Assembly: GCA_025360005.1 (NCBI GenBank)
Contig: JANYDA010000032.1
Coordinates: forward strand, 212,624-276,623
Length of the DNA: 64,000 nt
Source of the DNA: Fibrobacteria bacterium
GTDB lineage: Bacteria > Fibrobacterota > Fibrobacteria > UBA11236
Direction: 5' to 3'
Made by a program: the position numbers and the translations under genes. A model generated the notes under the pieces. That model was not told the DNA's origin. It ran no database searches and worked only from the letters and a program-made list of their open reading frames with translations. Positions 1 to 64,000 of this stretch are shown here, piece by piece (positions within the stretch are counted from its first letter, which is position 1; each line of letters begins with the position of its first letter).

Positions 1-315
1 CGGCGATTGGTAGCAGGACTTGGAAAGCTCCTGGCGGAATTCCTCCGGCAGCAATTCCGCTTCCTGGCTCAGCATTTGGGCCACCTTCAAAGGCAGGCCT
101 TTCAAGCGCGCGCAGGCCGTGAAGAACGCCTCCCCGCGTTCCCTCCACTCCTCTTCCGGCGTCCGCTTGCCCGGTCGCAGGGATCTTAGGGCGGACGATA
201 CGGCCACCTTTCCGGCCAAACCCGCGCGCGCCAATTTGGACAATGGGATGCCTCGGGTTTCCGGCCCGCGGACCGGTTTTTCCTTGGACCCAGTATTTTC
301 CCGGGATGCGGCCAT
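1..315 (-). CDS. ABC1/UbiB-family atypical kinase, N-terminal 105 residues (runs off left edge)
   Basis: Translating the minus strand from the ATG at 315-313 gives 105 residues open to the window edge. The stretch around residues 72-100 (LKGLPLKVAQMLSQEAELLP, then an EEFRQEL-like segment) matches the N-terminal KxGQ-type motif and following helix of ABC1/ADCK/UbiB atypical kinases; here the motif reads KVAQ. The family acts in ubiquinone or lipid metabolism at membranes and has ATPase or kinase-like activity. The start codon shares its A with the TGA stop of the upstream TetR gene (TGATG), so the two are translationally coupled. The ATP-binding and catalytic parts lie outside the window, so the family call rests only on the N-terminus. 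Confidence 0.7.
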   Translation of the reverse strand, partial: MAASRENTGSKEKPVRGPETRGIPLSKLARAGLAGKVAVSSALRSLRPGKRTPEEEWRERGEAFFTACARLKGLPLKVAQMLSQEAELLPEEFRQELSKSCYQSP

Positions 316-1172
316 CAGGACTTCCGGGCTTGCGTGCGCTTAGGCGGCCGTGAAGGCGCGGCGGTTTCCGGTTCCCTGTCCGATCGATTTTTCGATTTGC
401 TTTTCGGTTTGGCATTGCCTTCCGCTTTGCCTTTGGATCCGGCCCCAACCGCGGCTTTGCCCGCCGTCCCGGAACGCGGCCCGCTCCCCATCGCGCCCAG
501 GTTGAGCAGCAAGGGCATCAGGTGCCGGTTGACCAGAAAACCCACCAGCTCTTCGGCTTGGCGCAGCAAAGGGCCGCCCACCACGGCGGCGAAAAGATTC
601 AAGGTGCGATCGATGAATTGGCTGCTGTCCTCATGATGCTCGGATTCATCCTTGAGCCAGTACAGCATCACCCCGATATAATGGCACCAGAGGATTTCAT
701 TGACCACGCCCGCCCAGGCTATTTCCGGGATCTCGCCTTTGCGCCGCGCCTCTTCCAGGAAGGCGCCTACCATCCCCAGATAAGCCTTGCGCAGGGCGGT
801 CACTTCGCTCCACATCAAGCTGGCCGCGACGAAAGTGGGTTGAAAGGTTTTTTCCAGGAAATCCTTTTCGCCCTGGTACTGTCCTATCTGGAACTCCAAG
901 AGCGCCTGGAGCTTTTCTACCAAGGTGTAGGAGGCTTTCCCCGCCAGGGTTTCCCCTTCGCGGCGGAGGCGCTCCATCTTGCCGGCGTAGTAGGCGAGCA
1001 GGATTTTCTCCTTGGAGGCGAAATGCTTGTAGATGGCCCCGTCGCTCAATCCGGCCGCCCTGGCCACGTCGCGCAGGGTAACCGCTGCGTAACCCCGGCT
1101 GCGGACCTCCGCCACCAGGGCATCGATGAAGAGCTGCTGGTGCGCCTGCTTCTTTTCGCGCGAGACTTTCAT
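315..1172 (-). CDS. TetR/AcrR-family transcriptional regulator
   Basis: This 285-residue protein has an N-terminal TetR helix-turn-helix at residues 10-60 (VTLRDVARAAGLSDGAIYKH, then FASKEKILLAYY), a helical ligand/dimerisation domain to about residue 215, and a basic Ser/Lys/Pro-rich disordered tail that is longer than usual. A GGAAGGGA ribosome site lies just before the ATG at 1172. Its stop overlaps the start of the ABC1-like kinase downstream, a pairing that implies the regulator controls or senses the same process. An AT-rich region with a 12-bp palindrome lies upstream (1205-1216) and may be its own operator. The ligand is unknown. Confidence 0.88.
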   Translation of the reverse strand: MKVSREKKQAHQQLFIDALVAEVRSRGYAAVTLRDVARAAGLSDGAIYKHFASKEKILLAYYAGKMERLRREGETLAGKASYTLVEKLQALLEFQIGQYQGEKDFLEKTFQPTFVAASLMWSEVTALRKAYLGMVGAFLEEARRKGEIPEIAWAGVVNEILWCHYIGVMLYWLKDESEHHEDSSQFIDRTLNLFAAVVGGPLLRQAEELVGFLVNRHLMPLLLNLGAMGSGPRSGTAGKAAVGAGSKGKAEGNAKPKSKSKNRSDREPETAAPSRPPKRTQARKS

Positions 1173-1204
1173 GGGGCTTCCCTTCCATCTTGTTTGGCCT
1201 TAAT

Positions 1205-1224
1205 ATAAATATTTATCCATTATA
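1205..1224 (-). promoter_or_regulatory. Candidate promoter and operator of the TetR gene
   Basis: The 12-bp perfect palindrome ATAAATATTTAT lies at 1205-1216. On the minus strand a consensus -10 hexamer TATAAT lies at 1224-1219, about 50 bases before the TetR start. The surrounding 1200-1260 stretch is strikingly AT-rich against the GC-rich background. A TetR-type autorepressor site is the natural reading, but this is inference. I see no gene in the rest of the 1173-1414 gap. Confidence 0.4.
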
Positions 1225-1414
1225 AGGTATTTACAAGCCATTTATGGTGATTAATTCTCTAAATGGTTGGCTTTCGGCCTGCCGGCAAGATATGGTCTGT
1301 TACTCCGTTCCAAATCGGGAATCTTAAGACGGCTCCGCATGCACGGAACCGGGAAAAGAAAGGCGTGAAGATTTACATGGACGGAAAACGCGCTAGACGC
1401 GCCGACCGGATTGT

Positions 1415-2230
1415 CTATAGGCCGGAAAGCGCTTTGGAGCGCGCCACCGCCGCTTCCACCGCGGCTATCAGTATGCCTTTGAAGCCCGCCGATTCCAAAA
1501 CATGCAAGCCATGGATGGTGGTGCCCCCGGGCGAACTCACCTTTGCGGACCAGGAGGAGGGCGACTCTTTGCCGCTTTCCAGCAGCTTGAGCGCGCCCTT
1601 GGCGGTTTGCAGCACCAGCGAAGCGGAAACGTCGCGCGCCAGGCCGGCTTTGACTCCGGCCAGGATCAGGCCTTCCAGGAATTCGAAAACATAAGCGGGT
1701 CCGCTGCCGGAAAGGCCCGTTACCGCGTCCATCTGGTGGCTGGTAACCCGCACGGTACGTCCGGTGGCCTTGAAGATATGCTCGGCCAGGAGCAAAGTGG
1801 CTTCCGAGATCCCGTCCGTCTCGATGGCGGTGGCGCCCTCCCCCACCGACAAGGGCAGGTTGGGCATCACGCGCACCACCTGGTAGTCATCCGGGAAATG
1901 GGAGCGGATGCTCTCGCTGGCGACTCCCGCCATAACGCTGAGGACCACGCGCTCCTTGGGGCCGCTTTGCGGTTTGAGGCCGGGGGCGATATGGTGGAAT
2001 ATCTGCGGTTTTACGGCCAGGACCAGCACGTCGCATCGATCGGGAAGATCATGCGCCTGCACCATAGTCTGCACGCCCAGCTCGCGCTTAAGGGTTTCCA
2101 TCGCCGGGGCCAGGGTATCGTAGACATAGACATCTTTGGCCGCAGCCGTTCCCGAACTGACCAGCGCGCGCACCAGGGCGGCGCCCATGTTGCCGCAACC
2201 CAGCACGCCGATGTTCTGGAAATCAACCAT
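1415..2230 (-). CDS. proC: Pyrroline-5-carboxylate reductase
   Basis: The product (271 aa) catalyses the last step of proline synthesis, NAD(P)H-dependent reduction of pyrroline-5-carboxylate, in the cytoplasm. The N-terminal Rossmann motif [13 protein letters not shown] is at residues 8-20, [12 protein letters not shown] lies mid-protein, and the C-terminal ProC signature ([11 protein letters not shown], then [14 protein letters not shown]) is intact. Length is typical. Its start overlaps the end of rho by 8 bases (2223-2230), so the two are probably co-transcribed. Confidence 0.95.
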
Positions 2231-3638
2231 TCATGGAATCCAGGAATTCTTTGTTGGTCTTGGCGCCCTTGAGCTTATCGACCAGGAACTCCATGATTTC
2301 CACCGGGGAGAGATCCTGCAGGTAGCGGCGCAGGATCCACACGCGGCGCAAATCGTCCGGGGTCATCAGCAATTCTTCCTTGCGGGTGCCGGACTTGAAC
2401 ACATCGATGGCGGGCCAGATGCGCTTTTCGGAAATGCGGCGATCCAGGATCAATTCCATATTGCCCGTTCCCTTGAACTCTTCGAAAATCACCTCGTCCA
2501 TGCGGCTGCCGGTTTCGATCAGGGCGGTGGCTATGATGGTAAGGCTCCCGCCCCCTTCGATATTGCGGGCCGAACCGAAGAAACGCTTGGGCTTCTGCAG
2601 GGCCATGGCATCGACGCCGCCGCTGAGGATTTTGCCGGAATGCGGAATGACCACGTTATGCGCACGCGCCAGGCGGGTGATGGAATCCAGCAGGATGACG
2701 ACGTGCTGGTTGTGCTCCACCAGGCGGCGGGCCTTCTCGATGACCATGTTGGCCACCTGGATATGCCGTTCCGGCGGTTCGTCGAAGGTGGAGCTGAAAA
2801 CTTCCGCCGGCACGTTGCGGCGCATGTCCGTGACTTCCTCGGGACGCTCGTCGATGAGCAGCACCATCAGTTTCACTTCCGGATGGTTGCGGACGATGGA
2901 GTTGGCGATGTTCTGCAACAGGATGGTCTTGCCCGCGCGCGGCGGGGCCACGATCAAGCCGCGCTGTCCCCGGCCGATGGGCGTGAACAGGTTCATGATG
3001 CGGGTGCTGATTTCCTTGGAGTCGTATTCCGCGTTGAAAGCCACGTCCGGATGCAATGGCGTAAGGTTGTCGAAGGATACGCGGTCCTTGCAGACTTCCG
3101 GATCCTCGCCGTTCACTTTTTGGATCCGCAGCAGCGCGAAGTACCTCTCATTGTCCTTGGGCGCGCGGACCATTCCGGAGATGGTATCGCCGGTTTGCAG
3201 GCCGAAGCGTTTGATCTGGGTGGAAGAAACGTAGACATCATCCGGGCCGGCCACGTAGGAATGCTCCGGGGAGCGGAGGAATCCGTAGCCTTCGTCCATC
3301 ACTTCCAGCACGCCTTCCGCGTAGATGGAAGCGGTGCCGCCGCTTTCGCGCTCCAGGATGGAGAACACCAACGCTTGCTTGCGCAGGCTGCGCGGATCGG
3401 CGATGTTCAAATCGAGCCCCATGTTGATGAGCTCTTTCATTCCCAGCTTTTTCAGCTCGGTCCAGCGGTTCTTGGCTTCCGCCAGGGTGCGCGCGTTGTT
3501 GCTCTCCTGGTTCTCTCCGCCCTCGCCGTATTGATCCTCTTCCTCTTGATCCCGGCGCCGACCCTCAACGGAGTCCCGGCTTTCGTTCTCCATACCGGAG
3601 AACTCTTCCTCCTTGGACTTATCCGACGATTTTTTCAT
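2223..3638 (-). CDS. rho: Transcription termination factor Rho
   Basis: This is the hexameric RNA helicase that terminates transcription. With the start at 3638 the protein has 471 residues: an acidic/Gln-rich disordered N-terminus (about 1-48), Rho N-terminal helices ([20 protein letters not shown]), an S1-like RNA-binding domain with GYGFLRSP, Walker A APPRAGKT at about 231-238, Walker B LMVLLIDE at about 257-264, and the C-terminal RNA-binding loops ([21 protein letters not shown]). The frame stays open upstream to 3758, but that extension resembles no Rho and looks like leader. The ribosome site at 3638 is weak; ATG 3596, with GAGGAAG upstream, is an alternative start. It is followed by proC with an 8-base overlap. 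Confidence 0.95.
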
Positions 3639-3885
3639 GGCGGCTTTGGGTCTTGTGGCCAAAATGGATCTCCTTAAATGCGGTGGGTCCGGGAAAGGAA
3701 GGGTTTGGAGGAAAAGAAGGGATGAGAGACACCCGAAAAGATATAAAAAGGTCTCCAAAGGGAAGTACCCGCGGTGACGGGCTAAGCCATCTATATAACA
3801 ATTTTACCCGGTATGCACTCGGCAAACTTCCGGAATCCCGGAATCCCAAGAGCACGGCACCCTTATTTGTATATTTTTCGACCGC

Positions 3886-5064
3886 ATGACACGCCCAGAA
3901 ACCGTTGTCCTTTTGGCCCTTGGCGGAAACCTTAATGATCGCGAAGGGTATATCCAGAAGGCCCTGGAAGCCATCCGGAGCATAGCCGTCTCCCCCGTCC
4001 AGAAATCCAAAGTCTATGAGACCGCGCCCGTGGGTCCCGGGCCCCAAGGCAAATACCTGAACCTGGTCGTACGCTTCTCAACGCGCATGGAAGCGCGCGC
4101 CTTGCTGGGCTTTTGCCTGGAGACGGAAGCGAAACTGGGCCGTAAATCCCGCGGCCGCTGGGCCGCCCGGGAAATCGATCTGGACATCCTCGCCTATGGC
4201 CGCGAGATCATCCATGAGGACGGCCTCACCGTTCCCCACCCTTCCATCCTCGATCGGCAATTCGTGCTGGTCCCGCTCACCGATCTGGATCCCGATTTCG
4301 TTTTACCGGGCTTCAAGGAATCGGTAGGGCGGCAACTGCAGCGTTGCATCGAAGTCCAGGGCCCGCAGGAGGTGGAAGAGTACCGGGCCCTGCCCGCCTC
4401 GCAGGTGTCGTTGCCGGAGCGCATCCGTTACGTGGCCGTGGAAGGCGTTATCGGCGTGGGGAAATCCACCTTGGTCAAGGCGCTGTGCGATCGCATGGGC
4501 TGCATGCCCTTGTACGAGGAGTTCGAGAACAATCCTTTCCTGTCGGATTTCTACAAGGACAAATCCCGCTATGCCTTCCAGACCCAGGTCTTCTTTTTCC
4601 TTTCCCGCTACCGCCAGATCCAGGAGATCTTCCACCAGCAGGATCTGTTCCGTCCGCAAATCCTCAGCGACTACATGTTCGCCAAGGACAAGATTTTCGC
4701 GACGCTGAACCTGGACGAGAACGAAGTGAACCTGTATTACAAGTTCTCCGACATCCTGGAGCGGAGCCTGATCAAACCGGACTACGCCATCTATCTACAG
4801 GCCGATACCAGGACGTTGATGAACCGCATCAAGCTCCGGGACAGACCCTACGAGCGCACCATGGAAGAAGCCTATATCGAGTCCTTGAACCGGGCCTACA
4901 ACCACTTCTTCCACTACTATACGGGTTCGCCGCTGCTGATCATCAACACCAACAATATCGATTTCGTCCGCAATCCGGACGACCTGTCTCTGCTGATGGA
5001 TACCATCGTCAAGGTGCCGGAAGGCGTGACATACTTTTCCCCTACGTCGATGGGGAAGAAGTAG
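3886..5064 (+). CDS. folK: FolK (HPPK) fused to deoxynucleoside kinase
   Basis: This is a bifunctional 392-residue protein. Residues 1-145 are 6-hydroxymethyl-7,8-dihydropterin pyrophosphokinase, with LALGGNLNDR at the start and the signature GRWAAREIDLDIL at about 90-102; it makes the pyrophosphate ester used by dihydropteroate synthase. Residues 180-392 are a dGK/dCK-type deoxynucleoside kinase with P-loop GVIGVGKST (187-195), a SDYMFAKDK segment and a DRPYERT lid arginine region. I believe this fusion occurs in several FCB-group lineages. There is no Shine-Dalgarno; a TATATT at 3870-3875 lies only 10 bases before the ATG, suggesting a very short leader. It is divergent from rho. Confidence 0.93.
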   Translation: MTRPETVVLLALGGNLNDREGYIQKALEAIRSIAVSPVQKSKVYETAPVGPGPQGKYLNLVVRFSTRMEARALLGFCLETEAKLGRKSRGRWAAREIDLDILAYGREIIHEDGLTVPHPSILDRQFVLVPLTDLDPDFVLPGFKESVGRQLQRCIEVQGPQEVEEYRALPASQVSLPERIRYVAVEGVIGVGKSTLVKALCDRMGCMPLYEEFENNPFLSDFYKDKSRYAFQTQVFFFLSRYRQIQEIFHQQDLFRPQILSDYMFAKDKIFATLNLDENEVNLYYKFSDILERSLIKPDYAIYLQADTRTLMNRIKLRDRPYERTMEEAYIESLNRAYNHFFHYYTGSPLLIINTNNIDFVRNPDDLSLLMDTIVKVPEGVTYFSPTSMGKK

Positions 5065-5266
5065 GGAATCTCCCAATCCATAACCCGGACCTCGAATCGG
5101 ATGGAAAGTCTCGGCGCGGGCTCATTCCCGCCCCAGGCCATGCGACGCTTTTCCCGGATCCAAACCGCTTCAAATAGATCCCAATGGATCCGAAAAGATC
5201 CTGCTAGATTCTCCTGGGCGGAGGCGGCGCATGGGGCGCCCTACTCCAAGACCTAGGAGCGATGCC

Positions 5267-6106
5267 GTGGAAATCTTCACCAGCATAGAAGGGTACCGCG
5301 CTTGGCGCAACGGCTTGGCGCCGGATGCCACGGTCGGTTTCGCGCCCACCATGGGCGCCTTGCATCCCGGGCATCTACGGTTGGTGGCGGAAAGCCGCAA
5401 GGCGAACGCCTTCACCGTGGTTTCCGTCTTCGTGAATCCCCTGCAATTCGGGCCTGCGGAAGACTTCTCGCGCTATCCCCGCCCTTTCGATGAAGATGTC
5501 CGACTGTGCCGCGAAGCCGGCGTGGCCGCCGTATTCGCTCCGGAGGCCGCGGACTTCTATCCGCCGGACTTCTCCAGCTATTGCGAAGTAGAAGGCCTGG
5601 ACGAATTCCTGGATGGCGCCTCGCGCCCCGGCCACTTCCGGGGCGTTTGCACCGTGGTGCTGAAGCTGTTCAATATCGTCAAGCCACGGCGCGCCTATTT
5701 CGGTCAGAAGGATATCCAACAGGCCCTGATCCTCAAGAAGCTGGTGCGCGATCTTTCCGTGGACCTGGAAATGCAAATCGTGCCGACCGTGAGGGAGGCG
5801 ACCGGCCTGGCCTTGAGCTCTCGTAACGTCTACCTCACACCGGACGAAAAGACCCGCGCCACGGCTCTGTCCCGCGGCCTTTTTCTGGCCCGGGAAGCCT
5901 GGGCGCGCGGGGAAAGATCGGCGCGCGCGCTTACCGGAATCCTGCGATCGGAAATCGAATCGTCCCGGCCCGCCCGCATCGATTATATAGAAGCCGTGTC
6001 CCAAGCTGATCTGAGGCCTGCGGAAACCCTGTCCGGTCCTTCGGTTCTGGCAGTGGCGGCCTTTTACGGCAAGACCCGCTTGATCGATAATGTCCTTTTG
6101 GACTGA
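5267..6106 (+). CDS. panC: Pantothenate synthetase
   Basis: PanC joins D-pantoate and beta-alanine with ATP to make pantothenate, the precursor of coenzyme A. I chose the GTG at 5267 (279 aa) because AGGAG at 5255-5259 is ideally placed and the conserved fold begins right there (VEIFTSIEGYRAWR). The frame is open back to ATG 5231, but that segment is not PanC-like. Key motifs are FAPTMGALHPGHL (ATP/pantoate site), VFVNPLQFGPAEDFSRYPR, YFGQKDIQQALI and the C-terminal SSRNVYL. The sequence appears intact. No panB or panD is visible nearby. Confidence 0.95.
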   Translation: MEIFTSIEGYRAWRNGLAPDATVGFAPTMGALHPGHLRLVAESRKANAFTVVSVFVNPLQFGPAEDFSRYPRPFDEDVRLCREAGVAAVFAPEAADFYPPDFSSYCEVEGLDEFLDGASRPGHFRGVCTVVLKLFNIVKPRRAYFGQKDIQQALILKKLVRDLSVDLEMQIVPTVREATGLALSSRNVYLTPDEKTRATALSRGLFLAREAWARGERSARALTGILRSEIESSRPARIDYIEAVSQADLRPAETLSGPSVLAVAAFYGKTRLIDNVLLD

Positions 6107-6131
6107 GGCCCGGGATGCCTGCTTTTTTTTC
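6104..6131 (+). terminator. Weak intrinsic terminator after panC
   Basis: A short AGGC/GCCT stem (6106-6109 with 6117-6120, 7-base loop) is followed after two bases by a run of eight T. It starts at the panC stop codon. The stem is short but the U-tract is strong. The remaining gap to 6330 holds no gene I can see and probably carries the kaiC promoter. Confidence 0.4.
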
Positions 6132-6330
6132 TTGCCCCCCCCGAAAACGAAAATTTTCATTTCCCTTGGGCCCCTGAGCCGCATTAGCATTCAGGTATCC
6201 CGTGGGTGAATTCGCGACGTGCCACGCGATCCCACCGAGCCATTGTGCTTGCGCGTATGTCGCCCTTTAGGCGGCTATACGTCGTTCCTATCACCGACCG
6301 GCCTTGCGGTCCCGGGAGTAAGGAGTCTTG

Positions 6331-8079
6331 ATGCCAAATCCCAGCCACCGCGCCAACACTCCGGGAACAATGCTGCAAAAAGCCCCTACCGGAATCACCG
6401 GACTCGATGAAATCACATCGGGAGGGCTCCCCAAAGGCAGGCCCACCCTGGTGTGCGGCAGCGCGGGATGCGGAAAGACCATGTTCGCCATGGAATTCCT
6501 GGTACGCGGGATCCTGGAATTCGGCGAACCGGGCATCTTCATCGCCTTTGAGGAAACGCCGGAAGACTTGGCCAAGAACGTAGCCTCGCTGGGATTCAAC
6601 TTGGCGGAACTGGAAGAGCAAGGCGGCCTGATAGTCGAATACATCCACATCGACAAAAATGAAATCACCGTCTCCGGCGCGTTCGATCTGGAAGGCCTGT
6701 TCCTCAACCTGCAAGCCTGCATTAACTCGGTGGGGGCGAAACGGATCGCCATCGACACCTTGGAAATCCTGTTCGGCGGTTTTGAAGACCAGTCCCTGTT
6801 GCGCCGGGAGATCCGGCGGCTGTTCCTGTGGCTCAAAAGCCGGGGCCTCAGCGCCGTCATCACCGCGGAACGGGGGGATGGCACCTTGACCAGGCAAGGA
6901 TTGGAAGAATACGTTTCCGACTGCGTCATCATGCTGGATCACCGCGTCAATGACCAGGTATCCACGCGCCGCCTGCGGGTGGTGAAATACCGCGGTTCCA
7001 CCCATGGCACCAGTGAATATCCGTTCCTGATCGACGAAGGCGGCATCTCCGTGCTGCCCATCTCCTCGGTCGGTTTGGATCATCCGGCCAGCAATGAACG
7101 CATTTCCACCGGCATCGCCCGCCTGGACGCGATGATGGAAGGCAAAGGCTATTTCCGCGGCAGCAGCATCCTGGTTTCCGGCACGGCGGGCAGCGGCAAA
7201 ACCAGCATCGCCAATTTCTTCGCGGACGCCGCCTGCAGGCGGGGGGAGAAATGCCTGTTCATGGCTTTCGAGGAATCGCCCGCGCAAATCAAACGCAACA
7301 TGGGATCCCTGGGGCTGGACCTGGAAAAATGGGTGTCCCGGGGCCTGCTTACCTTCCATGCCTCCCGCCCCAGTATCTACGGGCTGGAAATGCACCTGGT
7401 GAAGATCCACAAACTGGTCCGGGACCTGAAGCCGGAGGTGATCGTCATCGATCCCGTTTCCAATCTCACGGGCATGGGCACCGTATCGGACGTGAATGGG
7501 ATGCTGGTGCGCCTGATCGACTTCCTGAAATCGGAAGGCATTACCGCCATGTTCACGTCCTTGACGCCCGGCACGCAATCGTCGCCGGAGGCGACCGAGG
7601 TGGGAATCTCCTCCCTGATCGACACATGGCTCCTGGTCCGGGACATCGAATCCAACGGCGAGCGCAATCGCGGCATGTTCGTGATCAAGTCCCGCGGCAT
7701 GCCGCATTCCAACCAGATCCGGGAATTCGTCCTCACGGATAAAGGCCTGGATCTCCTCGACGTGTACGCGGGTCCGCAGGGCCTGGTGACGGGTTCCGCG
7801 CGGTTGTCCGTGGAAGCCAGGGAAAAAGCCGCGGGCAAATACTTCCAAGCCGAAATCGACAACAGGAAAACGCAACTGGAGCGGAAACGCAAGTCCCTGG
7901 AAGCCAAGTGGGCATTGCTGCAGGCCGAATTCGCCGTCGAAGAAGAGGAAACCACCCGGTTCATCGCCCGGAAAACGGCGGAGCAGGATGCTTTCAAGGA
8001 AGATGCGAAAGTGATGGCCAAGTATAGGAAATCCGATCCTATTCCGGCCTTCGCCGTTAACGGACACGAGGAGGGATAA
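6331..8079 (+). CDS. kaiC: KaiC-family double RecA-like ATPase
   Basis: The product is 582 aa and has two KaiC domains. CI has Walker A GSAGCGKT (43-50) and catalytic EE at 74-75; CII has GTAGSGKT (284-291) and EE at 314-315. In cyanobacterial KaiC the CII autophosphorylation pair is Ser431-Thr432; the aligned pair here is Ser427-Ser428 (EVGISSLIDTW). After the CII domain there is a charged coiled-coil tail of about 80 residues (EAREKAAGKYFQ onward, Lys/Glu-rich) in place of the short cyanobacterial A-loop tail. ATG 6331 is preceded by AGGAG at 6321-6325. The stop overlaps kaiB (TAATG). A clock or timer role is family knowledge from cyanobacteria; here a light- or stress-signalling switch is equally possible. 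Confidence 0.93.
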   Translation: MPNPSHRANTPGTMLQKAPTGITGLDEITSGGLPKGRPTLVCGSAGCGKTMFAMEFLVRGILEFGEPGIFIAFEETPEDLAKNVASLGFNLAELEEQGGLIVEYIHIDKNEITVSGAFDLEGLFLNLQACINSVGAKRIAIDTLEILFGGFEDQSLLRREIRRLFLWLKSRGLSAVITAERGDGTLTRQGLEEYVSDCVIMLDHRVNDQVSTRRLRVVKYRGSTHGTSEYPFLIDEGGISVLPISSVGLDHPASNERISTGIARLDAMMEGKGYFRGSSILVSGTAGSGKTSIANFFADAACRRGEKCLFMAFEESPAQIKRNMGSLGLDLEKWVSRGLLTFHASRPSIYGLEMHLVKIHKLVRDLKPEVIVIDPVSNLTGMGTVSDVNGMLVRLIDFLKSEGITAMFTSLTPGTQSSPEATEVGISSLIDTWLLVRDIESNGERNRGMFVIKSRGMPHSNQIREFVLTDKGLDLLDVYAGPQGLVTGSARLSVEAREKAAGKYFQAEIDNRKTQLERKRKSLEAKWALLQAEFAVEEEETTRFIARKTAEQDAFKEDAKVMAKYRKSDPIPAFAVNGHEEG

Positions 8080-8399
8080 TGGAATACGCAAGCACGGAAA
8101 CTCCGGCCGCCGCCGGCCAGAACGACGATATATTCCTGCTTAAATTATACGTGGCCGGCCAAACCCCCAGATCCGTGGCCGCCATCGAAAACCTGAACAA
8201 GATTTGCGAAGTGCACCTGCGCGGCCGCTACAAGCTGGAGGTGGTCGATTTGGCCCGCAATCCCAACCAGGCCCGCACCGATAAGATCCTCGCCATTCCC
8301 ACCCTGGTGCGCAGCCTCCCCACGCCCATCATGCGCATCATAGGCGATCTTTCGGATGAGGATCAGGTGCTCATGGGCCTCAACATCAGGAGGCTGTAA
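8079..8399 (+). CDS. kaiB: KaiB-family protein
   Basis: This 106-residue thioredoxin-like KaiB protein has a short disordered N-terminus and then the family core: LLKLYVAGQTPRSVAAIENL at about 20-39, YKLEVVDLARNPNQA, and ILAIPTLVR followed by PTPIMRIIGDLSD. In cyanobacteria KaiB switches fold and binds the KaiC CI ring; the conserved cis-proline region IPTLV is present. The start overlaps the kaiC stop by one base and the stop is two bases before the kinase gene, so the three form one translationally linked operon. No kaiA is present, as expected outside cyanobacteria. Confidence 0.93.
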   Translation: MEYASTETPAAAGQNDDIFLLKLYVAGQTPRSVAAIENLNKICEVHLRGRYKLEVVDLARNPNQARTDKILAIPTLVRSLPTPIMRIIGDLSDEDQVLMGLNIRRL

Positions 8400-8401
8400 G
8401 G

Positions 8402-10558
8402 ATGCCCGCGCGCCTGGACGGGCCGCCCGACGAATCCGCCGATAAAGTGGCGTCCCTGCAACGGAGGCTTTCCGAAGCGGAAGCCACCTTGGATGCCATC
8501 CGCACGGGGGCCGTGGACGCGCTGGTTGTCTCCAGCCCGCATGGGGATGACGTGATCCGCAATATCATGGACCTGGGCTCGTTGGGGGACTCCCTTTTCA
8601 ACCAGGTGGCCCAACCCATTTTCATCATGGATGAGTCCTACCGGATCCTGAGGTCGAACCGGCCGGCGCAGAAACTATGCGACGGCAATCCCGTGGGATC
8701 TATTTTTTCCGATGCGATCCGGCTGCATCCCGCCGTCGCGGAGGCGGCTCCCGGATCGGATGATTTGATGGGCGATTGGATCAGGGACCACCGGCATATC
8801 TCCGCGTTGGACGTATTCCATGACCATCCCATCACGGGCACGCGTTTTTACCTGCTGGACGCCAATCCGGTGATGCTTTCCTGGGAAGGCTCGCCGGGAG
8901 GGATAGTCACCTTGATGGATATCACGGAACGCAAACTGGCGGAGATCCGCATGGCCGTCAAAGGGGGCCAGTTGCGCCAGCAATTCAATCTGATGAAATC
9001 CATCAGCGACAATATCGCGGAAGGTTTGGTGCTGTTCGACGAGGACCGCAAGGTGATTTTCCAGAACCCTTCCGCCCTGCGTTTGCTGGGGGTTTCCCAA
9101 CCCGTTTTGCCCGGCACGGATCTTTCCGAAATCATCCGCATCGAATCGGACGCGGGGGAGGCGGTGATGCTTTCCCTGGAACGCCAAGAGGTTAAGGAAA
9201 ATGCGGAGGCGGCGAACCAACGCGGCATCCTAACGGGATTGGACGGCAAACGCACCCCCATCCAATATTCCTATTACCCCATCAAGGATCTGGAAGAGAG
9301 TCGCGGAAGTTTGCTGGTGGTAAGCGACATCTCCGATCGTCTTTCCTCCGAGAGGCAATTGCTGCTGAGCAGGGAGAAGCAGCAACAATCCCAGAAAATG
9401 GAAGCCATCGGCCGGCTCGCCGGCGGAATCGCCCATGATTTCAACAATCTGCTTCTGGTCATCCTGGGGTTCACGGACTTAAGCCTTATAGAACTCCATC
9501 CGGATACGTCCCTGCATGGTCAGTTGATAGAAGTGAAAAAGGCGGGCGAAAAAGCCGCCGCGCTTACCGGCCAGCTTCTGGCCTATAGCCGCAAGCAGGT
9601 GTTGGCGCCCAACGTCCGCCAGGTCAACGACGTGATATTGGATTTGCAGAAGATGATCGGCCGGCTCCTGGACGAGAACATCCGCGTACAGATAAACCTG
9701 GCGCCGGAATCCCTGAGCGCGGAAATCGATCCGGCCAAATTGCAGCAGGTCCTGGTTAACCTCATCTTGAACGCCCGGGACGCCATGCCGGGCGGAGGCT
9801 CGCTGTGGATCCGCAGCGGAAAAATGGAAGCGAGGTCCCGCGATACCAGCGGGATGGTAGGCGAGATCCGCAAAGAGAGCGGAGACGGGCTCCCGCCGGG
9901 CAATTACGCCTATCTGGAGATAGAGGATACCGGGCATGGGATGGATGACTCCGTGCTGGAGCGGCTGTTCGAGCCCTTTTTCACCACCAAGGAATTCGGC
10001 AAGGGCTCCGGCCTGGGATTGTCTACCGCTTATGGCATAGTCCGGCAGCTGGGCGGGTTTTTCCAAGTGTTCAGCGCGGTAGGCAAAGGCTCCACCTTCA
10101 AGGTGATCCTGCCCCTCTCCAATCGGAAGGCGAGCCCGGAACCTATCCCGACGGTCGCCAAAGTCTCGCACGGAAAAGGGAAGCGCATCATGCTGGTGGA
10201 GGACGAGGATGTGGTCCGCAAGTTCCTGGCCAGGGTCCTTAAGGACAATGGCTATCATGTCATCGAAGCGGTCAACGGCGAAGACGCTTTGGAGAAAATG
10301 CCCGGATCGGATCAGCCTTTGGATCTCGTGGTCACCGATTTGATCATGAACGGAATGGGCGGCATCGAATTGGCCGGGGAGCTGGCGCGCATCCGGCCCG
10401 GCATGGAGATCCTGTTCATGTCCGGCTATTCCGAAGACCAGCATAAGCTGCCGCTACTCGGCGGCGAGAATCCCCATTTCGTGGCCAAGCCATTCGGCGC
10501 GGCCGAGTTTCTGGCCAAGCTTAAGGCCATCTTGGATAGGAAAATGCAGGTCCGATAG
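8402..10558 (+). CDS. PAS-PAS hybrid histidine kinase with C-terminal receiver, third gene of the kai operon
   Basis: The product (718 aa, no membrane segment) has a short coiled coil (15-40), two PAS-like sensor domains (about 60-180 and 190-310), a HisKA domain with phospho-acceptor His345 ([16 protein letters not shown]), a HATPase domain with the N, G1 (DTGHGMDD) and G2 ([13 protein letters not shown]) boxes, and a receiver domain from about 598 with Asp646 as phosphorylation site ([11 protein letters not shown]) and the conserved Lys in VAKPFG. Its position two bases after kaiB indicates it is the partner of the Kai proteins, as SasA/CikA are in cyanobacteria. It is cytosolic, so its input is an internal signal or KaiC itself. 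Its output target is not visible nearby. Confidence 0.92.
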
Positions 10559-10601
10559 CAGGGTCCCTGCAAGGTTCAGCGCTTAACCACGACACCCTGT
10601 T

Positions 10602-10616
10602 AAAGCCCGCGGCTTT
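10602..10616. terminator. Small hairpin between convergent genes
   Basis: AAAGCC-CGC-GGCTTT is a perfect 6-bp stem with a 3-base loop in the 60-base gap between the kinase gene and the convergent outer-membrane protein gene. It has short T and A flanks, so it could serve both directions. A second symmetrical element, GCAGGG-T-CCCTGC, starts at the kinase stop codon (10558-10570). Confidence 0.35.
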
Positions 10617-10618
10617 GC

Positions 10619-12040
10619 TTAAAGCCTCAGCTGCAGGCCCGCGCGCCCTTGCGCGGCCGCATCCAGATACACATTCCCGGGCACCCAGCCCGGTGTCTTG
10701 GCATCCGCTTCCAGGAAAAATTCCAGATTGGGCAGGATAGGCATCGCCGTCCTCACCAGCACGGCCGCGCCCGGAAGCACGGAGGTGGTGCGATAAAGCT
10801 GGTCTTGGGGTTGCAACCAGGCGGAACCGCCGCAGGTGAGGAAAACCTCCTTGCGGCCCAATAACAATGGGTACCGGAAGAGTTCACCGCCTGCTCCGGG
10901 CAGCACCATCTCGCCGTTGACGAGCCCTTGCGCGTTGAGCGCCCAGGACCATTTCCCCCGCCGCAACAACACGTCCGCGCCCACGCTGTATCCGAAAGGA
11001 GCGAGCTCATGGAACAACCCGAAATTCCACAGCACGCCCTGGCGATCCCAGGGATTGGTTCCGGGAAGCCAATCGCGGCCGGTCATTTGCGGGGATACCA
11101 GGTTGAGCAGGGAAAGGCCGGCCTGCAAGCGCAAGTAATCCCTTTCGCCGCGGGAGAGATCGGAGTAGCGCAGGTAGCGATCGAAGCCGGAACCGGAAGG
11201 GTGGGCGCGGCCGCGCGGGCCCGCGGCATAGTCTTCATTTGGATGGCGCATATCGTACACCCAGGCGCGGAAATCCAGGCCGGTGAAATCCCGTTGACTC
11301 TCCGTGGCCTCTTTCAGGTTCGCCCTCTCCAAATCGGAGTCGTAGTCCTTGATGGAGCAGATGTACAGGTAGGCGGCGCCGTTTACGGCGGAAGTCCACC
11401 AGGCGATGGCGTCGAAATCGGACGGACGGCCCAGGAAGAAATTGCCGCGGCGCATCAGGCGCACGGATTCCGTCTCGCCTTCCAGGCCCGCTTCCATAAG
11501 GCGCGTGAAATCCGCCGGATGGCGCGCCTTCAGCCCCGCCAGATCGGCATCCTTGACGTGATCGACCAAGATGGCCCCCGCCCCGATGTTCCAATGGTAG
11601 ACGCCGTCATAGCTGGGGATGCCGTAACGGGCCAGCACCGCGCGATGCCATTCCTCATGCATCCATCCTTCCCCCAGGGGAAGATAGACGGAGAGATAGG
11701 CGAACAAGCCGAGGGACGCGTAAGTCCCCAGGTTGCGCATAAGGCCCGGGCGCGCGCCTTCCCACAACCAGCCTATGGATTGATCGGCCAGTTGCGTGGC
11801 GCCGGCATTCCACTCCAGCGATTGGCCCATGCTGGGCGTACTGAAACGGCCTTGGACCGCGAAAGGAAAATCGACGAAGGGAACGGAGGCAAGCAGGGGA
11901 GCGCCGGGATAGAGGGGACGGCCGGAAGGCGATTTCGCCGGGGAGGGGACCGAGTCCGAAGCATGGCCCTCCGCCGGGGCGGAGAGCCAACAACCGGCTA
12001 CCAGTAAAAGCGTGCCGAAGGCGGAGAACCGCTCAAGCAT
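10619..12040 (-). CDS. Exported outer-membrane-type protein with HEEWH motif, function unknown
   Basis: This protein (473 aa) begins with a signal peptide carrying a lipobox-like LVAGC (13-17). The mature part is rich in aromatic, glycine and alternating hydrophobic residues, and the last third ([24 protein letters not shown] onward) looks like beta-barrel strands ending in LQLRL. A hydrophobic helix at about 103-121 precedes HEEWH (128-132), which fits the HExxH zinc-peptidase pattern, followed by a downstream EGETES region that could supply ligands. I do not recognise the family. It overlaps the end of serC by 8 bases and is probably co-transcribed with it. A barrel protein with a buried metal site, or a chance HExxH, are both possible. 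Confidence 0.8.
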
Positions 12041-13106
12041 TTTTCTTGGCGAAGTCCCTCATCACGGCGACCAACGCGTCGATGCTCTCCAGCTCCAACG
12101 CATTGTAGATGGAGGCGCGGAAGCCGCCCACCGAGCGATGGCCCTTTAGGCCCGACAAGCCCGCCGCTTCCACGGCCTTGTTGAATGCCTCTTCCAACTC
12201 CGGCTTTTCCATTACGAAGGTGACGTTCATGCGGGAACGATCTTCCTTGGCGGTGGTGCCCTTGAAGAGCGGGTTCTCATCGATTTCCTTGTACAGGCGC
12301 TGGGCCTTTTCCTCGGCGCGCTTCTGCATGGCGGCGACGCCGCCCAACTGCTTGACCCACTTCATGGTTTCCATCGCCATGTAAACGGCGAACACCGGGG
12401 GCGTGTTGTACATGGAGTCTTCCGCGATGTGGATCTTGTAGTCCAGCATGGATGGGATCTTGCGCTTGACCTTGCCGAGCAAATCTTCCCGCACGATAAC
12501 CATGGTGGTGCCAGCGATGCCCATGTTCTTCTGCGCGCCGGCGTAGATGAGGCCGAACTTGGAAACGTCCACGGGCCGGCTGAAGATGTCGCTGGACATG
12601 TCCGCCACCACCGGGATGGGCGACTCCGGGAAATGCTGCATCTGCGTCCCGAAAATGGTGTTGTTCGAGGTAACGTGGAAGTAACGTGCGTCCTTGGGGA
12701 TCTCGTATCCCTTGGGGATGAAATTGTAATTGGCATCCTTGGAGGAGGCGACCACCTTGACGTTCCCGAACAGCTTGGCCTCCTTGAGCGCCTTGTTGGC
12801 CCAGGTGCCGGTATCCAGATAGGCGGCGCTTTCGCCCTCATCCAACAGGTTGAACGGAACCATGGCGAATTGCATGCTGGCGCCGCCCTGGAGGAATACC
12901 ACGGAATAGCCCGCAGGCACGTTCAGAAGTTCCTTGACCAGCGCTACGGATTGATCCATGACGGCGATGAAATCCTTGCCGCGATGGGACATCTCCAGGA
13001 GCGAGAGGCCTTTCCCGTTGAACTCAAGGCAGGCCTTCGAGCCCGCCTCCATGGCCTGGCGGGGCAGGATGCCGGGACCGGGGCTGAAATTGTGAATCTT
13101 CTGCAT
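12033..13106 (-). CDS. serC: Phosphoserine aminotransferase
   Basis: SerC converts 3-phosphohydroxypyruvate and glutamate to phosphoserine for serine synthesis (and acts in pyridoxal phosphate synthesis in some bacteria). The 357-residue protein starts [11 protein letters not shown], carries [10 protein letters not shown] (36-46) for phosphate binding and GGASMQF, and has the PLP-binding lysine at 193 in [13 protein letters not shown]. The C-terminal [15 protein letters not shown] is typical. An AAGGGA site precedes the ATG at 13106. A 15-bp palindromic element lies at 13133-13147 just upstream. No serA or serB is in the window. Confidence 0.96.
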
Positions 13107-13132
13107 TATGATTTCCCTTCGTGTCGGAATCC

Positions 13133-13147
13133 AAAAGTTAAACTTTT
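13133..13147. promoter_or_regulatory. 15-bp inverted repeat upstream of serC
   Basis: AAAAGTT-A-AACTTTT is a perfect inverted repeat, 26 bases before the serC start codon. Its AT-richness and position suit an operator or a short hairpin in the leader. No known regulator can be assigned. Confidence 0.3.
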
Positions 13148-13211
13148 CCGGTCCTTTTGCGGGCCCGAAAACCCGGTTGGCGGGCCTTCGGATAGGCCGG
13201 GATCGCTGCGG

Positions 13212-13601
13212 TCAGGCTCCGAATTTGGCGACCGCGGTGGTCTGGATGCCGCCTCTTGAGTTGAAAACGCCCTTTACTTCCATGCGCTTGGGGGCGCATG
13301 CCTTGACGCAATCCCCCAGCACCCGGTTGACCACGTGCTCGTGGAAAATACCGATGTCGCGGTAATTGAGGATGTACTCCTTGAGGCTTTTCAACTCCAG
13401 ACAGTCTTTTGCGGGCGTGTAGGTGATCTGCAAGGTGGCGAAATCCGGCAGTCCCGTCTTGGGGCAGATGCAGGTGAATTCCGGAATGCTGACCTCGATG
13501 GTGGTATCCGTGCCGGGATACTGGAATTCCCAGGCTTCGATGGCGGGCATTTCCATGCCGGGGATGTGGGATTGGCGGCCTTGGTAGGAGGATTCTGTCA
13601 T
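13212..13601 (-). CDS. queF: NADPH-dependent 7-cyano-7-deazaguanine reductase
   Basis: QueF reduces preQ0 to preQ1 in queuosine biosynthesis. I placed the start at ATG 13601 (129 aa, MTESSYQGRQ), which has an AGGT-type site; a TTG at 13637 would add 12 poorly conserved residues. The unimodular (B. subtilis-like) QueF core is complete: catalytic cysteine 46 and aspartate 53 in EFTCICPKTGLPDF, then LKSLKEYILNYRDIGIFHEH for substrate binding. queG, acting later in the same pathway, is at 50.2 kb. It lies between hisS and serC on the same strand. Confidence 0.94.
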   Translation of the reverse strand: MTESSYQGRQSHIPGMEMPAIEAWEFQYPGTDTTIEVSIPEFTCICPKTGLPDFATLQITYTPAKDCLELKSLKEYILNYRDIGIFHEHVVNRVLGDCVKACAPKRMEVKGVFNSRGGIQTTAVAKFGA

Positions 13602-13647
13602 GGGCTTACCTGGGATAAGAGAAGGAGGATTTTGCAAAATCTTTTCT

Positions 13648-15051
13648 TCATAATTCCTCGAACGCGCAGACGCTCTGCTCTCCCGTCTTCAGATCTTTCA
13701 CTTCGTAAGTCCCGTCCGTCGCCTTATCGGAACCGAAGAAGAGCACGCGGGCGGCGCCTTGATCGTTGGCTTGCCCCATTTGCTTCTTGACCTTTTCGCC
13801 TGAGAGGGAATAACCCACGCGGCGCCCTTCGGAACGGAGCTTCCGGGCCAGCAACATGAGTTGGGGGTTGGGCAGCTTGGAATCGGCCGGAGCCACGTCC
13901 ACCAGGTAATAATCCAGCGGCTCGCGCCCGGACGGCATCAGGTTCTTTTCACGCAGCAAATCCGCCAGCACCACGTCGCCCATGCCGAAGCCGACTCCGG
14001 AAAGCGAATTGCCCCCCAGGCTGGCCAGCAGATTGTCGTAACGGCCGCCGCCGGCCACGGCGCGCATGCCGATGCCCTTGTCGTAGACCTCGAAGACGAT
14101 GCCGGTGTAATAGGCCAGGCCGCGCACCACGGAAAGATCCAGGTTCAGGTATTCGCCGTATCCCAGCGTTTGCATGTATTCAAACAACTTTTCCAATTCC
14201 CACAATCCGCTTTTGGGCTGCTTGGGCGCGGACGCGCCGGCAGCGGCCGGGACCGCGGCGGCTAAGGCCGCTTCCGCGGGAACGGGATCGGCGGCTTCCG
14301 GCGACGCCGGAAAATAGGCCCGCACATCCTCCAGGCCTTTGCATTGGAAAAAAGCCTCGATAGCGTCGATGCCGTTGGAACCCATTTCTTCTTTTTGCAG
14401 CAGGTTGCGGAACTCCGCTTCCCCGATCTTGGCGCGCTTGTCGAGCGCGGCGTAGACCGCAGGTTTCTTATCGGGCGTCACGCCTTGCCGATCCAGGAAT
14501 TCCGAAAGCAGGCGGCGGCTGGAAATCCGGATGGAGAAATCGCCCGGACCCAACCCGAAAGCCTTGAGCATCTCGATGATGGCGGAGAGGAGATCCACTT
14601 CGCCCGCGATGGTGTCGCAGCCGATGATGTCCATGTTGAGCTGGAAAAACTCGCGCAAGCGCCCGCGTTGCGCCTTCTCGTACCTGAACAAACGCGGGAT
14701 GGAGAACCAGCGCAGGGGCAGCTTGAGGCTGTTGCCCTTCTGGTTGACCATGCGCGCCAAAGTCGGCGTCATCTCCGGCCGCAGGGCGATATCGCGATCG
14801 CCTTTGTCCTTGAAGTTGTACAGCTGCGTAACGATTTCCTGTCCGGACTTCTCGGTGAAAAGTTCCAGATGCTCGAAGCTGGGCCCTTCGTACTCTTCAA
14901 ATCCGAAGTCCAGGCAGGCCCGCCGCCACGCGTCGAAAAGATGGTTCTGAACGCGCATGTCCTCCGGATAGAAATCGCGGGTGCCCTTGGGGGATTGCAG
15001 CGGCAGCGCAGGCGGCTGTTGCTTGCCTTGCGATGGGGATGGGGAGTTCAT
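13648..15051 (-). CDS. hisS: Histidyl-tRNA synthetase with an Ala/Pro-rich insertion
   Basis: HisRS (467 aa) charges tRNA-His. Class II motifs are present: PKGTRDFYPEDM near the start, motif 2 RLFRYEKAQRGRLREFFQLNMDI (119-142, beginning at Arg120), the histidine-specific GLAYYTGIVFEV and AVAGGGRYDNLLASLGG, followed by a C-terminal anticodon-binding domain. Residues 248-282 form an Ala/Pro-rich, apparently disordered insertion (PASPEAADPVPAE onward) between the insertion domain and the catalytic GLWELEKLF segment, which is unusual for HisRS. The start at 15051 has only a weak ribosome site. The stop is 46 bases before queF. Confidence 0.95.
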   Translation of the reverse strand: MNSPSPSQGKQQPPALPLQSPKGTRDFYPEDMRVQNHLFDAWRRACLDFGFEEYEGPSFEHLELFTEKSGQEIVTQLYNFKDKGDRDIALRPEMTPTLARMVNQKGNSLKLPLRWFSIPRLFRYEKAQRGRLREFFQLNMDIIGCDTIAGEVDLLSAIIEMLKAFGLGPGDFSIRISSRRLLSEFLDRQGVTPDKKPAVYAALDKRAKIGEAEFRNLLQKEEMGSNGIDAIEAFFQCKGLEDVRAYFPASPEAADPVPAEAALAAAVPAAAGASAPKQPKSGLWELEKLFEYMQTLGYGEYLNLDLSVVRGLAYYTGIVFEVYDKGIGMRAVAGGGRYDNLLASLGGNSLSGVGFGMGDVVLADLLREKNLMPSGREPLDYYLVDVAPADSKLPNPQLMLLARKLRSEGRRVGYSLSGEKVKKQMGQANDQGAARVLFFGSDKATDGTYEVKDLKTGEQSVCAFEEL

Positions 15052-15356
15052 GCTTGCCGGAACCTGGTTGGAGTGATATCGGAACCCAATTTAGCTAATC
15101 TGGCGCGGGCCATAAACCGCCTTCCGCCACAGACGCCAAGACCCGGCCGGGAGCGGCGCCGACGGCGTTTGCGAACGCGCTTACGCGGACCCGGAGAAGA
15201 CTTTGCCGGAGCGCTTTTCCGGAGCCGTAAAACGGTTCCGGAATGCCGGGCAAATGCTTGGAAAAGGCCATTGGAATTGGTACATTTGCTGGGCTGTGAG
15301 AACACCCTTTCCGACTCGATTTTGAGGCCGCGAAACCCGCATTTTCAGCGTACGGA
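15052..15356. other. 305-bp divergent intergenic region, no gene seen
   Basis: This gap separates the divergently transcribed hisS and surE, so it must contain both promoters. It is GC-rich with frequent CGG/CCG words. I found no convincing -10/-35 pair, no tRNA-like cloverleaf, no T-box-like leader and no coding frame with protein-like composition. Confidence 0.5.
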
Positions 15357-16145
15357 ATGAAGATCCTGGTCACCAACGATGATGGTATCCTGAGTCCGGT
15401 TCTGACCGTCCTCGCGGATGCGCTCAGCGCAGAGCATGAGGTGCTGGTGGCCGCGCCCTCCCTCGATCAAAGCGGTATGTCCCAGGCTTTCACGCATGGC
15501 CATGACAAGCGGGTGGCCTTCAAGGCGGAATCCGGTTCCCCTTATCCGAAATACCAGATCATGGGAACCCCCTGCGACTGCGTCAAGTTCGCCGTGGCCC
15601 ATCTGTTCCAGAACCGGGAAATTGATCTCATCCTCTCCGGCATCAACCTGGGCGAGAACGCAGGGCTAAGCGCGGTCTATTCCGGCACCGTGGCCGCGGC
15701 CCGGGAAGGCGCCATGTGGGGAATCCCCTCCATCGCCGTCTCCGTCTGGAAGAACGCGCCGGACCACTTGCAGTACGCCGTAGCCTGGATCCAAAAGCTC
15801 CTGCGCAAACCCGCCGCCTTGCCCAAGCGGGCTTTGACCCCCGGGCCCGGGGCCCTTTGGAACGTCAATTTCCCGCCTTGTGATCCGGACGCCATCGAAG
15901 GCACGGAAATCACCGCCATGAGCACGGTGATGTTCAAGGACAGTTATGAAGCGGTACGGACCGAACACGGCATTACCGAGTTCCGCCTGACCGGCTACAA
16001 GCCCCGCGAGCGCTTCGTTCCCGGGACCGACGACTACGCTCTAGCCCGAAACCGTATTTCCATAACCCCTTTGCAGATCGGCCAATCGGACCCCGGGGAA
16101 ACCCGGCGCCTGGCCGGCCTGCAATCGCATTGGGACGCGCTGTAA
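15357..16145 (+). CDS. surE: 5'/3'-nucleotidase SurE
   Basis: SurE is a metal-dependent nucleoside monophosphatase linked to stationary-phase survival. The 262-residue protein begins with the diagnostic MKILVTNDDGI (metal ligands Asp8, Asp9), then PSLDQSGMSQAFT (metal-binding Ser39), GTPCDCVKFA and LSGINLGENAG with the ligand Asn, followed by YSGTVAAAREG. Length is typical. It lies 27 bases upstream of gyrA and may share its transcript. Confidence 0.95.
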   Translation: MKILVTNDDGILSPVLTVLADALSAEHEVLVAAPSLDQSGMSQAFTHGHDKRVAFKAESGSPYPKYQIMGTPCDCVKFAVAHLFQNREIDLILSGINLGENAGLSAVYSGTVAAAREGAMWGIPSIAVSVWKNAPDHLQYAVAWIQKLLRKPAALPKRALTPGPGALWNVNFPPCDPDAIEGTEITAMSTVMFKDSYEAVRTEHGITEFRLTGYKPRERFVPGTDDYALARNRISITPLQIGQSDPGETRRLAGLQSHWDAL

Positions 16146-16172
16146 CGCCATCTGGACGCCTTAGGAGACTGA

Positions 16173-18752
<2,580 letters not shown>

Positions 18753-18755
18753 TGC

Positions 18756-19898
18756 TTGGGAATTCCGAAATCTAGCTCCCATCCGAATCCTGCGCCGCGC
18801 TCCACAACCGGGCCGGCGCCTTCTTTCTTCCATTTTGCACTTGGCACTTTGACTTTTGCGCTTTGTTCCCTCCCTTCCCACGCCCTCCATTTCCCGGAAG
18901 CGGCGGACCTGGAAAAGGACTATCGCGTCTCCGCCCGTAAAGGCGGTCACCCCACCGATTTCTTCCGTAAACAGGACGGGGATTCCGCCAGCCTGAGCCT
19001 GGAATGGTCGGATGGCAAACCGATCGCGGTCCGCATGGAACAAGGCGGGGAATTCGATCCGGATAGCTTTAGCGCGCTCACTTCCGCCTACGGCAACGGC
19101 GCGGCCTGGCATGAATCCATGACCGCGAAGGATCCGCGCACGCTTAAGCTTTATCCCGGCCTGCAGCAGGAATGGATCCTGAAAGGATATGGCGGCGAAA
19201 AGGGCTGGCTCGGGTCCGGCTTCGACAAAGGAAGGTTTTTCCTGGTTTTCCGGGAAGCGCCTCCCATCGCGGTGGCCACCGTAACGGGGCCGTTACGCCT
19301 GAACGCGGGTTTGCCCGCCTTCCTGGACACGTCCTCGCAATGGCTGCATGTTCCTTGCAAGGATGCGAAGGACCCGGCCGCCGGCGGCCACGCCAGGGCT
19401 AAAGCTACCGGTAGAGCGGGGAAACTCCCCGCCTGTTTCAGCCCCGATGAGGACTCCCGTTTCCGGGTCCGTATCGTCGGGAAAAGCCCACTGACAATCG
19501 ATGTCTGGATGGAAGACGGCGAATCCGCCGCCTTGAAGGATATCCAGGCGGCCCTCAAATCCGTGCCGGACGCGTCCCAGGCCGAGTATGCCAAGGATCT
19601 CTCGCAAATGCTTTTGGGGGAAGCGCAGATGTTCCTGGTCAAGCTCGCGCAGCGGCTTCCGCAAACCTTCAACTGGCCTTCCTGGCAACTCCAGGATTTC
19701 CGGGCCGGTCAGATCCCGGCCAGGGAATTCCTGCCCCTGGTGCGCAGGCAAGAGAATCCCGGCGACTCTCTGCCGGCCTTCCGCTTCCGGGACGAGCGGC
19801 TCAATCTCTCCGTGGACCTGGATTTTCGGGGGATGTTCCACATGGCGGCGGACGAGCGCGGAAACGGAAAGGACCCGATGGGAGCCGAGGCGAAGTAA
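18756..19898 (+). CDS. Exported protein of unknown function
   Basis: The frame (380 aa from a TTG at 18756) encodes a hydrophobic signal peptide (FFHFALGTLTFALCSLPSHA, cleavage about residue 44) and a mature soluble domain with no recognisable motif. The mature part begins LHFPEAADLEKDYRVS and contains WLGSGFDKGRFFLVFREAPP and, near the end, RFRDERLNLSVDLDFRGMFHM. The start is uncertain: no ribosome site precedes the TTG, and the signal segment is encoded by a 7-bp-period DNA repeat (18830-18864). It begins four bases after the gyrA stop and so could be co-transcribed. Codon use and composition of the mature part look like a real gene. Confidence 0.7.
   Translation: MGIPKSSSHPNPAPRSTTGPAPSFFHFALGTLTFALCSLPSHALHFPEAADLEKDYRVSARKGGHPTDFFRKQDGDSASLSLEWSDGKPIAVRMEQGGEFDPDSFSALTSAYGNGAAWHESMTAKDPRTLKLYPGLQQEWILKGYGGEKGWLGSGFDKGRFFLVFREAPPIAVATVTGPLRLNAGLPAFLDTSSQWLHVPCKDAKDPAAGGHARAKATGRAGKLPACFSPDEDSRFRVRIVGKSPLTIDVWMEDGESAALKDIQAALKSVPDASQAEYAKDLSQMLLGEAQMFLVKLAQRLPQTFNWPSWQLQDFRAGQIPAREFLPLVRRQENPGDSLPAFRFRDERLNLSVDLDFRGMFHMAADERGNGKDPMGAEAK
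18830..18864. repeat. Degenerate heptamer array (7-bp period), GCACTTT type
   Basis: Five consecutive 7-base units lie here: CCATTTT, GCACTTG, GCACTTT, GACTTTT and GCGCTTT. The array lies inside the signal-peptide region of the exported protein gene. Similar 7-bp-period arrays with different sequence are at 57157 and 61755, so this looks like a genome-wide type of short tandem repeat. Confidence 0.6.
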
Positions 19899-19938
19899 CG
19901 CATGCGTTACCCCAGCGGGGTGCGGCTGCGCAGGCGGG

Positions 19939-21297
19939 TCAGCGGGCGCTCATGGGAACCTTGTTGGCATCCCCGCCCTTGCGTATGTAGGTTGAGAAAT
20001 AGACGCGGGCCTCGTCCGGTTTGCTCAGGTTGAGCAAGGTGCTTCCCAGGATGAAATAGGGTTCCAGGGCTTCGAAGCAATACACGGTGGCGTTGCGGGC
20101 GTAAGGCAGCAATTCCTTATCGTTTTTCTGGCGGAAATGGAACTCCATGGCCAGGGTGTTGGCTTCGCAAGACAGCGGATCCCTATCCAACATCACCTTC
20201 AGGTTGTCGGAAATGGATTGGTAATCCTCATTGCCCATCAAATCGTCCCACAGCGCTGTCAAAGCGGTGGCGTTGCCGGGCTTGCGGCGCAGCACCACCC
20301 GATAAAAATACTTGGACTGTTTTTCATACCCGCGCAACTGCAATTGGCGCGCCATGAACTCCTGGAGATCGGGATCGATATCCTGATACTCCTCCTTCAG
20401 AGTCTCCCAGATCTGATCGGATTTGAACTTGTTGCCGGTGCTGGCGTAAAGGCGGTACAGATCCGCGTGCACCAGCACGCGCAACCGATCCCAGGTGGTT
20501 TCCAATGCCTTCTGGTAAGCGGCGGCGGATTCCTCATTGCGGTCTTCCGCGGCCGCGTCCATGGCCTTCACCAGGAAATAATAATCCCGGTACGAAGGCG
20601 AGTTGGCTTCCCGTTTCAGGAACTCGCGTACTTCCTGCCATTTTCCCTGTTGGGCATAATTCATGGTGACCAGGTAGGACATTTCCCCTTGCGGAAACCG
20701 CTTCAGCAAGGACGCGGGGATTTTGGGATCCAGGGTGCCGTTGAGGAAGAAGTTGACCAGCAACAGGTTGCGGGCGCTTTCATAATCGAGTTGATCGGAG
20801 AAGCGCGCCAGCGCGGCCTGGCACAAGGCATAATCCCCCTGGCGGAAAGCCAGCACGGCCGTTTTCCGGTTCACCGGCTGGTAAGATTGCGTGCGCGATC
20901 CCAGATTCCGCAACACCAGCAATTGCGCGGAATACAGCTTTTCCTTCTCCAAACCGTTCTGCAATTGATCGAGCCGGGCCGGATCGAGATGCGCCAGGTT
21001 CGGCATCAAGTACGGCAGGCTGGTTTTGATGCGTCCCTGGGACAACCATACGTCGCCAACTTCCAGGATGGTTTTTCCCTGGTTGCCGGAAAGTTTGATG
21101 GCCTCGTCGAAATAGCCTTTGGCCAAATCCACCTGGCCGTTCTTGGCCGCCAAGGTTCCCAGCTTCATCCAATAGACGGGATTGTCCGGCTCGCGGGAAA
21201 CCAGCGCCTGCAGGGAATCCTCGCTCAGCTCCGGATTCTTGTTCCGCGAGCAAAAAGCCGAACCCCACAAGAAGCATCCCAATAGTATCGCCCGCAT
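19939..21297 (-). CDS. TPR-repeat exported protein, probable lipoprotein
   Basis: From ATG 21297 the product is 452 aa: a short signal peptide (MRAILLGCFLWGSAFCSRN) with a cysteine at 16 in an imperfect lipobox, then tetratricopeptide-like helical repeats throughout (PVYWMKLGTLAAKNGQVDLA, later YFYRVVLRRKPGNATALTAL, then PYFILGSTLLNLSKPDEARV). TPR proteins act as scaffolds; a periplasmic or outer-membrane location is likely. The frame is open to ATG 21354, which has a closer ribosome site, but that start would place 19 polar residues before the signal. It is convergent with the preceding exported gene and divergent from the pseudokinase gene. Confidence 0.85.
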   Translation of the reverse strand: MRAILLGCFLWGSAFCSRNKNPELSEDSLQALVSREPDNPVYWMKLGTLAAKNGQVDLAKGYFDEAIKLSGNQGKTILEVGDVWLSQGRIKTSLPYLMPNLAHLDPARLDQLQNGLEKEKLYSAQLLVLRNLGSRTQSYQPVNRKTAVLAFRQGDYALCQAALARFSDQLDYESARNLLLVNFFLNGTLDPKIPASLLKRFPQGEMSYLVTMNYAQQGKWQEVREFLKREANSPSYRDYYFLVKAMDAAAEDRNEESAAAYQKALETTWDRLRVLVHADLYRLYASTGNKFKSDQIWETLKEEYQDIDPDLQEFMARQLQLRGYEKQSKYFYRVVLRRKPGNATALTALWDDLMGNEDYQSISDNLKVMLDRDPLSCEANTLAMEFHFRQKNDKELLPYARNATVYCFEALEPYFILGSTLLNLSKPDEARVYFSTYIRKGGDANKVPMSAR

Positions 21298-21468
21298 GAG
21301 GATCGTCACGCGGATGTTGTTTGGGAATAAGGAAACCTGCGAATTACGTATCATCTACACCTGTGGTATCGGGGCCCGCGAACGCGAGTGACGCGCAAGG
21401 GCGCGGGGCTGTGTCTGCCTTAGCTTTGAAATATATAAAAAAGGCTCCTCGCTCCGCGCCGGTCCCGG

Positions 21469-21484
21469 CAGGCCGATAGGCCTG
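21469..21484. other. Perfect hairpin in the divergent promoter region
   Basis: CAGGCC-GATA-GGCCTG is a 6-bp perfect stem with a GATA loop in the gap between the TPR gene and the pseudokinase gene. An AT-rich stretch (21426-21443) beside it is the likely promoter area for one or both genes. Confidence 0.3.
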
Positions 21485-21591
21485 GAAGCGTTTCCCAGGA
21501 AGAGAAACCCAAGGGCCTAAAAATGTATACTTTCCCAAACCGGTACCTTGGGCGCGAGCCCCGAACGACAGAGACCGCGCGAGAGGGAATG

Positions 21592-23880
21592 ATGGCCGCG
21601 AATCCGCACTATGCCGAAGGCGAAGTGATCGCTAACAAGTATGTGGTGGAGGGCTTGATCGGGGAATCCCCGGCCGCCCGTACCTTCCTCGCCAACGGCA
21701 GCGCGGGAAAGCTGGCCGTGAAGATCTACCGGACGGAGGTTTCCGCGCGCCTTTTGGCGGCCCCGGATTTCTTCCTAAAAGCCGGCGTGATGACGGAAAT
21801 CGAACATGACAATCTCTGCGCCTGCCTGGACGTGCAAGAGGAAATGGGTCTGGTATTCGTGGCCCGCGCCTTCGCCGAAGGGCAGTCCTTCGAGGAATGG
21901 GCCCGCAAGCATCGCTCGGACGGCAACTATTTTTCGCGGGGCCTGGAGCTGTTATGGCAGGCCAGCCAAGGGCTTGCGGCCATGCACGAACGGACCCGGC
22001 ATCTGGATATCCATCCCGGCAACGTCATCGTAGGGCCGTTGCTGGCCCGCCTCTGCGATTGGGATCCGCGCTCCCTGGGTAACATGGAAATGACTCCCGA
22101 TCCCCTGCCCGGACGCCCGGAATACCAGGGTTACCGGGCCCCGGAAGCGGCCGGCCGCAACGGCTTCCTCAGTTATCCCAGCACGGATCTGTTCGCCGTG
22201 GCCGGGTTGCTTTACCGCTTGGTCAAAGGCGATCATCCTGCCCCAAGCCCCGAGCAAACCCTTGGGAATATTCGCGCTTTCGATAAGGACCTGGCCATAT
22301 TCCTAAGCAAGGCCATGCATCCCAAACCGGAAGAGCGCTTTCCCGATGCGGGCTCCTTTTCCGATGCCCTTTGGGAATTGCAAGCCGCCATGGGCCGCCT
22401 GCAAGAGCGCAACGCGCGCAATGCCCCCGCGCAACCCGCGCCCCGGCGCGGAACGGAACCCGACTACCGCAAGCCGGAACCTCGCCTTCCCGATCCCCCG
22501 CGTTCGCCCTCCGGCACCGATGGATTCGCGTCTTCGCCTCCCGGGAAAGAGCCTACCTTGTTCGGGACGCCCAAACCCGCTTCCGGCAACGATACCTTTT
22601 TCAATTTCTTCCCGCCCGCGGATACCGCTTCCGCCGCGCAACCGGCGCAAAACAATTTCCAGGCGCCGGAGCCTAAGGAGCCTAAACCCTCCGGCGACAC
22701 CCTGTTCGGCGCGCCCTCGTTCCAGGCCCCGCGCCAACCGCAACAACCGGTCCGCCCTGGCCAGGAGTTCGCTTCCTTCCCGGCCGATGCCGGCAACGCC
22801 GCTCCTCCCCCATCCGGTCTGGACGAATTGGAAACCCCGGGAACATTGTTCGGCGCGCAAGCCCCGCTGTTCGCCGCTCCCCCATCTTCCCCCAAGCTGC
22901 CGCCGCGCAGCGAACCGCCGGTAACGGCCAAGCCGTTGGCCGTCAGCCTTTCCTCGTTGGAAAAAGATCCGTTGGAAATGGCCGGCAACTCCGAGCCCGG
23001 CGGCTTCACCGCTTACGGGTTCAAAGGGGCCGGGGATAACCGCACCGGTATCTATACCCCGGAGGCTAAAGCGGCCGCGGCCAAAACCAAACTCATGATT
23101 CTTCTGGGGGCGGTGGGCGTGCTCATTCTGCTGCTGGGGATGGCCGGATTGTTCCTGTTCTTGCGGAGCAACGCAGCCCAGAAAGCTACGCCCGTAGTCG
23201 AATCCTCGTCCGAATCGGATGGGAGCGCCGCCGTCCAATCGGCCGGGCCTTCCGGGAACACGCAGAATCCTTCCGCGCAATCCGCCGCCGCAACCGGAGC
23301 CGCCGCCGCGCAACCGGTTAAAAACCGGGATCAGGAAGCAGCCATGGATCCGCCGACGGCCCAAACCGCCGCGCCCCAACCCTCCGCTCAGCAGGCGCGG
23401 CCGGCCGGACCGGGGAAAAGCTATTCGGAACCCCCCATGCCCGCCATACCCGCCGAGCCCCCCCGCCCCGGCATGGCCTCCGGTACGGACGCGGCTGCGG
23501 AAGCCCCTCCCGCCCAGGCTGCCGCCAAACCGTCCAAGACGCCCTTGTACCGGGGTAACAATCATGTTACTCCGGAACGGGAGGCCCGGCTGATGGGAAT
23601 GGTGCAAAGCCGCGCTTGGCCCAACTCGGCGCAGGAATGCCTCAGGGCCGGCGATGATCTGAACGATTTGAAGAAAACGGCGGAAGCCAACGTGGCCTAC
23701 TCCAAAGCTCTGGCCGCGACGGATATCACCGGGAAGCAGAAGATCCTCGCCTTCGGCGGACTGGCCGTGACCTTCCAAACCATGGGCATGCGCGATCAGG
23801 CCCGCGACGCCGTCCAGCAAATCCTAGCCATCAACCCCAAGAACGGGTTTGCGCTCAAGCTCCAAGAAAGATTGAAGTAA
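21592..23880 (+). CDS. Membrane-anchored Ser/Thr kinase-like protein (degenerate), with TPR-like C-terminus
   Basis: With the start at 21592 the protein is 762 aa. The N-terminal domain (about 15-270) has a protein-kinase fold: LAVKIYR supplies the ATP-binding lysine, HLDIHPGNVIV replaces HRDLKPEN (Asp and Asn kept, Lys changed to His), and the DFG position reads DWD; the glycine loop (LIGESPAARTF) is poor. Then follow a long Pro/Ala-rich linker, one membrane helix (about 502-528, LMILLGAVGVLILLLGMAGL), a second disordered linker, and a C-terminal TPR-like repeat (WPNSAQECLRAGDDLNDLKK onward). This suggests a pseudokinase or weak kinase signalling across the inner membrane. The start was chosen by a GAGAGGGA site; ATG 21523 is open in frame. 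Confidence 0.85.
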   Translation: MAANPHYAEGEVIANKYVVEGLIGESPAARTFLANGSAGKLAVKIYRTEVSARLLAAPDFFLKAGVMTEIEHDNLCACLDVQEEMGLVFVARAFAEGQSFEEWARKHRSDGNYFSRGLELLWQASQGLAAMHERTRHLDIHPGNVIVGPLLARLCDWDPRSLGNMEMTPDPLPGRPEYQGYRAPEAAGRNGFLSYPSTDLFAVAGLLYRLVKGDHPAPSPEQTLGNIRAFDKDLAIFLSKAMHPKPEERFPDAGSFSDALWELQAAMGRLQERNARNAPAQPAPRRGTEPDYRKPEPRLPDPPRSPSGTDGFASSPPGKEPTLFGTPKPASGNDTFFNFFPPADTASAAQPAQNNFQAPEPKEPKPSGDTLFGAPSFQAPRQPQQPVRPGQEFASFPADAGNAAPPPSGLDELETPGTLFGAQAPLFAAPPSSPKLPPRSEPPVTAKPLAVSLSSLEKDPLEMAGNSEPGGFTAYGFKGAGDNRTGIYTPEAKAAAAKTKLMILLGAVGVLILLLGMAGLFLFLRSNAAQKATPVVESSSESDGSAAVQSAGPSGNTQNPSAQSAAATGAAAAQPVKNRDQEAAMDPPTAQTAAPQPSAQQARPAGPGKSYSEPPMPAIPAEPPRPGMASGTDAAAEAPPAQAAAKPSKTPLYRGNNHVTPEREARLMGMVQSRAWPNSAQECLRAGDDLNDLKKTAEANVAYSKALAATDITGKQKILAFGGLAVTFQTMGMRDQARDAVQQILAINPKNGFALKLQERLK

Positions 23881-23922
23881 GGGTCCGTTAAGAAATAACC
23901 GCATCCCACCGAGGGCGGAGGC

Positions 23923-24366
23923 TCAGACGGGATAGGTCTTGGGCGCATCTTCCGGCATCCAGGCCGCTTCGCCCGGGCCAGGCACCAATCCGCCGGACCT
24001 GATGTTCACGGAGATGCGCGACAGGGAACGCAGCATGCCGGGACCGGCGCCGAACCGGCCCAGGGCATCCACCGCCACGCGCAGGTTTGGATCGATGCCC
24101 CCGGAAAAAAAGACGTTGGGGAATCCTATCCAGCACGCGAGCATGTTCTCGCCGTCGCTCCTCCACTCGTAACGCCAACGTTCCCCCCGGAAGGGGCGCG
24201 GCAAACCGGGTTCGCCCATTTCGATGTAGGATTGCAGGCAATGGCCGGAACTCTTGGCCTGCGACACCAGGATGCCGGCCAGAACGGGCAGGCGCGCCGG
24301 AGTTTCCAGGCGCGTGCGCAAGGGCAGGATCACGCGTGTGCTGTTGGCGAGAACGATGAAGCTCAT
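23923..24366 (-). CDS. Unknown protein, short paralogue of its upstream neighbour
   Basis: This is a 147-residue protein without signal peptide or membrane helix. It begins MSFIVLANSTRVILPL and contains GERWRYEWRSDGENMLACWIG followed by FPNVFFSGGID. These segments align along the length with the first ~150 residues of the 457-aa protein encoded just upstream (MSYQVTLNSRNVLVPL; GKEWELWVQKAGEMLCVYYLG, then VPDRFFAGDDD). The two genes are 12 bases apart on the same strand, so they form an operon of a long and a short version of one domain. I do not know the family; a structural or adaptor role is only a guess. Confidence 0.75.
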   Translation of the reverse strand: MSFIVLANSTRVILPLRTRLETPARLPVLAGILVSQAKSSGHCLQSYIEMGEPGLPRPFRGERWRYEWRSDGENMLACWIGFPNVFFSGGIDPNLRVAVDALGRFGAGPGMLRSLSRISVNIRSGGLVPGPGEAAWMPEDAPKTYPV

Positions 24367-24378
24367 AGCGGGAACCGG

Positions 24379-25752
24379 TCAGGCCGGAGTGCGCGCCCCG
24401 GCGGCTTTTACTTCCAGGTATTCCCTCAGGGATTCCCGCAACGGATGGCCCACCGAATCCCAGGCCGAATAGCCGAAGGTACCGTCGAAAACGGATTCCA
24501 GCGATCGTAACATTTCCCCGTGGGAACGATACAGCTCCCGGATACCCGACTCCAGGCTTTCATGGGAAACCCCGGACGCGGAAGCGGTCGGCGTTTGGCG
24601 CGGCGCCGCAGCCAGGACTTCCACCGGGGAAGGCTTCGACCGATCGGACCAATCCGCGTGGGATGGTTCCGCCAGCGCGCTTTGCAAAACGTCTTGGTGA
24701 GCTATCAGGGTGCGGGCCAACTGCGACAAGGCGGCCGCCACTTCGGCGGCCGGAAGATCGGCGATGGAGGAATCCGGACGCGCGCCTTCCGGAGCGACGG
24801 TGGACCTGAGCAAGCGATGCATCATGGGGTGGCGGATGGCGATACGACGCTGCGCCGTTCCTTGCGTATCCCGCAACAGCCGATCCACGCCTGCGGCGCC
24901 CGCATACGGCTCCAGCCAGAATACCCAAGCGCCGCTGCCGCTTTTGCCCATGGCGCGGATCTTCTCCGTGGCCGCTTCGCGGAAGCCGGCCTCGTCCAAG
25001 CCGATGTCGCGCCCGAACCAATGGGTAATCTTGCGGTTACGTCCGTAGAAACAGCCGCCCTTGATGGCGTAATAACCGCCCGCTCCCGGATTGCCGGCGT
25101 CCCCGTCCGGCGCCGAAGGCGCCAGATTTTCCACTACGGCCTGGATCCAATTCTTGGCTTCCCAATGCTTGCCTAGGCTGACGGGAACGCGATCCGCCTG
25201 ATCCATTTGCAGTCCCACCATCAGAATCGCCTGACGCTTGCCCGCGAACTCGAAGGCCTGCACATCGTGATGCTCGATGAAATTATGCGGCAACAAGGCG
25301 GGAAAGAAACGTTCCCCCAGGCTCAGGAAACCCGGTATCAGAGGCGGCGCCATCTGGGCCTGCAAGGTAACGTCCACGCCTCCGGAAAAATCCTCGCGCC
25401 CGGTCAGGGGCGAAGTGCCCACCACCTGCACGGAAAGGGAACGCAGTTGCTTGCCGTCATCGTCCCCGGCGAAAAACCGATCGGGAACGCCCAGATAATA
25501 GACGCACAGCATCTCGCCGGCTTTCTGGACCCAGAGTTCCCATTCCTTCCCGGCATAACCGCGCATGGAATCCTGACAGATCCGCAAGGGAATGAACTCC
25601 TGGGAAAAGCCGCCGCCCGCGGAAACCCGGATCACCATCGCCGTGGCTGTGTCCAAGCGGGACAATGCCCCATGCATCCGTTCCCCGCTGCCGTCTTCCA
25701 AGGCGAGCGGCACCAGAACGTTGCGCGAATTGAGTGTGACCTGATAGGACAT
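24379..25752 (-). CDS. Unknown 457-aa protein, long member of a tandem paralogue pair
   Basis: The start was set at ATG 25752 (MSYQVTLNSRNVLVPL) because GGGGAAGG stands before it; the frame is open further upstream without conserved character. The N-terminal domain (about 1-150) is shared with the downstream 147-aa protein. The middle (150-330) contains many aromatic and glycine residues (GGYYAIKGGCFYGRNRKITHWFG, GSGAWVFWLEPYAG) and the last third is helical with a disordered Ser/Pro linker (SHADWSDRSKPSPVE). No signal peptide, membrane helix or known catalytic motif is visible. It may be cytosolic. Confidence 0.8.
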   Translation of the reverse strand: MSYQVTLNSRNVLVPLALEDGSGERMHGALSRLDTATAMVIRVSAGGGFSQEFIPLRICQDSMRGYAGKEWELWVQKAGEMLCVYYLGVPDRFFAGDDDGKQLRSLSVQVVGTSPLTGREDFSGGVDVTLQAQMAPPLIPGFLSLGERFFPALLPHNFIEHHDVQAFEFAGKRQAILMVGLQMDQADRVPVSLGKHWEAKNWIQAVVENLAPSAPDGDAGNPGAGGYYAIKGGCFYGRNRKITHWFGRDIGLDEAGFREAATEKIRAMGKSGSGAWVFWLEPYAGAAGVDRLLRDTQGTAQRRIAIRHPMMHRLLRSTVAPEGARPDSSIADLPAAEVAAALSQLARTLIAHQDVLQSALAEPSHADWSDRSKPSPVEVLAAAPRQTPTASASGVSHESLESGIRELYRSHGEMLRSLESVFDGTFGYSAWDSVGHPLRESLREYLEVKAAGARTPA

Positions 25753-25905
25753 CGGCCTTCCCCGTGTGGATGTGAGGAAAATAGCTTTTTGAGTCGAAAG
25801 ACCCATGGTGCGGAACGGAAAAAGCGCCTCTGATAACGGGGCAAGGTGAAAATCCGCAAACTTAAAGTGGCCGAATTCCCGGGATTGCGACCTCGGCTGC
25901 AATCA

Positions 25906-26916
25906 TCAAACCAGGGTGGCCGCGAAAGCGAGCAGGGTCCCTTCCACCGCGGGCGGCCTGCTCCCGCGGCCGCCCTCGGCCGGTTCCGATTCTCCCGCGC
26001 CATCGAAGTCCTCCGGCAGATCCAACCTTCGGATCGCCGCATGCTTCCGGCCCGATCGCTCCAGGGTAGCTTCCAGGTTACCCCGGAAGCGCTCCGGCGC
26101 GATGCCGCCGAAATTGGTGAGCGCAAACAGGCGTCCGCGGGGCCGCAGCAAGCGCGCGCATTTTTCCAGGAGGTTCCAGTAGTCGTTGGCGAAGGTGAAA
26201 GTACCGGCTTGCGAACGCGAAAAGCTGGGCGGATCGAGTATGATCACGTCGTACTCCATCCCTTTCCTGGCCGCCCAATCCAGGTATCTGCCGCTGTCCA
26301 TGCGCACGAATTTCGACTTATCCGGAGCCAGGCCGTTGAGCGCCAGATTGTCCTTCCCCCAGCCCAGGTAGCGCGCGGAGACGTCCACGTTGACCACGGC
26401 GCCCAGGTTTTGCCTGGCGGAAGCCACCCCCAAGGAACAGGAATAGCTGAAAAGGTTCAGTACGTCATGATCCCCGCAGGTTTCCGTCAGGAGCTCACGT
26501 AACATGCGCGTGTCCAGGAACAGGCCCACATTGCGGGGATGGCGCGGATGGACCTGGAAAAGCAAAGGCCCTTCCCGGACCACGGCCGTTTCCGGAACCG
26601 ATCCGAACAGGATACGGCCCTCCTCCCTGCCCGCTTCGTCCTTGGCGCTGCGATCCTTCAGGGCGATGCCCTGCGCGCCGGTGATCCGGGCCAGAGCCGC
26701 CGCGAAATCCCCGTACCTTTCCGCGGTTTCCTTGTCGTAAGCGTAGACCACCAAAGACGCGGCGAAAGCATCGACGATCAAACCCGGCGTGCCGGACGCC
26801 GCGCCGTTCAGCAATCGGTATGCGTCCGTCCGTTCCCGCAAGCGCGCCCTGCGCTGCCAGGCCGTTTCCAATGATTTCCCGAACCCGGACGATTGCATTG
26901 CGCCGAAACCTTCCAC
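25906..26916 (-). CDS. Class I SAM-dependent methyltransferase, RlmI/RlmK-like
   Basis: The product (336 aa) has the RlmI/RlmK-type methyltransferase domain: NVGLFLDTRMLRELL (about 148-162), SAM-binding VLNLFSYSCSLGVASARQNLG, acidic DVSARYLGWGKDNLALNG, and the catalytic DPPSFSRSQ followed by LLRPRGRLFALTN. This family methylates cytosine C5 or guanine N7 of 23S rRNA. The usual N-terminal PUA domain of RlmI is largely missing; only a short EEHD-like linker (RLLNGAASGTPGLIVDAF) precedes the catalytic core. ATG 26916 or 26898 (MQSSGFGKS) could be used. It is divergent from zwf. Confidence 0.85.
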   Translation of the reverse strand: MEGFGAMQSSGFGKSLETAWQRRARLRERTDAYRLLNGAASGTPGLIVDAFAASLVVYAYDKETAERYGDFAAALARITGAQGIALKDRSAKDEAGREEGRILFGSVPETAVVREGPLLFQVHPRHPRNVGLFLDTRMLRELLTETCGDHDVLNLFSYSCSLGVASARQNLGAVVNVDVSARYLGWGKDNLALNGLAPDKSKFVRMDSGRYLDWAARKGMEYDVIILDPPSFSRSQAGTFTFANDYWNLLEKCARLLRPRGRLFALTNFGGIAPERFRGNLEATLERSGRKHAAIRRLDLPEDFDGAGESEPAEGGRGSRPPAVEGTLLAFAATLV

Positions 26917-26975
26917 TTAGCCGATCCCCGGCGGAAAAATTATAAATTTGAAGGAAATCAACCCGGGATTGTTAG

Positions 26976-28553
26976 ATGCCCATGACCTTCGATGAAAAAA
27001 CCCGCAGCACGTCCAATTTTTTCAATAACAAGGGGCGCTGCACGGAGGAATGCCTGATCATCATTTTCGGCGGCTCCGGCGACTTGGCCAAGCGGAAATT
27101 GTTCCCCGCGCTCGGGAACCTCATGTTCAAGAAACTGCTCCCCGAGCGGTTCAAGATCATCGCGGTGGGCCGCAAGCCCATGGAGAACAAGGATCTGCTC
27201 TCGATGGGCAAATACCCGGCGGAATTCGCCGGGCGCTTCGCCTACCTGCAAACCGATTATAGCCCCGCCGGCATCCAGAAACTGAAATCCGCTTGCGAGG
27301 CGATTTCCAGAGAGTCCGGCATCGCGCCCAACTATCTGTTCTACCTGGCCATCCCGCCGGAAGGGTATGCGGAAGTGGCGAAGGCCCTGAAAGCCGGCGG
27401 CATGGTGTATCCGCCCAAAGGCCCCAACTGGTCCCGACTGGTGGTGGAAAAGCCTTACGGCAAGGACATCGAAAGCGCCATTGTTTTGAACGAGAACCTG
27501 CTGGCCTGCTTCGCCGAAAAGCAGATCTACCGCATCGATCATTATCTGGGCAAGGAGGCGGTGCAGAACCTGCTCGTATTCCGCTTCGCCAACTCCGTGT
27601 TCGAGGCCATCTGGAACCACCACTATATCGAGCATGTGCAGATCAGCCATTCGGAAATCCTGGGTGCCGAGGATCGCGCGGAGTATTTCGATCAAAGCGG
27701 ACTGCTGCGCGATATGATCCAGAACCATCTCATGCAGATCTTCTCCCTGGTCACCATGGAACCGCCCGTGAGCCTTTCCGCGGACGCCATCCGCGACGAG
27801 AAGGTGAAAGTGCTGCGGAGCCTGCGTCCCTTGGACATGCAGGCAAACCCGCCCGCCGCCATCCGCGGGCAGTACGGTCCGGGAGTCATCAAGGACAAGC
27901 CAGTCAACGGCTATCGCCAGGAAAAAGGCATCAAGCCGGACAGCAGCACGGAAACCTTCGTGGCCATCCGCATGAACATCGACAATTTCCGCTGGGCCGG
28001 CGTGCCCTTCTACCTGCGTTCCGGCAAGCGCCTGGGCCGCAAGGGCACGGAAGTGGTGGTCACTTTCAAGAAGCTGCCGCGCATCCTGTTCAACAACAAG
28101 GGCGTCTCCCTCACCAACAACCGCATCGTCTTCAAGATCCAACCGCAGGAAGCCATTCTGCTGGAGCTGACGACCAAGAACCCCGGCCAGAGTTTTGAAC
28201 TGTCCGATACGTCGATGAACTTCTGCTACAGCGATCACTTCGACACCAGCGCGGACGCCTACGAGCGGTTGCTGCTGGACGCGGCCCTGGGGGATCCCAC
28301 CCTGTTCGTTCGTTCCGATGAAACTGAGCTATCGTGGAAATACCTGGACCCCTTGCTGAAAAACTGGGCCGTGACGCCCGCGGGCGATAAGTTCCCCAAC
28401 TATGCCGCGGGCAGCGAAGGCCCGGCTTTGGCGGCGGAGGTGCTGGTGGAGCGCGACGAACCGGTAGAGTGGCTGGACTTCTCCAAGTACGACAATATCT
28501 GCGCTCCGGCCGAAGCCGCCGGAACCCCGTCGGCGGAGAGCGGCAAGTCCTGA
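26976..28553 (+). CDS. zwf: Glucose-6-phosphate 1-dehydrogenase
   Basis: Zwf oxidises glucose-6-phosphate to 6-phosphogluconolactone, the entry to the oxidative pentose phosphate pathway and a main source of NADPH. The 525-residue protein has the nucleotide-binding IIFGGSGDLAKRKLFPAL (about 28-45) and the active-site signature YRIDHYLGKEAVQNLLVFRF, with the C-terminal domain extending to SWKYLDPLLKNW. An AT-rich AAATT-ATA-AATTT symmetrical element lies just upstream (26937-26953). No gnd or pgl gene is adjacent. Confidence 0.95.
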   Translation: MPMTFDEKTRSTSNFFNNKGRCTEECLIIIFGGSGDLAKRKLFPALGNLMFKKLLPERFKIIAVGRKPMENKDLLSMGKYPAEFAGRFAYLQTDYSPAGIQKLKSACEAISRESGIAPNYLFYLAIPPEGYAEVAKALKAGGMVYPPKGPNWSRLVVEKPYGKDIESAIVLNENLLACFAEKQIYRIDHYLGKEAVQNLLVFRFANSVFEAIWNHHYIEHVQISHSEILGAEDRAEYFDQSGLLRDMIQNHLMQIFSLVTMEPPVSLSADAIRDEKVKVLRSLRPLDMQANPPAAIRGQYGPGVIKDKPVNGYRQEKGIKPDSSTETFVAIRMNIDNFRWAGVPFYLRSGKRLGRKGTEVVVTFKKLPRILFNNKGVSLTNNRIVFKIQPQEAILLELTTKNPGQSFELSDTSMNFCYSDHFDTSADAYERLLLDAALGDPTLFVRSDETELSWKYLDPLLKNWAVTPAGDKFPNYAAGSEGPALAAEVLVERDEPVEWLDFSKYDNICAPAEAAGTPSAESGKS

Positions 28554-28563
28554 CCGAAGCGCG

Positions 28564-28604
28564 CTCCCCAAGGCCGCGTTTTTTTGAACCGGTTTTTTGG
28601 GGAG
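28564..28604. terminator. Inverted repeat between convergent zwf and GGR-like genes
   Basis: CTCCCCAA at 28564-28571 pairs with TTGGGGAG at 28597-28604. Between them are T-runs of seven and six and a small AACCGGTT palindrome. It fills the 55-base gap between two converging genes, so a bidirectional terminator is likely. Confidence 0.55.
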
Positions 28605-28608
28605 ACCG

Positions 28609-29814
28609 TTAACGGGAAATCAGGCTGCGCATCTTCCAGATCAAGGAAGGCGTGCTCCAAAGAGTGGTGAGAAAAATCCGGCTCATGGTCACCTTATCCA
28701 CGGGAATCTTGGCCAGGCTGCCGGCGGCCTTATCGAAAGTCCTGTCCTGGATTTCCGCGAAAGGCGCCTTGGCGCGGTGGATGCGCAGGTTGGCGTTTCC
28801 ATAAGCATCATCCCACTTATCCTTGTAAGCCTTATAGTAAGGCGCCTTCTCGGATTCGGATGCCAATCCTATCACGGCCAATGCCGCTTCCGCCGCCAAC
28901 TGCCCGCCCTTCATGGCTTCCAGGATGCCGGCCCGGCTGATGGGGTTCACCATGTTGGCCGCGTCCCCGGCCTTGAACAGGTTGTCCACCGCCAACGGTT
29001 CATGCGTGTAGCCGCAAGGAATCACTCCGCCATGGACGGTTTCCACGATAACCCCGGGGTAAACCTTGTTCATGAAATCCGTCATCGTCTTGCGCGCCGG
29101 GGCTTCCTTGGAGAACCGCTTGCCGATCACCAGGCCCACGTTGGCCACGTCCTTGTCGCGCGGGAAAAGCCAGGCATAACCCCCGGGCGCATAATTCCTG
29201 CCGAAGAACATCTGGATGTAATTGGTGGGATATTTCAAGCCGCGAACCAGCGCGAACAAGGCGGGCTCCACGTCGAAATCCCCCTGCGTGATCTTCTCTT
29301 CCCGGCCGAACCCGAGCCCCGGGCCGCTGGCGTCGATGACGACGCGCGCTTTGATCTCGCCTGCGGAAGCGCCTTCATACCTGATCACGCGCCGCCCATC
29401 CTCGAAGCGGGAAACGGAAACCGCGCGCGCGCGGAAATTGCAATGCGCGCCCAACCTGCGCCCTTCCTCCGCCAGATTTTTATGCATCAGGGCCCGATCG
29501 ATCAAGAGCCCGCTGCCTGGATGGCGGAAGGTGACCCGGGTGCCATTGGGGGAAATGAAGATCACGCCGTCGATCGGCTCGCGGATCCAGGCCGGCTCCA
29601 CCTTGGGAACCAGGTCCCGCAATCCCTGGGCGGAAACCGCCTCCGCGCAGGAAACCGGCTCGCGCCAAGGATCCCGCTTATCCAACAATGCCACCGAATA
29701 CGGCTTGCCGGCGCGCTTTAGATTCGCGAGCCCGATATTCAAGGCCGCCAAGAGCCCTGCAGGCCCGGCCCCGATCACGACGACATCATATTCCGACAGC
29801 AATGCATCCTGCAT
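28609..29814 (-). CDS. Geranylgeranyl-reductase-family FAD-dependent oxidoreductase
   Basis: The product (401 aa) has an N-terminal FAD-binding motif VVVIGAGPAGLLAALNIG (11-28), a substrate-pocket segment EPVSCAEAVSAQGL, the central VVIDASGPG, and the FAD-binding LFKAGDAANMVNPISRAGILEAMKGG near 290-315. This is the digeranylgeranylglycerophospholipid reductase/geranylgeranyl reductase family, which saturates isoprenoid chains of lipids, quinones or chlorophyll. In a bacterium with a futalosine-like deaminase it might reduce a menaquinone side chain, but that is inference. No membrane helix is present. Confidence 0.85.
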   Translation of the reverse strand: MQDALLSEYDVVVIGAGPAGLLAALNIGLANLKRAGKPYSVALLDKRDPWREPVSCAEAVSAQGLRDLVPKVEPAWIREPIDGVIFISPNGTRVTFRHPGSGLLIDRALMHKNLAEEGRRLGAHCNFRARAVSVSRFEDGRRVIRYEGASAGEIKARVVIDASGPGLGFGREEKITQGDFDVEPALFALVRGLKYPTNYIQMFFGRNYAPGGYAWLFPRDKDVANVGLVIGKRFSKEAPARKTMTDFMNKVYPGVIVETVHGGVIPCGYTHEPLAVDNLFKAGDAANMVNPISRAGILEAMKGGQLAAEAALAVIGLASESEKAPYYKAYKDKWDDAYGNANLRIHRAKAPFAEIQDRTFDKAAGSLAKIPVDKVTMSRIFLTTLWSTPSLIWKMRSLISR

Positions 29815-30130
29815 AAGAACCGCTAAATGTAGTCAACTCCCCCCACCCCGTCCCCGCGGGAAAGAGCGCGGGTGCCTGGGGCTCCTTGCGCTTCCGCGGG
29901 CGCGGATCGGGTCCAAACCGAATCCTCGCCAAGAAGGAAGCCGACCGGCAATGGCGCGCCCGGTGAGCCGCGGAACCAGAGTTGTGATTCCAAGAAGAAT
30001 GCGCCTATCAGCCCCCAGCGCAAGGTAGAGGTTGCGCCCGTAAACCGCAAACCCTTTCGGCCTGTGGCGAGGTACCTGAGGGTTGGACCCGATCCGCGCC
30101 CGCGGAAGTCCATTCAGATCAAGGCCCCGC
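29815..30130. other. 316-bp gap between ung and the GGR-like gene, holding a MITE-like element
   Basis: I see no coding sequence with protein-like composition here. Most of the gap is occupied by the 24-bp perfect inverted repeat and its 170-bp centre described separately. Short flanking pieces outside the arms also match each other in inverted orientation (GGGGC at about 29879 and GCCCC at about 30123). Confidence 0.5.
29891..30108. repeat. 218-bp element bounded by a 24-bp perfect inverted repeat
   Basis: The left arm 29891-29914 (beginning CTTCCGCGGG) is the exact reverse complement of the right arm 30085-30108 (ending CCCGCGGAAG). Inside the arms imperfect symmetry continues: CTCGCCA occurs after both arms when each is read inward. 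The centre of 170 bp holds no gene. Size and structure fit a MITE or a REP/BIME-like palindromic element; no transposase or target-site duplication was recognised. Confidence 0.65.
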
Positions 30131-30847
30131 CTAGATCTGCCAGTCAATCGGAGCACGCCCCGATCCCGTGAGTATCGCGTTGGTTTTGGAAAAATGCCGG
30201 CACCCGAAGAAACCCGCATGCGCCGAGAAAGGGGACGGATGCGCGGCTTTGAAAACATGATGGCGGGCGGCGTCGATGACGGATCCTTTTTCCTGCGCGG
30301 GCCGTCCCCACAAAAGAAAAACCAATCCCCGCTTTTCATCGTTCAAGGTCTTGACCACCGCATTGGTGAAGGCTTCCCATCCTTTGCCATGATGGGAACC
30401 CGGCTGCCCGGCACGCACGGTGAGGCAGGCATTGAGGAGAAGCACACCCTGTTCGGTCCACTTTTCCAGATTGCCTTGCGAGGGAACGGTGCATCCCATA
30501 TCCTCATGCAGTTCCTTATAGATGTTCACCAAGCTGGGAGGAGGTTTCACGCCCGCCTGCACGGAAAAGCACAGGCCATGGGCCTGGCCCGCCCCGTGAT
30601 ACGGATCCTGCCCCAAGATCACCACCTTGACGGTATCGAAGGGCGTCTTGTTGAATGCGTTGAAGATGAAAGGCCCCGGCGGATAGACGACGGCGCCTTG
30701 GCGCTTTTCCTCTTTCAGGAAGCCCTTCAACTCCGCGAAATAGGGCTTGCGGAACTCATCCGCCAGCCGCTCTTTCCAAGAGGGTTCGATTTTCGGATCG
30801 ATGCGGGATTCCGCGGTGTCGGTGAGGGCCGGGCCGGTTTCTTCCAT
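30131..30847 (-). CDS. ung: Uracil-DNA glycosylase (family 1)
   Basis: Ung removes uracil from DNA as the first step of base excision repair. The 238-residue protein has the water-activating motif VVILGQDPYHGAGQAHGLCFS (about 75-95), LLLNACLTV, and the DNA-intercalation loop HPSPFSAHAGFFGC near the C-terminus. Size is typical. The last codon lies at the edge of the MITE-like region, but the C-terminus (APIDWQI) is normal, so the element did not disrupt the gene. Confidence 0.96.
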   Translation of the reverse strand: MEETGPALTDTAESRIDPKIEPSWKERLADEFRKPYFAELKGFLKEEKRQGAVVYPPGPFIFNAFNKTPFDTVKVVILGQDPYHGAGQAHGLCFSVQAGVKPPPSLVNIYKELHEDMGCTVPSQGNLEKWTEQGVLLLNACLTVRAGQPGSHHGKGWEAFTNAVVKTLNDEKRGLVFLLWGRPAQEKGSVIDAARHHVFKAAHPSPFSAHAGFFGCRHFSKTNAILTGSGRAPIDWQI

Positions 30848-30900
30848 GGGATAAAATTAAGTCCTGGCCGCGCCTGCTGCAATCCTGCCTTGCGACCGCT

Positions 30901-32766
30901 TCAGATCAAGCCATGGAGGCTTTTCCCGATGGCGCCCAAGGCCTCCACCCGCCGGACCGTTTCCGGATCGGATTCCAAAGCGGGAGCATGGTGCGGCTTG
31001 CTGCGCGCATCGATAAGCAAGGCCCCGCGGCAACCCCAATGCTTGTCCTCCTGCGAAGCCCACAAGCCGTGCACATCCTTGGCGGGATCGGATCGGGTAA
31101 AGGTATTCCACAGGAAATTGCCGAGGGTCTTCGCCGCGAAGGCGGCGTCGTCCACTACCACGATCAAGGGGAAGCCCAGCAGGTATTGGTATTCGGAAGC
31201 ATCCGGCGCGATGAAACGGAATTCCCAAGCGCGGATGAATTCCGCCAGATCCGCGCGGGCCCGGATGGGATCGCGGAAAGCGGGCCCGGAAACGAGCAAC
31301 ACTCCGGGGAGCGCCACGGCCAAGCGCGCGAATCCCGACGGCAGGCTTTGCTCCAATGCGGACGGCGCTTCCTTCGCCAAATCCCTTCGCTTGCCTCCCG
31401 CTACGGCGATCACAAGCTTGGATCCCGCATTGAGGCCGGTGCCGCTGTAGTCGAGGGTATCCATGGTGGTACGGGTCTGGAAATGGAGATCCTCCCGCCA
31501 ATCCGCCCTTTCCAGCACATGCCGGAAAACCGCGCCCACGTCCCGCAGGTCCAGGCCCGGATTGTCCTCGCGCGCGGCAATCAGCAGGTACTTGGCCAGG
31601 GAAAGCTGCCCGAATCCCAGCACCGCATTGGCTATGGTCAACAGTTCGCGCGGTTTGCGATCCGCATAGGGCGCATAACGCTCGCTGCCCAAGGCCAATA
31701 GGAGCGGATGTACGCCGGAAGCCTCCACCGCGTGCACGCCGTGCAGGCCCGGAATTTCCGTGGGTAAAACGGACCCTGCCAGTTCATGGATCAATTCGGC
31801 CAGATGCGAGTCTTCCTGGGGAGGACGGCCCACCACGGTGAAAGGCCAGATGGCACCCCGCCGATGGTAAACCTTTTCCACCTCCATCACCGGAAAGGGA
31901 TGCGCCAGGCTATAATAGCCCAGGTGATCGCCGAAGGGCCCTTCCGGCAAGGTGCGCGCGGGATCGATGCTGCCGGTGATACAGAAATCCGCGTCCGCGG
32001 AAAGCATATGCCCATCCCGCATCCCGTAACGGAATCGCCGGCCCGCCAGCATCCCGGCGAAAAAGATCTCCGGCATGCCTTCCGGCAAAGGCATTACCGC
32101 AGACAACGCATGCGCCGGCGGCCCTCCCACGAATACGCTTACGGGCAGCTTCCCGCCGCCGCGGATGGCGGCATGGTGATGGACGCCGATGCCGCGATGG
32201 ATCTGGTAGTGGAATCCCAGTTCGCGCCCGGGACGGAAGGCCCCGCCGGAAAGCTGGATGCGGTACATTCCCAGATTGGAATGCCGTAGCCCCGGATAGT
32301 CCGGATGCTCGCTATAGACCTGCGGCAAAGTGATATAGGCCCCGCCATCCTTGGGCCAGGAGACGATCTGGGGCAACCCGGCGATGGTGGTTTCGCAAGC
32401 GCCCACGGCGGGACCGGGTACCTTGCGCGGTAGGGCATGCAGGGCGGTGAAAGGCAAACCCAGGTAACTCAGCGGTTTCCTGGCCCAGGCCATGGGATCG
32501 CCCTTGAGTTTCAATAAGGCCTTGACCCCGGCCAGGGTGTCGCGGAACAGGAATTGGGTCCTCTCCCGGGTGCCGTAGAGATTGGAAAGGCAGGGGAAGG
32601 TCGTGCCTTTAACGCGGGTGAACAAAAGCGCCGGCCCCCGCGCCGCATAAACACGCCGCTGGATTTCGGCCATTTCCAGGTTGGCGTCCACCTCTTCGCG
32701 CACCCGCAGCAATTGCCCGGTCCGGTCCAGATCCTCGACGCAGTCCTTGAGGCCGGCGTAAGGCAT
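30901..32766 (-). CDS. UbiD-family decarboxylase
   Basis: The protein (621 aa) is a prenylated-FMN-dependent decarboxylase of the UbiD family. It starts GLKDCVEDLDRTGQLLRVRE, has HSNLGMYRIQL and HYQIHRGIGVHHHAA for cofactor and metal binding, and the catalytic segment LPEGPFGDHLGYYSLAHPFPVME carrying the conserved Glu and Asp. UbiD members act in ubiquinone and, in futalosine-pathway bacteria, probably menaquinone synthesis (decarboxylation of the prenylated naphthoate). It is longer than E. coli UbiD. Its start shares a base with the stop of the RidA-like gene, so they form an operon. The UbiX flavin prenyltransferase needed for its cofactor is not in the window. Confidence 0.92.
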   Translation of the reverse strand: MPYAGLKDCVEDLDRTGQLLRVREEVDANLEMAEIQRRVYAARGPALLFTRVKGTTFPCLSNLYGTRERTQFLFRDTLAGVKALLKLKGDPMAWARKPLSYLGLPFTALHALPRKVPGPAVGACETTIAGLPQIVSWPKDGGAYITLPQVYSEHPDYPGLRHSNLGMYRIQLSGGAFRPGRELGFHYQIHRGIGVHHHAAIRGGGKLPVSVFVGGPPAHALSAVMPLPEGMPEIFFAGMLAGRRFRYGMRDGHMLSADADFCITGSIDPARTLPEGPFGDHLGYYSLAHPFPVMEVEKVYHRRGAIWPFTVVGRPPQEDSHLAELIHELAGSVLPTEIPGLHGVHAVEASGVHPLLLALGSERYAPYADRKPRELLTIANAVLGFGQLSLAKYLLIAAREDNPGLDLRDVGAVFRHVLERADWREDLHFQTRTTMDTLDYSGTGLNAGSKLVIAVAGGKRRDLAKEAPSALEQSLPSGFARLAVALPGVLLVSGPAFRDPIRARADLAEFIRAWEFRFIAPDASEYQYLLGFPLIVVVDDAAFAAKTLGNFLWNTFTRSDPAKDVHGLWASQEDKHWGCRGALLIDARSKPHHAPALESDPETVRRVEALGAIGKSLHGLI

Positions 32767-33146
32767 CAGGCGATGACGGCGTCCGCCTCGATCTCGACCA
32801 GCATTTCCGGCGCGATCAATTTGCTGACCTGCACCATGGTTGTGGCGGGACGGCTCCCGCCGAACACCTCGCCATGGGCCTTGCCGGCCGCTTCCCAGGC
32901 CGAGATATCCGTCATGAAAATGCGCGTGCGCACCACGTCGTTTGCGGAAGCGCCGGCCTGCTCCAGGGCGGAAACGATATTAGCGAGCGCCTGCTTGGTC
33001 TGGGCATAGGTGTCGCCGGCTACCTTGCCTTCCGCGTCCGAACCCGTAGTCCCGGATACGAAAACCTGGTTGCCTACGCGCACGGCGCGGGAATAACCGA
33101 TGATGGGTTCCCATTTGGAACCTGTGGATATGTTCTTTCTTTCCAT
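32766..33146 (-). CDS. RidA/YjgF-family protein
   Basis: This is a 126-residue RidA-fold protein. RidA enzymes hydrolyse reactive enamine/imine intermediates formed by PLP enzymes. Recognisable segments are IGYSRAVRVGNQVFVSGTTG, TYAQTKQALANIVSALEQAG, VVRTRIFMTDISAW, and the C-terminal LIAPEMLVEIEADAVIA. It belongs to the wider YjgF group, since the catalytic arginine position reads VVRTRIF. The stop overlaps the ubiD-like start (TGATG). What this pairing does is unclear. Confidence 0.93.
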   Translation of the reverse strand: MERKNISTGSKWEPIIGYSRAVRVGNQVFVSGTTGSDAEGKVAGDTYAQTKQALANIVSALEQAGASANDVVRTRIFMTDISAWEAAGKAHGEVFGGSRPATTMVQVSKLIAPEMLVEIEADAVIA

Positions 33147-33202
33147 GAAGCGCTCCGCTAAGATGTGGAAGCAGGGAAAGTAGTAAAAGGGGCGCCGGGC
33201 CC

Positions 33203-34438
33203 TTAGCCGGCCGGACCTTCCCGGCGCGTCCCGTTATGGCCGTCCCGCAGCAACAGGTCCGCCACCAGGGGCGGATAGCGCTTGCGCAGCCAAGCCTCGT
33301 CGGGCTTGTCGCGGCCTTGCGCGGAAGCCTTGAGATCGGCATCCAACATGAACAGGTAGGCGTACCACTCCTGATGCAACACGCCCTTCCAATCCCAGAT
33401 CAAGGTTTTCAGGGCCGCCTGCAAAGCCGCCAGCTTGCCCGCGGTCAAGTCGCTCCGCTGCACCCTGAAAAACGGGGAGGCCAGAAACGGAGCCGCGATC
33501 AGAAACTCCCTGGGCAGGGAATACCGGAGCAAAACCTCCCGCCATGCGGCTGCGGCCGTTTTACCTTCGCGGAAGGCGGCCAGCAAATCCAGCAGCAGGC
33601 AATCCGTCATGGGCAAACCGGTGGGATTAAGAAGCACGCCGCGCGTCAAACGCCAGATGTCCCGAGTGCGGCCGGCGTAGGGGCCCAGGAAGATCTTATT
33701 GGGGCAATAGTCGTTGGCGTAGAGATTGTCCCACAGCAGAACCTCGGCCTTGAAAATCCGCGAAAGACCCCGCAACGCCCGGCCGTCCAGCCGCTCCGCG
33801 ATGATGCGCGGCCCCGTCCACATGAGCGTGACGGCTTCCGGCATGGTAGCGGCCAGATCGAGCAGATAAGGATCTTTCTCCACGGGACCGGATGCGAATT
33901 GATCCGTGTACACGGTAGGGCAGAACCACAGCCGGCATTGCGGATCCGTCCTTCTGAGATCGGCCAGAAGCTTGTTCAGCAGCAGTCCGTGGGCTTCCCC
34001 CAGGCTGCGGAAGGAACGGGAACAATTCTTAGGGAGCACCGCAGGGATGTCGTCCATCAACAGGGCCAGGGTGCCGCAACCGGATTTCTGGAAGTCCCGG
34101 AACTTGGAAAGCAGGATGCCATAATCATCGGCAGAACGATAATCGAAGGACAACCCGGGGGCCATGCCCGGTACCACCGCCACGCCCCGCTGCGCGCCCC
34201 GATCCGCCAATGCCCGGAACTCTTTGCGCCAGGGCGCCGGATAGCGCAAACGCCAGTCCCGCCTATGGAGGGGGTCCTCCTTGGGAGCATACAAATAGAA
34301 GGCTTCGCAAGGCTCCCGGAACCGGCGGCTACCCAGGTGATCGATCAGGGCGGCCCTTTCCGGCCAGCCGAAAAGCCGGCCGTAATAGCCTTCTATATAA
34401 CCCCACATGGCCGGACGGATCGCTTTTTTCGCCCTCAT
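33203..34438 (-). CDS. GH84-family beta-N-acetylglucosaminidase-like protein, apparently cytosolic
   Basis: The protein (411 aa from ATG 34438) has the catalytic barrel of GH84 (bacterial NagJ / O-GlcNAcase): GYIEGYYGRLFGWPER at residues 13-28, the catalytic aspartate pair Asp129-Asp130 in LLMDDIP, LMWTGPRII and LLWDNLYANDY for substrate binding. An AGGAGG site seven bases upstream fixes the start; an in-frame ATG nearer the site is too close. There is no signal peptide, unlike most secreted bacterial GH84 enzymes, and the usual N-terminal alpha/beta and C-terminal binding domains are absent. Hydrolysis of intracellular GlcNAc conjugates is inferred. Confidence 0.85.
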   Translation of the reverse strand: MRAKKAIRPAMWGYIEGYYGRLFGWPERAALIDHLGSRRFREPCEAFYLYAPKEDPLHRRDWRLRYPAPWRKEFRALADRGAQRGVAVVPGMAPGLSFDYRSADDYGILLSKFRDFQKSGCGTLALLMDDIPAVLPKNCSRSFRSLGEAHGLLLNKLLADLRRTDPQCRLWFCPTVYTDQFASGPVEKDPYLLDLAATMPEAVTLMWTGPRIIAERLDGRALRGLSRIFKAEVLLWDNLYANDYCPNKIFLGPYAGRTRDIWRLTRGVLLNPTGLPMTDCLLLDLLAAFREGKTAAAAWREVLLRYSLPREFLIAAPFLASPFFRVQRSDLTAGKLAALQAALKTLIWDWKGVLHQEWYAYLFMLDADLKASAQGRDKPDEAWLRKRYPPLVADLLLRDGHNGTRREGPAG

Positions 34439-34610
34439 CGACATTCCTCCTGGTGAGAAGGTACTCCCGATAGCAAACATAATTCAAGACCGAAGCAGTC
34501 GGATGGGTTTCGCTTTGGGCAGGGTACTCTCCGGGAAATCCACGGCTCCCGCTTGCTCCAAAAACCATTTAATTGACGAAGCGCCTTGCAACCGAATCCC
34601 GGATGGTTAT

Positions 34611-34632
34611 TTTATTAACCCTAAAGGTTAAT
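34611..34632. promoter_or_regulatory. Operator/promoter of the higB-higA operon
   Basis: ATTAACC-N5-GGTTAAT, a perfect 7-bp inverted repeat (34614-34632) preceded by TTT, ends five bases before the higB start. The same 22-base sequence with two differences lies at 36535-36556. HigA-type antitoxins autorepress their operons by binding such palindromes. The TTTATT at its left edge could be the -10 element. Together with 34439-34610, which holds no gene, this is the divergent promoter region toward the GH84 gene. Confidence 0.65.
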
Positions 34633-34637
34633 TACAA

Positions 34638-34958
34638 ATGAAAATCGTATTCGCGAACGAAGCCCTGAGAATCGAGTGCAATAACCAGGAACTCCTGGTC
34701 AAGCGCTATGGAACCGCGCTGGCGAGAATCCTGCGCCAACGCCTGGACGAGCTTTTCAACGCGCAATCGCTCGATGAAATGCGCTCCATGCCTCATGTGG
34801 CCATAGCCGGATCCTTATCCGGAAGCGCGGACTTGCGCCTCGAATTGGAAGCCGGGAATCGGCTGGTATTCCGCCCCCATCCGCCTTCCAAGCACAGCCA
34901 AGGCGGAATGGACTGGGGAAAAATAGATTCGATTATTATCCTGGGATTATCCGGATAA
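34638..34958 (+). CDS. higB: HigB/RelE-like toxin (plasmid-maintenance killer family)
   Basis: The 106-residue protein matches the RelE-like 'killer' family: ECNNQELLVKRYGTALARIL (about 13-32), LDEMRSMP, LRLELEAGNRLVFRPHPP and the C-terminal GGMDWGKIDSIIILGLSG. HigB toxins cleave mRNA on the ribosome. It is followed one base later by the HigA-like antitoxin gene. The palindromic operator is immediately upstream and there is no good ribosome site (only AAAGG inside the operator), so the mRNA leader may be very short. Confidence 0.88.
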   Translation: MKIVFANEALRIECNNQELLVKRYGTALARILRQRLDELFNAQSLDEMRSMPHVAIAGSLSGSADLRLELEAGNRLVFRPHPPSKHSQGGMDWGKIDSIIILGLSG

Positions 34959-34959
34959 T

Positions 34960-36048
34960 ATGCCCAATCGCAACCAAAACCAATATTTCCCCGATGTGGT
35001 ATCGCCACCGGGAGAAACGCTTAGGGAAACTTTGGAAGCCTTGGGGATGTCCCAGGCGGAACTTGCCGAGCGCATGGGGCGTCCCAAGAAAACCATCAAT
35101 GAGATCATCAAGGGCAAAGCCGCTCTTACGCCGGACACGGCCCTGCAACTGGAGCGGGTGTTGGGTATTTCCTCCGGTTTCTGGAACAACCGCGACAACC
35201 ATTACCGGGAATACCAAGCCAAGCGGCAAGAAGGCGAAAGGTTGCGCCATAAGGTGGGATGGCTGGATGAAATGCCCGTGCGGGACATGATCAAACTGGG
35301 CTGGTTCGCGCCCCGCCCGGACAAAGTGGGGCAATTGCAGGAGATGCTCAATTTTTTCGGCGTCGCCTCCCCGGAAGTCTGGAAGCGGATATGGTGTGGT
35401 CCCAAAATCGCCTTCCGCAGGTCCCACGCTTTCCGTAACGATCCGGGATTATTGGCGGGATGGCTCAGGATTGGGGAAATCCAGGCGCGCGGTTTGGAGT
35501 GCGGTCAATATGACTCCGTCCGGTTCAGTGCTTCCCTGGTTAAGATCCGCAAGCTCACCCTCAAACCTCCAGGCGGGTACCGTTTGGAATTGACCCGTCT
35601 GTGCGCGGAAGCCGGCGTCGCTTTGGTCATCCTTCCCGAACCGCCCCGCTTGAGCATCAGCGGCGCCACCCGCTGGCTCACGCCGTTCAAAGCCTTGATG
35701 CAGATAAGCCTGCGTTATACCACGGATGATCAATTCTGGCTTACGTTTTTCCACGAGGCCGGGCACATTCTCTTGCACGGGAAACGCGACGTATTTCTGG
35801 AAACCAACGGCTACAACCCCAACAAGGAGGATGAGGCGGATAATTTCGCCTTGCAACACCTGCTGCCCAAGGATGGTCTCAACCGTTTTCTGGCCGCGGG
35901 TACTCCCACCCGGGATTTCATCAAGAGGTATGCGGAAAGAATGGAGCTGGCTCCCGGGGTGTTGGTCGGGCTCCTGCAGCACCAGGGCATTCTCGCTGAC
36001 TCGCAATTCAATGATTTGAAACGGCTTTTCAAGCTCAAGGCGATATGA
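34960..36048 (+). CDS. higA: HigA-type antitoxin fused to an ImmA/IrrE metallopeptidase domain
   Basis: The product has 362 residues. Residues 15-75 form a HigA/XRE helix-turn-helix (LGMSQAELAERMGRPKKTIN), which would bind the ATTAACC-N5-GGTTAAT operator. From about 210 on lies an ImmA/IrrE (DUF955) zinc peptidase domain with HEAGH at 265-269 and the downstream EDEADNFA carrying the third ligand. The HTH plus peptidase architecture is known among antitoxins; it might allow self-cleavage or cleavage-controlled derepression. The stop overlaps the start of the receiver gene (ATGA), so a response regulator is the third gene of this operon. Confidence 0.92.
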   Translation: MPNRNQNQYFPDVVSPPGETLRETLEALGMSQAELAERMGRPKKTINEIIKGKAALTPDTALQLERVLGISSGFWNNRDNHYREYQAKRQEGERLRHKVGWLDEMPVRDMIKLGWFAPRPDKVGQLQEMLNFFGVASPEVWKRIWCGPKIAFRRSHAFRNDPGLLAGWLRIGEIQARGLECGQYDSVRFSASLVKIRKLTLKPPGGYRLELTRLCAEAGVALVILPEPPRLSISGATRWLTPFKALMQISLRYTTDDQFWLTFFHEAGHILLHGKRDVFLETNGYNPNKEDEADNFALQHLLPKDGLNRFLAAGTPTRDFIKRYAERMELAPGVLVGLLQHQGILADSQFNDLKRLFKLKAI

Positions 36049-36488
36049 ACAAAACCCGGCAATCTATTAAACCCATGCCGGAGTCCGGGCGGGACGGTCA
36101 TGGCTTACCCGGGAAAACCATTCTTCTCGTTGATGACGAAGAAAACATGCGGGAATTCCTCCAGGTTTTGCTCCAGAGCGAAGGCTATCGGCTCCTCCTG
36201 GCGGCGAATGGTGAAGAGGCCCTCTCCATAAGCGAAGGATTCCCGGAAGAAATCCACCTTCTCATTACCGATGTCATGATGCCTGTCATGAATGGTAAAG
36301 AACTGGCCGATAGGCTTTGCGTCCTACGTCCCCACATCAAGGTCCTTTTCATCTCCGGCTTCGGACGAGCCGACATCTGGCCAGTCGAGGCATGCGAAGA
36401 CCAGACCGATTGGCTGCCCAAGCCGTTTACCCAGCAAGCCTTCCAGGCCAAGGTACGGCAAATCCTGTACCCGCTTCCGGAACCCTGA
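36045..36488 (+). CDS. Single-domain response regulator (CheY-like), third gene of the toxin-antitoxin operon
   Basis: The product has 147 residues: a 22-residue polar leader and one receiver domain, KTILLVDDEENMREFL with the acidic triad residues, phospho-acceptor Asp76 in LITDVMMPVMNG, and the conserved Lys in WLPKPFTQ. There is no output domain. It overlaps the antitoxin gene by four bases. A paralogue (36555-36956) shares the motifs HLLxTDxMMPVMNGxEL and VLFISG, so the two arose by tandem duplication. The partner kinase is unknown; the kai-linked hybrid kinase in this window is one candidate only by proximity. Confidence 0.92.
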   Translation: MNKTRQSIKPMPESGRDGHGLPGKTILLVDDEENMREFLQVLLQSEGYRLLLAANGEEALSISEGFPEEIHLLITDVMMPVMNGKELADRLCVLRPHIKVLFISGFGRADIWPVEACEDQTDWLPKPFTQQAFQAKVRQILYPLPEP

Positions 36489-36534
36489 GCGCGATCAAAA
36501 ACAATCCGACGGCGGCTTTTTTTCTTTGCCTCAG

Positions 36535-36556
36535 TTTATTAACCTTTAAGGTTAAT
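36535..36556. promoter_or_regulatory. Second copy of the higBA operator, overlapping the start codon of the next gene
   Basis: The 22 bases differ at two positions from 34611-34632 and contain the same perfect ATTAACC-N5-GGTTAAT palindrome (36538-36556). The last two bases of the palindrome are the first two of the ATG of the second receiver gene (36555). Bound HigA would therefore sit on the translation start region. A C/G stem with a T7 run just upstream (36510-36527) may terminate the first operon. Confidence 0.6.
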
Positions 36557-36956
36557 GATAATCGACACCGGCAAGACAATCCTGCTCGTCGAAGACGAAG
36601 GCTCGGTGCGGAGATTGGTTTCCCGCATCCTGAGTTTGGATAAGTACAAGATCCTGGAGGCCGCGCATGGCGAAGAAGCGCTGTCCGTGAGCGAAGCCTA
36701 TGGGGGTGAGATACACTTGCTGGTGACGGATATCATGATGCCGGTCATGAACGGCCAGGAACTGGCCGCCAGGCTTTCCGCGCTTCGGCCCGGTCTTGGT
36801 GTCTTGTTCATCAGCGGGTATCCAGGCAAACACATGCCGGATGACTTAGGGGGCGAGACAAAGTTCGATTACCTGGCCAAGCCTTTTAAAGCCGACATTT
36901 TGCTGGAAAAGGTGAAAACGCTGCTTAAGGATTCCGATGGGTTTCCAATTCCCTAA
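36555..36956 (+). CDS. Second CheY-like receiver protein
   Basis: The product is a 133-residue single receiver domain: KTILLVEDEGSVRRLV, phospho-acceptor Asp59 in LVTDIMMPVMNGQEL, LFISGYPGK and the conserved Lys in YLAKPFKA. It is paralogous to the preceding receiver. The only plausible start is the ATG at 36555, which begins inside the palindromic operator and has no spaced ribosome site, so translation is probably from a leaderless or very short-leadered mRNA. The 3' end overlaps the convergent pteridine-reductase-like gene by 32 bases. Confidence 0.88.
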   Translation: MIIDTGKTILLVEDEGSVRRLVSRILSLDKYKILEAAHGEEALSVSEAYGGEIHLLVTDIMMPVMNGQELAARLSALRPGLGVLFISGYPGKHMPDDLGGETKFDYLAKPFKADILLEKVKTLLKDSDGFPIP

Positions 36957-37701
36957 GGCTCAGCATGTATCCGCCCGCCACGTCCAGATTAACGCCCGTG
37001 ATATAACGGGCCTTATCACCGGCCAGGAATTCCACCGCATCGCAAATGTCTTCGCACTCCCCCAGGCGGCCCAATGGGATATAGTCGCCGGGGCGCTTGG
37101 GAAGCTCCACGCTGTTGGCCAGGATGCCGGGGGAAACCATGTTGACGCGGATCTTCCTGGGTCCGAGCGCTTGCGCCAAGGACTTGGTGAGAACCAGTAG
37201 GCCCGTTTTGGAAATCAGGTAGGCGGTGTTGTGAGTGGAAGCGGCCAGGCTGCCCACTCCGGAATATCCGATATTGATGATGCTCCCGCCTTCCTTGGGA
37301 ATCAAGTCCAAGGTCCGGTTGATCAAGAAGTAGACGCCTATCAGGTTGGTCTGCAGGGTGGCTTCAAAATCCTCGACCGGGTAATCCGCCAAGTCCCCCG
37401 TCAAATAAACGCCGACATTGTTAACCAGCACGTCCAACCGTCCGGAGACCTTCTTCAGTTTAACGGCCATGGCGGCGATATCGCGTTGGGAAGCCATGTT
37501 CCCTTTTATCAAAGCGCCGCTCCCGCCCATGGCCGTGATTTCGGCCAGGACCGCTTGCGCCTCCTGCCGCGAAGACAGGTAATGGACCCATGTGAAATAA
37601 CCTTCGGCCCCCAACCGCAGGGCCAACTCCCGCCCCAACCGCTTCGCAGAACCCGTGACCAGGGCGACCTTTGGTCCGGACCTTTCCCGGCGCGCGCTCA
37701 T
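36925..37701 (-). CDS. Pteridine reductase-like short-chain dehydrogenase
   Basis: From ATG 37701 the product is a 258-residue classical SDR. The cofactor motif TGSAKRLG (16-23) carries the arginine (Arg21) of the TGxxxRxG pattern typical of PTR1/FolM pteridine reductases; NNVG, catalytic Tyr161 and Lys165 (YLISK) and the C-terminal YITGVNLDVAGGY follow. Its start overlaps the folB stop (ATGA). The adjacency supports reduction of dihydropterin or dihydrofolate, possibly standing in for FolA, but a 3-oxoacyl reductase-like role cannot be excluded. The open frame upstream of 37701 is only the antisense shadow of folB. Confidence 0.88.
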   Translation of the reverse strand: MSARRERSGPKVALVTGSAKRLGRELALRLGAEGYFTWVHYLSSRQEAQAVLAEITAMGGSGALIKGNMASQRDIAAMAVKLKKVSGRLDVLVNNVGVYLTGDLADYPVEDFEATLQTNLIGVYFLINRTLDLIPKEGGSIINIGYSGVGSLAASTHNTAYLISKTGLLVLTKSLAQALGPRKIRVNMVSPGILANSVELPKRPGDYIPLGRLGECEDICDAVEFLAGDKARYITGVNLDVAGGYMLSLRELETHRNP

Positions 37702-38057
37702 CGGTGCACCGTGAGTTCGGAGGTAACCGAGGCGTAACGTGCGGCGGGCAGGGCGGCGGGCTTCTTGATGGTCACGCGGCAATGCCTTATTTCCGGGAAG
37801 GAATCGGTGATGAGCACACAGGCCCTTTCCGCCAGCGTTTCGATTAATTGGAATTTCTCGCGCTGCATCCATTCGTCCAACATCGCCGCCAGGCGGGTAT
37901 AATCCAGGGTATGATCGATTTGATCGGTGCGCGCCGCTTCGCTGAAATCGAATTCCAGGCGCACGTTCACGATCAGATCCTGCTCCACTTTCCGCTCATG
38001 TTTGTAGACGCCGACGATGCACCTGATCCGCAGCTCTTCGATATTCAGGATTCCCAT
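37698..38057 (-). CDS. folB: Dihydroneopterin aldolase
   Basis: FolB splits dihydroneopterin into 6-hydroxymethyl-dihydropterin, the substrate of FolK, and glycolaldehyde. The 119-residue protein has the typical start MGILNIEELRIRCIVGVYKHERK, the DYTRLAAMLDEWMQREKFQLIETLAE segment with the catalytic glutamate, and a C-terminal VTIKKPAALPAARYASV with the catalytic lysine. It shares one base with the stop of the HAD-Nudix gene and four with the start of the pteridine-reductase-like gene. Confidence 0.94.
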   Translation of the reverse strand: MGILNIEELRIRCIVGVYKHERKVEQDLIVNVRLEFDFSEAARTDQIDHTLDYTRLAAMLDEWMQREKFQLIETLAERACVLITDSFPEIRHCRVTIKKPAALPAARYASVTSELTVHR

Positions 38058-39115
38058 CAGGACCCTCCCCCAGCGCCGGTTCGCTTGAGTATATGCTCAA
38101 TCAATACTCGGGTCGGCCCGTTCAGCGGCAGTCCCAAAGCCAGTTCCGGTTTGATCCAAAGGTAATCGTCCGATTCATGGTTCAACTTCACGGACGGGCA
38201 TTCTCCCCGCACGGTGGCGCTGAAATTCACCAGGATGAAATGCCGGGGCCGGTAGAATTCCGGATGCTCCACGCAATCCTGGTTCAGCTCGAACGCGACG
38301 TTTCCGATGGCGAGTCCGGTTTCCTCCCCGGCCTCGCGGATGAAGGCGTTCTCCATGGTCTCTCCATAGTCGATTTTGCCTCCGGGAATGCCGTAGCGCC
38401 CGGACCATTTCCGCGTGCGCACCAGCAGCGCATTCCCGGCCTCGTCGCGGATAAGCCCGCCTACCGTCGCCACCGGAAAATACCTGCTCGCGGCAAAGGC
38501 CATCTTGTCCAAGTGGGTGAGCACGTCGGTGAAGGCATCGTAGGCCAGTTCCGCGCCTGCCTCCAGCAACGCGGCCCGGGAAGCGTACCCATAGGTGACG
38601 CCGATAGGCTCGACGCCTGACGCCACAGCCGCGCGCATGTCATGGGCGGAATCCCCTACGGCGACGGTTTCATCCAGCAACAACCCTTGCGACCGGATCA
38701 ATTCCGGAAGGGCCGCGGTTTTATCCTGGACTGAGCCGGATACGGATATGAACCTGTCCCGCAATCCCAAGCGCGACAACGCCGCTTCCAGCATGGTTTG
38801 GTCCAAGGTGGACATCAGGAAAAGCCGATGTTTGCATTGCAGGCACGCGAGCCCTTCGATCACTCCGGGCCAGAGCTTCACCGCGGCCGGATATTGTTCC
38901 CGGCACAGCCGGGAGAAAACCGTTTCGATGGCGGCCCAATCCGTACCCGGAGCGTATTGCGCGTAGAACCCCCGTGCCGGCAAACTGAACTCGCGGCCAT
39001 AGGTTTGGAAATCCACGGGGGCATGGCCGAAGGATCGGATCGCCTGATCGGTCAGGCGCCAGGTGAGCTCCTGGTCGTCGGCCAGGGTACCGGCCCAATC
39101 GAAAACGATGTTCAT
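38057..39115 (-). CDS. HAD-like phosphatase fused to Nudix hydrolase
   Basis: From ATG 39115 the product is 352 aa. Residues 1-205 are a HAD hydrolase: nucleophile Asp6 in FDWAGTLAD, motif II LMSTLD, Lys132, and motif IV VGDSAHD (153-159). The usual second aspartate of DxD is Ala8, as in phosphonatases. Residues 213-350 are a Nudix domain with an exact Nudix box (Gly246 to Leu268: G-x5-E-x7-REAGEETGL). Four-base overlap with the LON-domain gene upstream and one-base overlap with folB downstream place it in a pterin operon. A two-step conversion of dihydroneopterin triphosphate to dihydroneopterin is the attractive inference. Confidence 0.9.
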   Translation of the reverse strand: MNIVFDWAGTLADDQELTWRLTDQAIRSFGHAPVDFQTYGREFSLPARGFYAQYAPGTDWAAIETVFSRLCREQYPAAVKLWPGVIEGLACLQCKHRLFLMSTLDQTMLEAALSRLGLRDRFISVSGSVQDKTAALPELIRSQGLLLDETVAVGDSAHDMRAAVASGVEPIGVTYGYASRAALLEAGAELAYDAFTDVLTHLDKMAFAASRYFPVATVGGLIRDEAGNALLVRTRKWSGRYGIPGGKIDYGETMENAFIREAGEETGLAIGNVAFELNQDCVEHPEFYRPRHFILVNFSATVRGECPSVKLNHESDDYLWIKPELALGLPLNGPTRVLIEHILKRTGAGGGS

Positions 39116-39750
39116 TCGCGCTGGGAAAGGAGGTTCAAGGCGTTCTCCATCCGGTACGGAAGGGAACGCGATTCCAAAAGACGCTGCAGGTATATGGGCG
39201 GCAGATGCAGGCAACCGCAAAGGAAAAGCGAAAAGTTCTCTCGATCCATATCGGTGCGGACGCCTTCCATGACATCGCGGATGCTGCGGCTTTCTTCCGG
39301 TCCCAGCACGGTGATCATTTTCAGGATGGCCCCTTCCAGTTCGGGAAGCCGATCCGGCGAGGCCATCGAGCTGACCCATGCATCAGTCGACCTGCCGGCA
39401 ATCTCCCCGGCGGGCTCATCGACGTAAGCGGTACAAGACGCCGTAAGATAGGCTTTCGACTCCCTATCCAGCTTATCCAGGTAAACGCGATGCCGCCCCT
39501 TGGGGCGGATCAGTTGGAAGTCGCCCTGCCGATCGATGGCGTCAAACTCCACCAGGGTCCCAATCCGGTAAGGGGTGGCGTTCCCCCCCACCTCGTCTCC
39601 GGAGCTGATCATGGATATGACGAAAAACGGCTTGTCGGCGATGTCCTTGAGCATTTGGATATAACGATCCTCGAAGACGCGCAGAGGGATCTTATGGCCG
39701 GGGAAACAGGGATTGCGAAGCGGAAAAACGGGATAGCTCCCAAGAGTCAT
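39112..39750 (-). CDS. LON N-terminal (substrate-binding) domain protein
   Basis: The product is a 212-residue stand-alone LON/PUA-like domain: PVFPLRNPCFPGHKIPLRVFEDRYIQML at the N-terminus, RIGTLVEFDAIDRQGDFQLIRPKGRHR, and a helical C-terminal part (LCGCLHLPPIYLQRLLE). It lacks the AAA+ and protease domains of Lon. The function of such stand-alone proteins is not established. A TATATT at 39762-39757 on the minus strand lies six bases before the ATG, so its mRNA may be leaderless. It is the first gene of the LON, HAD-Nudix, folB, SDR operon. Confidence 0.88.
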   Translation of the reverse strand: MTLGSYPVFPLRNPCFPGHKIPLRVFEDRYIQMLKDIADKPFFVISMISSGDEVGGNATPYRIGTLVEFDAIDRQGDFQLIRPKGRHRVYLDKLDRESKAYLTASCTAYVDEPAGEIAGRSTDAWVSSMASPDRLPELEGAILKMITVLGPEESRSIRDVMEGVRTDMDRENFSLFLCGCLHLPPIYLQRLLESRSLPYRMENALNLLSQRE

Positions 39751-39756
39751 GGTTTA

Positions 39757-39817
39757 AATATAAGAACAAACATTCGGGGCAAAAGCGCCGGGCCGGTTCC
39801 GGGCTTCTTGCTATAAT
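39757..39817. promoter_or_regulatory. Divergent promoter pair giving probably leaderless mRNAs
   Basis: On the plus strand a perfect extended -10 element, TG-C-TATAAT (TATAAT at 39812-39817), lies eight bases before the ATG of the barrel gene at 39826. On the minus strand TATATT at 39762-39757 lies six bases before the ATG of the LON-domain gene at 39750. Transcription normally starts about seven bases after the -10 hexamer, i.e. at or within two bases of each start codon. Neither gene has a ribosome site. Confidence 0.6.
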
Positions 39818-39825
39818 ATCCCATA

Positions 39826-41178
39826 ATGTCGCCGCGAATCTGGATTTGGTTGCTATTGGGTTCCGCCATGACCCGCGTCCACGCGGATGATTTAAACGGC
39901 TTGAACGAAGCGGTGGGCGTGAACCAGACCTTGGAAGAAGGTTTCGGAGCCCGCCAATCCGGCATGGCCGTTACTTTCGCGGCCTTCCAGCGCGATGCGG
40001 ACGCGGTGGCCAATGCGCCCGCCGCCATGAACGACGTGGATGATTTCACCTTTTCCACCGCGCATGCGGAAAAGTTCGGGGAAGCCAAGTTCGACAACTT
40101 CGCTTTCCTGTTGCCCTTTGAGTCCCATAGCACCCTGGGGCTGGGGCTTTCCCGCTACGGCGTCAGCGGCATCGACTCCCGCCCGCCGGATAGCGATCCT
40201 CTGCAATCGCAACCGGCCGGGGTGTTCTCGGTGGCCGATTACTTGGTGGTCGGCTCTTTCGCGCGGCGCTGGGGCGGCCTGGATCTGGGAGTGGATCTCA
40301 ATCTGCTTTACCGCCACCTGGATCAAGACGGCCTTGGCATGCGCGCGGATGCCCAGGCCCTGTACACCGTGGATGAACGGTTCCGCTTCGGCGCCCTGCT
40401 CAAAGGAGCCATCCCTTCTTCCGCCCGGTGGCAATCCGGATATGCCGAGTACGAAGCGCCGGAACTCTATCTGGGAGCGGCCGCCCGCTTCCCGGCCCCT
40501 TACTTTTACGGGACCCTGGAAACCGATTGGCAAAGCGAAGGCGTTTTCCACCAGGGCGCCAAATCCGCCGTCAACCTGAACGGGGGTACGGCATACAAGA
40601 ATCCGGGCGATTTTCTGGCGGCCAGCAATGTGGGATTGGAGTTCCTTTTCGACTTCGGTATGGCCTTGCGCTTTGGCCTGAACGAACTCTCCAAGCATTC
40701 CTTCACCGACGTCGCCACCTTCGGCATCGGGTACGATTGGAAGCATATCCTGGGTCTCGACTACAGCTTTTCACCCCATCCCGGCCTGCTCTCAACGCAT
40801 CGCATCTCCCTGCAATTCACCCCCGCCTTTCCCAAATTCTCCGGTCGCGGCTTCCGCCCGCAAGCCGTGCATGCGACTTCACCGGCGGCCCCGGCGGAAG
40901 CAGGTTCCCCGGTGGGTAAGGAAGGCGTTTCGCCCGCCCCTGAAGAACCCGCTCAGGTAATCATCCCGGCCGCCCAACCGTCGCAAACTCCCGCGCATGC
41001 GTCGCATCCTGCCGGAACCCCGGCGTCAGTCCCAGCGGCTCCCACGGAAACGAAACCGAAAACGGAATCCAGCGGCCAGACGACAACGCCGAAACCGGTT
41101 CCCGCAAAGGCTGCGTTACCTCCCGCTGGGCCCGGAACGGAAAAGGAAATCCTCGACAACGACGACGAGGGCCAATAG
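39826..41178 (+). CDS. Outer-membrane beta-barrel protein (PorV/UPF0164-like) with Pro/Ala-rich tail
   Basis: The product (450 aa) has a signal peptide (about 1-20, WIWLLLGSAMTRVHA), then a barrel domain resembling the PorV/FadL-like group: GFGARQSGMAVTFAAFQRDADAVANAPAAM near the N-terminus, STLGLGLSRYGVSGID, ADAQALYTVDERFRFGALLKG and alternating strands up to ISLQFTPAFP. From about 345 the protein is a disordered Pro/Ala/Thr tail ending EKEILDNDDEGQ, unusual for a barrel, which normally ends with a strand; it may extend into the periplasm. The promoter is a perfect extended -10 with no leader. Confidence 0.82.
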   Translation: MSPRIWIWLLLGSAMTRVHADDLNGLNEAVGVNQTLEEGFGARQSGMAVTFAAFQRDADAVANAPAAMNDVDDFTFSTAHAEKFGEAKFDNFAFLLPFESHSTLGLGLSRYGVSGIDSRPPDSDPLQSQPAGVFSVADYLVVGSFARRWGGLDLGVDLNLLYRHLDQDGLGMRADAQALYTVDERFRFGALLKGAIPSSARWQSGYAEYEAPELYLGAAARFPAPYFYGTLETDWQSEGVFHQGAKSAVNLNGGTAYKNPGDFLAASNVGLEFLFDFGMALRFGLNELSKHSFTDVATFGIGYDWKHILGLDYSFSPHPGLLSTHRISLQFTPAFPKFSGRGFRPQAVHATSPAAPAEAGSPVGKEGVSPAPEEPAQVIIPAAQPSQTPAHASHPAGTPASVPAAPTETKPKTESSGQTTTPKPVPAKAALPPAGPGTEKEILDNDDEGQ

Positions 41179-41183
41179 GCGGG

Positions 41184-41660
41184 CTATTTAAGCTCGGCTT
41201 GGTAGGATTCCACGTCCGGAAGAATTCGCATCACCCTGTCCAAATCCATGATCTGCAGGCTTTCCAGCACTTCCTCATCGCGCGTGATGATAAAGGTGGG
41301 CTTGCCGTGAACGGATAGGCTTTGCATGGTTTTGACCAGCAGGTTGATGGTACTGCTGCTTAGAAAGGATGCCTTCTCGAAGGCGAAGGCTATGGAGCCT
41401 ACGGACGGAACCGGCACGGCGTTGATTTGCGCCCGCAGGTCTTCCAGGTCCTGGATTTTATAGACATTTCCGGTAATGGTGAACAGAACGTGGTTACCAT
41501 CCATCTGCTTGCGGATTTGGCTGCCGGGTGGAACGCTTTTGTCGGCAGGGGCTTGGCAGGCCGGGCAGGCATTGTCCCCGGTCAGCGAGCCCGTATAAAC
41601 ATTCCCGCAGGCTTTGCATTTGTGGAAACGCACGGTGGGAAACCGATCTTCATCTCGCAA
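41184..41660 (-). CDS. Zinc-ribbon plus STAS-domain protein
   Basis: The product (158 aa) starts at a TTG with AAAGGG upstream. An N-terminal zinc ribbon has cysteines 15, 18, 32 and 35 (CKAC and CPAC). After a linker comes a STAS (anti-sigma-factor antagonist) domain: VLFTITGNVYKIQDLEDLRAQIN, SIAFAFEKASFLSSSTINLLVKTMQ with the serine region where SpoIIAA-type proteins are phosphorylated, and PTFIITRDEEVLESLQIMDLD. It points to a partner-switching signalling system. It is convergent with the barrel gene and divergent from another STAS protein gene. Confidence 0.87.
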   Translation of the reverse strand: MRDEDRFPTVRFHKCKACGNVYTGSLTGDNACPACQAPADKSVPPGSQIRKQMDGNHVLFTITGNVYKIQDLEDLRAQINAVPVPSVGSIAFAFEKASFLSSSTINLLVKTMQSLSVHGKPTFIITRDEEVLESLQIMDLDRVMRILPDVESYQAELK

Positions 41661-41833
41661 TGCGGATCCCTTTCGCCATGCCCATGATTATAGTCTTGAA
41701 CGCGCGGAAAGCCGAGCCCAACTTGCGGCCATTACCCGCCTCTGCTTTGGAGGAGCGCAAGGCGAACCGATAGGCCCCCGGAGAAGGGCTCCAAGGCCGC
41801 AAAAATAGGCCAAAAAGCGGAAATTTTTCCCGG

Positions 41834-41859
41834 AATATTCTGCACGAAGGCAGAATATT
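41834..41859. promoter_or_regulatory. 10-bp perfect inverted repeat between two STAS genes
   Basis: AATATTCTGC-ACGAAG-GCAGAATATT has a 10-bp stem and a 6-base loop. It sits in the divergent gap between the two STAS-domain genes, 62 bases before the GTG of the second. It has the symmetry of a regulator-binding site and could also form a leader hairpin. The rest of the gap (41661-41920) holds no gene. Confidence 0.45.
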
Positions 41860-41920
41860 TGTAACTTTCGTAAGAGCTTATCATGGGTCAATCCCCCCTG
41901 CTGAAGTGGCAGGGGGACGG

Positions 41921-44179
41921 GTGAAATTCGCCCGAAGTGCCGGGTATCACCGGGAGGTAGTTATCAAATTTGACATCCGCTCCGTTGGAATCTTCGATGT
42001 GGTATCCGCGCGTTTGGCCGATGGAGAAGTGTTCGATTCGGCCAAGCTGAAGAACACGGTCCGCTTCCTCATCGAAAACGACATGCGTAATGTCGTCATC
42101 GATCTGGGGAACCTGGAATATCTTTACAGCGATACCATCAACGCTTTCATAGCTTCCAACCGCCATATGCTGGAGGTGAGCGGACGTATCGCCATCCTTA
42201 CCGAACACCCCAAGGTGCAGGATATCCTCAAACGCGCGGGCCTCGATAACATCATGCGCATCTATCGTTCGGAAGCGGAGATGATCGCGGACTCCAAAGA
42301 AATCCTGCGCCAAACGTCCAGTTACCGCATCGAAGAGCTGCAGAAGATTTCCACCCAGCCGGAAGCGCCTCCGATTCCAAAAACGGAATTCGACGACTTC
42401 AAAGCCGAAATGGGCCAACGCCTCGGCTCCAAGCTGGACAACAATGAGTTGCCGCAGTATCAGCTCGGCGTTCCCGCACCGCCTGCTTTCAATCCCGCTC
42501 CCAAGCCGCGCGAAACGGAAACCGCCTACCCAACCTTCAATCCTCCCGGCTTCGGCGCCACCCAGCTTCCGGAGACTCCGGCCCCGGTATTTCCGCAGGC
42601 CCAGCCCGCCCCCGCCTACAACTTCAACAATCAAGCCTTTGGGGGAATGGCCAATACCACTCCCACCTTTCCCGGCCAGGGCAACCAGAACTTCAATCAG
42701 GCTCCGCCCAATTTCGATTTCCCAACCGTGCAATTGCCTATCGGCCAATTCGGAAATGTGAACAATCCACAAGTGCCGATTGCGCCTCAAGGCGGCCCAG
42801 GCAGCGGCGCTCCAGGTCAGGAAGACTTGGATGCCGACAATCTGGTCGATCCCCGCCAGCGTAAGCCTTCCCAAGAACGTATGCGCAGCCCCAATGCGCG
42901 CAAACAACAGGGTCGTCGCGTGGGCGGCCGGGAATTTCCGGGGCAGGATGAAGAGCCCGCCCAGGATCGTCCCGTATATGCCGAAGAACGATCCCCGGAA
43001 CCCCCTTCCCGTGAAGGCGAAAAGTTCGGTGCGTATAGCAACCTTCCTCCCATCAAGCCCTCCAACCTGGCGGAGGAAGCCCGCTTCCCGGCGAAGTTGA
43101 TCATCCTGGCGGTTTTGATCGCCTTGGGAGTAGGCCTGTACTTTTTCTTGTCGAGCAAGAGCGCGCAACCGGTGGTGGAAAATCCTTCTTCCCAGCCCGC
43201 CACTCCTGCCACGCCTCAGGCAACCACACCTGCGCCGGTAACGCCGGCCGTTCCAGGCACTCCTGCTACGCCCACGGCGCAGCAGCCCGCACCCGCCGCA
43301 CTTCCGGCCGCCCCCGCTGCTCCGGTGGCTCCGACCACGCCCGCCGCACAGGCACCGGTCGCCGCTCCCGTCAAGCCTCCCGTTGCCGCTCCCGTAAAAC
43401 CGCTGGTAGAAACGTCCAAGCCCGCGCCTTTCACCAAACCGATTGTCAAACCGGAACCGAAAACTCCCCGGACCGCTTTGCATAAGCCGAAGCATGAGAA
43501 GGTGGAGAGGCCCGCGCCCGTCGCGGAAGAGCCGACTGCCGCTCCCGCCAAAGGCGGGTTGCATATCACAAGCAATCCTGCGGGCGCCGAAGTGTTGGTC
43601 AACTTCTCCAAAAAGGGCGTCACGCCCTTGGATGTAAACCTGGGCAATAACTCCAACAAGATCATCGTACGGTTGGCGGGTTACAAGCGTTTTGAAACCA
43701 CCCTGCCTAAGAACAATCCGGAACATGATCTGGAAGTGAACCTGGAAAAGGAAGAAGGCACCGAAGCAACCGTGAAGCCCGTGGCAGCCAAACCGGCTCC
43801 CGAGGCGGAAAAGCCGAAGCCGGAAGCCAAGCAGGAGAAGAAGCCGGATTATGTGGAACCGGAAGATCTACCCGTGCGGGCGCAAACTCCGGTTCCGGCC
43901 AGGGAGCCTGAACCTGAAGCCGTGGCTGCCAAGCCCAAGGCTTCCGATGCCGCCCCGGCCCCGGGAGACGGGCCCGTGGGAATAATTTTTCTTTCGAGCA
44001 GCCCTGCCCGGGCCGACATCATTATCGACGGGAAGAATACCGGCAAGAAGACACCCGCCAAAATCGAACTTCCATCCGGGCAGCATCGTATAGAAATGAG
44101 CAAGAGCGGGCAGAAGTCCACGGTCGATCAGATCGTGAATGAAGGCAAGAACAAGGCTCTGCATCTGACCTTGCAATAA
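41921..44179 (+). CDS. STAS-domain transmembrane protein with two PEGA domains
   Basis: From GTG 41921 (AGGGGG site) the product is 752 aa. Residues about 12-125 are a STAS domain (VIKFDIRSVGIFDVVSARL, FLIENDMRNVVIDLGNLEYLYSDTINAFIAS). A 250-residue Pro/Asn/Gln-rich linker follows, then one membrane helix at about 390-410 (LIILAVLIALGVGLYFFLSS), a Pro/Ala/Thr-rich periplasmic linker, a PEGA-like domain at about 545-612 (GLHITSNPAGAEVLV) and a second from about 685 (GIIFLSSSPARADIIIDGKNTGKKTP). It thus joins a cytosolic partner-switch module to envelope-binding PEGA modules. The upstream GTG at 41906 is less well placed. One base separates it from the next gene. Confidence 0.9.
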   Translation: MKFARSAGYHREVVIKFDIRSVGIFDVVSARLADGEVFDSAKLKNTVRFLIENDMRNVVIDLGNLEYLYSDTINAFIASNRHMLEVSGRIAILTEHPKVQDILKRAGLDNIMRIYRSEAEMIADSKEILRQTSSYRIEELQKISTQPEAPPIPKTEFDDFKAEMGQRLGSKLDNNELPQYQLGVPAPPAFNPAPKPRETETAYPTFNPPGFGATQLPETPAPVFPQAQPAPAYNFNNQAFGGMANTTPTFPGQGNQNFNQAPPNFDFPTVQLPIGQFGNVNNPQVPIAPQGGPGSGAPGQEDLDADNLVDPRQRKPSQERMRSPNARKQQGRRVGGREFPGQDEEPAQDRPVYAEERSPEPPSREGEKFGAYSNLPPIKPSNLAEEARFPAKLIILAVLIALGVGLYFFLSSKSAQPVVENPSSQPATPATPQATTPAPVTPAVPGTPATPTAQQPAPAALPAAPAAPVAPTTPAAQAPVAAPVKPPVAAPVKPLVETSKPAPFTKPIVKPEPKTPRTALHKPKHEKVERPAPVAEEPTAAPAKGGLHITSNPAGAEVLVNFSKKGVTPLDVNLGNNSNKIIVRLAGYKRFETTLPKNNPEHDLEVNLEKEEGTEATVKPVAAKPAPEAEKPKPEAKQEKKPDYVEPEDLPVRAQTPVPAREPEPEAVAAKPKASDAAPAPGDGPVGIIFLSSSPARADIIIDGKNTGKKTPAKIELPSGQHRIEMSKSGQKSTVDQIVNEGKNKALHLTLQ

Positions 44180-44180
44180 G

Positions 44181-45209
44181 GTGAAGATTTCCCATCGGGA
44201 TTTCCGGCCGCCGCGGCGTTCCAAATACGTCACCCAACCTCTCAAACGGCGGCCCACCTTTCGGATCCTACTGCTGGCCGGCATAGGGCTGGCGGTTTAC
44301 CTCAAGTTCGATACCGTGGTTTCTTCCCGCGCTTTCCAAAGCCTGCGTAAGCCCAAGGAAATCATCTCCGCCTTCTCCCGGATAGGAAATGGGGCGCCTG
44401 AACGCCATGCGGACCCTATCGCCTTGAAATGGTCGGTCGATTCCGGCGGCGCGGAGGCGGATTGTCCATCGGCACGTCTGGACTCTTGCCTGCGCGGCTT
44501 GGCCGGAATGGATCCGGAGGCCTTGGGATCGCTGCGCGCGGCCATCCAAAAGGTGGAATGGCAATGGGATGCAGCTCCCATCGCCGGCTTTTCCGCTCAT
44601 TTCCTGCGCAACGATAATCCTTTGGATCTTTTGCATCCCAAGGAAACTGCGCTGGAGCTATCGCGCTTGGACTTGCCAACCGCCAAGGGAATTCTGCAGC
44701 TGATCCGCAAGCCCGGTAAAGAACCGGCCCCTTTATGCACGGCGGATAGGTGCCTAGATGAGGTGCATCCCCAAACGCCCTTCACCCATTATCGCAGTGC
44801 CGCCTCCCTACCCCTTGTCTCCGCGGATCAAGATCGCATCCCCGGCGCCGTGTTCATTCCCGAAGAGGGTGCGTCCGCAAAAGCGATATTGCCTGGAAGG
44901 GTAATCGCGCTCCCGAAGCATATGGAGCAGGATTGGCTGGAGATCTATCATGGAGCGAACCTCTTCTCCTTCTATCGCGGCTTTTCCCGCCTGCGTGCCG
45001 GACTGAAAGCGGGTTCCCGGGTCGGCATCGAGGATACCCTGGGTTTTCTAAGCGCCCCGGCGGACTCGGCAGCGGGAATCCCGCGGGACGGTAGAGTTGA
45101 GGCCGGATTGGAAATGCGGATAGTGAAGGATGGGTCAAGCGTGGATCCCATCGCGTGGTTGGAAGCCGAAGCCCAATCCGAACATACGGGAATGGCCCAT
45201 GGCCACTGA
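44181..45209 (+). CDS. Membrane-anchored protein with degenerate LytM/M23 domain
   Basis: The product (342 aa, GTG start one base after the preceding stop) has a basic N-terminus, one membrane anchor at about 27-43 (FRILLLAGIGLAVYLKF) and a periplasmic domain. The C-terminal third reads PGRVIALPKHMEQDWLEIYHGANLFSFYRGFSRLRAGLKAGSRV in pattern like an M23 endopeptidase (GxV, HG, LYxH, L.V..G..V), ending VDPIAWL. The zinc ligands are gone: the HxH position reads LEM. This resembles catalytically dead LytM factors such as EnvC or NlpD that activate amidases. Co-transcription with the STAS-PEGA gene suggests an envelope role. Confidence 0.75.
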   Translation: MKISHRDFRPPRRSKYVTQPLKRRPTFRILLLAGIGLAVYLKFDTVVSSRAFQSLRKPKEIISAFSRIGNGAPERHADPIALKWSVDSGGAEADCPSARLDSCLRGLAGMDPEALGSLRAAIQKVEWQWDAAPIAGFSAHFLRNDNPLDLLHPKETALELSRLDLPTAKGILQLIRKPGKEPAPLCTADRCLDEVHPQTPFTHYRSAASLPLVSADQDRIPGAVFIPEEGASAKAILPGRVIALPKHMEQDWLEIYHGANLFSFYRGFSRLRAGLKAGSRVGIEDTLGFLSAPADSAAGIPRDGRVEAGLEMRIVKDGSSVDPIAWLEAEAQSEHTGMAHGH

Positions 45210-45543
45210 TCTGCGCGTCGCTTATCTTTCCATGCGCAAGCGGGGGTCCGATGCCTTCCCTCCCGAGTGCCTGGAATACCTTATGCAGTTGATCTTCCGG
45301 CTGTCCTTCCAAGGCAAGGGCTTTCGCGATTTGCTCCCCGCGGACCTGTGCCGGATTTTCCGTTCCCAGGCGAGGGAAGATTTCGGCGCGTTCACGGATG
45401 AAGCCTTGGAACGATTCGGCATTCGCTGCGGCGATGATTTGGGTAAGGCCGTGTTCCTATTGGCGGAACACCATTGCCTGATCTTGAAAGACGGGGAGAG
45501 CAGGGAGGACTATGCCGCGGCAGGATCCTTTCTGCGCGGATGA
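45199..45543 (+). CDS. Minf_1886-family protein
   Basis: From ATG 45199 the product is 114 aa. YLMQLIFRLSF (helix), LLPADLCRIFRSQAREDFGAFTDEALERFGI and DDLGKAVFLLAEHHCL followed by GESREDY match what I recall of the Minf_1886 family, a small conserved protein of unknown function in several phyla. Its start overlaps the LytM-like gene by 11 bases and its stop is close to the next lipoprotein start, so it is part of the operon. No catalytic motif is visible. Confidence 0.8.
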   Translation: MATDLRVAYLSMRKRGSDAFPPECLEYLMQLIFRLSFQGKGFRDLLPADLCRIFRSQAREDFGAFTDEALERFGIRCGDDLGKAVFLLAEHHCLILKDGESREDYAAAGSFLRG

Positions 45544-45551
45544 GGGGAAAA

Positions 45552-46289
45552 ATGGGATTTTCCGGAACGAGAGCGTGGATGCTGCGGATGGCAGCTGGAA
45601 GCTTATACCTAGGCTTGTGCCTGACGGCGCTCTCCGGTTGCGGCGTGGGTTCCGAAATCGATCGCGAGCCCACCATCGCCTCCGGCATCCGCGTCGACAG
45701 CGTGAGTATCCTTCCCAGAGGCAGCAGATTCGTTTTGCGGGACTCGCTCACGCGGCTGGTTTTCGGGAAATTCTTCCGCGGCTACGCATGTTCGCGGATC
45801 CTGGAAATGGATCTCGACTCGGTCTCCACGGGAATGCCGCCCGCCTTTCTGCCCCTTACCCGGGTGCGCCTTCCCGCCTCGGCGGATTGCGCCTTGGACT
45901 CGGCGGGACGGGATAGCCTGGTGACCCATGTTTTCCGGGAGCCGGAAGGTTTGATCCGCTTGGCCAATTCCGCGGGCAGGATCACGGATTCCGCCCAAGT
46001 AGTGTCCGGGACCATGTCTTTCGACAGCCTAACAGGCATCTTCAGCACGCTCACCCGCACCTTTTCCTCCGGCCATTATTCCGTGGTGGATTCCGCCGGC
46101 CAAACGCCCCGTTATCTCTACATCGATACCTTGGCGTGCGGCCGCTACCTTAACCAGGCGGAATTCTCACCGCAGGGGGACTCTTTGAAGGTACGTCTCT
46201 CCATTGTTACCCTGGATCCCGCCGCCGCGCCCGGTTCCTGCCAAGGGACCACCCATGAGGATACCGTTACCGTCCGCAAGTCCCGCTGA
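45552..46289 (+). CDS. Lipoprotein of unknown function
   Basis: The start was placed at ATG 45552 with GAGGGG upstream; ATG 45540 overlapping the previous stop is an alternative. The 245-residue product has a lipoprotein signal peptide ending LTALSGC (cysteine about 31), then a mature domain rich in Ser/Asp/Thr with repeated DS-x-x motifs (RVDSVSILPRGSRFVLRDSL) and six cysteines' worth of possible disulfides (CSRI, DCALD, ACGRYL, SCQGT). No family is recognised. It is probably attached to the outer membrane. Confidence 0.8.
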   Translation: MGFSGTRAWMLRMAAGSLYLGLCLTALSGCGVGSEIDREPTIASGIRVDSVSILPRGSRFVLRDSLTRLVFGKFFRGYACSRILEMDLDSVSTGMPPAFLPLTRVRLPASADCALDSAGRDSLVTHVFREPEGLIRLANSAGRITDSAQVVSGTMSFDSLTGIFSTLTRTFSSGHYSVVDSAGQTPRYLYIDTLACGRYLNQAEFSPQGDSLKVRLSIVTLDPAAAPGSCQGTTHEDTVTVRKSR

Positions 46290-46325
46290 CGATCGCTTCC
46301 GATTTCGCGGGCGCCTGGAACGCGT

Positions 46326-47477
46326 TCAATCCGGCGTGCCCAGCAACGGCCGCAAGGCCGCGCTCAGAGAGGCTTCCAAATCGAAAGTCAGGATTCCCGG
46401 GAACCGCTCCGCCCGATCGGCGGCCAACCGATCCCGCGCGGCCGTATCGGTCCAAAGGGTTTCCATCGCTTCCGCCAAGCGGCCGGGATCGCGGCAATCG
46501 ACGGCCAGGGCCGAACCGCGCGCGAATTCTTCCTGGCTGGAACCGGCATGATAGATGGCCGGCTTGCCTTCCGCCAACGCTTCAAAGAGCGGCAACCCCC
46601 AGCCTTCGTACAAAGAACTCGCGACATAGACGCGGCAATGGACCAGGTAGGCCCGACGATCCGCATCGGATAGGTATCCGGTCAAACGCACGCTGGCGGC
46701 CAGGCCATGCCGGGCGATGGCGGAGGCCGTTTCCCCGTATCCCCAAGCCTTATGCCCGGCGATATACAACGGCGGCGCATCCGGATGCTTTTTTTTCAAC
46801 AACGCGTATGCGGCGATGAGGCCGGGGAAATTCTTGCGGGGTTCGATATTGCCCAAAGCCAGGAAATAATCCCCCGGAGGATGGCCCCCCGTCGCCGGGC
46901 CTCCTTCCGCAACCGGCGCCGCAGCTACCCCGCCCGGCGAACCCGTTCCGCTTTCCCATCGCAACGGACGGATGGGGCGCACCACGCGGATGCGATCCGC
47001 CGGAAGCCCCAAGAGCGAGATGAGGCGGGCCTTGGTGAATTCTGAAATGGCGACGATTGCATCCGCCTTAGGCGCCATGCGCCGTAGCCACCGGCGATTG
47101 TAAGGGTCATGGGAAGACGTAGGCCAACCCAAATCCTCCAAGGGACCGGCATCCGCAATGGCCAAGGCGTATTTCGCGGCGGGCCGCCACCACGGCAGAT
47201 TCTGGCCCAGGCATAGGACTGCGGCCGGCTGGACCCTTTTGATCAACAGCGGAAAGGAAAGTTGCGTCCATACGCGCAAGGGCTTGGCGGTCACGCTGAC
47301 GAACCGGAAGCCGGGGGGCGGCTTGTACGCGCCCGCGCGCGGCAGGATAACCATTATATCGGCGGTCCCGGCGAGGCCGCGCAGGCCATCGACGAATAGG
47401 CGCGTCATGTTGCCTAAACCGGAATCGTTGCCGGCCGCCAGCGCTTCTACCAGGAGCAGGGGTTTTATCTTTTCCAT
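46326..47477 (-). CDS. Glycosyltransferase family 4
   Basis: The product (383 aa) is a GT-B retaining glycosyltransferase. The C-terminal donor domain has FLALGNIEPRKNFPGLIAAYALL, LTGYLSDADRRAYLVHCRVYVASSLYEGWGLPLFEALAEGKPAI with the E-x7-E motif, and a terminal helical region. The N-terminal domain includes DSGLGNMTRLFVDGL, the acceptor-side glycine loop. It probably adds a sugar to an envelope polysaccharide or glycolipid; donor and acceptor cannot be read. It contains a Gly/Ala/Pro-rich loop at about 178-200. It stands alone, divergent from the deaminase gene. Confidence 0.9.
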   Translation of the reverse strand: MEKIKPLLLVEALAAGNDSGLGNMTRLFVDGLRGLAGTADIMVILPRAGAYKPPPGFRFVSVTAKPLRVWTQLSFPLLIKRVQPAAVLCLGQNLPWWRPAAKYALAIADAGPLEDLGWPTSSHDPYNRRWLRRMAPKADAIVAISEFTKARLISLLGLPADRIRVVRPIRPLRWESGTGSPGGVAAAPVAEGGPATGGHPPGDYFLALGNIEPRKNFPGLIAAYALLKKKHPDAPPLYIAGHKAWGYGETASAIARHGLAASVRLTGYLSDADRRAYLVHCRVYVASSLYEGWGLPLFEALAEGKPAIYHAGSSQEEFARGSALAVDCRDPGRLAEAMETLWTDTAARDRLAADRAERFPGILTFDLEASLSAALRPLLGTPD

Positions 47478-47666
47478 GGTTCCAATGGCGCTACGAGGCC
47501 CGGGAAACGAGGCCCGGAAACGCGCCGGGAGGTTTTCCCTTCTTTACCCGTAAGCCTGTTCTAGGATACTATTATTGTTGCTGGGATGTAAGCACCGGCG
47601 CCTATTGAGCCGCGCGCCGGACCCGCGCCGGGCGGGGTCAGGGACCCTCCAAAGAAAGAACGGATA
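47478..47666. promoter_or_regulatory. Divergent promoter region between glycosyltransferase and deaminase genes
   Basis: This 189-base gap contains the direct repeat ACGAGGCCCGG (47493-47503 and 47507-47517) near the glycosyltransferase start, and an AT-rich GATACTATTATTG core (47566-47578), the most likely promoter area. The stretch before the deaminase start is GC-rich and could fold. I see no gene. Confidence 0.35.
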
Positions 47667-48899
47667 TTGATCTACCGAGCCCGCTACGTGGTGACCATGG
47701 ATGGACCGCCCATCGCCGGAGGATGCGTGCGCATCCAAGGCGACCGCGTGGTCCAGGTGGGCACCTGGGAGCAGATGCAAGCGGAAGTCCCCGCCTCGGA
47801 AACGGAAAGCATGCGGGAAATTCCGGATGCGGTGATCATGCCGGGGCTGATCAATTCTCATTGCCACCTGGAACTGGGGATGGCTCGCGGCCTGCTTCCC
47901 CGTAACGAAGCGTTCCCCATGTGGGTATCCCGGTTGCGCAAGTCTCTGGAAGGCGCCGGTCCCATGCAATACCGCGAGGCCGTCCGCCTGGGCGCGCTGG
48001 AATGCCTGAAGCACGGGACCACCACCATCATAGACGTGGGCAACACCGGGCAGTCCCTCTTGGAATTGGCCGGCCTTCCCATCCGTTCCTATCCCCACCT
48101 GGAACTCATCGGCCTGGATCCGACGCTTGCGGAGGCGCGCCTGGACGCGGCCTTGGCGAGGTTGGCGGAGTTGCCCCCGGCCGGGGAGCGCTACCATCCC
48201 GGCATCACTTGCCATGCTCCTTATTCCTGTTCGCCGGAGCTGATGGATAAAGTGTCCCGGGCGACCGGGTCCCGATCGGGTCCGTATACCTTGCACGTGG
48301 CCGAGAGCGCCGAAGAGACCGCCATGTTCCGCGAAGGCCGCGGCGCCTTGTTCGAATTCTGCCGCCGGATCCATCCCGGACTGCGCATGCAGGAACGGGA
48401 AAGCCCGGTCGCTTTCCTGCATCGCAACCGCCTCATCCCGCGGGGATCGCTTTTTGCCCATTGCAACCACGTGGATGCGGACGACATACGTATCCTGGCG
48501 GATACGGAAACTTCCGTGGTACATTGCCCCCGCAGCCGGGACTTCTTCAACCACCGGGGGTTTCCCCTGGAATTGTTCCGGGCCGCCGGCGTCAACCTCT
48601 GCCTGGGCACGGACAGCCTGGCTTCCAACGAAGGCCTGAGCCTGCTCGACGAAATGGCCGAGTTCCATCGCGAAAACCCATCCGTTTCCGGGCGCGACAT
48701 CCTGGCTATGGCCACGGTGAACGGCGCCCGGGCCTTGGGGCTGGACGGGGAGATGGGCCGATTGCGTCCGGGCGCAAAAGCCGACTTCATCGCCCTGGAA
48801 ATGCGCCACCACCCGGAATGCGATCTTTATGAAGAGATCGTCCGCGAAGCCCACGATGTCCTGTTGGTGGTCATCGGTGGAGAGGAAGTGGTTTCTTGA
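47667..48899 (+). CDS. Amidohydrolase, aminodeoxyfutalosine/adenosine-type deaminase
   Basis: The product (410 aa, TTG start) is a metal-dependent deaminase of the amidohydrolase superfamily: metal ligands His65 and His67 in NSHCHLELGMARG, a HAPYSCSPEL segment, HVAES, FAHCNHVDADDIRILADTETSVVHCPRSRDFF and the catalytic GTDSLASNEGLSLLDEM. The HCPRS-x-FF and SLASNE pattern resembles 6-amino-6-deoxyfutalosine deaminase of the futalosine menaquinone pathway, but S-adenosylhomocysteine/methylthioadenosine deaminases are close relatives. No mqnA-D gene is adjacent. The UbiD-like protein at 31 kb may serve the same pathway. Confidence 0.83.
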   Translation: MIYRARYVVTMDGPPIAGGCVRIQGDRVVQVGTWEQMQAEVPASETESMREIPDAVIMPGLINSHCHLELGMARGLLPRNEAFPMWVSRLRKSLEGAGPMQYREAVRLGALECLKHGTTTIIDVGNTGQSLLELAGLPIRSYPHLELIGLDPTLAEARLDAALARLAELPPAGERYHPGITCHAPYSCSPELMDKVSRATGSRSGPYTLHVAESAEETAMFREGRGALFEFCRRIHPGLRMQERESPVAFLHRNRLIPRGSLFAHCNHVDADDIRILADTETSVVHCPRSRDFFNHRGFPLELFRAAGVNLCLGTDSLASNEGLSLLDEMAEFHRENPSVSGRDILAMATVNGARALGLDGEMGRLRPGAKADFIALEMRHHPECDLYEEIVREAHDVLLVVIGGEEVVS

Positions 48900-48925
48900 C
48901 GGGGGAAAATGGGTATCTTAACCCC

Positions 48926-50188
48926 ATGCGATTCCCTTCCCTGCTCCTGGCAGCGGGCTTGCTGTTCCTCTCTGCGGCCCATGCCGACAAACTGCTCATT
49001 CCCATGGATCTGTCCCAGACCGATCACCTGAAGGCCTACGGAATCGCCTACCTGTCCGTGGCGGGAGGCCATCCCGTGGAGTGGCTGCTCAATTACCGGG
49101 GCGGGAGCTTCCTGCTGGACGATGTCCAGGGGATAAAAAAGGAAGCGGCCAAGCGCGGCGTTCTGTTCGAGCCCACCAGCGAAGCCGAGGTCGATCGCAT
49201 CTACCTGGAAATCGAATCCAGCAACATGGACAAGGTCCTGTTGGAAAAGGCGCCGCGCATCGCCGTGTATACCCCCCTCACCAAGCAGCCCTGGGACGAT
49301 GCCGTGACCTTGGCCATGACTTACTCGGAAATCCCCTACACCAAGATTTACGACAAGGAAATCATCGAGGGGAAGCTTTCCCAATACGACTGGCTGCACT
49401 TGCACCATGAGGATTTCACCGGCCAATATTCCAAGTTCTATTCCACCTTCCGCTCCGCGCCCTGGTACGTCAACAACGTGGCCGCGGGGGAAAAGACAGC
49501 CGATGAATTGGGCTTCAAGAACAACGTGGTCCTCAAAAAAGCCGTGGTCCTGGCCATCCGGGACTATGTGGAAAAAGGCGGCTTTCTTTTCGCCATGTGC
49601 CTGGCCTGCAACACGCTGGACATGGCGCTGGCCTCCGTCAAGACCGATGCCGTCGACGCCTTGTTCGACGGGACTCCGCCCAGCCCGCATCTGAACAAGG
49701 AATTGGACTACAACCTTTCCCTCGCCTTCACGGGCTTCTCCATCGATGCGGATCCCATGTCCCCTTCCCATGGCGATCTCGACTACAATCAGGTCAACAT
49801 GGGTCCCTTGAAGCGCAAACCCGCCAACGATTTCATCCTCTTCGATTTCTCGCCCAAGTACGATCCGGTGCCGGCCATGCTCTGCCAGAACCACACGGAC
49901 CTCATCAAGGGCTTCTTCGGCCTGGCCACGTCCTTCCCCAAGGCCATGGTCAAGAAATCCGTCACCATCCTGGGAGAAGCCAACGGGCAGGACGCCGTCC
50001 GCTACCTGCACGGCAATCTGGGCCAAGGCCAATTCACGTATTATGGCGGGCATGATCCGGAGGACTACTCCCATGCGGTCGGGGATGCCCCTACCGATCT
50101 CAGCCTGCACAAAAATTCCCCCGGCTACCGCCTTATCCTCAACAATGTGCTGTATCCCGCCGCGCGCCAGAAAAAGCGCAAGACATGA
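48926..50188 (+). CDS. Exported protein of the 'asparagine synthetase B-like' family (no synthetase domain)
   Basis: From ATG 48926 the product is 420 aa with a cleavable signal peptide (MRFPSLLLAAGLLFLSAAHA). The mature protein contains KLLIPMDLSQTDHLKAYGIAYL, WLLNYRGGSFLL, KAPRIAVYTPLTKQPWDDAVTLAMTYSEIPY, YDWLHLHHEDFTGQYSKFY and FLFAMCLACNTLDMALAS. Proteins of this sequence type are commonly labelled asparagine synthetase B in FCB bacteria, but I see neither an N-terminal glutaminase cysteine nor the PP-loop, so that label looks wrong. The real function is unknown. A TTG at 48896 overlapping the previous stop is an alternative start. The stop overlaps queG (ATGA). Confidence 0.82.
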   Translation: MRFPSLLLAAGLLFLSAAHADKLLIPMDLSQTDHLKAYGIAYLSVAGGHPVEWLLNYRGGSFLLDDVQGIKKEAAKRGVLFEPTSEAEVDRIYLEIESSNMDKVLLEKAPRIAVYTPLTKQPWDDAVTLAMTYSEIPYTKIYDKEIIEGKLSQYDWLHLHHEDFTGQYSKFYSTFRSAPWYVNNVAAGEKTADELGFKNNVVLKKAVVLAIRDYVEKGGFLFAMCLACNTLDMALASVKTDAVDALFDGTPPSPHLNKELDYNLSLAFTGFSIDADPMSPSHGDLDYNQVNMGPLKRKPANDFILFDFSPKYDPVPAMLCQNHTDLIKGFFGLATSFPKAMVKKSVTILGEANGQDAVRYLHGNLGQGQFTYYGGHDPEDYSHAVGDAPTDLSLHKNSPGYRLILNNVLYPAARQKKRKT

Positions 50189-51270
50189 CCACGCGCAGCG
50201 AGGCCTGTCTCGCCTCCCTGCGCTCCTTCTTCTCGCGCGACCCGCGCATTCTGGAGTGGGGTATCGCGCCCGCAAGGCCCACGCCCAATGCGGCATTGCT
50301 GCGCGCCTGGGTGGCCGACAAGCACAATGCCGGCATGGAGTATATGGCCGCCCGCCTCAACGAGCGCATGGATCCCAAATCCTTCCACCCCTGGGCGGAA
50401 TCCGCCGTCGTATTCGCATTCCCATATGGACACCCGCTTGGATCCGCATCCGATCGGTACAAGGTGGCAGCCTATGCGCGCAGCCGGGACTACCACCAGG
50501 CCGCGCGCGCCATCTTACGCGATGCGGAAGCGCATTTGCTAACGCAGGATGGATTGGGATCGATCCGCTTTTACGGATTCGCGGATACGGCTCCCGTATT
50601 CGAGCGCGACCTGGCCTCGGAAGCGGGCTTAGGCTGGCGCGGAAAGAACTGCTGCACCCTCAATCGCAAACACGGATCGGCTTTCCATCTCTCGGGATTT
50701 TTCCTCGACGTAGCCTTGCCCGCGTCTACTCCCCTGGAGGATTTCTGCGGCGGCTGCACGCGCTGCCTGGATCAATGCCCCACGGATGCTTTCATGGCTC
50801 CGGGGAAACTGGATGCCAACAAATGCATTTCCTACTGGACTATCGAGGATAAAGGGCCGTTGCCGGACGATCTGACCGATCGCTTCGGAGGCTGGATTTT
50901 CGGATGCGATGTTTGCCAGGAAGTCTGTCCATGGAACCACAAGCATATCAAAGCGAAGGAGCCCCCGCCCGAACGAGACGTGGCGGCTGACTGCCCCTTC
51001 CCGGATTCCGGAACGGCCTGGGGCGAATTGCTCCGCAAAGGCGGCGGCTTCCAAAGCCGGTTCAAACGGAGCCCGCTCACCCGGGCTGGACGCAGGAGCC
51101 TGCTGAGGAATCTGGCGGTGGCGGCCCGTAACTTGCGTGACACCTCGGCTGCGGAACCGCTCCGGCTGGCCTTGGCGGAGGAAACCGACGCCGCGGTGAG
51201 GAAGGAAATCGAAAAGACCCTCGCTCTCCTCTCCGAGCCCGCGGCGAAAGGCGAATCCGCTTCTGGGTAG
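50185..51270 (+). CDS. queG: Epoxyqueuosine reductase
   Basis: QueG is a cobalamin- and iron-sulfur-dependent enzyme reducing epoxyqueuosine to queuosine in tRNA. The 361-residue protein shows GWRGKNCCTLNRKHGSAFHLS for substrate/B12 binding, two 4Fe-4S motifs (CGGCTRCLDQCP and CDVCQEVCPWN), and a C-terminal HEAT-like helical tail (LLRNLAVAARNLRD, then AAVRKEIEKTLALL). It overlaps the upstream exported-protein gene by four bases. queF at 13.4 kb works in the same pathway. Confidence 0.94.
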   Translation: MTTRSEACLASLRSFFSRDPRILEWGIAPARPTPNAALLRAWVADKHNAGMEYMAARLNERMDPKSFHPWAESAVVFAFPYGHPLGSASDRYKVAAYARSRDYHQAARAILRDAEAHLLTQDGLGSIRFYGFADTAPVFERDLASEAGLGWRGKNCCTLNRKHGSAFHLSGFFLDVALPASTPLEDFCGGCTRCLDQCPTDAFMAPGKLDANKCISYWTIEDKGPLPDDLTDRFGGWIFGCDVCQEVCPWNHKHIKAKEPPPERDVAADCPFPDSGTAWGELLRKGGGFQSRFKRSPLTRAGRRSLLRNLAVAARNLRDTSAAEPLRLALAEETDAAVRKEIEKTLALLSEPAAKGESASG

Positions 51271-51273
51271 CGG

Positions 51274-52092
51274 TTACCTTTCTTCGCCGGTTTCGCGCGC
51301 TTCCAGTTTCTTGCGGGGCACGGGCTTCCCTAACGAGATGAATTCATATTGTATCTCCAAGGATTCTTCCTTGATCTGGGGCGGGAAGGCGGGGAAACGT
51401 TTGATGCGTTTGAAGGTTTGCTGGGCCAGGGTGTTGAATGCGCCGGAAGGGCTCTTCTCTATCCAACTCACGCCCAGGATCCTCCCGTCCTTGGCTACCT
51501 TGATATTGGCCACGGCGCGATAAGGCCGATCCTTTTCAAACTGCTTGGGCAGCACCCAAAACCCCTCCACAGTCTGACGCACACGCATGGCCCACAGATT
51601 CAAGCTGGTTTTGCGCATGCGCGATATCTCCTCGCCATCTTCGTCCCGGGCATCCAACTGCGCATTCGTTGAGGCGGCGGCATTCTGAACCGGGTTTCCC
51701 CTTTCATCGTAATCCCTACGCTCCAGTTGGATCCCATTCCGGAACAATGCCCGGCTTTGCAGATTGCCGTTTGGGCCCCAATAGGTCAACGTGCTTTCCG
51801 GGATGCCCCGGCTGGCGAATCCTTCGTACCAGACTACCCCATTGGGATACCAGGCAGTGAACTTCCCGTCGCGGAGGCCGTCACGATTTTCCGCTTCATA
51901 TTTTTTCTGACCGCTGGGGTGCCACCATACTTCCGTGCCGTTCTTACGGCCTTGCTTGTCGACGCCGATGGAATACTTGGGATGCCCGGGGGAGTAATAT
52001 TGCCTGTCCACCATGGGGGCGGTTGAACCGCATCCGGTGAAAAGCGCGAGAGCGAAGAGGAACGGGGAAACCAGGAGAAGGAAGCTTTGCAT
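51274..52092 (-). CDS. Lipoprotein with MORN-like repeats and TonB C-terminal domain
   Basis: The product (272 aa) has a lipoprotein signal peptide ending ALFTGC (cysteine 21). The N-terminal half has YwqK/MORN-like repeats (EVWWHPSGQKKYEAENRDGLRDGKFTAWYPNG, TYWGPNGNLQSRALFRNG). The C-terminal half (about 165-255) resembles the TonB C-terminal domain (ANIKVAKDGRILGVSWIEKSPSGAFNTLAQQTFKRI), but there is no N-terminal membrane anchor of the TonB kind, so it is lipid-anchored instead. It could couple to outer-membrane proteins. It lies between queG (convergent) and lexA (same strand, upstream). Confidence 0.85.
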   Translation of the reverse strand: MQSFLLLVSPFLFALALFTGCGSTAPMVDRQYYSPGHPKYSIGVDKQGRKNGTEVWWHPSGQKKYEAENRDGLRDGKFTAWYPNGVVWYEGFASRGIPESTLTYWGPNGNLQSRALFRNGIQLERRDYDERGNPVQNAAASTNAQLDARDEDGEEISRMRKTSLNLWAMRVRQTVEGFWVLPKQFEKDRPYRAVANIKVAKDGRILGVSWIEKSPSGAFNTLAQQTFKRIKRFPAFPPQIKEESLEIQYEFISLGKPVPRKKLEARETGEER

Positions 52093-52157
52093 TGCGGCTT
52101 AACTATACCAATTTACCCTGCAAAGAAACGCGATCTTCCCTGGGCACGAAAAGGCGT

Positions 52158-52177
52158 TTGCCGGGCCCTGCCGGCAA
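52158..52177 (-). terminator. Hairpin after lexA
   Basis: TTGCCGG-6 bases-CCGGCAA is a perfect 7-bp stem that starts immediately after the lexA stop codon. Reading away from lexA it is followed by ACGCCTTTTC, a modest U-tract. Confidence 0.5.
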
Positions 52178-52861
52178 TCAATACCGGCGCATGACGCCGA
52201 TGATCCTTCCGAGCACGGAAAAATCGGGCGTGGAATTGTCGACGATGATGGGACCGAAAGCCTCGTTGGCGGGTTCCAGGCGGACGCGGCCCGCTTCGGG
52301 ATAATAATATTTCACCGTGGTCTCTTCTCCGATCAGGGCCACCACTATTTGCCCCCGCTCCGCCGTGTTCTGCTGGCGGGCGAATACGAGATCGCCATTG
52401 TGGATACCCGCATCCTTCATACTATCCCCGTGCACGCGCAAGGCGAAGACATTTTGTTGGCGCATCAGGAAATCCCGATCCACCACCACCGTGCCTTCCA
52501 GGTTTTCCACCGCCAGGATGGGCGCTCCCGCGGCTACGCGCCCCACGATGGGGATTTCCATGATCTTGCTTTCCTCGCTCGAGAAATCTCCCGGCACCTT
52601 GATTTCACGGGGGCCCGGAGGTAAGTCGATTCCCCGGGAGAGCTTGGGCGAGCGGGCGATGAAGCCTTTTTTCACCAACGCGGCCAGAATGCTGCGTACC
52701 CCGTTGGTTGAGGAGATTTCAAATCGCAACCCAATTTCGCGCAACGTAGGCGGGCGATTGGTCTGCTCAATACGCTCCTTGATGAACTCAAAAACCTCGC
52801 GCTGCCTGGGAGTAAGCGCTTTACGGTCTTTTTTCAATTGAGTTTCCAAAGGAGCCTCCAT
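52178..52861 (-). CDS. lexA: LexA repressor
   Basis: LexA (227 aa) represses the SOS regulon until RecA stimulates its self-cleavage. It has the N-terminal winged helix ([29 protein letters not shown], about 16-44), cleavage site Ala111-Gly112 (VGRVAAGAP), catalytic Ser147 ([10 protein letters not shown]) and Lys184 (TTVKYYY). A linker with [15 protein letters not shown] is conserved. The ATG at 52861 has AGGG upstream. The region 52862-52956 carries repeated TGCAC/GTGCA half-sites that are likely its operators. Confidence 0.96.
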
Positions 52862-52876
52862 GGTTATCCCTAAAGA

Positions 52877-52927
52877 TACTGCACAAATAATTAGGTGTCA
52901 AGACGTGCAGTAGTTAATTGATTGCAC
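52877..52927. promoter_or_regulatory. Candidate LexA operator region with TGCAC/GTGCA half-sites
   Basis: TACTGCAC at 52877-52884 and GTGCAGTA at 52905-52912 are exact reverse complements, and a third half-site TGCAC lies at 52923-52927. They fall between lexA and the divergent small membrane gene. The Fibrobacter LexA box, as I recall it, is built from TGC-N-C and GTGCA half-sites separated by four bases; the half-site words agree here but the spacing does not. Autoregulation by LexA is therefore likely but not shown. Confidence 0.45.
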
Positions 52928-52956
52928 ACTGAGTTTCCTTTTGTTACCTTATAGCT

Positions 52957-53148
52957 GTGGTACTTCTTAATTTATTGCTGAGTTTGGGGTTTTTGATTTT
53001 CCTTGCCTTGGTTCTTTCCTTGATCAGCCGAGTGAACAGCTTGACAAGACAGGCCAGTAGGCTGCTTTTGGTTTTAAACAAAGCCGAAGAAGCGGAACAT
53101 ACCCTCTCCACGGGTTCGCCCGTGCAGAAAAGCCCCAAAACCCAGTGA
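52957..53148 (+). CDS. Small membrane protein (63 aa), tentative
   Basis: The frame starts at a GTG and encodes one strongly hydrophobic N-terminal helix (MVLLNLLLSLGFLIFLALVL), then a short amphipathic and polar tail (RVNSLTRQASRLLLVLNKAE). No ribosome site is present; a TACCTT six bases before the GTG could be a -10 element, which would make it leaderless. It precedes the RGG-rich membrane protein, whose own N-terminus is also a membrane helix followed by a short amphipathic segment. Its position in the lexA operator region would place it under SOS control if real. Confidence 0.45.
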   Translation: MVLLNLLLSLGFLIFLALVLSLISRVNSLTRQASRLLLVLNKAEEAEHTLSTGSPVQKSPKTQ

Positions 53149-53201
53149 AAAGTGCCACCCCCATTCGGTCTGGGAAAAGTCATTTTGCAGATGGAAAAGG
53201 G

Positions 53202-53270
53202 TATAATAAAACCAAGGTGAATCGGGCAATGCTTTTTTATCTGCCTGCATTTCTGGACTAACACTGTTAG
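53202..53270 (+). promoter_or_regulatory. Promoter and leader of the RGG-rich membrane protein
   Basis: A consensus -10 TATAAT lies at 53202-53207; no clear -35 is seen. It would give a leader of about 100 bases before ATG 53317. The leader contains a perfect inverted repeat CTAACA-C-TGTTAG (53258-53270) and a purine-rich GAAAGAAGAAAG ribosome site. Confidence 0.5.
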
Positions 53271-53316
53271 CCGCACCTTAACAACCTCATTAGAAAGAAG
53301 AAAGAACACACAATCC

Positions 53317-54165
53317 ATGGAAACTGCACAGTTTGCTATCCTGGCCGGCTTATCCGTTATTAGCCTGGCCATAAGCGCCTACCTGCTACTCAAAGTACGC
53401 ACCATCACCTATCTGCTGGAACAACCCGTCGTCAAGAAGATGTCTCCGCAACTCAAGCTCAAGCCCGTAAAGGTCGACGAAGGCGAAAGCGAAGCCCGTC
53501 CCATTCCCGCCCGCAACAACGCCTCCAACGGTGCGACTCCCGCTCGTGGCCCCCGTCCCGCTTTTGAAGGCGGCGAACGCCCCCCTCGCGACCAGAATCG
53601 CGATCGCGGCCCCCGTCCGGAACGCGTTGAAGGCGGAGATCGCCCTCCCCGCGAAGGCGGCTTCGGCAACGGCGGCGACCGCGGCCCGCGCAATGATCGC
53701 GGCGATCGCGGAGACCGTTTCGGCGGAAGGGACCGCGGCGGACGCGGCCATGATCGTCACGAACGCGGCGAACGCGCCCCACGCGAAGGCGGCGATCGAA
53801 TGGGCGGACGCGAAGGCGGAGACCGCAATCGCAATCGCTCGGAATCCTTCGGCAACGAGCGCGAATCCGCTCCTGCCGAGAGCGCGGTTCGTCCGGCACC
53901 GATAGCATCGGAAGGCCCTTCCAACCATAGCCACGCTCCGGCCTTGGCCCCGCGGCGTCCCCTGCCTTCCACGGTAGATCATGAAGCGGAACATAAGGAA
54001 ATCCCCGCTTTGGATTCCGCCGCCGCCGCTTCGGCCGCCGAGGACGCGTTGTTCGCCCGCGATGAATCCGATATGCAGCATGGCCGCCGCAATCAGCTGA
54101 AGAAGAAGCCCCGCTTTGAAGTGGCCGACGAGGAAGTGAAAACGACCGAGGAAACCAAAGCTTAA
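53317..54165 (+). CDS. Membrane-anchored protein with long Arg/Gly/Asp-rich (RGG-like) disordered region
   Basis: The product (282 aa) has an N-terminal membrane helix (about 6-26, FAILAGLSVISLAISAYLLL), then a short amphipathic stretch, then a low-complexity region at about 65-185 built from Arg-Gly-Asp words (GDRGPRND, GDRGDRFGGRDRGGRG, HERGERAPREGGDR). The C-terminal part is acidic and Ala-rich (ALDSAAAASAAEDALFARDES) and ends in a charged tail. RGG regions bind RNA and promote condensates; Rho- and RNase E-type proteins use comparable Arg-rich segments. An RNA-tethering role at the inner membrane is inferred only. Confidence 0.8.
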   Translation: METAQFAILAGLSVISLAISAYLLLKVRTITYLLEQPVVKKMSPQLKLKPVKVDEGESEARPIPARNNASNGATPARGPRPAFEGGERPPRDQNRDRGPRPERVEGGDRPPREGGFGNGGDRGPRNDRGDRGDRFGGRDRGGRGHDRHERGERAPREGGDRMGGREGGDRNRNRSESFGNERESAPAESAVRPAPIASEGPSNHSHAPALAPRRPLPSTVDHEAEHKEIPALDSAAAASAAEDALFARDESDMQHGRRNQLKKKPRFEVADEEVKTTEETKA

Positions 54166-54171
54166 TCCGCA

Positions 54172-54189
54172 AGGCCCCGCCCGGGGCCT
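54172..54189. terminator. GC-rich hairpin after the RGG protein gene
   Basis: AGGCCCC-GCCC-GGGGCCT is a perfect 7-bp stem with a 4-base loop, six bases after the stop codon. It lacks a T-run and is followed by a better terminator at 54239. Confidence 0.45.
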
Positions 54190-54238
54190 CCCGCCGGACT
54201 TACCGGCGACTTCGTTCACCAAATGACTTTATGAATCC

Positions 54239-54266
54239 AAAGGGCGGGTGCTTCACCTGCCTTTTT
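54239..54266 (+). terminator. Intrinsic terminator after the RGG protein gene
   Basis: GGCGGGTG-CTT-CACCTGCC forms an 8-bp stem with one G-T wobble, extended by A/T pairs and followed by TTTTT. Position and structure fit a Rho-independent terminator. The remaining sequence to 54359 holds no gene. Confidence 0.7.
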
Positions 54267-54359
54267 CATTGACTGCATGTTTGAGAAGCTTATTTGTCCG
54301 GAACAGAGAGGTTCGGCGCTTATCCCGAACGTTATTTGCGCCAAGGGACCAGCGGCATA

Positions 54360-55646
54360 TCAGAGTATGGCGAAGCCCAGACTCAAGGATAGGTGCAATC
54401 CCCAATAGGAGGCCGCGTTCTTGCCGACGATGGTGAAAGGAACGCCAAATTGCAACGACAGCAAATCCGCAACGTCCACGATGAGTCCCGGTTCGGGGAT
54501 GAGTACATAGCCACTGGGAATTTTCGGATCGGGCTTTCCGTTATAATCATCCTGCATTTTGAAAATGCCCCTTACTCCCAGGTAGGGCGTAAAGGGATCC
54601 ACCAAATAGCCAATCTGGGCATGGACGAAACCGATGTCCCCCGGATCCCTTTTGTTGTCCGCCTTGGAAGAGAAATGAAATTCATAGCCGGCCTGGGCTT
54701 CTCCCAGGATTTTATCCTTGGAAGCCATGCCCATTAACGTCAAAGCCAGAAAATCATGATCGAGGGCCGCACTGCTTTTGTCAAAACCCAATCCATATGT
54801 CACATCGAATCCGACATTGTAAGGCCGGTAGGTATACTTAACGCCCGCCCGCATGTTGGCCGGGAACACCGAGGCGGTATCCTTCTTCACCTGAGGATTG
54901 GTATGGGTGTTGAACGGCAGCAATAGATGCGCTTCAAAACCCTGCGGAAGTCCGAAGCGCGCCTCAACTGGGAAATCCCATTGGGAAGGAAGGCTGTCGG
55001 ATGAGAATTTATTCTTGCTCCCTGAAGTATCATAGCTGCCGGTATTGGATCGGAACTGCGCTCCGGTTTCCAATTGCAGCCGCCACTCCGGCAAGGAAAG
55101 ATTCTCCTGCAGAAAGGATTTGTCCCGATAGGGAGAGGAGACGGCCAACCGGATGGAGTCGCCCTTGCCTACGGGAAGGTTGCGGGAAGAATTCTTGAAG
55201 ATGGCGGCGCGTGGCATGACCTTGAGCTGGGACACCCCCGGCAGCACCAGGTTGTTCACATAGGGCGAGGGCCCGATGCGGACGCCGTCCAGCCAGATTT
55301 CGGAACTGTCCGGTTCGGTGGAGACTTCCAGATATCCGTAATGGGTGGGGATCTCCCGGTTCATCTGCGTGACCTGGCCTTCGGCGATATACACGTCCGG
55401 AATGGCCAAGGTATCGTGGCTGGCCAGGATGAGCCAGAAGTTATAGCGGCCGACGGGAAGTTCGCGATTCTCCAAAGGGGTATCGCCGAGATATTTTTTA
55501 TCGGGATAATCGGGTCCGGTATACCAGACTTCCGCTGCGGTGGGACTGGACTCCAAAGTAAGAAAGCCCGTGGCCTTGGCGGCGCCTGCCGTCATGAGCA
55601 GCAACAGCGCCCCGGACATCAATAGGTTTTTTCCCAGGAGGTTCAT
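54360..55646 (-). CDS. PEGA-domain outer-membrane protein
   Basis: The product (428 aa) has a signal peptide (about 1-25), two PEGA-type beta domains (TGFLTLESSPTAAEVWYTGPD at 26-46 and GYLEVSTEPDSSEIWLDGVRIGPSPY at about 103-128) and a C-terminal half of alternating strands with turn residues (FPVEARFGLPQGFEAHLLLPF, AQIGYLVDPFTPYLGVRGIF) ending in LHLSLSLGFAIL, whose last residue Leu and aromatic/hydrophobic alternation suit a barrel. It is divergent from tssK with 115 bases between, so it may share regulation with the T6SS. Its role is unknown. Confidence 0.82.
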   Translation of the reverse strand: MNLLGKNLLMSGALLLLMTAGAAKATGFLTLESSPTAAEVWYTGPDYPDKKYLGDTPLENRELPVGRYNFWLILASHDTLAIPDVYIAEGQVTQMNREIPTHYGYLEVSTEPDSSEIWLDGVRIGPSPYVNNLVLPGVSQLKVMPRAAIFKNSSRNLPVGKGDSIRLAVSSPYRDKSFLQENLSLPEWRLQLETGAQFRSNTGSYDTSGSKNKFSSDSLPSQWDFPVEARFGLPQGFEAHLLLPFNTHTNPQVKKDTASVFPANMRAGVKYTYRPYNVGFDVTYGLGFDKSSAALDHDFLALTLMGMASKDKILGEAQAGYEFHFSSKADNKRDPGDIGFVHAQIGYLVDPFTPYLGVRGIFKMQDDYNGKPDPKIPSGYVLIPEPGLIVDVADLLSLQFGVPFTIVGKNAASYWGLHLSLSLGFAIL

Positions 55647-55679
55647 CCTCGCCCCATTTCCCGATCTTAAAGCACGGAA

Positions 55680-55695
55680 TTTAGATTTTTCTAAA
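55680..55695. promoter_or_regulatory. Inverted repeat in the tssK promoter region
   Basis: TTTAGA-TTTT-TCTAAA lies 66 bases upstream of tssK in an AT-rich 115-base divergent gap that must contain the promoters of the T6SS genes and the PEGA outer-membrane gene. It could be a regulator site. Confidence 0.35.
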
Positions 55696-55761
55696 ATGCA
55701 TTAATATGCTAGATTTTCGGGCTGGAAATGCAAGCCCAACCTCGACTTCCGGGAAAATTCC

Positions 55762-57105
55762 ATGAGCGATAAGGTGATCTGGCTGGAGGGAATGGTTCTT
55801 TCCCCCCACCACTTGCAACAATCCGACGCCCTTGCGGATGCATCGGTCAACGCAAGGCTGCAATTCCTTTCTCCCTTCTATTATGGGCTGGCTTCGCTGG
55901 AGATCGATCGGGACTCTCTCGACAACGGTTTCTTCTCCGTGCGAGATTGCGCCGGGATCTTCCCCGATGGAACCCATTTCTCCTCCCCGCGCACGGATCC
56001 GCTTCCCGATCAGCGTCCCTTCGAATCGTTTTTTCCCGCCGCCAGGGAATCGCTCGGCGTGCATCTGGCCGTTCCCGCTTATGCCGCCGGCAACTCCAAC
56101 CTGGCTTTCCCGGGCGCGGAGAGTAAACCTGCGCGTTACCTGGGCCAGGGCCGGGACGTGCCGGACGGCAACTCCGGCGGCAATGCCAAGGAGATCGTCT
56201 TCGGCCGCCTGAACCTGAGGCTCCTGTTCGACGGCGAATCCCCCACCGGTTTCCAGACCCTCAAGATCGCCGAGTTGTTGCGCGATGGGCAGGGCCGGGT
56301 GCAACCCAGCGACCTGTTCTACCCCACCTCGGTGCGGGCCGTGGCCGCGCAGGGATTGATGGGGCAATTGAAAAAGCTGATGGAAAGCTGCCTGCAGAAA
56401 AGCAATTATCTGATGGGCCAACGCGCCCAGAAGAGCACCGGCATCGCCCAGTTCAACTCCGAGGCCATCACCAATTACCTGTTGCTTTCCGCCATCAACG
56501 GCGCGCTCCCGGAAATCATTCACTTCTACAACAATCCCTTCTCGCATCCGGAAGTGCTTTTCCGCCGCCTGCTCGGCTTCGCCGGCAGCCTCATCAGCTT
56601 CGGCCAGGACGTCAAGGCCGCGGACATGCCCAAGTACGTGCACGGGGATTTGCAGGGATGTTTCCGGCCCCTGTTCCAGCTCTTGGACACGCTCCTGGGC
56701 GTGACCGTGCCTACCGGGTACCGCATCTTCCCTTTGACCAAGACCAGCCCCATCCAATACTCCGCAAACATGAAGGATGCGGACTTCAACACCCTCAAGC
56801 AATTCTACCTGGGCGTTTCCGCCCAGGCGTCCGAGGTAGAAATCATCACCACCGTGCAGCGCAAGACCAAGCTGGGACCCGTGGCCCGCCTGGAGATGAT
56901 GGTGAACGCGGCTCTGCCCGGCATCCCCCTGGTGCCGGAGACGAGCGCGCCGCAGGCGATTCCCGCCAAGGCCGGGTATAAATACTTCCGCCTGCAACAA
57001 GGCGGGGACCTGTGGGAACAGGTGATGCAGACCAAGGCGATGGCGATCCATATGCCGTCGGATTTGCCTTCGACGAAGTTGGAGCTGGTAGCGACGACCG
57101 AGTGA
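55762..57105 (+). CDS. tssK: Type VI secretion baseplate protein TssK
   Basis: TssK (447 aa) links the baseplate wedge to the TssJLM membrane complex in the cytoplasm. The characteristic start KVIWLEGMVLSPHHLQQSD (4-22) is followed by the shell domain and the neck and helical head domains, including FYNNPFSHPEVLFRRLLGFAGSL. Length is typical. It is the first of five collinear tss genes. The gap after it (57106-57231) contains a heptamer repeat array. Confidence 0.95.
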   Translation: MSDKVIWLEGMVLSPHHLQQSDALADASVNARLQFLSPFYYGLASLEIDRDSLDNGFFSVRDCAGIFPDGTHFSSPRTDPLPDQRPFESFFPAARESLGVHLAVPAYAAGNSNLAFPGAESKPARYLGQGRDVPDGNSGGNAKEIVFGRLNLRLLFDGESPTGFQTLKIAELLRDGQGRVQPSDLFYPTSVRAVAAQGLMGQLKKLMESCLQKSNYLMGQRAQKSTGIAQFNSEAITNYLLLSAINGALPEIIHFYNNPFSHPEVLFRRLLGFAGSLISFGQDVKAADMPKYVHGDLQGCFRPLFQLLDTLLGVTVPTGYRIFPLTKTSPIQYSANMKDADFNTLKQFYLGVSAQASEVEIITTVQRKTKLGPVARLEMMVNAALPGIPLVPETSAPQAIPAKAGYKYFRLQQGGDLWEQVMQTKAMAIHMPSDLPSTKLELVATTE

Positions 57106-57156
57106 GCTTCCGAGAGCGAGTTCCAGGATCACTTGGGAAAGATGGGGAAAGATTTT

Positions 57157-57190
57157 GCAAATTGAAAATTGCAAATTGAAAATTGCAAAA
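57157..57190. repeat. Heptamer array between tssK and tssL
   Basis: The 7-base units GCAAATT and GAAAATT alternate twice (57157-57184) and are followed by GCAAAA. Preceding bases GATTTTGCAA mirror the end TTGCAAAAATC, so the array can form a hairpin. The period is the same as in the arrays at 18830 and 61755. Confidence 0.75.
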
Positions 57191-57231
57191 ATCCTGATTG
57201 ACAGAGGCCCCATGCCTCCTTCGGATTTCCC

Positions 57232-58095
57232 ATGATGCAACCCGGACAGAAAAAAGTCCTGCAACAACCCATCCAGCCTTCCATGCGCACCGCCTTTGGG
57301 CAGGGCAACGGGATGGACTGGGCCGATGGCGCCGTCCAGACCATGTTCGGCAGCAACGGCGCCAGCGCGGGCCAAACTTTGTTCGGAACGGGGACGGGCG
57401 CCGCCAACAAGGAAGTGCCCAGCCTGGCCATCCTGGCCACGGATGTGCTCCTTATCGGCGTCAAGATCCGCGAGACTCCCAACCTGGGTTCCGCTGCACA
57501 GCTCAAGCGCCTGCTGGCATCGTACATCAAGGACTTTGAGCGCACCTGCCTATCGCACGGCAAGCCGGCCGAAAGCGTGGAGCAGGCGAAGTACGCGCTG
57601 GCGGCCTTCATCGACGAAACGGTCATCAACTCCGAGAACAATTGCCGGGAAACCTGGATCGCGGATCCGCTGGCCACCGCCTTCTTCAACGACAGCCTGG
57701 CCGGGGAGAATTTCTTCAAGCGCCTGGAAGCCTTGCTGCCCGATTTGAAACGGAACCTGGAGGTGGTGGAAGTCTTCTACTTCGCCCTGGCCCTGGGGTT
57801 CCAGGGACGTTACCGCCTCTCGGGACCGGAGGTCTTGCCCAACGTGGTCCGCAACCTGCTCAAGCGCGTGGAAAGCCTCAAAGGCGCGCCCGCGAAAGCG
57901 GTTTCCCCCGCAGCCTATGTGCATCCCGGCGTCAAAGGACGCGAGAAAAGCGGCCGGCCCCTGGTGATCGGTTCCGCCGTATTCCTGGCGGTCTCCGCGC
58001 TGCTGTACATGATCCTCATGTTCGCCAGCGACGGCGCCCTGGATCCGGCTCGCACCACCATCGAAAGGATGCAAAGCCGGGTGCCCAATCCATGA
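57232..58095 (+). CDS. tssL: Type VI secretion membrane-complex protein TssL (DotU family)
   Basis: TssL (287 aa) is the inner-membrane partner of TssM. The N-terminal 55 residues are polar/Gly-rich, followed by the DotU cytoplasmic helical domain (LGSAAQLKRLLASYIKDFERTC, YALAAFIDETVINS with the typical DE pair, SLAGENFFKRLEALL, EVVEVFYFALALGFQGRYRLS) and one C-terminal membrane helix (about 240-262). No peptidoglycan-binding OmpA domain follows. It ends overlapping tssM (ATGA). Confidence 0.94.
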   Translation: MMQPGQKKVLQQPIQPSMRTAFGQGNGMDWADGAVQTMFGSNGASAGQTLFGTGTGAANKEVPSLAILATDVLLIGVKIRETPNLGSAAQLKRLLASYIKDFERTCLSHGKPAESVEQAKYALAAFIDETVINSENNCRETWIADPLATAFFNDSLAGENFFKRLEALLPDLKRNLEVVEVFYFALALGFQGRYRLSGPEVLPNVVRNLLKRVESLKGAPAKAVSPAAYVHPGVKGREKSGRPLVIGSAVFLAVSALLYMILMFASDGALDPARTTIERMQSRVPNP

Positions 58096-61000
58096 GCAAG
58101 ATTTTCAAATCCGCCGCTTTCTGGATCCTGCTTTCCGGCATCCTCCTTGCCGTCCTGCTTTTCTTCCTGCTCCCGCTGATGGGCGCCAAGGGCCTGGCAG
58201 CCCGCTTCCTGTGGGCTTCCGCGCCGCTTTTGCTGGCGGCCCTGGTCACCTTGATCCTCAGCATTTTCCGTCTGAAAAAAGCGCTGAAAGGCCAGGAACA
58301 AGCGCAAGCGAACCCTTTCGAGATGGACATGGCCGTCAAACCTTGGTTGGAGCCGCTGAAGACGGAAACCAAGCATGCCTTGGACATCCTGAAGCAATCG
58401 GGCAAGGGCAAGGTGAAGATTGGGCAGGATCCCCTCGAAGCGTTCCGCTGCTACCTGGTATTCGGGAACCCCGGTGCAGGCAAGACCAGCCTGCTGGAAC
58501 ATTCCGGCATCCACTTCCCCCGCCGATTCCCCTCCGCCGCGGATCTGGCCAAGCAGACCCAGCACTACAGCCAATGGTGGTTTTCCAACCAGGGCATTTT
58601 CCTGGAAGCGCCCACGCGTTACGCCACCGGCGAAGAAGGCGACGATGAATTCCAATACTGGCTGACCCAACTGGAGAAGGAAGGCAAGCGCACCGCCCTG
58701 GACGGCATCCTGCTGGTGGTAAGCCTGCGCGAGCTGCTGGACGGCGGTCCCGGCGTCACGGAGTTGGCCTCGCGCTATCGCGATAAGCTGGCCCTGGCCA
58801 TGGGCACCCTGCGCCTGGAACTTCCGGTGTACCTGGTTTTCACGCATACGGATCTGCTGCCCGGGTTCCGCGAGTTCTTCGAGAACATGCAGGAGCCGGA
58901 AAGCCACCAGGTGTTCGGCGCCACCTTCGCCTTGCGCGGCAATCTGGCACCGGCGCGCCAACGCTTCGAACGCGAATACAAGAAGCTGTGGGAATCCCTG
59001 GAAAGCCGCACGGCGCAACGCCTGTCGCAATTGACGGACCCGGGCCGCAAGAAGCAGATCTTCCTGTTCCCCAACGAATTCGGCGCTGCCCAGGAGCGCA
59101 TGGCTTCCTTCGTCGAGCATCTTTTCAAGGATACCATGCGGCGGGAGCGCGCGCTTTTCCGCGGCTTCTTCCTCACCAGCGTCATGCCATCCGAGGCTTC
59201 CGACTTCGCCCGCGCCAGCGATCCCTTCCAGGATGCCGGCGGCGAGGCCGCCCATTTCCTCGATCACAAAGCGAAAATGCGCGGGCCCGCCTCAGCGGCC
59301 AAACCGGATGCCATCAGCCGCCCGCGGTCCATGTTCACCTTCCTTCTTTTCGGCGGCGTGCTCAAGAACGACAAGTCGCTGGCGCAGATCCCCGGCTATC
59401 GCCTGGGAAGCCTGTCCCGCCAAGCGTTGATCGCTTCCGCCATCATGGCCATCGCCGGATTGGCCATCACCGTTTACGGCCTGATCGGATTCTTGGGGAG
59501 CCGTTCCTATCTCAATTCGGTCTCCAAAGCCGTGGTGGAAGCGGGCCGCCTGCGCTGGCGCGATCCCGTGGACTTCCGGGCCGAGTACGAAGTCCTCACT
59601 TCCCTGCTCGCCAAGATCAAGGATATCCAGGCCGGCGGCGGCGGCCATTTGCCCCCCGGTTTCCGCCATTCCTCGGAAGCCCTGGAACTGGCCAGCACGG
59701 CCCATTCCATCCAATTGGGCCGCATGATCGCTTCGGATGCGTTACGTAACCTGAGTGCTACGTTGGAGATTGCCTCCAAGGATTATAATCCTTCCGATCA
59801 TGCGCATCTGCGGGAAAACCTGAAGCTATACCTGCTCCTGACCAGCGAAGGCCAGAAGCATCTGAAGGAAACCAAAGCGGCCGATCTGGCGGCGCAGTTG
59901 ACTACCCTATGGGCGCAGGACGCGAACGCCAAATACCATATGGAAAACCTCCCCAACAACTTCGAGACCGGCCTCGAGGATCATGCGGGCTACTTCGCCG
60001 AAAGGTTCCTGGACGGGGACATCGCTCCCTTGGATCGCGGCGATCCCAGCCTGGTGGCGGCGGCGCGGCAAAGCCTGATGGGCACTCCCAGCATCGATGG
60101 CTTGTATGCCTCCATCGTGGGATCGGAAGACGCCGGCCGCGACCTGAGTCTGACGGACATGGGAGTCCCCGCCGACGGCGCGCTCAAGAGCAGCGCCAAG
60201 GTGCGCGGCTTCTACACCAAGGCCGCCTTCGACGACGATGCCATGGATAAGCTGGCCCAGGGCGCGGCGGAACCGCATCAGCGCGACTGGGTGCTGGGCG
60301 AGGGCGCGGTGGCCGCTTTACCACCGGAGATGCAGGATCAAAAGCAATTGTACCGGGCTTTGGTGGACAAGTATTACCAGGAATACGCCGAGGAATGGAT
60401 GCGCTTCCTGCAAAGCCTTTCCGTGCGCCTGCCGGGCGATCCGGGACAGGCATCCGGCAAACTCAGCGGCTTCGCATCCGGGACCCAGGGCCTACCGGCC
60501 GCGCTTGCCCGGCTCTTGGTGGAAACCAACCTCTTGGCCCCACCCGCGGCAGGCCAAGGCGCGGTGGAAAAGAAGCTGGGGGCGGGCGCCAAACTCCTTT
60601 CCATGGCCCTGGAAGCGCGCGATGCGGACAAGAAGCGGCTTAAGGAGCAATTCAAGTTCGTGGAAGAGTTGAATGGAGGCGCCGCCGGCGCGGGATTGTT
60701 GCAGGATTATTTCACCGCCGCGCGCGGGCTTTCGGAGGTTCTGAGCAAACTTGCTTTGGGGGGAGACAATGGCGCGGACGTCATGGACGCGGCGCAAGCT
60801 TTGTACGCAGGCAAATCGGAAAGTCCGCTCAACACCTGCTGGAACGAGGCCAATAAAATCCGCACACGCTACGAAGGCCAGACCTGGCTGCCGCCCTTGC
60901 TCGAGAATCCCGTGAAGGATGTGGCCGGCTACCTGGCCGCCGCCGCCGGGAACCAATTGGAATCGGCCTACAAGTCCAAGGTTTTCTCCTATTACAGCCA

Positions 61001-61727
61001 GAACCTGAAGGGGCGTTACCCGCTGGTGAAGACCGGCTCCCAGGAAGTCAACCTGGAAGACCTGAAGGCCTTCTTCGGTCCCGACAAGGGCGTCTTCACC
61101 CTGTTCTTCACCGGCAAGCTCGCCCCTTTCGTAAAGGTCGAAGAGGAAAGCATCTCGCCCAAGCATTGGAACGGCATCCGCCTCAGGTTCAGCCAGGCTT
61201 CGCTGGACGGCATCGCCAAGGCGTATGCGGTGGGCAAGCGCATGTACGCGGACGCCGGCCTGCGCGTGTACAACGTCAACATCACGTTGGCGGAAACCCG
61301 CAATACGGCCAAGGTCACTTTCCGCATGGGCGAGGACAAGATCTCCGTCAAACCGGGCGAAGTGCAGGCGCGCCAGACCTTCCGTTGGCCCAACGAGAAC
61401 AGTTACAAAGGCGCGGAGATAAGCGTCGATAACGTGAACGGCGGATCGCAAGGCCGGCGCGTGGACGGAGCCTGGGGCTTCCTGAAATTGTTGGACGGCG
61501 CGCGCGCGCTCAACGTGCGGACGGGAGGGCTTACCGCCAAGTGGCGTTTCAACGTGGCCCAGAAGTACGACGTGGACGTGGCCATCGAAGGCAACATCCC
61601 CGATCGGGACAATCCCTTCACCATGCCGGAATATTTCAAGTTCGACTTGCCGGCGGCGTTGTTGGAAGAAGGCGGAAGGGTGAGCATAACCGAGGAAGAA
61701 GGTCGATTGAGATTGGCGGGGAATTGA
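58092..61727 (+). CDS. tssM: Type VI secretion membrane-complex protein TssM (IcmF family)
   Basis: TssM (1211 aa from ATG 58092) spans the envelope. Two N-terminal membrane helices (about 9-30 and 38-60), a cytoplasmic domain with an intact Walker A GNPGAGKT (125-132) and a conserved DGILLVVSL strand, a third membrane helix at about 446-470, and a long periplasmic domain ending in the IcmF beta-sandwich (ISVKPGEVQARQTFRWPNEN, MPEYFKFDLP). The frame is open far upstream inside tssL, but the coupled ATG 58092 gives the natural N-terminus MSKIFKSAAFWILL. It is followed by a 255-base repeat-bearing gap. Confidence 0.95.
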   Translation: MSKIFKSAAFWILLSGILLAVLLFFLLPLMGAKGLAARFLWASAPLLLAALVTLILSIFRLKKALKGQEQAQANPFEMDMAVKPWLEPLKTETKHALDILKQSGKGKVKIGQDPLEAFRCYLVFGNPGAGKTSLLEHSGIHFPRRFPSAADLAKQTQHYSQWWFSNQGIFLEAPTRYATGEEGDDEFQYWLTQLEKEGKRTALDGILLVVSLRELLDGGPGVTELASRYRDKLALAMGTLRLELPVYLVFTHTDLLPGFREFFENMQEPESHQVFGATFALRGNLAPARQRFEREYKKLWESLESRTAQRLSQLTDPGRKKQIFLFPNEFGAAQERMASFVEHLFKDTMRRERALFRGFFLTSVMPSEASDFARASDPFQDAGGEAAHFLDHKAKMRGPASAAKPDAISRPRSMFTFLLFGGVLKNDKSLAQIPGYRLGSLSRQALIASAIMAIAGLAITVYGLIGFLGSRSYLNSVSKAVVEAGRLRWRDPVDFRAEYEVLTSLLAKIKDIQAGGGGHLPPGFRHSSEALELASTAHSIQLGRMIASDALRNLSATLEIASKDYNPSDHAHLRENLKLYLLLTSEGQKHLKETKAADLAAQLTTLWAQDANAKYHMENLPNNFETGLEDHAGYFAERFLDGDIAPLDRGDPSLVAAARQSLMGTPSIDGLYASIVGSEDAGRDLSLTDMGVPADGALKSSAKVRGFYTKAAFDDDAMDKLAQGAAEPHQRDWVLGEGAVAALPPEMQDQKQLYRALVDKYYQEYAEEWMRFLQSLSVRLPGDPGQASGKLSGFASGTQGLPAALARLLVETNLLAPPAAGQGAVEKKLGAGAKLLSMALEARDADKKRLKEQFKFVEELNGGAAGAGLLQDYFTAARGLSEVLSKLALGGDNGADVMDAAQALYAGKSESPLNTCWNEANKIRTRYEGQTWLPPLLENPVKDVAGYLAAAAGNQLESAYKSKVFSYYSQNLKGRYPLVKTGSQEVNLEDLKAFFGPDKGVFTLFFTGKLAPFVKVEEESISPKHWNGIRLRFSQASLDGIAKAYAVGKRMYADAGLRVYNVNITLAETRNTAKVTFRMGEDKISVKPGEVQARQTFRWPNENSYKGAEISVDNVNGGSQGRRVDGAWGFLKLLDGARALNVRTGGLTAKWRFNVAQKYDVDVAIEGNIPDRDNPFTMPEYFKFDLPAALLEEGGRVSITEEEGRLRLAGN

Positions 61728-61754
61728 GATGCCGAGGTTGGTAGTGGACATCAG

Positions 61755-61889
61755 GTCGGGCGTCGGGTGTCGGGCGTTGGGCGTCAAAACCTGGGACCGG
61801 TTTTATACGCATTTGCTCCAGGCGCTCAGTAACCTTTTTGCCTTGCGTTTCTTAACTCCGCGCCCGATGCCCGATACCCGACGCCCGAC
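61755..61889. repeat. Inverted pair of heptamer arrays between tssM and tssA
   Basis: Left arm 61755-61782: four 7-base units (GTCGGGC, GTCGGGT, GTCGGGC, GTTGGGC). Right arm 61862-61889: four units (GCCCGAT, GCCCGAT, ACCCGAC, GCCCGAC), the reverse complement of the same words. They are separated by 79 bases, so the arms could form a long imperfect stem. The 61728-61982 gap holds no gene otherwise. Confidence 0.75.
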
Positions 61890-61982
61890 GGGGAGCATCC
61901 CCGAGGGCTACAGTATCCGCATCCGCTCTCTCTCCCGATCGCATCTTCCCTCCCCCACCGCTTCGCTCCCGGAGTATTCTTA

Positions 61983-63485
61983 ATGCCCCTTCTCCAAGAC
62001 CTCCTCAAGCCCGTCAGCGACGCATCCTTTTGCGGCGAGGACGGCAGCTACGATCCGGATTTCGAAGCCGCCCGCATGGAAGCGGACAAAAGCACCGAGA
62101 ACAATTACGGCGTGATGGAGGAAAGTTCCAAGCGCTTTCTACTGAAGAAATCCAAGGACATGCGCGCGCTGGGCTACCTGTGCCTGGCCACGGCCATGAA
62201 TTCCGGCCTGGACGATTTCGCCGAAGCCGTGCAGGCGTATTGCAAACTGGCCATGGGACATTGGGACGATATCCATCCCAAGCGCCCCACCGCCCGCGCC
62301 AATGCGTTGAAATGGCTGAACGGGGAGCGCATCGTTTCCCTGTTGGGAGGGCTAACGGGCAGCGGTGCTTACGAATCCCTTTTGGCCGCCAGCGATCAAC
62401 TTACCGAATTGCGGACCTTCTGCGATCAGAAGTTCCCGGACAGCCCGCCTTCCTTCGGCGGTTTCGCCAAGGTGGTCAAGGACTTCGCCGACAGGAACAA
62501 GCCCAAGCCGGTGGAAGAGGCGAAGGAAAACGCCCAGGCCGCAACGCCTTCGGGGCCGGCCGCCATCGCTTCCGTGGACGACAGTTTCACCGCCATCCAG
62601 AACGGCGCCTACTACCTGCTCGAGGATAATCGCGCCAACCCGTTTCCCTATCGCCTGCTGCGCATGTTGCGTTGGGAACCCATGCGCGACGCACCTCCCC
62701 AAACCGGCGGCAAGACCCTGATCGCGGCCCCGTACCCTACCACCTTGGAAGCGTACCGGAACATGTTTTCGGAATCCAATTGGGCGGACCTGGCCAAGAA
62801 CGGAGAAGAGGCTTTCTCCGGCGACGGCATGCAGTTCTGGTTGGACCTGCAACGTTTCATCTGCGCCGCCTTGGTGGGACAAGGACCGGAATACGCCGCC
62901 TGCGCCAAGGCCATCCGCCTGGAACTGGCCTTGCTGCTCAGCCGCATGCCCTCCCTGCCCGGACTCGCCTTCGACGACGGGACTCCTTTTGCGGATCCGA
63001 TGACGCAGGAATGGATTCAATCCGATGTGCTTTCCGCCTTGGGCGGAGGAGGCGGAGGTCCCGCCCCCATCAAGAAAAAAGGCGATGTGGGAGAGGAGCA
63101 GAAGCAGGCAGGGCTGCTCCTTGGCGAGGGCAAATTGGAACCCGCACTACAGGTGCTGCGCACCGGATTGGCCAACGATTCCAGCGAAAAGAACAATTTC
63201 GATCGCAAATGGATCATGGCGGAACTGCTTTTCAAGGGCAATAAGCCGCATGTGGCCCGCTCCCTTCTGGAAGATCTGAAGCTCTCCATCGAGCGGTATT
63301 CCCTGATCCGTTGGGATCCGGAATTGTGCATTTCCGTGTACAGCCTTTCCCAGAAAGTCTATCTCACCTTGATGGCGGCGGCCGAAGACGCGATGAAACA
63401 AGCGCTCTATGAAAAGGCGCTGGAGATGCATACCCAAATATCTAAATTGGACCCGGTATTAGCCATCAGCGCGGACATCAAATAA
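61983..63485 (+). CDS. tssA: Type VI secretion protein TssA
   Basis: TssA (500 aa) caps or primes sheath assembly. The N-terminal ImpA_N domain has LLKPVSDASFCGEDGSYDPDFEAAR (7-31) and a helical core with LATAMNSGLDDFAEAVQAYCKLAMGHWDDIHPKRPTARANALKWL. A linker (about 170-195) and a middle helical domain follow, then a VasJ-like C-terminal domain (RKWIMAELLFKGNKPHVARSLLEDL, SLIRWDPELCISVYSLSQKVY). It starts after the repeat-filled gap, with no clear ribosome site (TATTCTTA before ATG). Confidence 0.92.
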   Translation: MPLLQDLLKPVSDASFCGEDGSYDPDFEAARMEADKSTENNYGVMEESSKRFLLKKSKDMRALGYLCLATAMNSGLDDFAEAVQAYCKLAMGHWDDIHPKRPTARANALKWLNGERIVSLLGGLTGSGAYESLLAASDQLTELRTFCDQKFPDSPPSFGGFAKVVKDFADRNKPKPVEEAKENAQAATPSGPAAIASVDDSFTAIQNGAYYLLEDNRANPFPYRLLRMLRWEPMRDAPPQTGGKTLIAAPYPTTLEAYRNMFSESNWADLAKNGEEAFSGDGMQFWLDLQRFICAALVGQGPEYAACAKAIRLELALLLSRMPSLPGLAFDDGTPFADPMTQEWIQSDVLSALGGGGGGPAPIKKKGDVGEEQKQAGLLLGEGKLEPALQVLRTGLANDSSEKNNFDRKWIMAELLFKGNKPHVARSLLEDLKLSIERYSLIRWDPELCISVYSLSQKVYLTLMAAAEDAMKQALYEKALEMHTQISKLDPVLAISADIK

Positions 63486-63541
63486 CTTTGTTACTTTCTA
63501 GCGGTTCCTTAGTCTAAGCCCAAAAAACCAGGAGACCTATC

Positions 63542-64000
63542 ATGGCCGGCAGTTTCCAAAACGAGATCCCCCCAGCGCGGGTCAATATCAAGCTGGATAT
63601 CGATAAGGGCGGCGCCCAGAAAAAGATCGAACTCCCTTTCAAAATGCTGGTCATGGGCGACTTCTCCCAGAAGGGCGACTCCGGGCGCCTGGTCGACAAG
63701 GAAAAGATCAACATCAACAAGGACAACTTCAATCAGGTGATGGAGTCCATGGATCTGGGCCTCAACCTGAGCGTCGAGAACAAGATCAATCCGGGCGGCG
63801 GCGACATGAAGGTGGACCTCAAGTTCAAGAACATGAAGTCCTTCGACCCCCTCGAGATTGTGAAGCAGGTTCCGCAACTCTCCAAGCTCCTGGCCGCGCG
63901 CAACCTGGTCAAGGATTTGAAATCCAACCTGATGGACAATAAAGAATTCCGCAAGAAGCTGGAAGGCATCATGGCCGATAAGACCGCCATGGACAGCTTG
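63542..64000 (+). CDS. tssB: Type VI secretion sheath protein TssB, N-terminal 153 residues (runs off right edge)
   Basis: TssB forms the contractile sheath with TssC. The open frame begins ATG 63542 with CAGGAGA upstream and reads to the window end without a stop. It starts MAGSFQNEIPPARVNIKLDI, then ELPFKMLVMGDFSQ, then GLNLSVENKI and PLEIVKQVPQLSKLLAARNLV, all typical of TssB. Full-length proteins have about 160-180 residues, so only a short C-terminus is missing. tssC, hcp and vgrG would be expected beyond the edge. Confidence 0.95.
   Translation, partial: MAGSFQNEIPPARVNIKLDIDKGGAQKKIELPFKMLVMGDFSQKGDSGRLVDKEKININKDNFNQVMESMDLGLNLSVENKINPGGGDMKVDLKFKNMKSFDPLEIVKQVPQLSKLLAARNLVKDLKSNLMDNKEFRKKLEGIMADKTAMDSL

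Follow-up and report, generated by a model that had tools for sequence, protein, structure and literature searches.

A 218-bp inverted-repeat element between ung and a geranylgeranyl-reductase-like gene keeps its pairing in two Fibrobacteria species

What is the long inverted repeat that separates ung from a geranylgeranyl-reductase-like gene (GGR) in a Fibrobacteria bacterium: a mobile element, a structured RNA, or something else? In the window analyzed here (the whole stretch of DNA, 64,000 nucleotides), the repeat is perfect over 26 bp, encloses a spacer of 166 bp, and totals 218 bp (Table 1); with mismatches allowed, it reaches outward to 49 nt at 80% complementarity. The preliminary description had the outer coordinates right and the sizes wrong, giving a 24-bp exact repeat and a 170-bp center. 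No other perfect repeat longer than 14 bp, at spacers up to 400 bp, occurs across the 64-kb window. Markov controls of the window (n=10) contained no arm above 14 bp, and in shuffles (n=100) the mean number of arm matches, with three mismatches tolerated, was 0.00. Read on the minus strand, the element starts 22 nt past the ung stop codon and ends 76 nt ahead of the GGR-like start.

Table 1. Coordinates of the ung element, its parts, its neighbors and related loci (window positions unless a genome and contig are given; G000 is the source genome, G002 the second carrier).
Feature	Coordinates	Strand	Remarks
Whole ung element	29891..30108	-	Bounded by the perfect repeat; same sense as ung and GGR
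Orthologue of the ung element	G002:C113:65217-65437
5' arm of terminal helix P1, 26 bp	30083..30108	-	21/26 identical to G002, 5/5 changed pairs compensated
3' arm of terminal helix P1	29891..29916	-	Perfect partner of the 5' arm
5' strand of inner helix P2, CCTCGCCA	30065..30072	-	Same in both species
3' strand of inner helix P2, TGGCGAGG	29924..29931	-	Same in both species
Left interior	29970..30064	-	Neutral-rate drift, 54/93, 8 gap columns
47-nt conserved block, 44/47	29922..29968	-	Predicted hairpin; overlaps P2; beside the GGR-proximal arm
ung, uracil-DNA glycosylase, upstream gene	30131..30847	-	UDG, PF03167, 63.2 bits
Geranylgeranyl-reductase-like FAD protein (GGR), downstream gene	28609..29814	-	PF22578, 57.7 bits
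R2 family members	L116-L139, e.g. G000:C52:151936-152060 (L120)		117-240 bp, conserved core hairpin

The center had been called non-coding, and our analysis bears this out. Three open reading frames that overlap the element gave no Pfam match at E<=1, and the two orthologous copies described below are separated by gaps of 1, 1, 2, and 5 nt, so the element as a whole is not coding. That it forms part of an unrecognized short coding region is highly improbable: changes in the 47-nt conserved block do fall mostly at third codon positions of one minus-strand frame (judged by eye, and too few to test), but this reading has to contend with the frame-breaking gaps and the lack of a Pfam match. A search against 4227 Rfam families gave no match at the gathering threshold; one weak match at E<=10, SNORA57, scored 16.1 bits against a gathering score of 40 and was taken as chance. 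No tRNA was found in the window and no promoter-like site in a sigma-70 scan of 29700-30250. One terminator-like site lies nearby (plus strand, 30167-30179), no more than shuffles yield (mean 0.8). A literature search of titles and abstract openings found no description of the element or of the R2 family introduced below. Directly before the GGR start, at 29824-29833 on the minus strand, is a conserved ACTACATTTA-like box that also occurs in G002, G004, G005, G003, and G001. It is kept in these six genus members with or without the ung element, and is possibly a promoter or leader.

We searched for further copies in several collections. The source genome, a 4.98-Mb assembly in 65 contigs, has no second copy at E<=0.001. 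When 61 genomes, 60 of them relatives, were searched at the DNA level, one further carrier emerged: G002, from the same genus, where the element is likewise single-copy and lies in the same ung-GGR gap. A covariance model built from these two copies (R1) found nothing further in the 61 genomes at E<=1 or in 167 genomes of the phylum at E<=0.1, leaving 2 carriers of 167 with the source included; filtering in both R1 searches was stricter, and weak matches may have escaped. Several R2 elements were among the best R1 matches, on both strands alike, which points to the stem and not to homology. No match was found in 72,556 plasmid and 50,697 phage records, and an exact pattern of the conserved block had 0 matches in viral contigs. 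Among six genomes of the genus, a close arm pair (up to three mismatches) occurs at the two known copies only.

Using tblastn over 35 loci, we found ung adjoining GGR in eight genomes, two of which have the element. The distance between the two protein matches is 319 and 536 nt in the carriers versus 22-95 nt in the six non-carriers (G004, G005, G003, G001, G008, and G007). Because these six relatives have element-free sites, the element was gained or lost, and it is not generally needed. In a tree of ung and GGR from the eight genomes, the carriers are sisters with moderate support (88/90) and G004 is next; judging from these sequences, one gain on the carrier branch, or an older gain followed by loss in G004, would fit. 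The 100-nt gap of G004 was examined for a remnant, and local alignments to the two copies were not significant, with 228/500 and 30/500 shuffles as good. The gap of G008, a family-level relative, holds a different perfect palindrome (L012, near 1440-1495), formed by CCAATGGCGGTAGGGGCGCG and its complement with almost no loop.

Bacterial MITEs are small, non-coding, multi-copy elements with terminal inverted repeats and target duplications. The preliminary description had offered such an element as one of two possibilities, to be checked by several copies, empty sites, and target duplications. Of these, empty sites were found, in the six relatives; several copies were not, and no flanking direct repeat was seen by eye. 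With one copy per carrier genome, always in the same gene gap, and no other close arm pair in the genus genomes, the claim fails the test that the description itself had set for refuting it. If the common ancestor of both carriers had received a MITE behind ung, that insert or its relic would account for the long terminal inverted repeats, the 218-bp non-coding span, the element-free sites, and the sister position of the carriers. Such an insertion is nonetheless quite unlikely given the single copy in both genomes, the lack of any further match in the phylum genomes (under the stricter filters), plasmids, and phages, the absence by eye of a direct repeat in the flanks of both copies (which an old insert could have lost), and the imperfect outward extension of the repeat; moreover, the arms of a dead insert so old would have decayed. 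Nothing shows transposition, and the mobile reading is not supported by the sequences compared. The Y1 transposase (PF01797) of IS200/IS605 or REP/RAYT hairpin elements was found in neither carrier and in one of the six genus genomes.

We then compared the two copies, which are identical at 156 of 215 positions, using four-fold sites of the flanking genes as a neutral reference (103/184 identical in GGR and 50/94 in ung; together 153/278). The left interior does not differ from this level (P=0.63), and thus looks neutral. The arms, at 21 of 26 positions identical each, changed more slowly in this one species pair (P=0.012 versus four-fold sites, 0.040 versus the left interior), as did the 47-nt block (P=8e-8 and 5e-6, respectively), and P2 is identical at 8/8 positions per strand (16/16 in total). 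Five of the 26 P1 pairs differ between the species; all five are changed on both sides and are Watson-Crick in both, with none broken. A sixth pair, immediately inside P1, is also changed on both sides, and the arm in G002 is perfect over 29 bp. Had the arms drifted like four-fold sites, the probability of 26 intact pairs in one genome would be ~3e-7. The outermost 10 bp of both arms are unchanged. The alignment shows that both species inherited the element at this one position between ung and GGR, with its pairing kept and its block conserved.

For the two copies, RNAalifold predicted 57 pairs on the minus strand and 54 on the plus-strand alignment; in each case, both partners had changed in 7 pairs. 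The compensatory changes support the helices from two sequences only, and the plus strand equally so. In the consensus fold, a UUCCUUCU stretch of the 47-nt block stays unpaired. Folding-energy z-scores for the whole element on the minus strand were -8.4 (G000) and -7.8 (G002), with equal folding on both strands in G002 (-7.8 versus -8.0). After removal of P1, minus-strand values were -2.4 and -1.4 and plus-strand values +0.2 and +0.1. Taking away P2 as well left the interior with minus-strand scores of -1.1 and -0.6, no better than chance, so P1 and P2 hold almost all of the stability and the structure signal is that of the long helix; even so, this interior folds better on the minus strand in either species, the plus-strand scores being +1.7 and +0.9. 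The arms hold 0 G-U pairs among 26 (G000) and 29 (G002), which has P ~0.06 if 5% G-U is usual, 0.003 if 10%, and 0.28 at the 2.3% of the R2 family. This lack of G-U pairs keeps both a DNA-level function and template-switch correction in play.

Template switching has been proposed to yield multi-base compensatory changes (Monttinen and Loytynoja 2022, PMC8794818). Under this explanation, template switching or conversion between the arms would keep them identical by mutation, on an old inverted repeat of no other importance. Every changed arm pair here is indeed perfect in both species; neither G-U pairs nor one-sided changes occur. In another long repeat of the window (61755-61889), one column is altered alike in both arms between the species, but three are altered on one side. 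By our reasoning, however, correction alone should leave the arms at neutral divergence, and the arms of the ung element are slower than that, at modest P values from a single species pair; correction also leaves the 47-nt block and P2 unexplained. We consider this explanation unlikely.

Slightly less likely again, in our estimate, is an element that acts as DNA: an extruded cruciform, a hairpin of single-stranded DNA, or a site for a protein or recombinase, such as an invertible segment before GGR. In the invertible promoters of Bacteroidales, inverted repeats flank a short segment ahead of a gene. The perfect arms without G-U pairs, the unchanged outermost 10 bp, and the position upstream of GGR would suit such a role. 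However, the two assemblies, one per species, show the interior in a single orientation, the sigma-70 scan gave no promoter-like site (the promoter type of the phylum may differ from the scanned consensus), no Bacteroides-type -7 box (TANNTT[TG]) is common to both species, and the 309-kb contig of the element carries 0 of the genome's 10 Phage_integrase matches. The Bacteroides-type box TANNTTTG was not enriched before 249 mechanical ORF starts (3 versus 4 in a reversed control).

We tentatively favor a structured, non-coding element specific to this lineage, and most probably a hairpin in the RNA of the ung 3' region. The preliminary description had offered, as its other possibility, a large structured RNA in the ung/GGR transcript; with compensated arm pairing and the conserved P2 and block, this fits better than a mobile element, and an action as RNA is a prediction from sequence. 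Transcription would run along the minus strand, and the element would either form the 3' part of the ung transcript or exist as a processed RNA. Closing the element, the long helix P1 would protect or set the RNA end and would be a likely target of RNase III. It could also present the conserved block, whose UUCCUUCU stretch might pair with purine-rich ribosome-binding sites. If transcribed, the element would add an uncatalogued structured RNA to a phylum represented here largely by metagenome assemblies. It also offers a small test case for the way in which long hairpins remain perfect across deep divergence, with arms, a neutral interior, and a conserved block all within one 218-bp stretch and a comparison species ready.

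The genus holds other long-stem elements. We judged the frequency of long repeats on 439,006 bases of G000, 195,364 of G002, and 47,776 of G004. A 240-bp element of G002 (G002:C113:12984-13223, also L087:12984-13223) has no counterpart at the syntenic place in G000; five of six genus genomes hold relatives of it, partial or full. In a model built from seven copies (R2), both partners have changed in 22 of the 51 consensus pairs. Searching 40 genomes with R2, with at most 54 candidates scored per genome, gave matches in six, all of the genus, at no fewer than 24 sites: at least 8 in G002, 6 in G005, 3 each in G003, G001, and G000 (two of those in G000 partial), and 1 in G004. The other 34 genomes had none among the candidates scored. 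In the alignment of matches, 91.7% of cells pair, compared with 33-42% for slid controls, and 27/27 terminal pairs have changes on both sides; the 25 rows counted include four reverse-strand matches of sites already in, and the alignment is fitted to the model, which favors structure. A forward alignment held 21 of the 24 sites, leaving out L126 and L131 (partial) and L137 (contig end). Its terminal helix had 497 Watson-Crick, 13 G-U, 24 A-C, and 26 other cells; with 13 G-U versus 24 A-C (P=0.10), G-U is not favored on the forward strand.

In six R2 copies (L120, L129, L130, L139, L124, and L125), 1-3 nt separate the element from the 5' end of a tRNA gene on the opposite strand. Four are at tRNA-Gly, between tRNA-Gly and tRNA-Tyr in one tRNA cluster (in G000, G003, G001, and G002), and two at tRNA-Leu (in G003 and G001). 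An Rfam scan of 20 R2 loci (L139 left out) found tRNAs only. A smaller palindromic repeat with GCTCGCTCCCGGCTCAC or similar is nested in R2 copies L102, L107, and L109, between the inner helix and the core, and GCTCGCTCCCGGCTCAC-like palindromic repeats also occur outside R2 copies (L103, L110, and L108). Long inverted repeats with CGTCGGG-like units were seen at 61755-61889 of the window, G002:C113:100772-100914, L093:467-601, and L096:2707-2897; the one in the window has a positional counterpart in G002, and some of these repeats enclose terminator-like hairpins. The long-repeat pair 278317/104711 was left out of the comparison of arm changes.

The ung element was considered as a member of the R2 family and rejected: it scores 20 bits via the terminal stem, the conserved core hairpin is absent, and local alignments to 21 R2 copies were no better than shuffles. 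Taken together, the ung element and R2 suggest that these bacteria may generally carry long-stem elements. A further idea, possible though doubtful, is that a class of non-coding elements of the genus is recognized by its long-hairpin shape and not its letters, as both the ung element and R2 keep arms of 20-30 bp paired while these are rewritten. If true, these bacteria would have either machinery dedicated to reading structure, such as an enzyme of RNA processing or of single-stranded DNA, or unusually strong correction of arms.

Among known systems, bacterial MITEs share the size, terminal inverted repeats, non-coding nature, and element-free sites in relatives; unlike them, the ung element is single-copy and in orthologous position, with compensated arms and no target duplication seen. 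Invertible promoters of Bacteroidales likewise place inverted repeats on either side of a short segment that precedes a gene, whereas simple scans found no promoter inside the ung element, there is no tyrosine recombinase on its contig, and one orientation was seen. Within the genus, the R2 family resembles it in the long terminal helix and in arms that changed yet stayed paired, but is dispersed, has its own core, and shows no sequence similarity. The RNA hairpins attributed to template switching (PMC8794818) also have a perfect stem through multi-base compensatory changes; those are RNA genes with reconstructed ancestral histories, in contrast to two intergenic copies with arms slower than neutral. 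Finally, set beside the structured RNA candidates from comparative genomics (PMC2864571), the ung element differs in having two sequences only and no Rfam match at threshold, and resembles them in being intergenic, with covarying helices and a conserved block.
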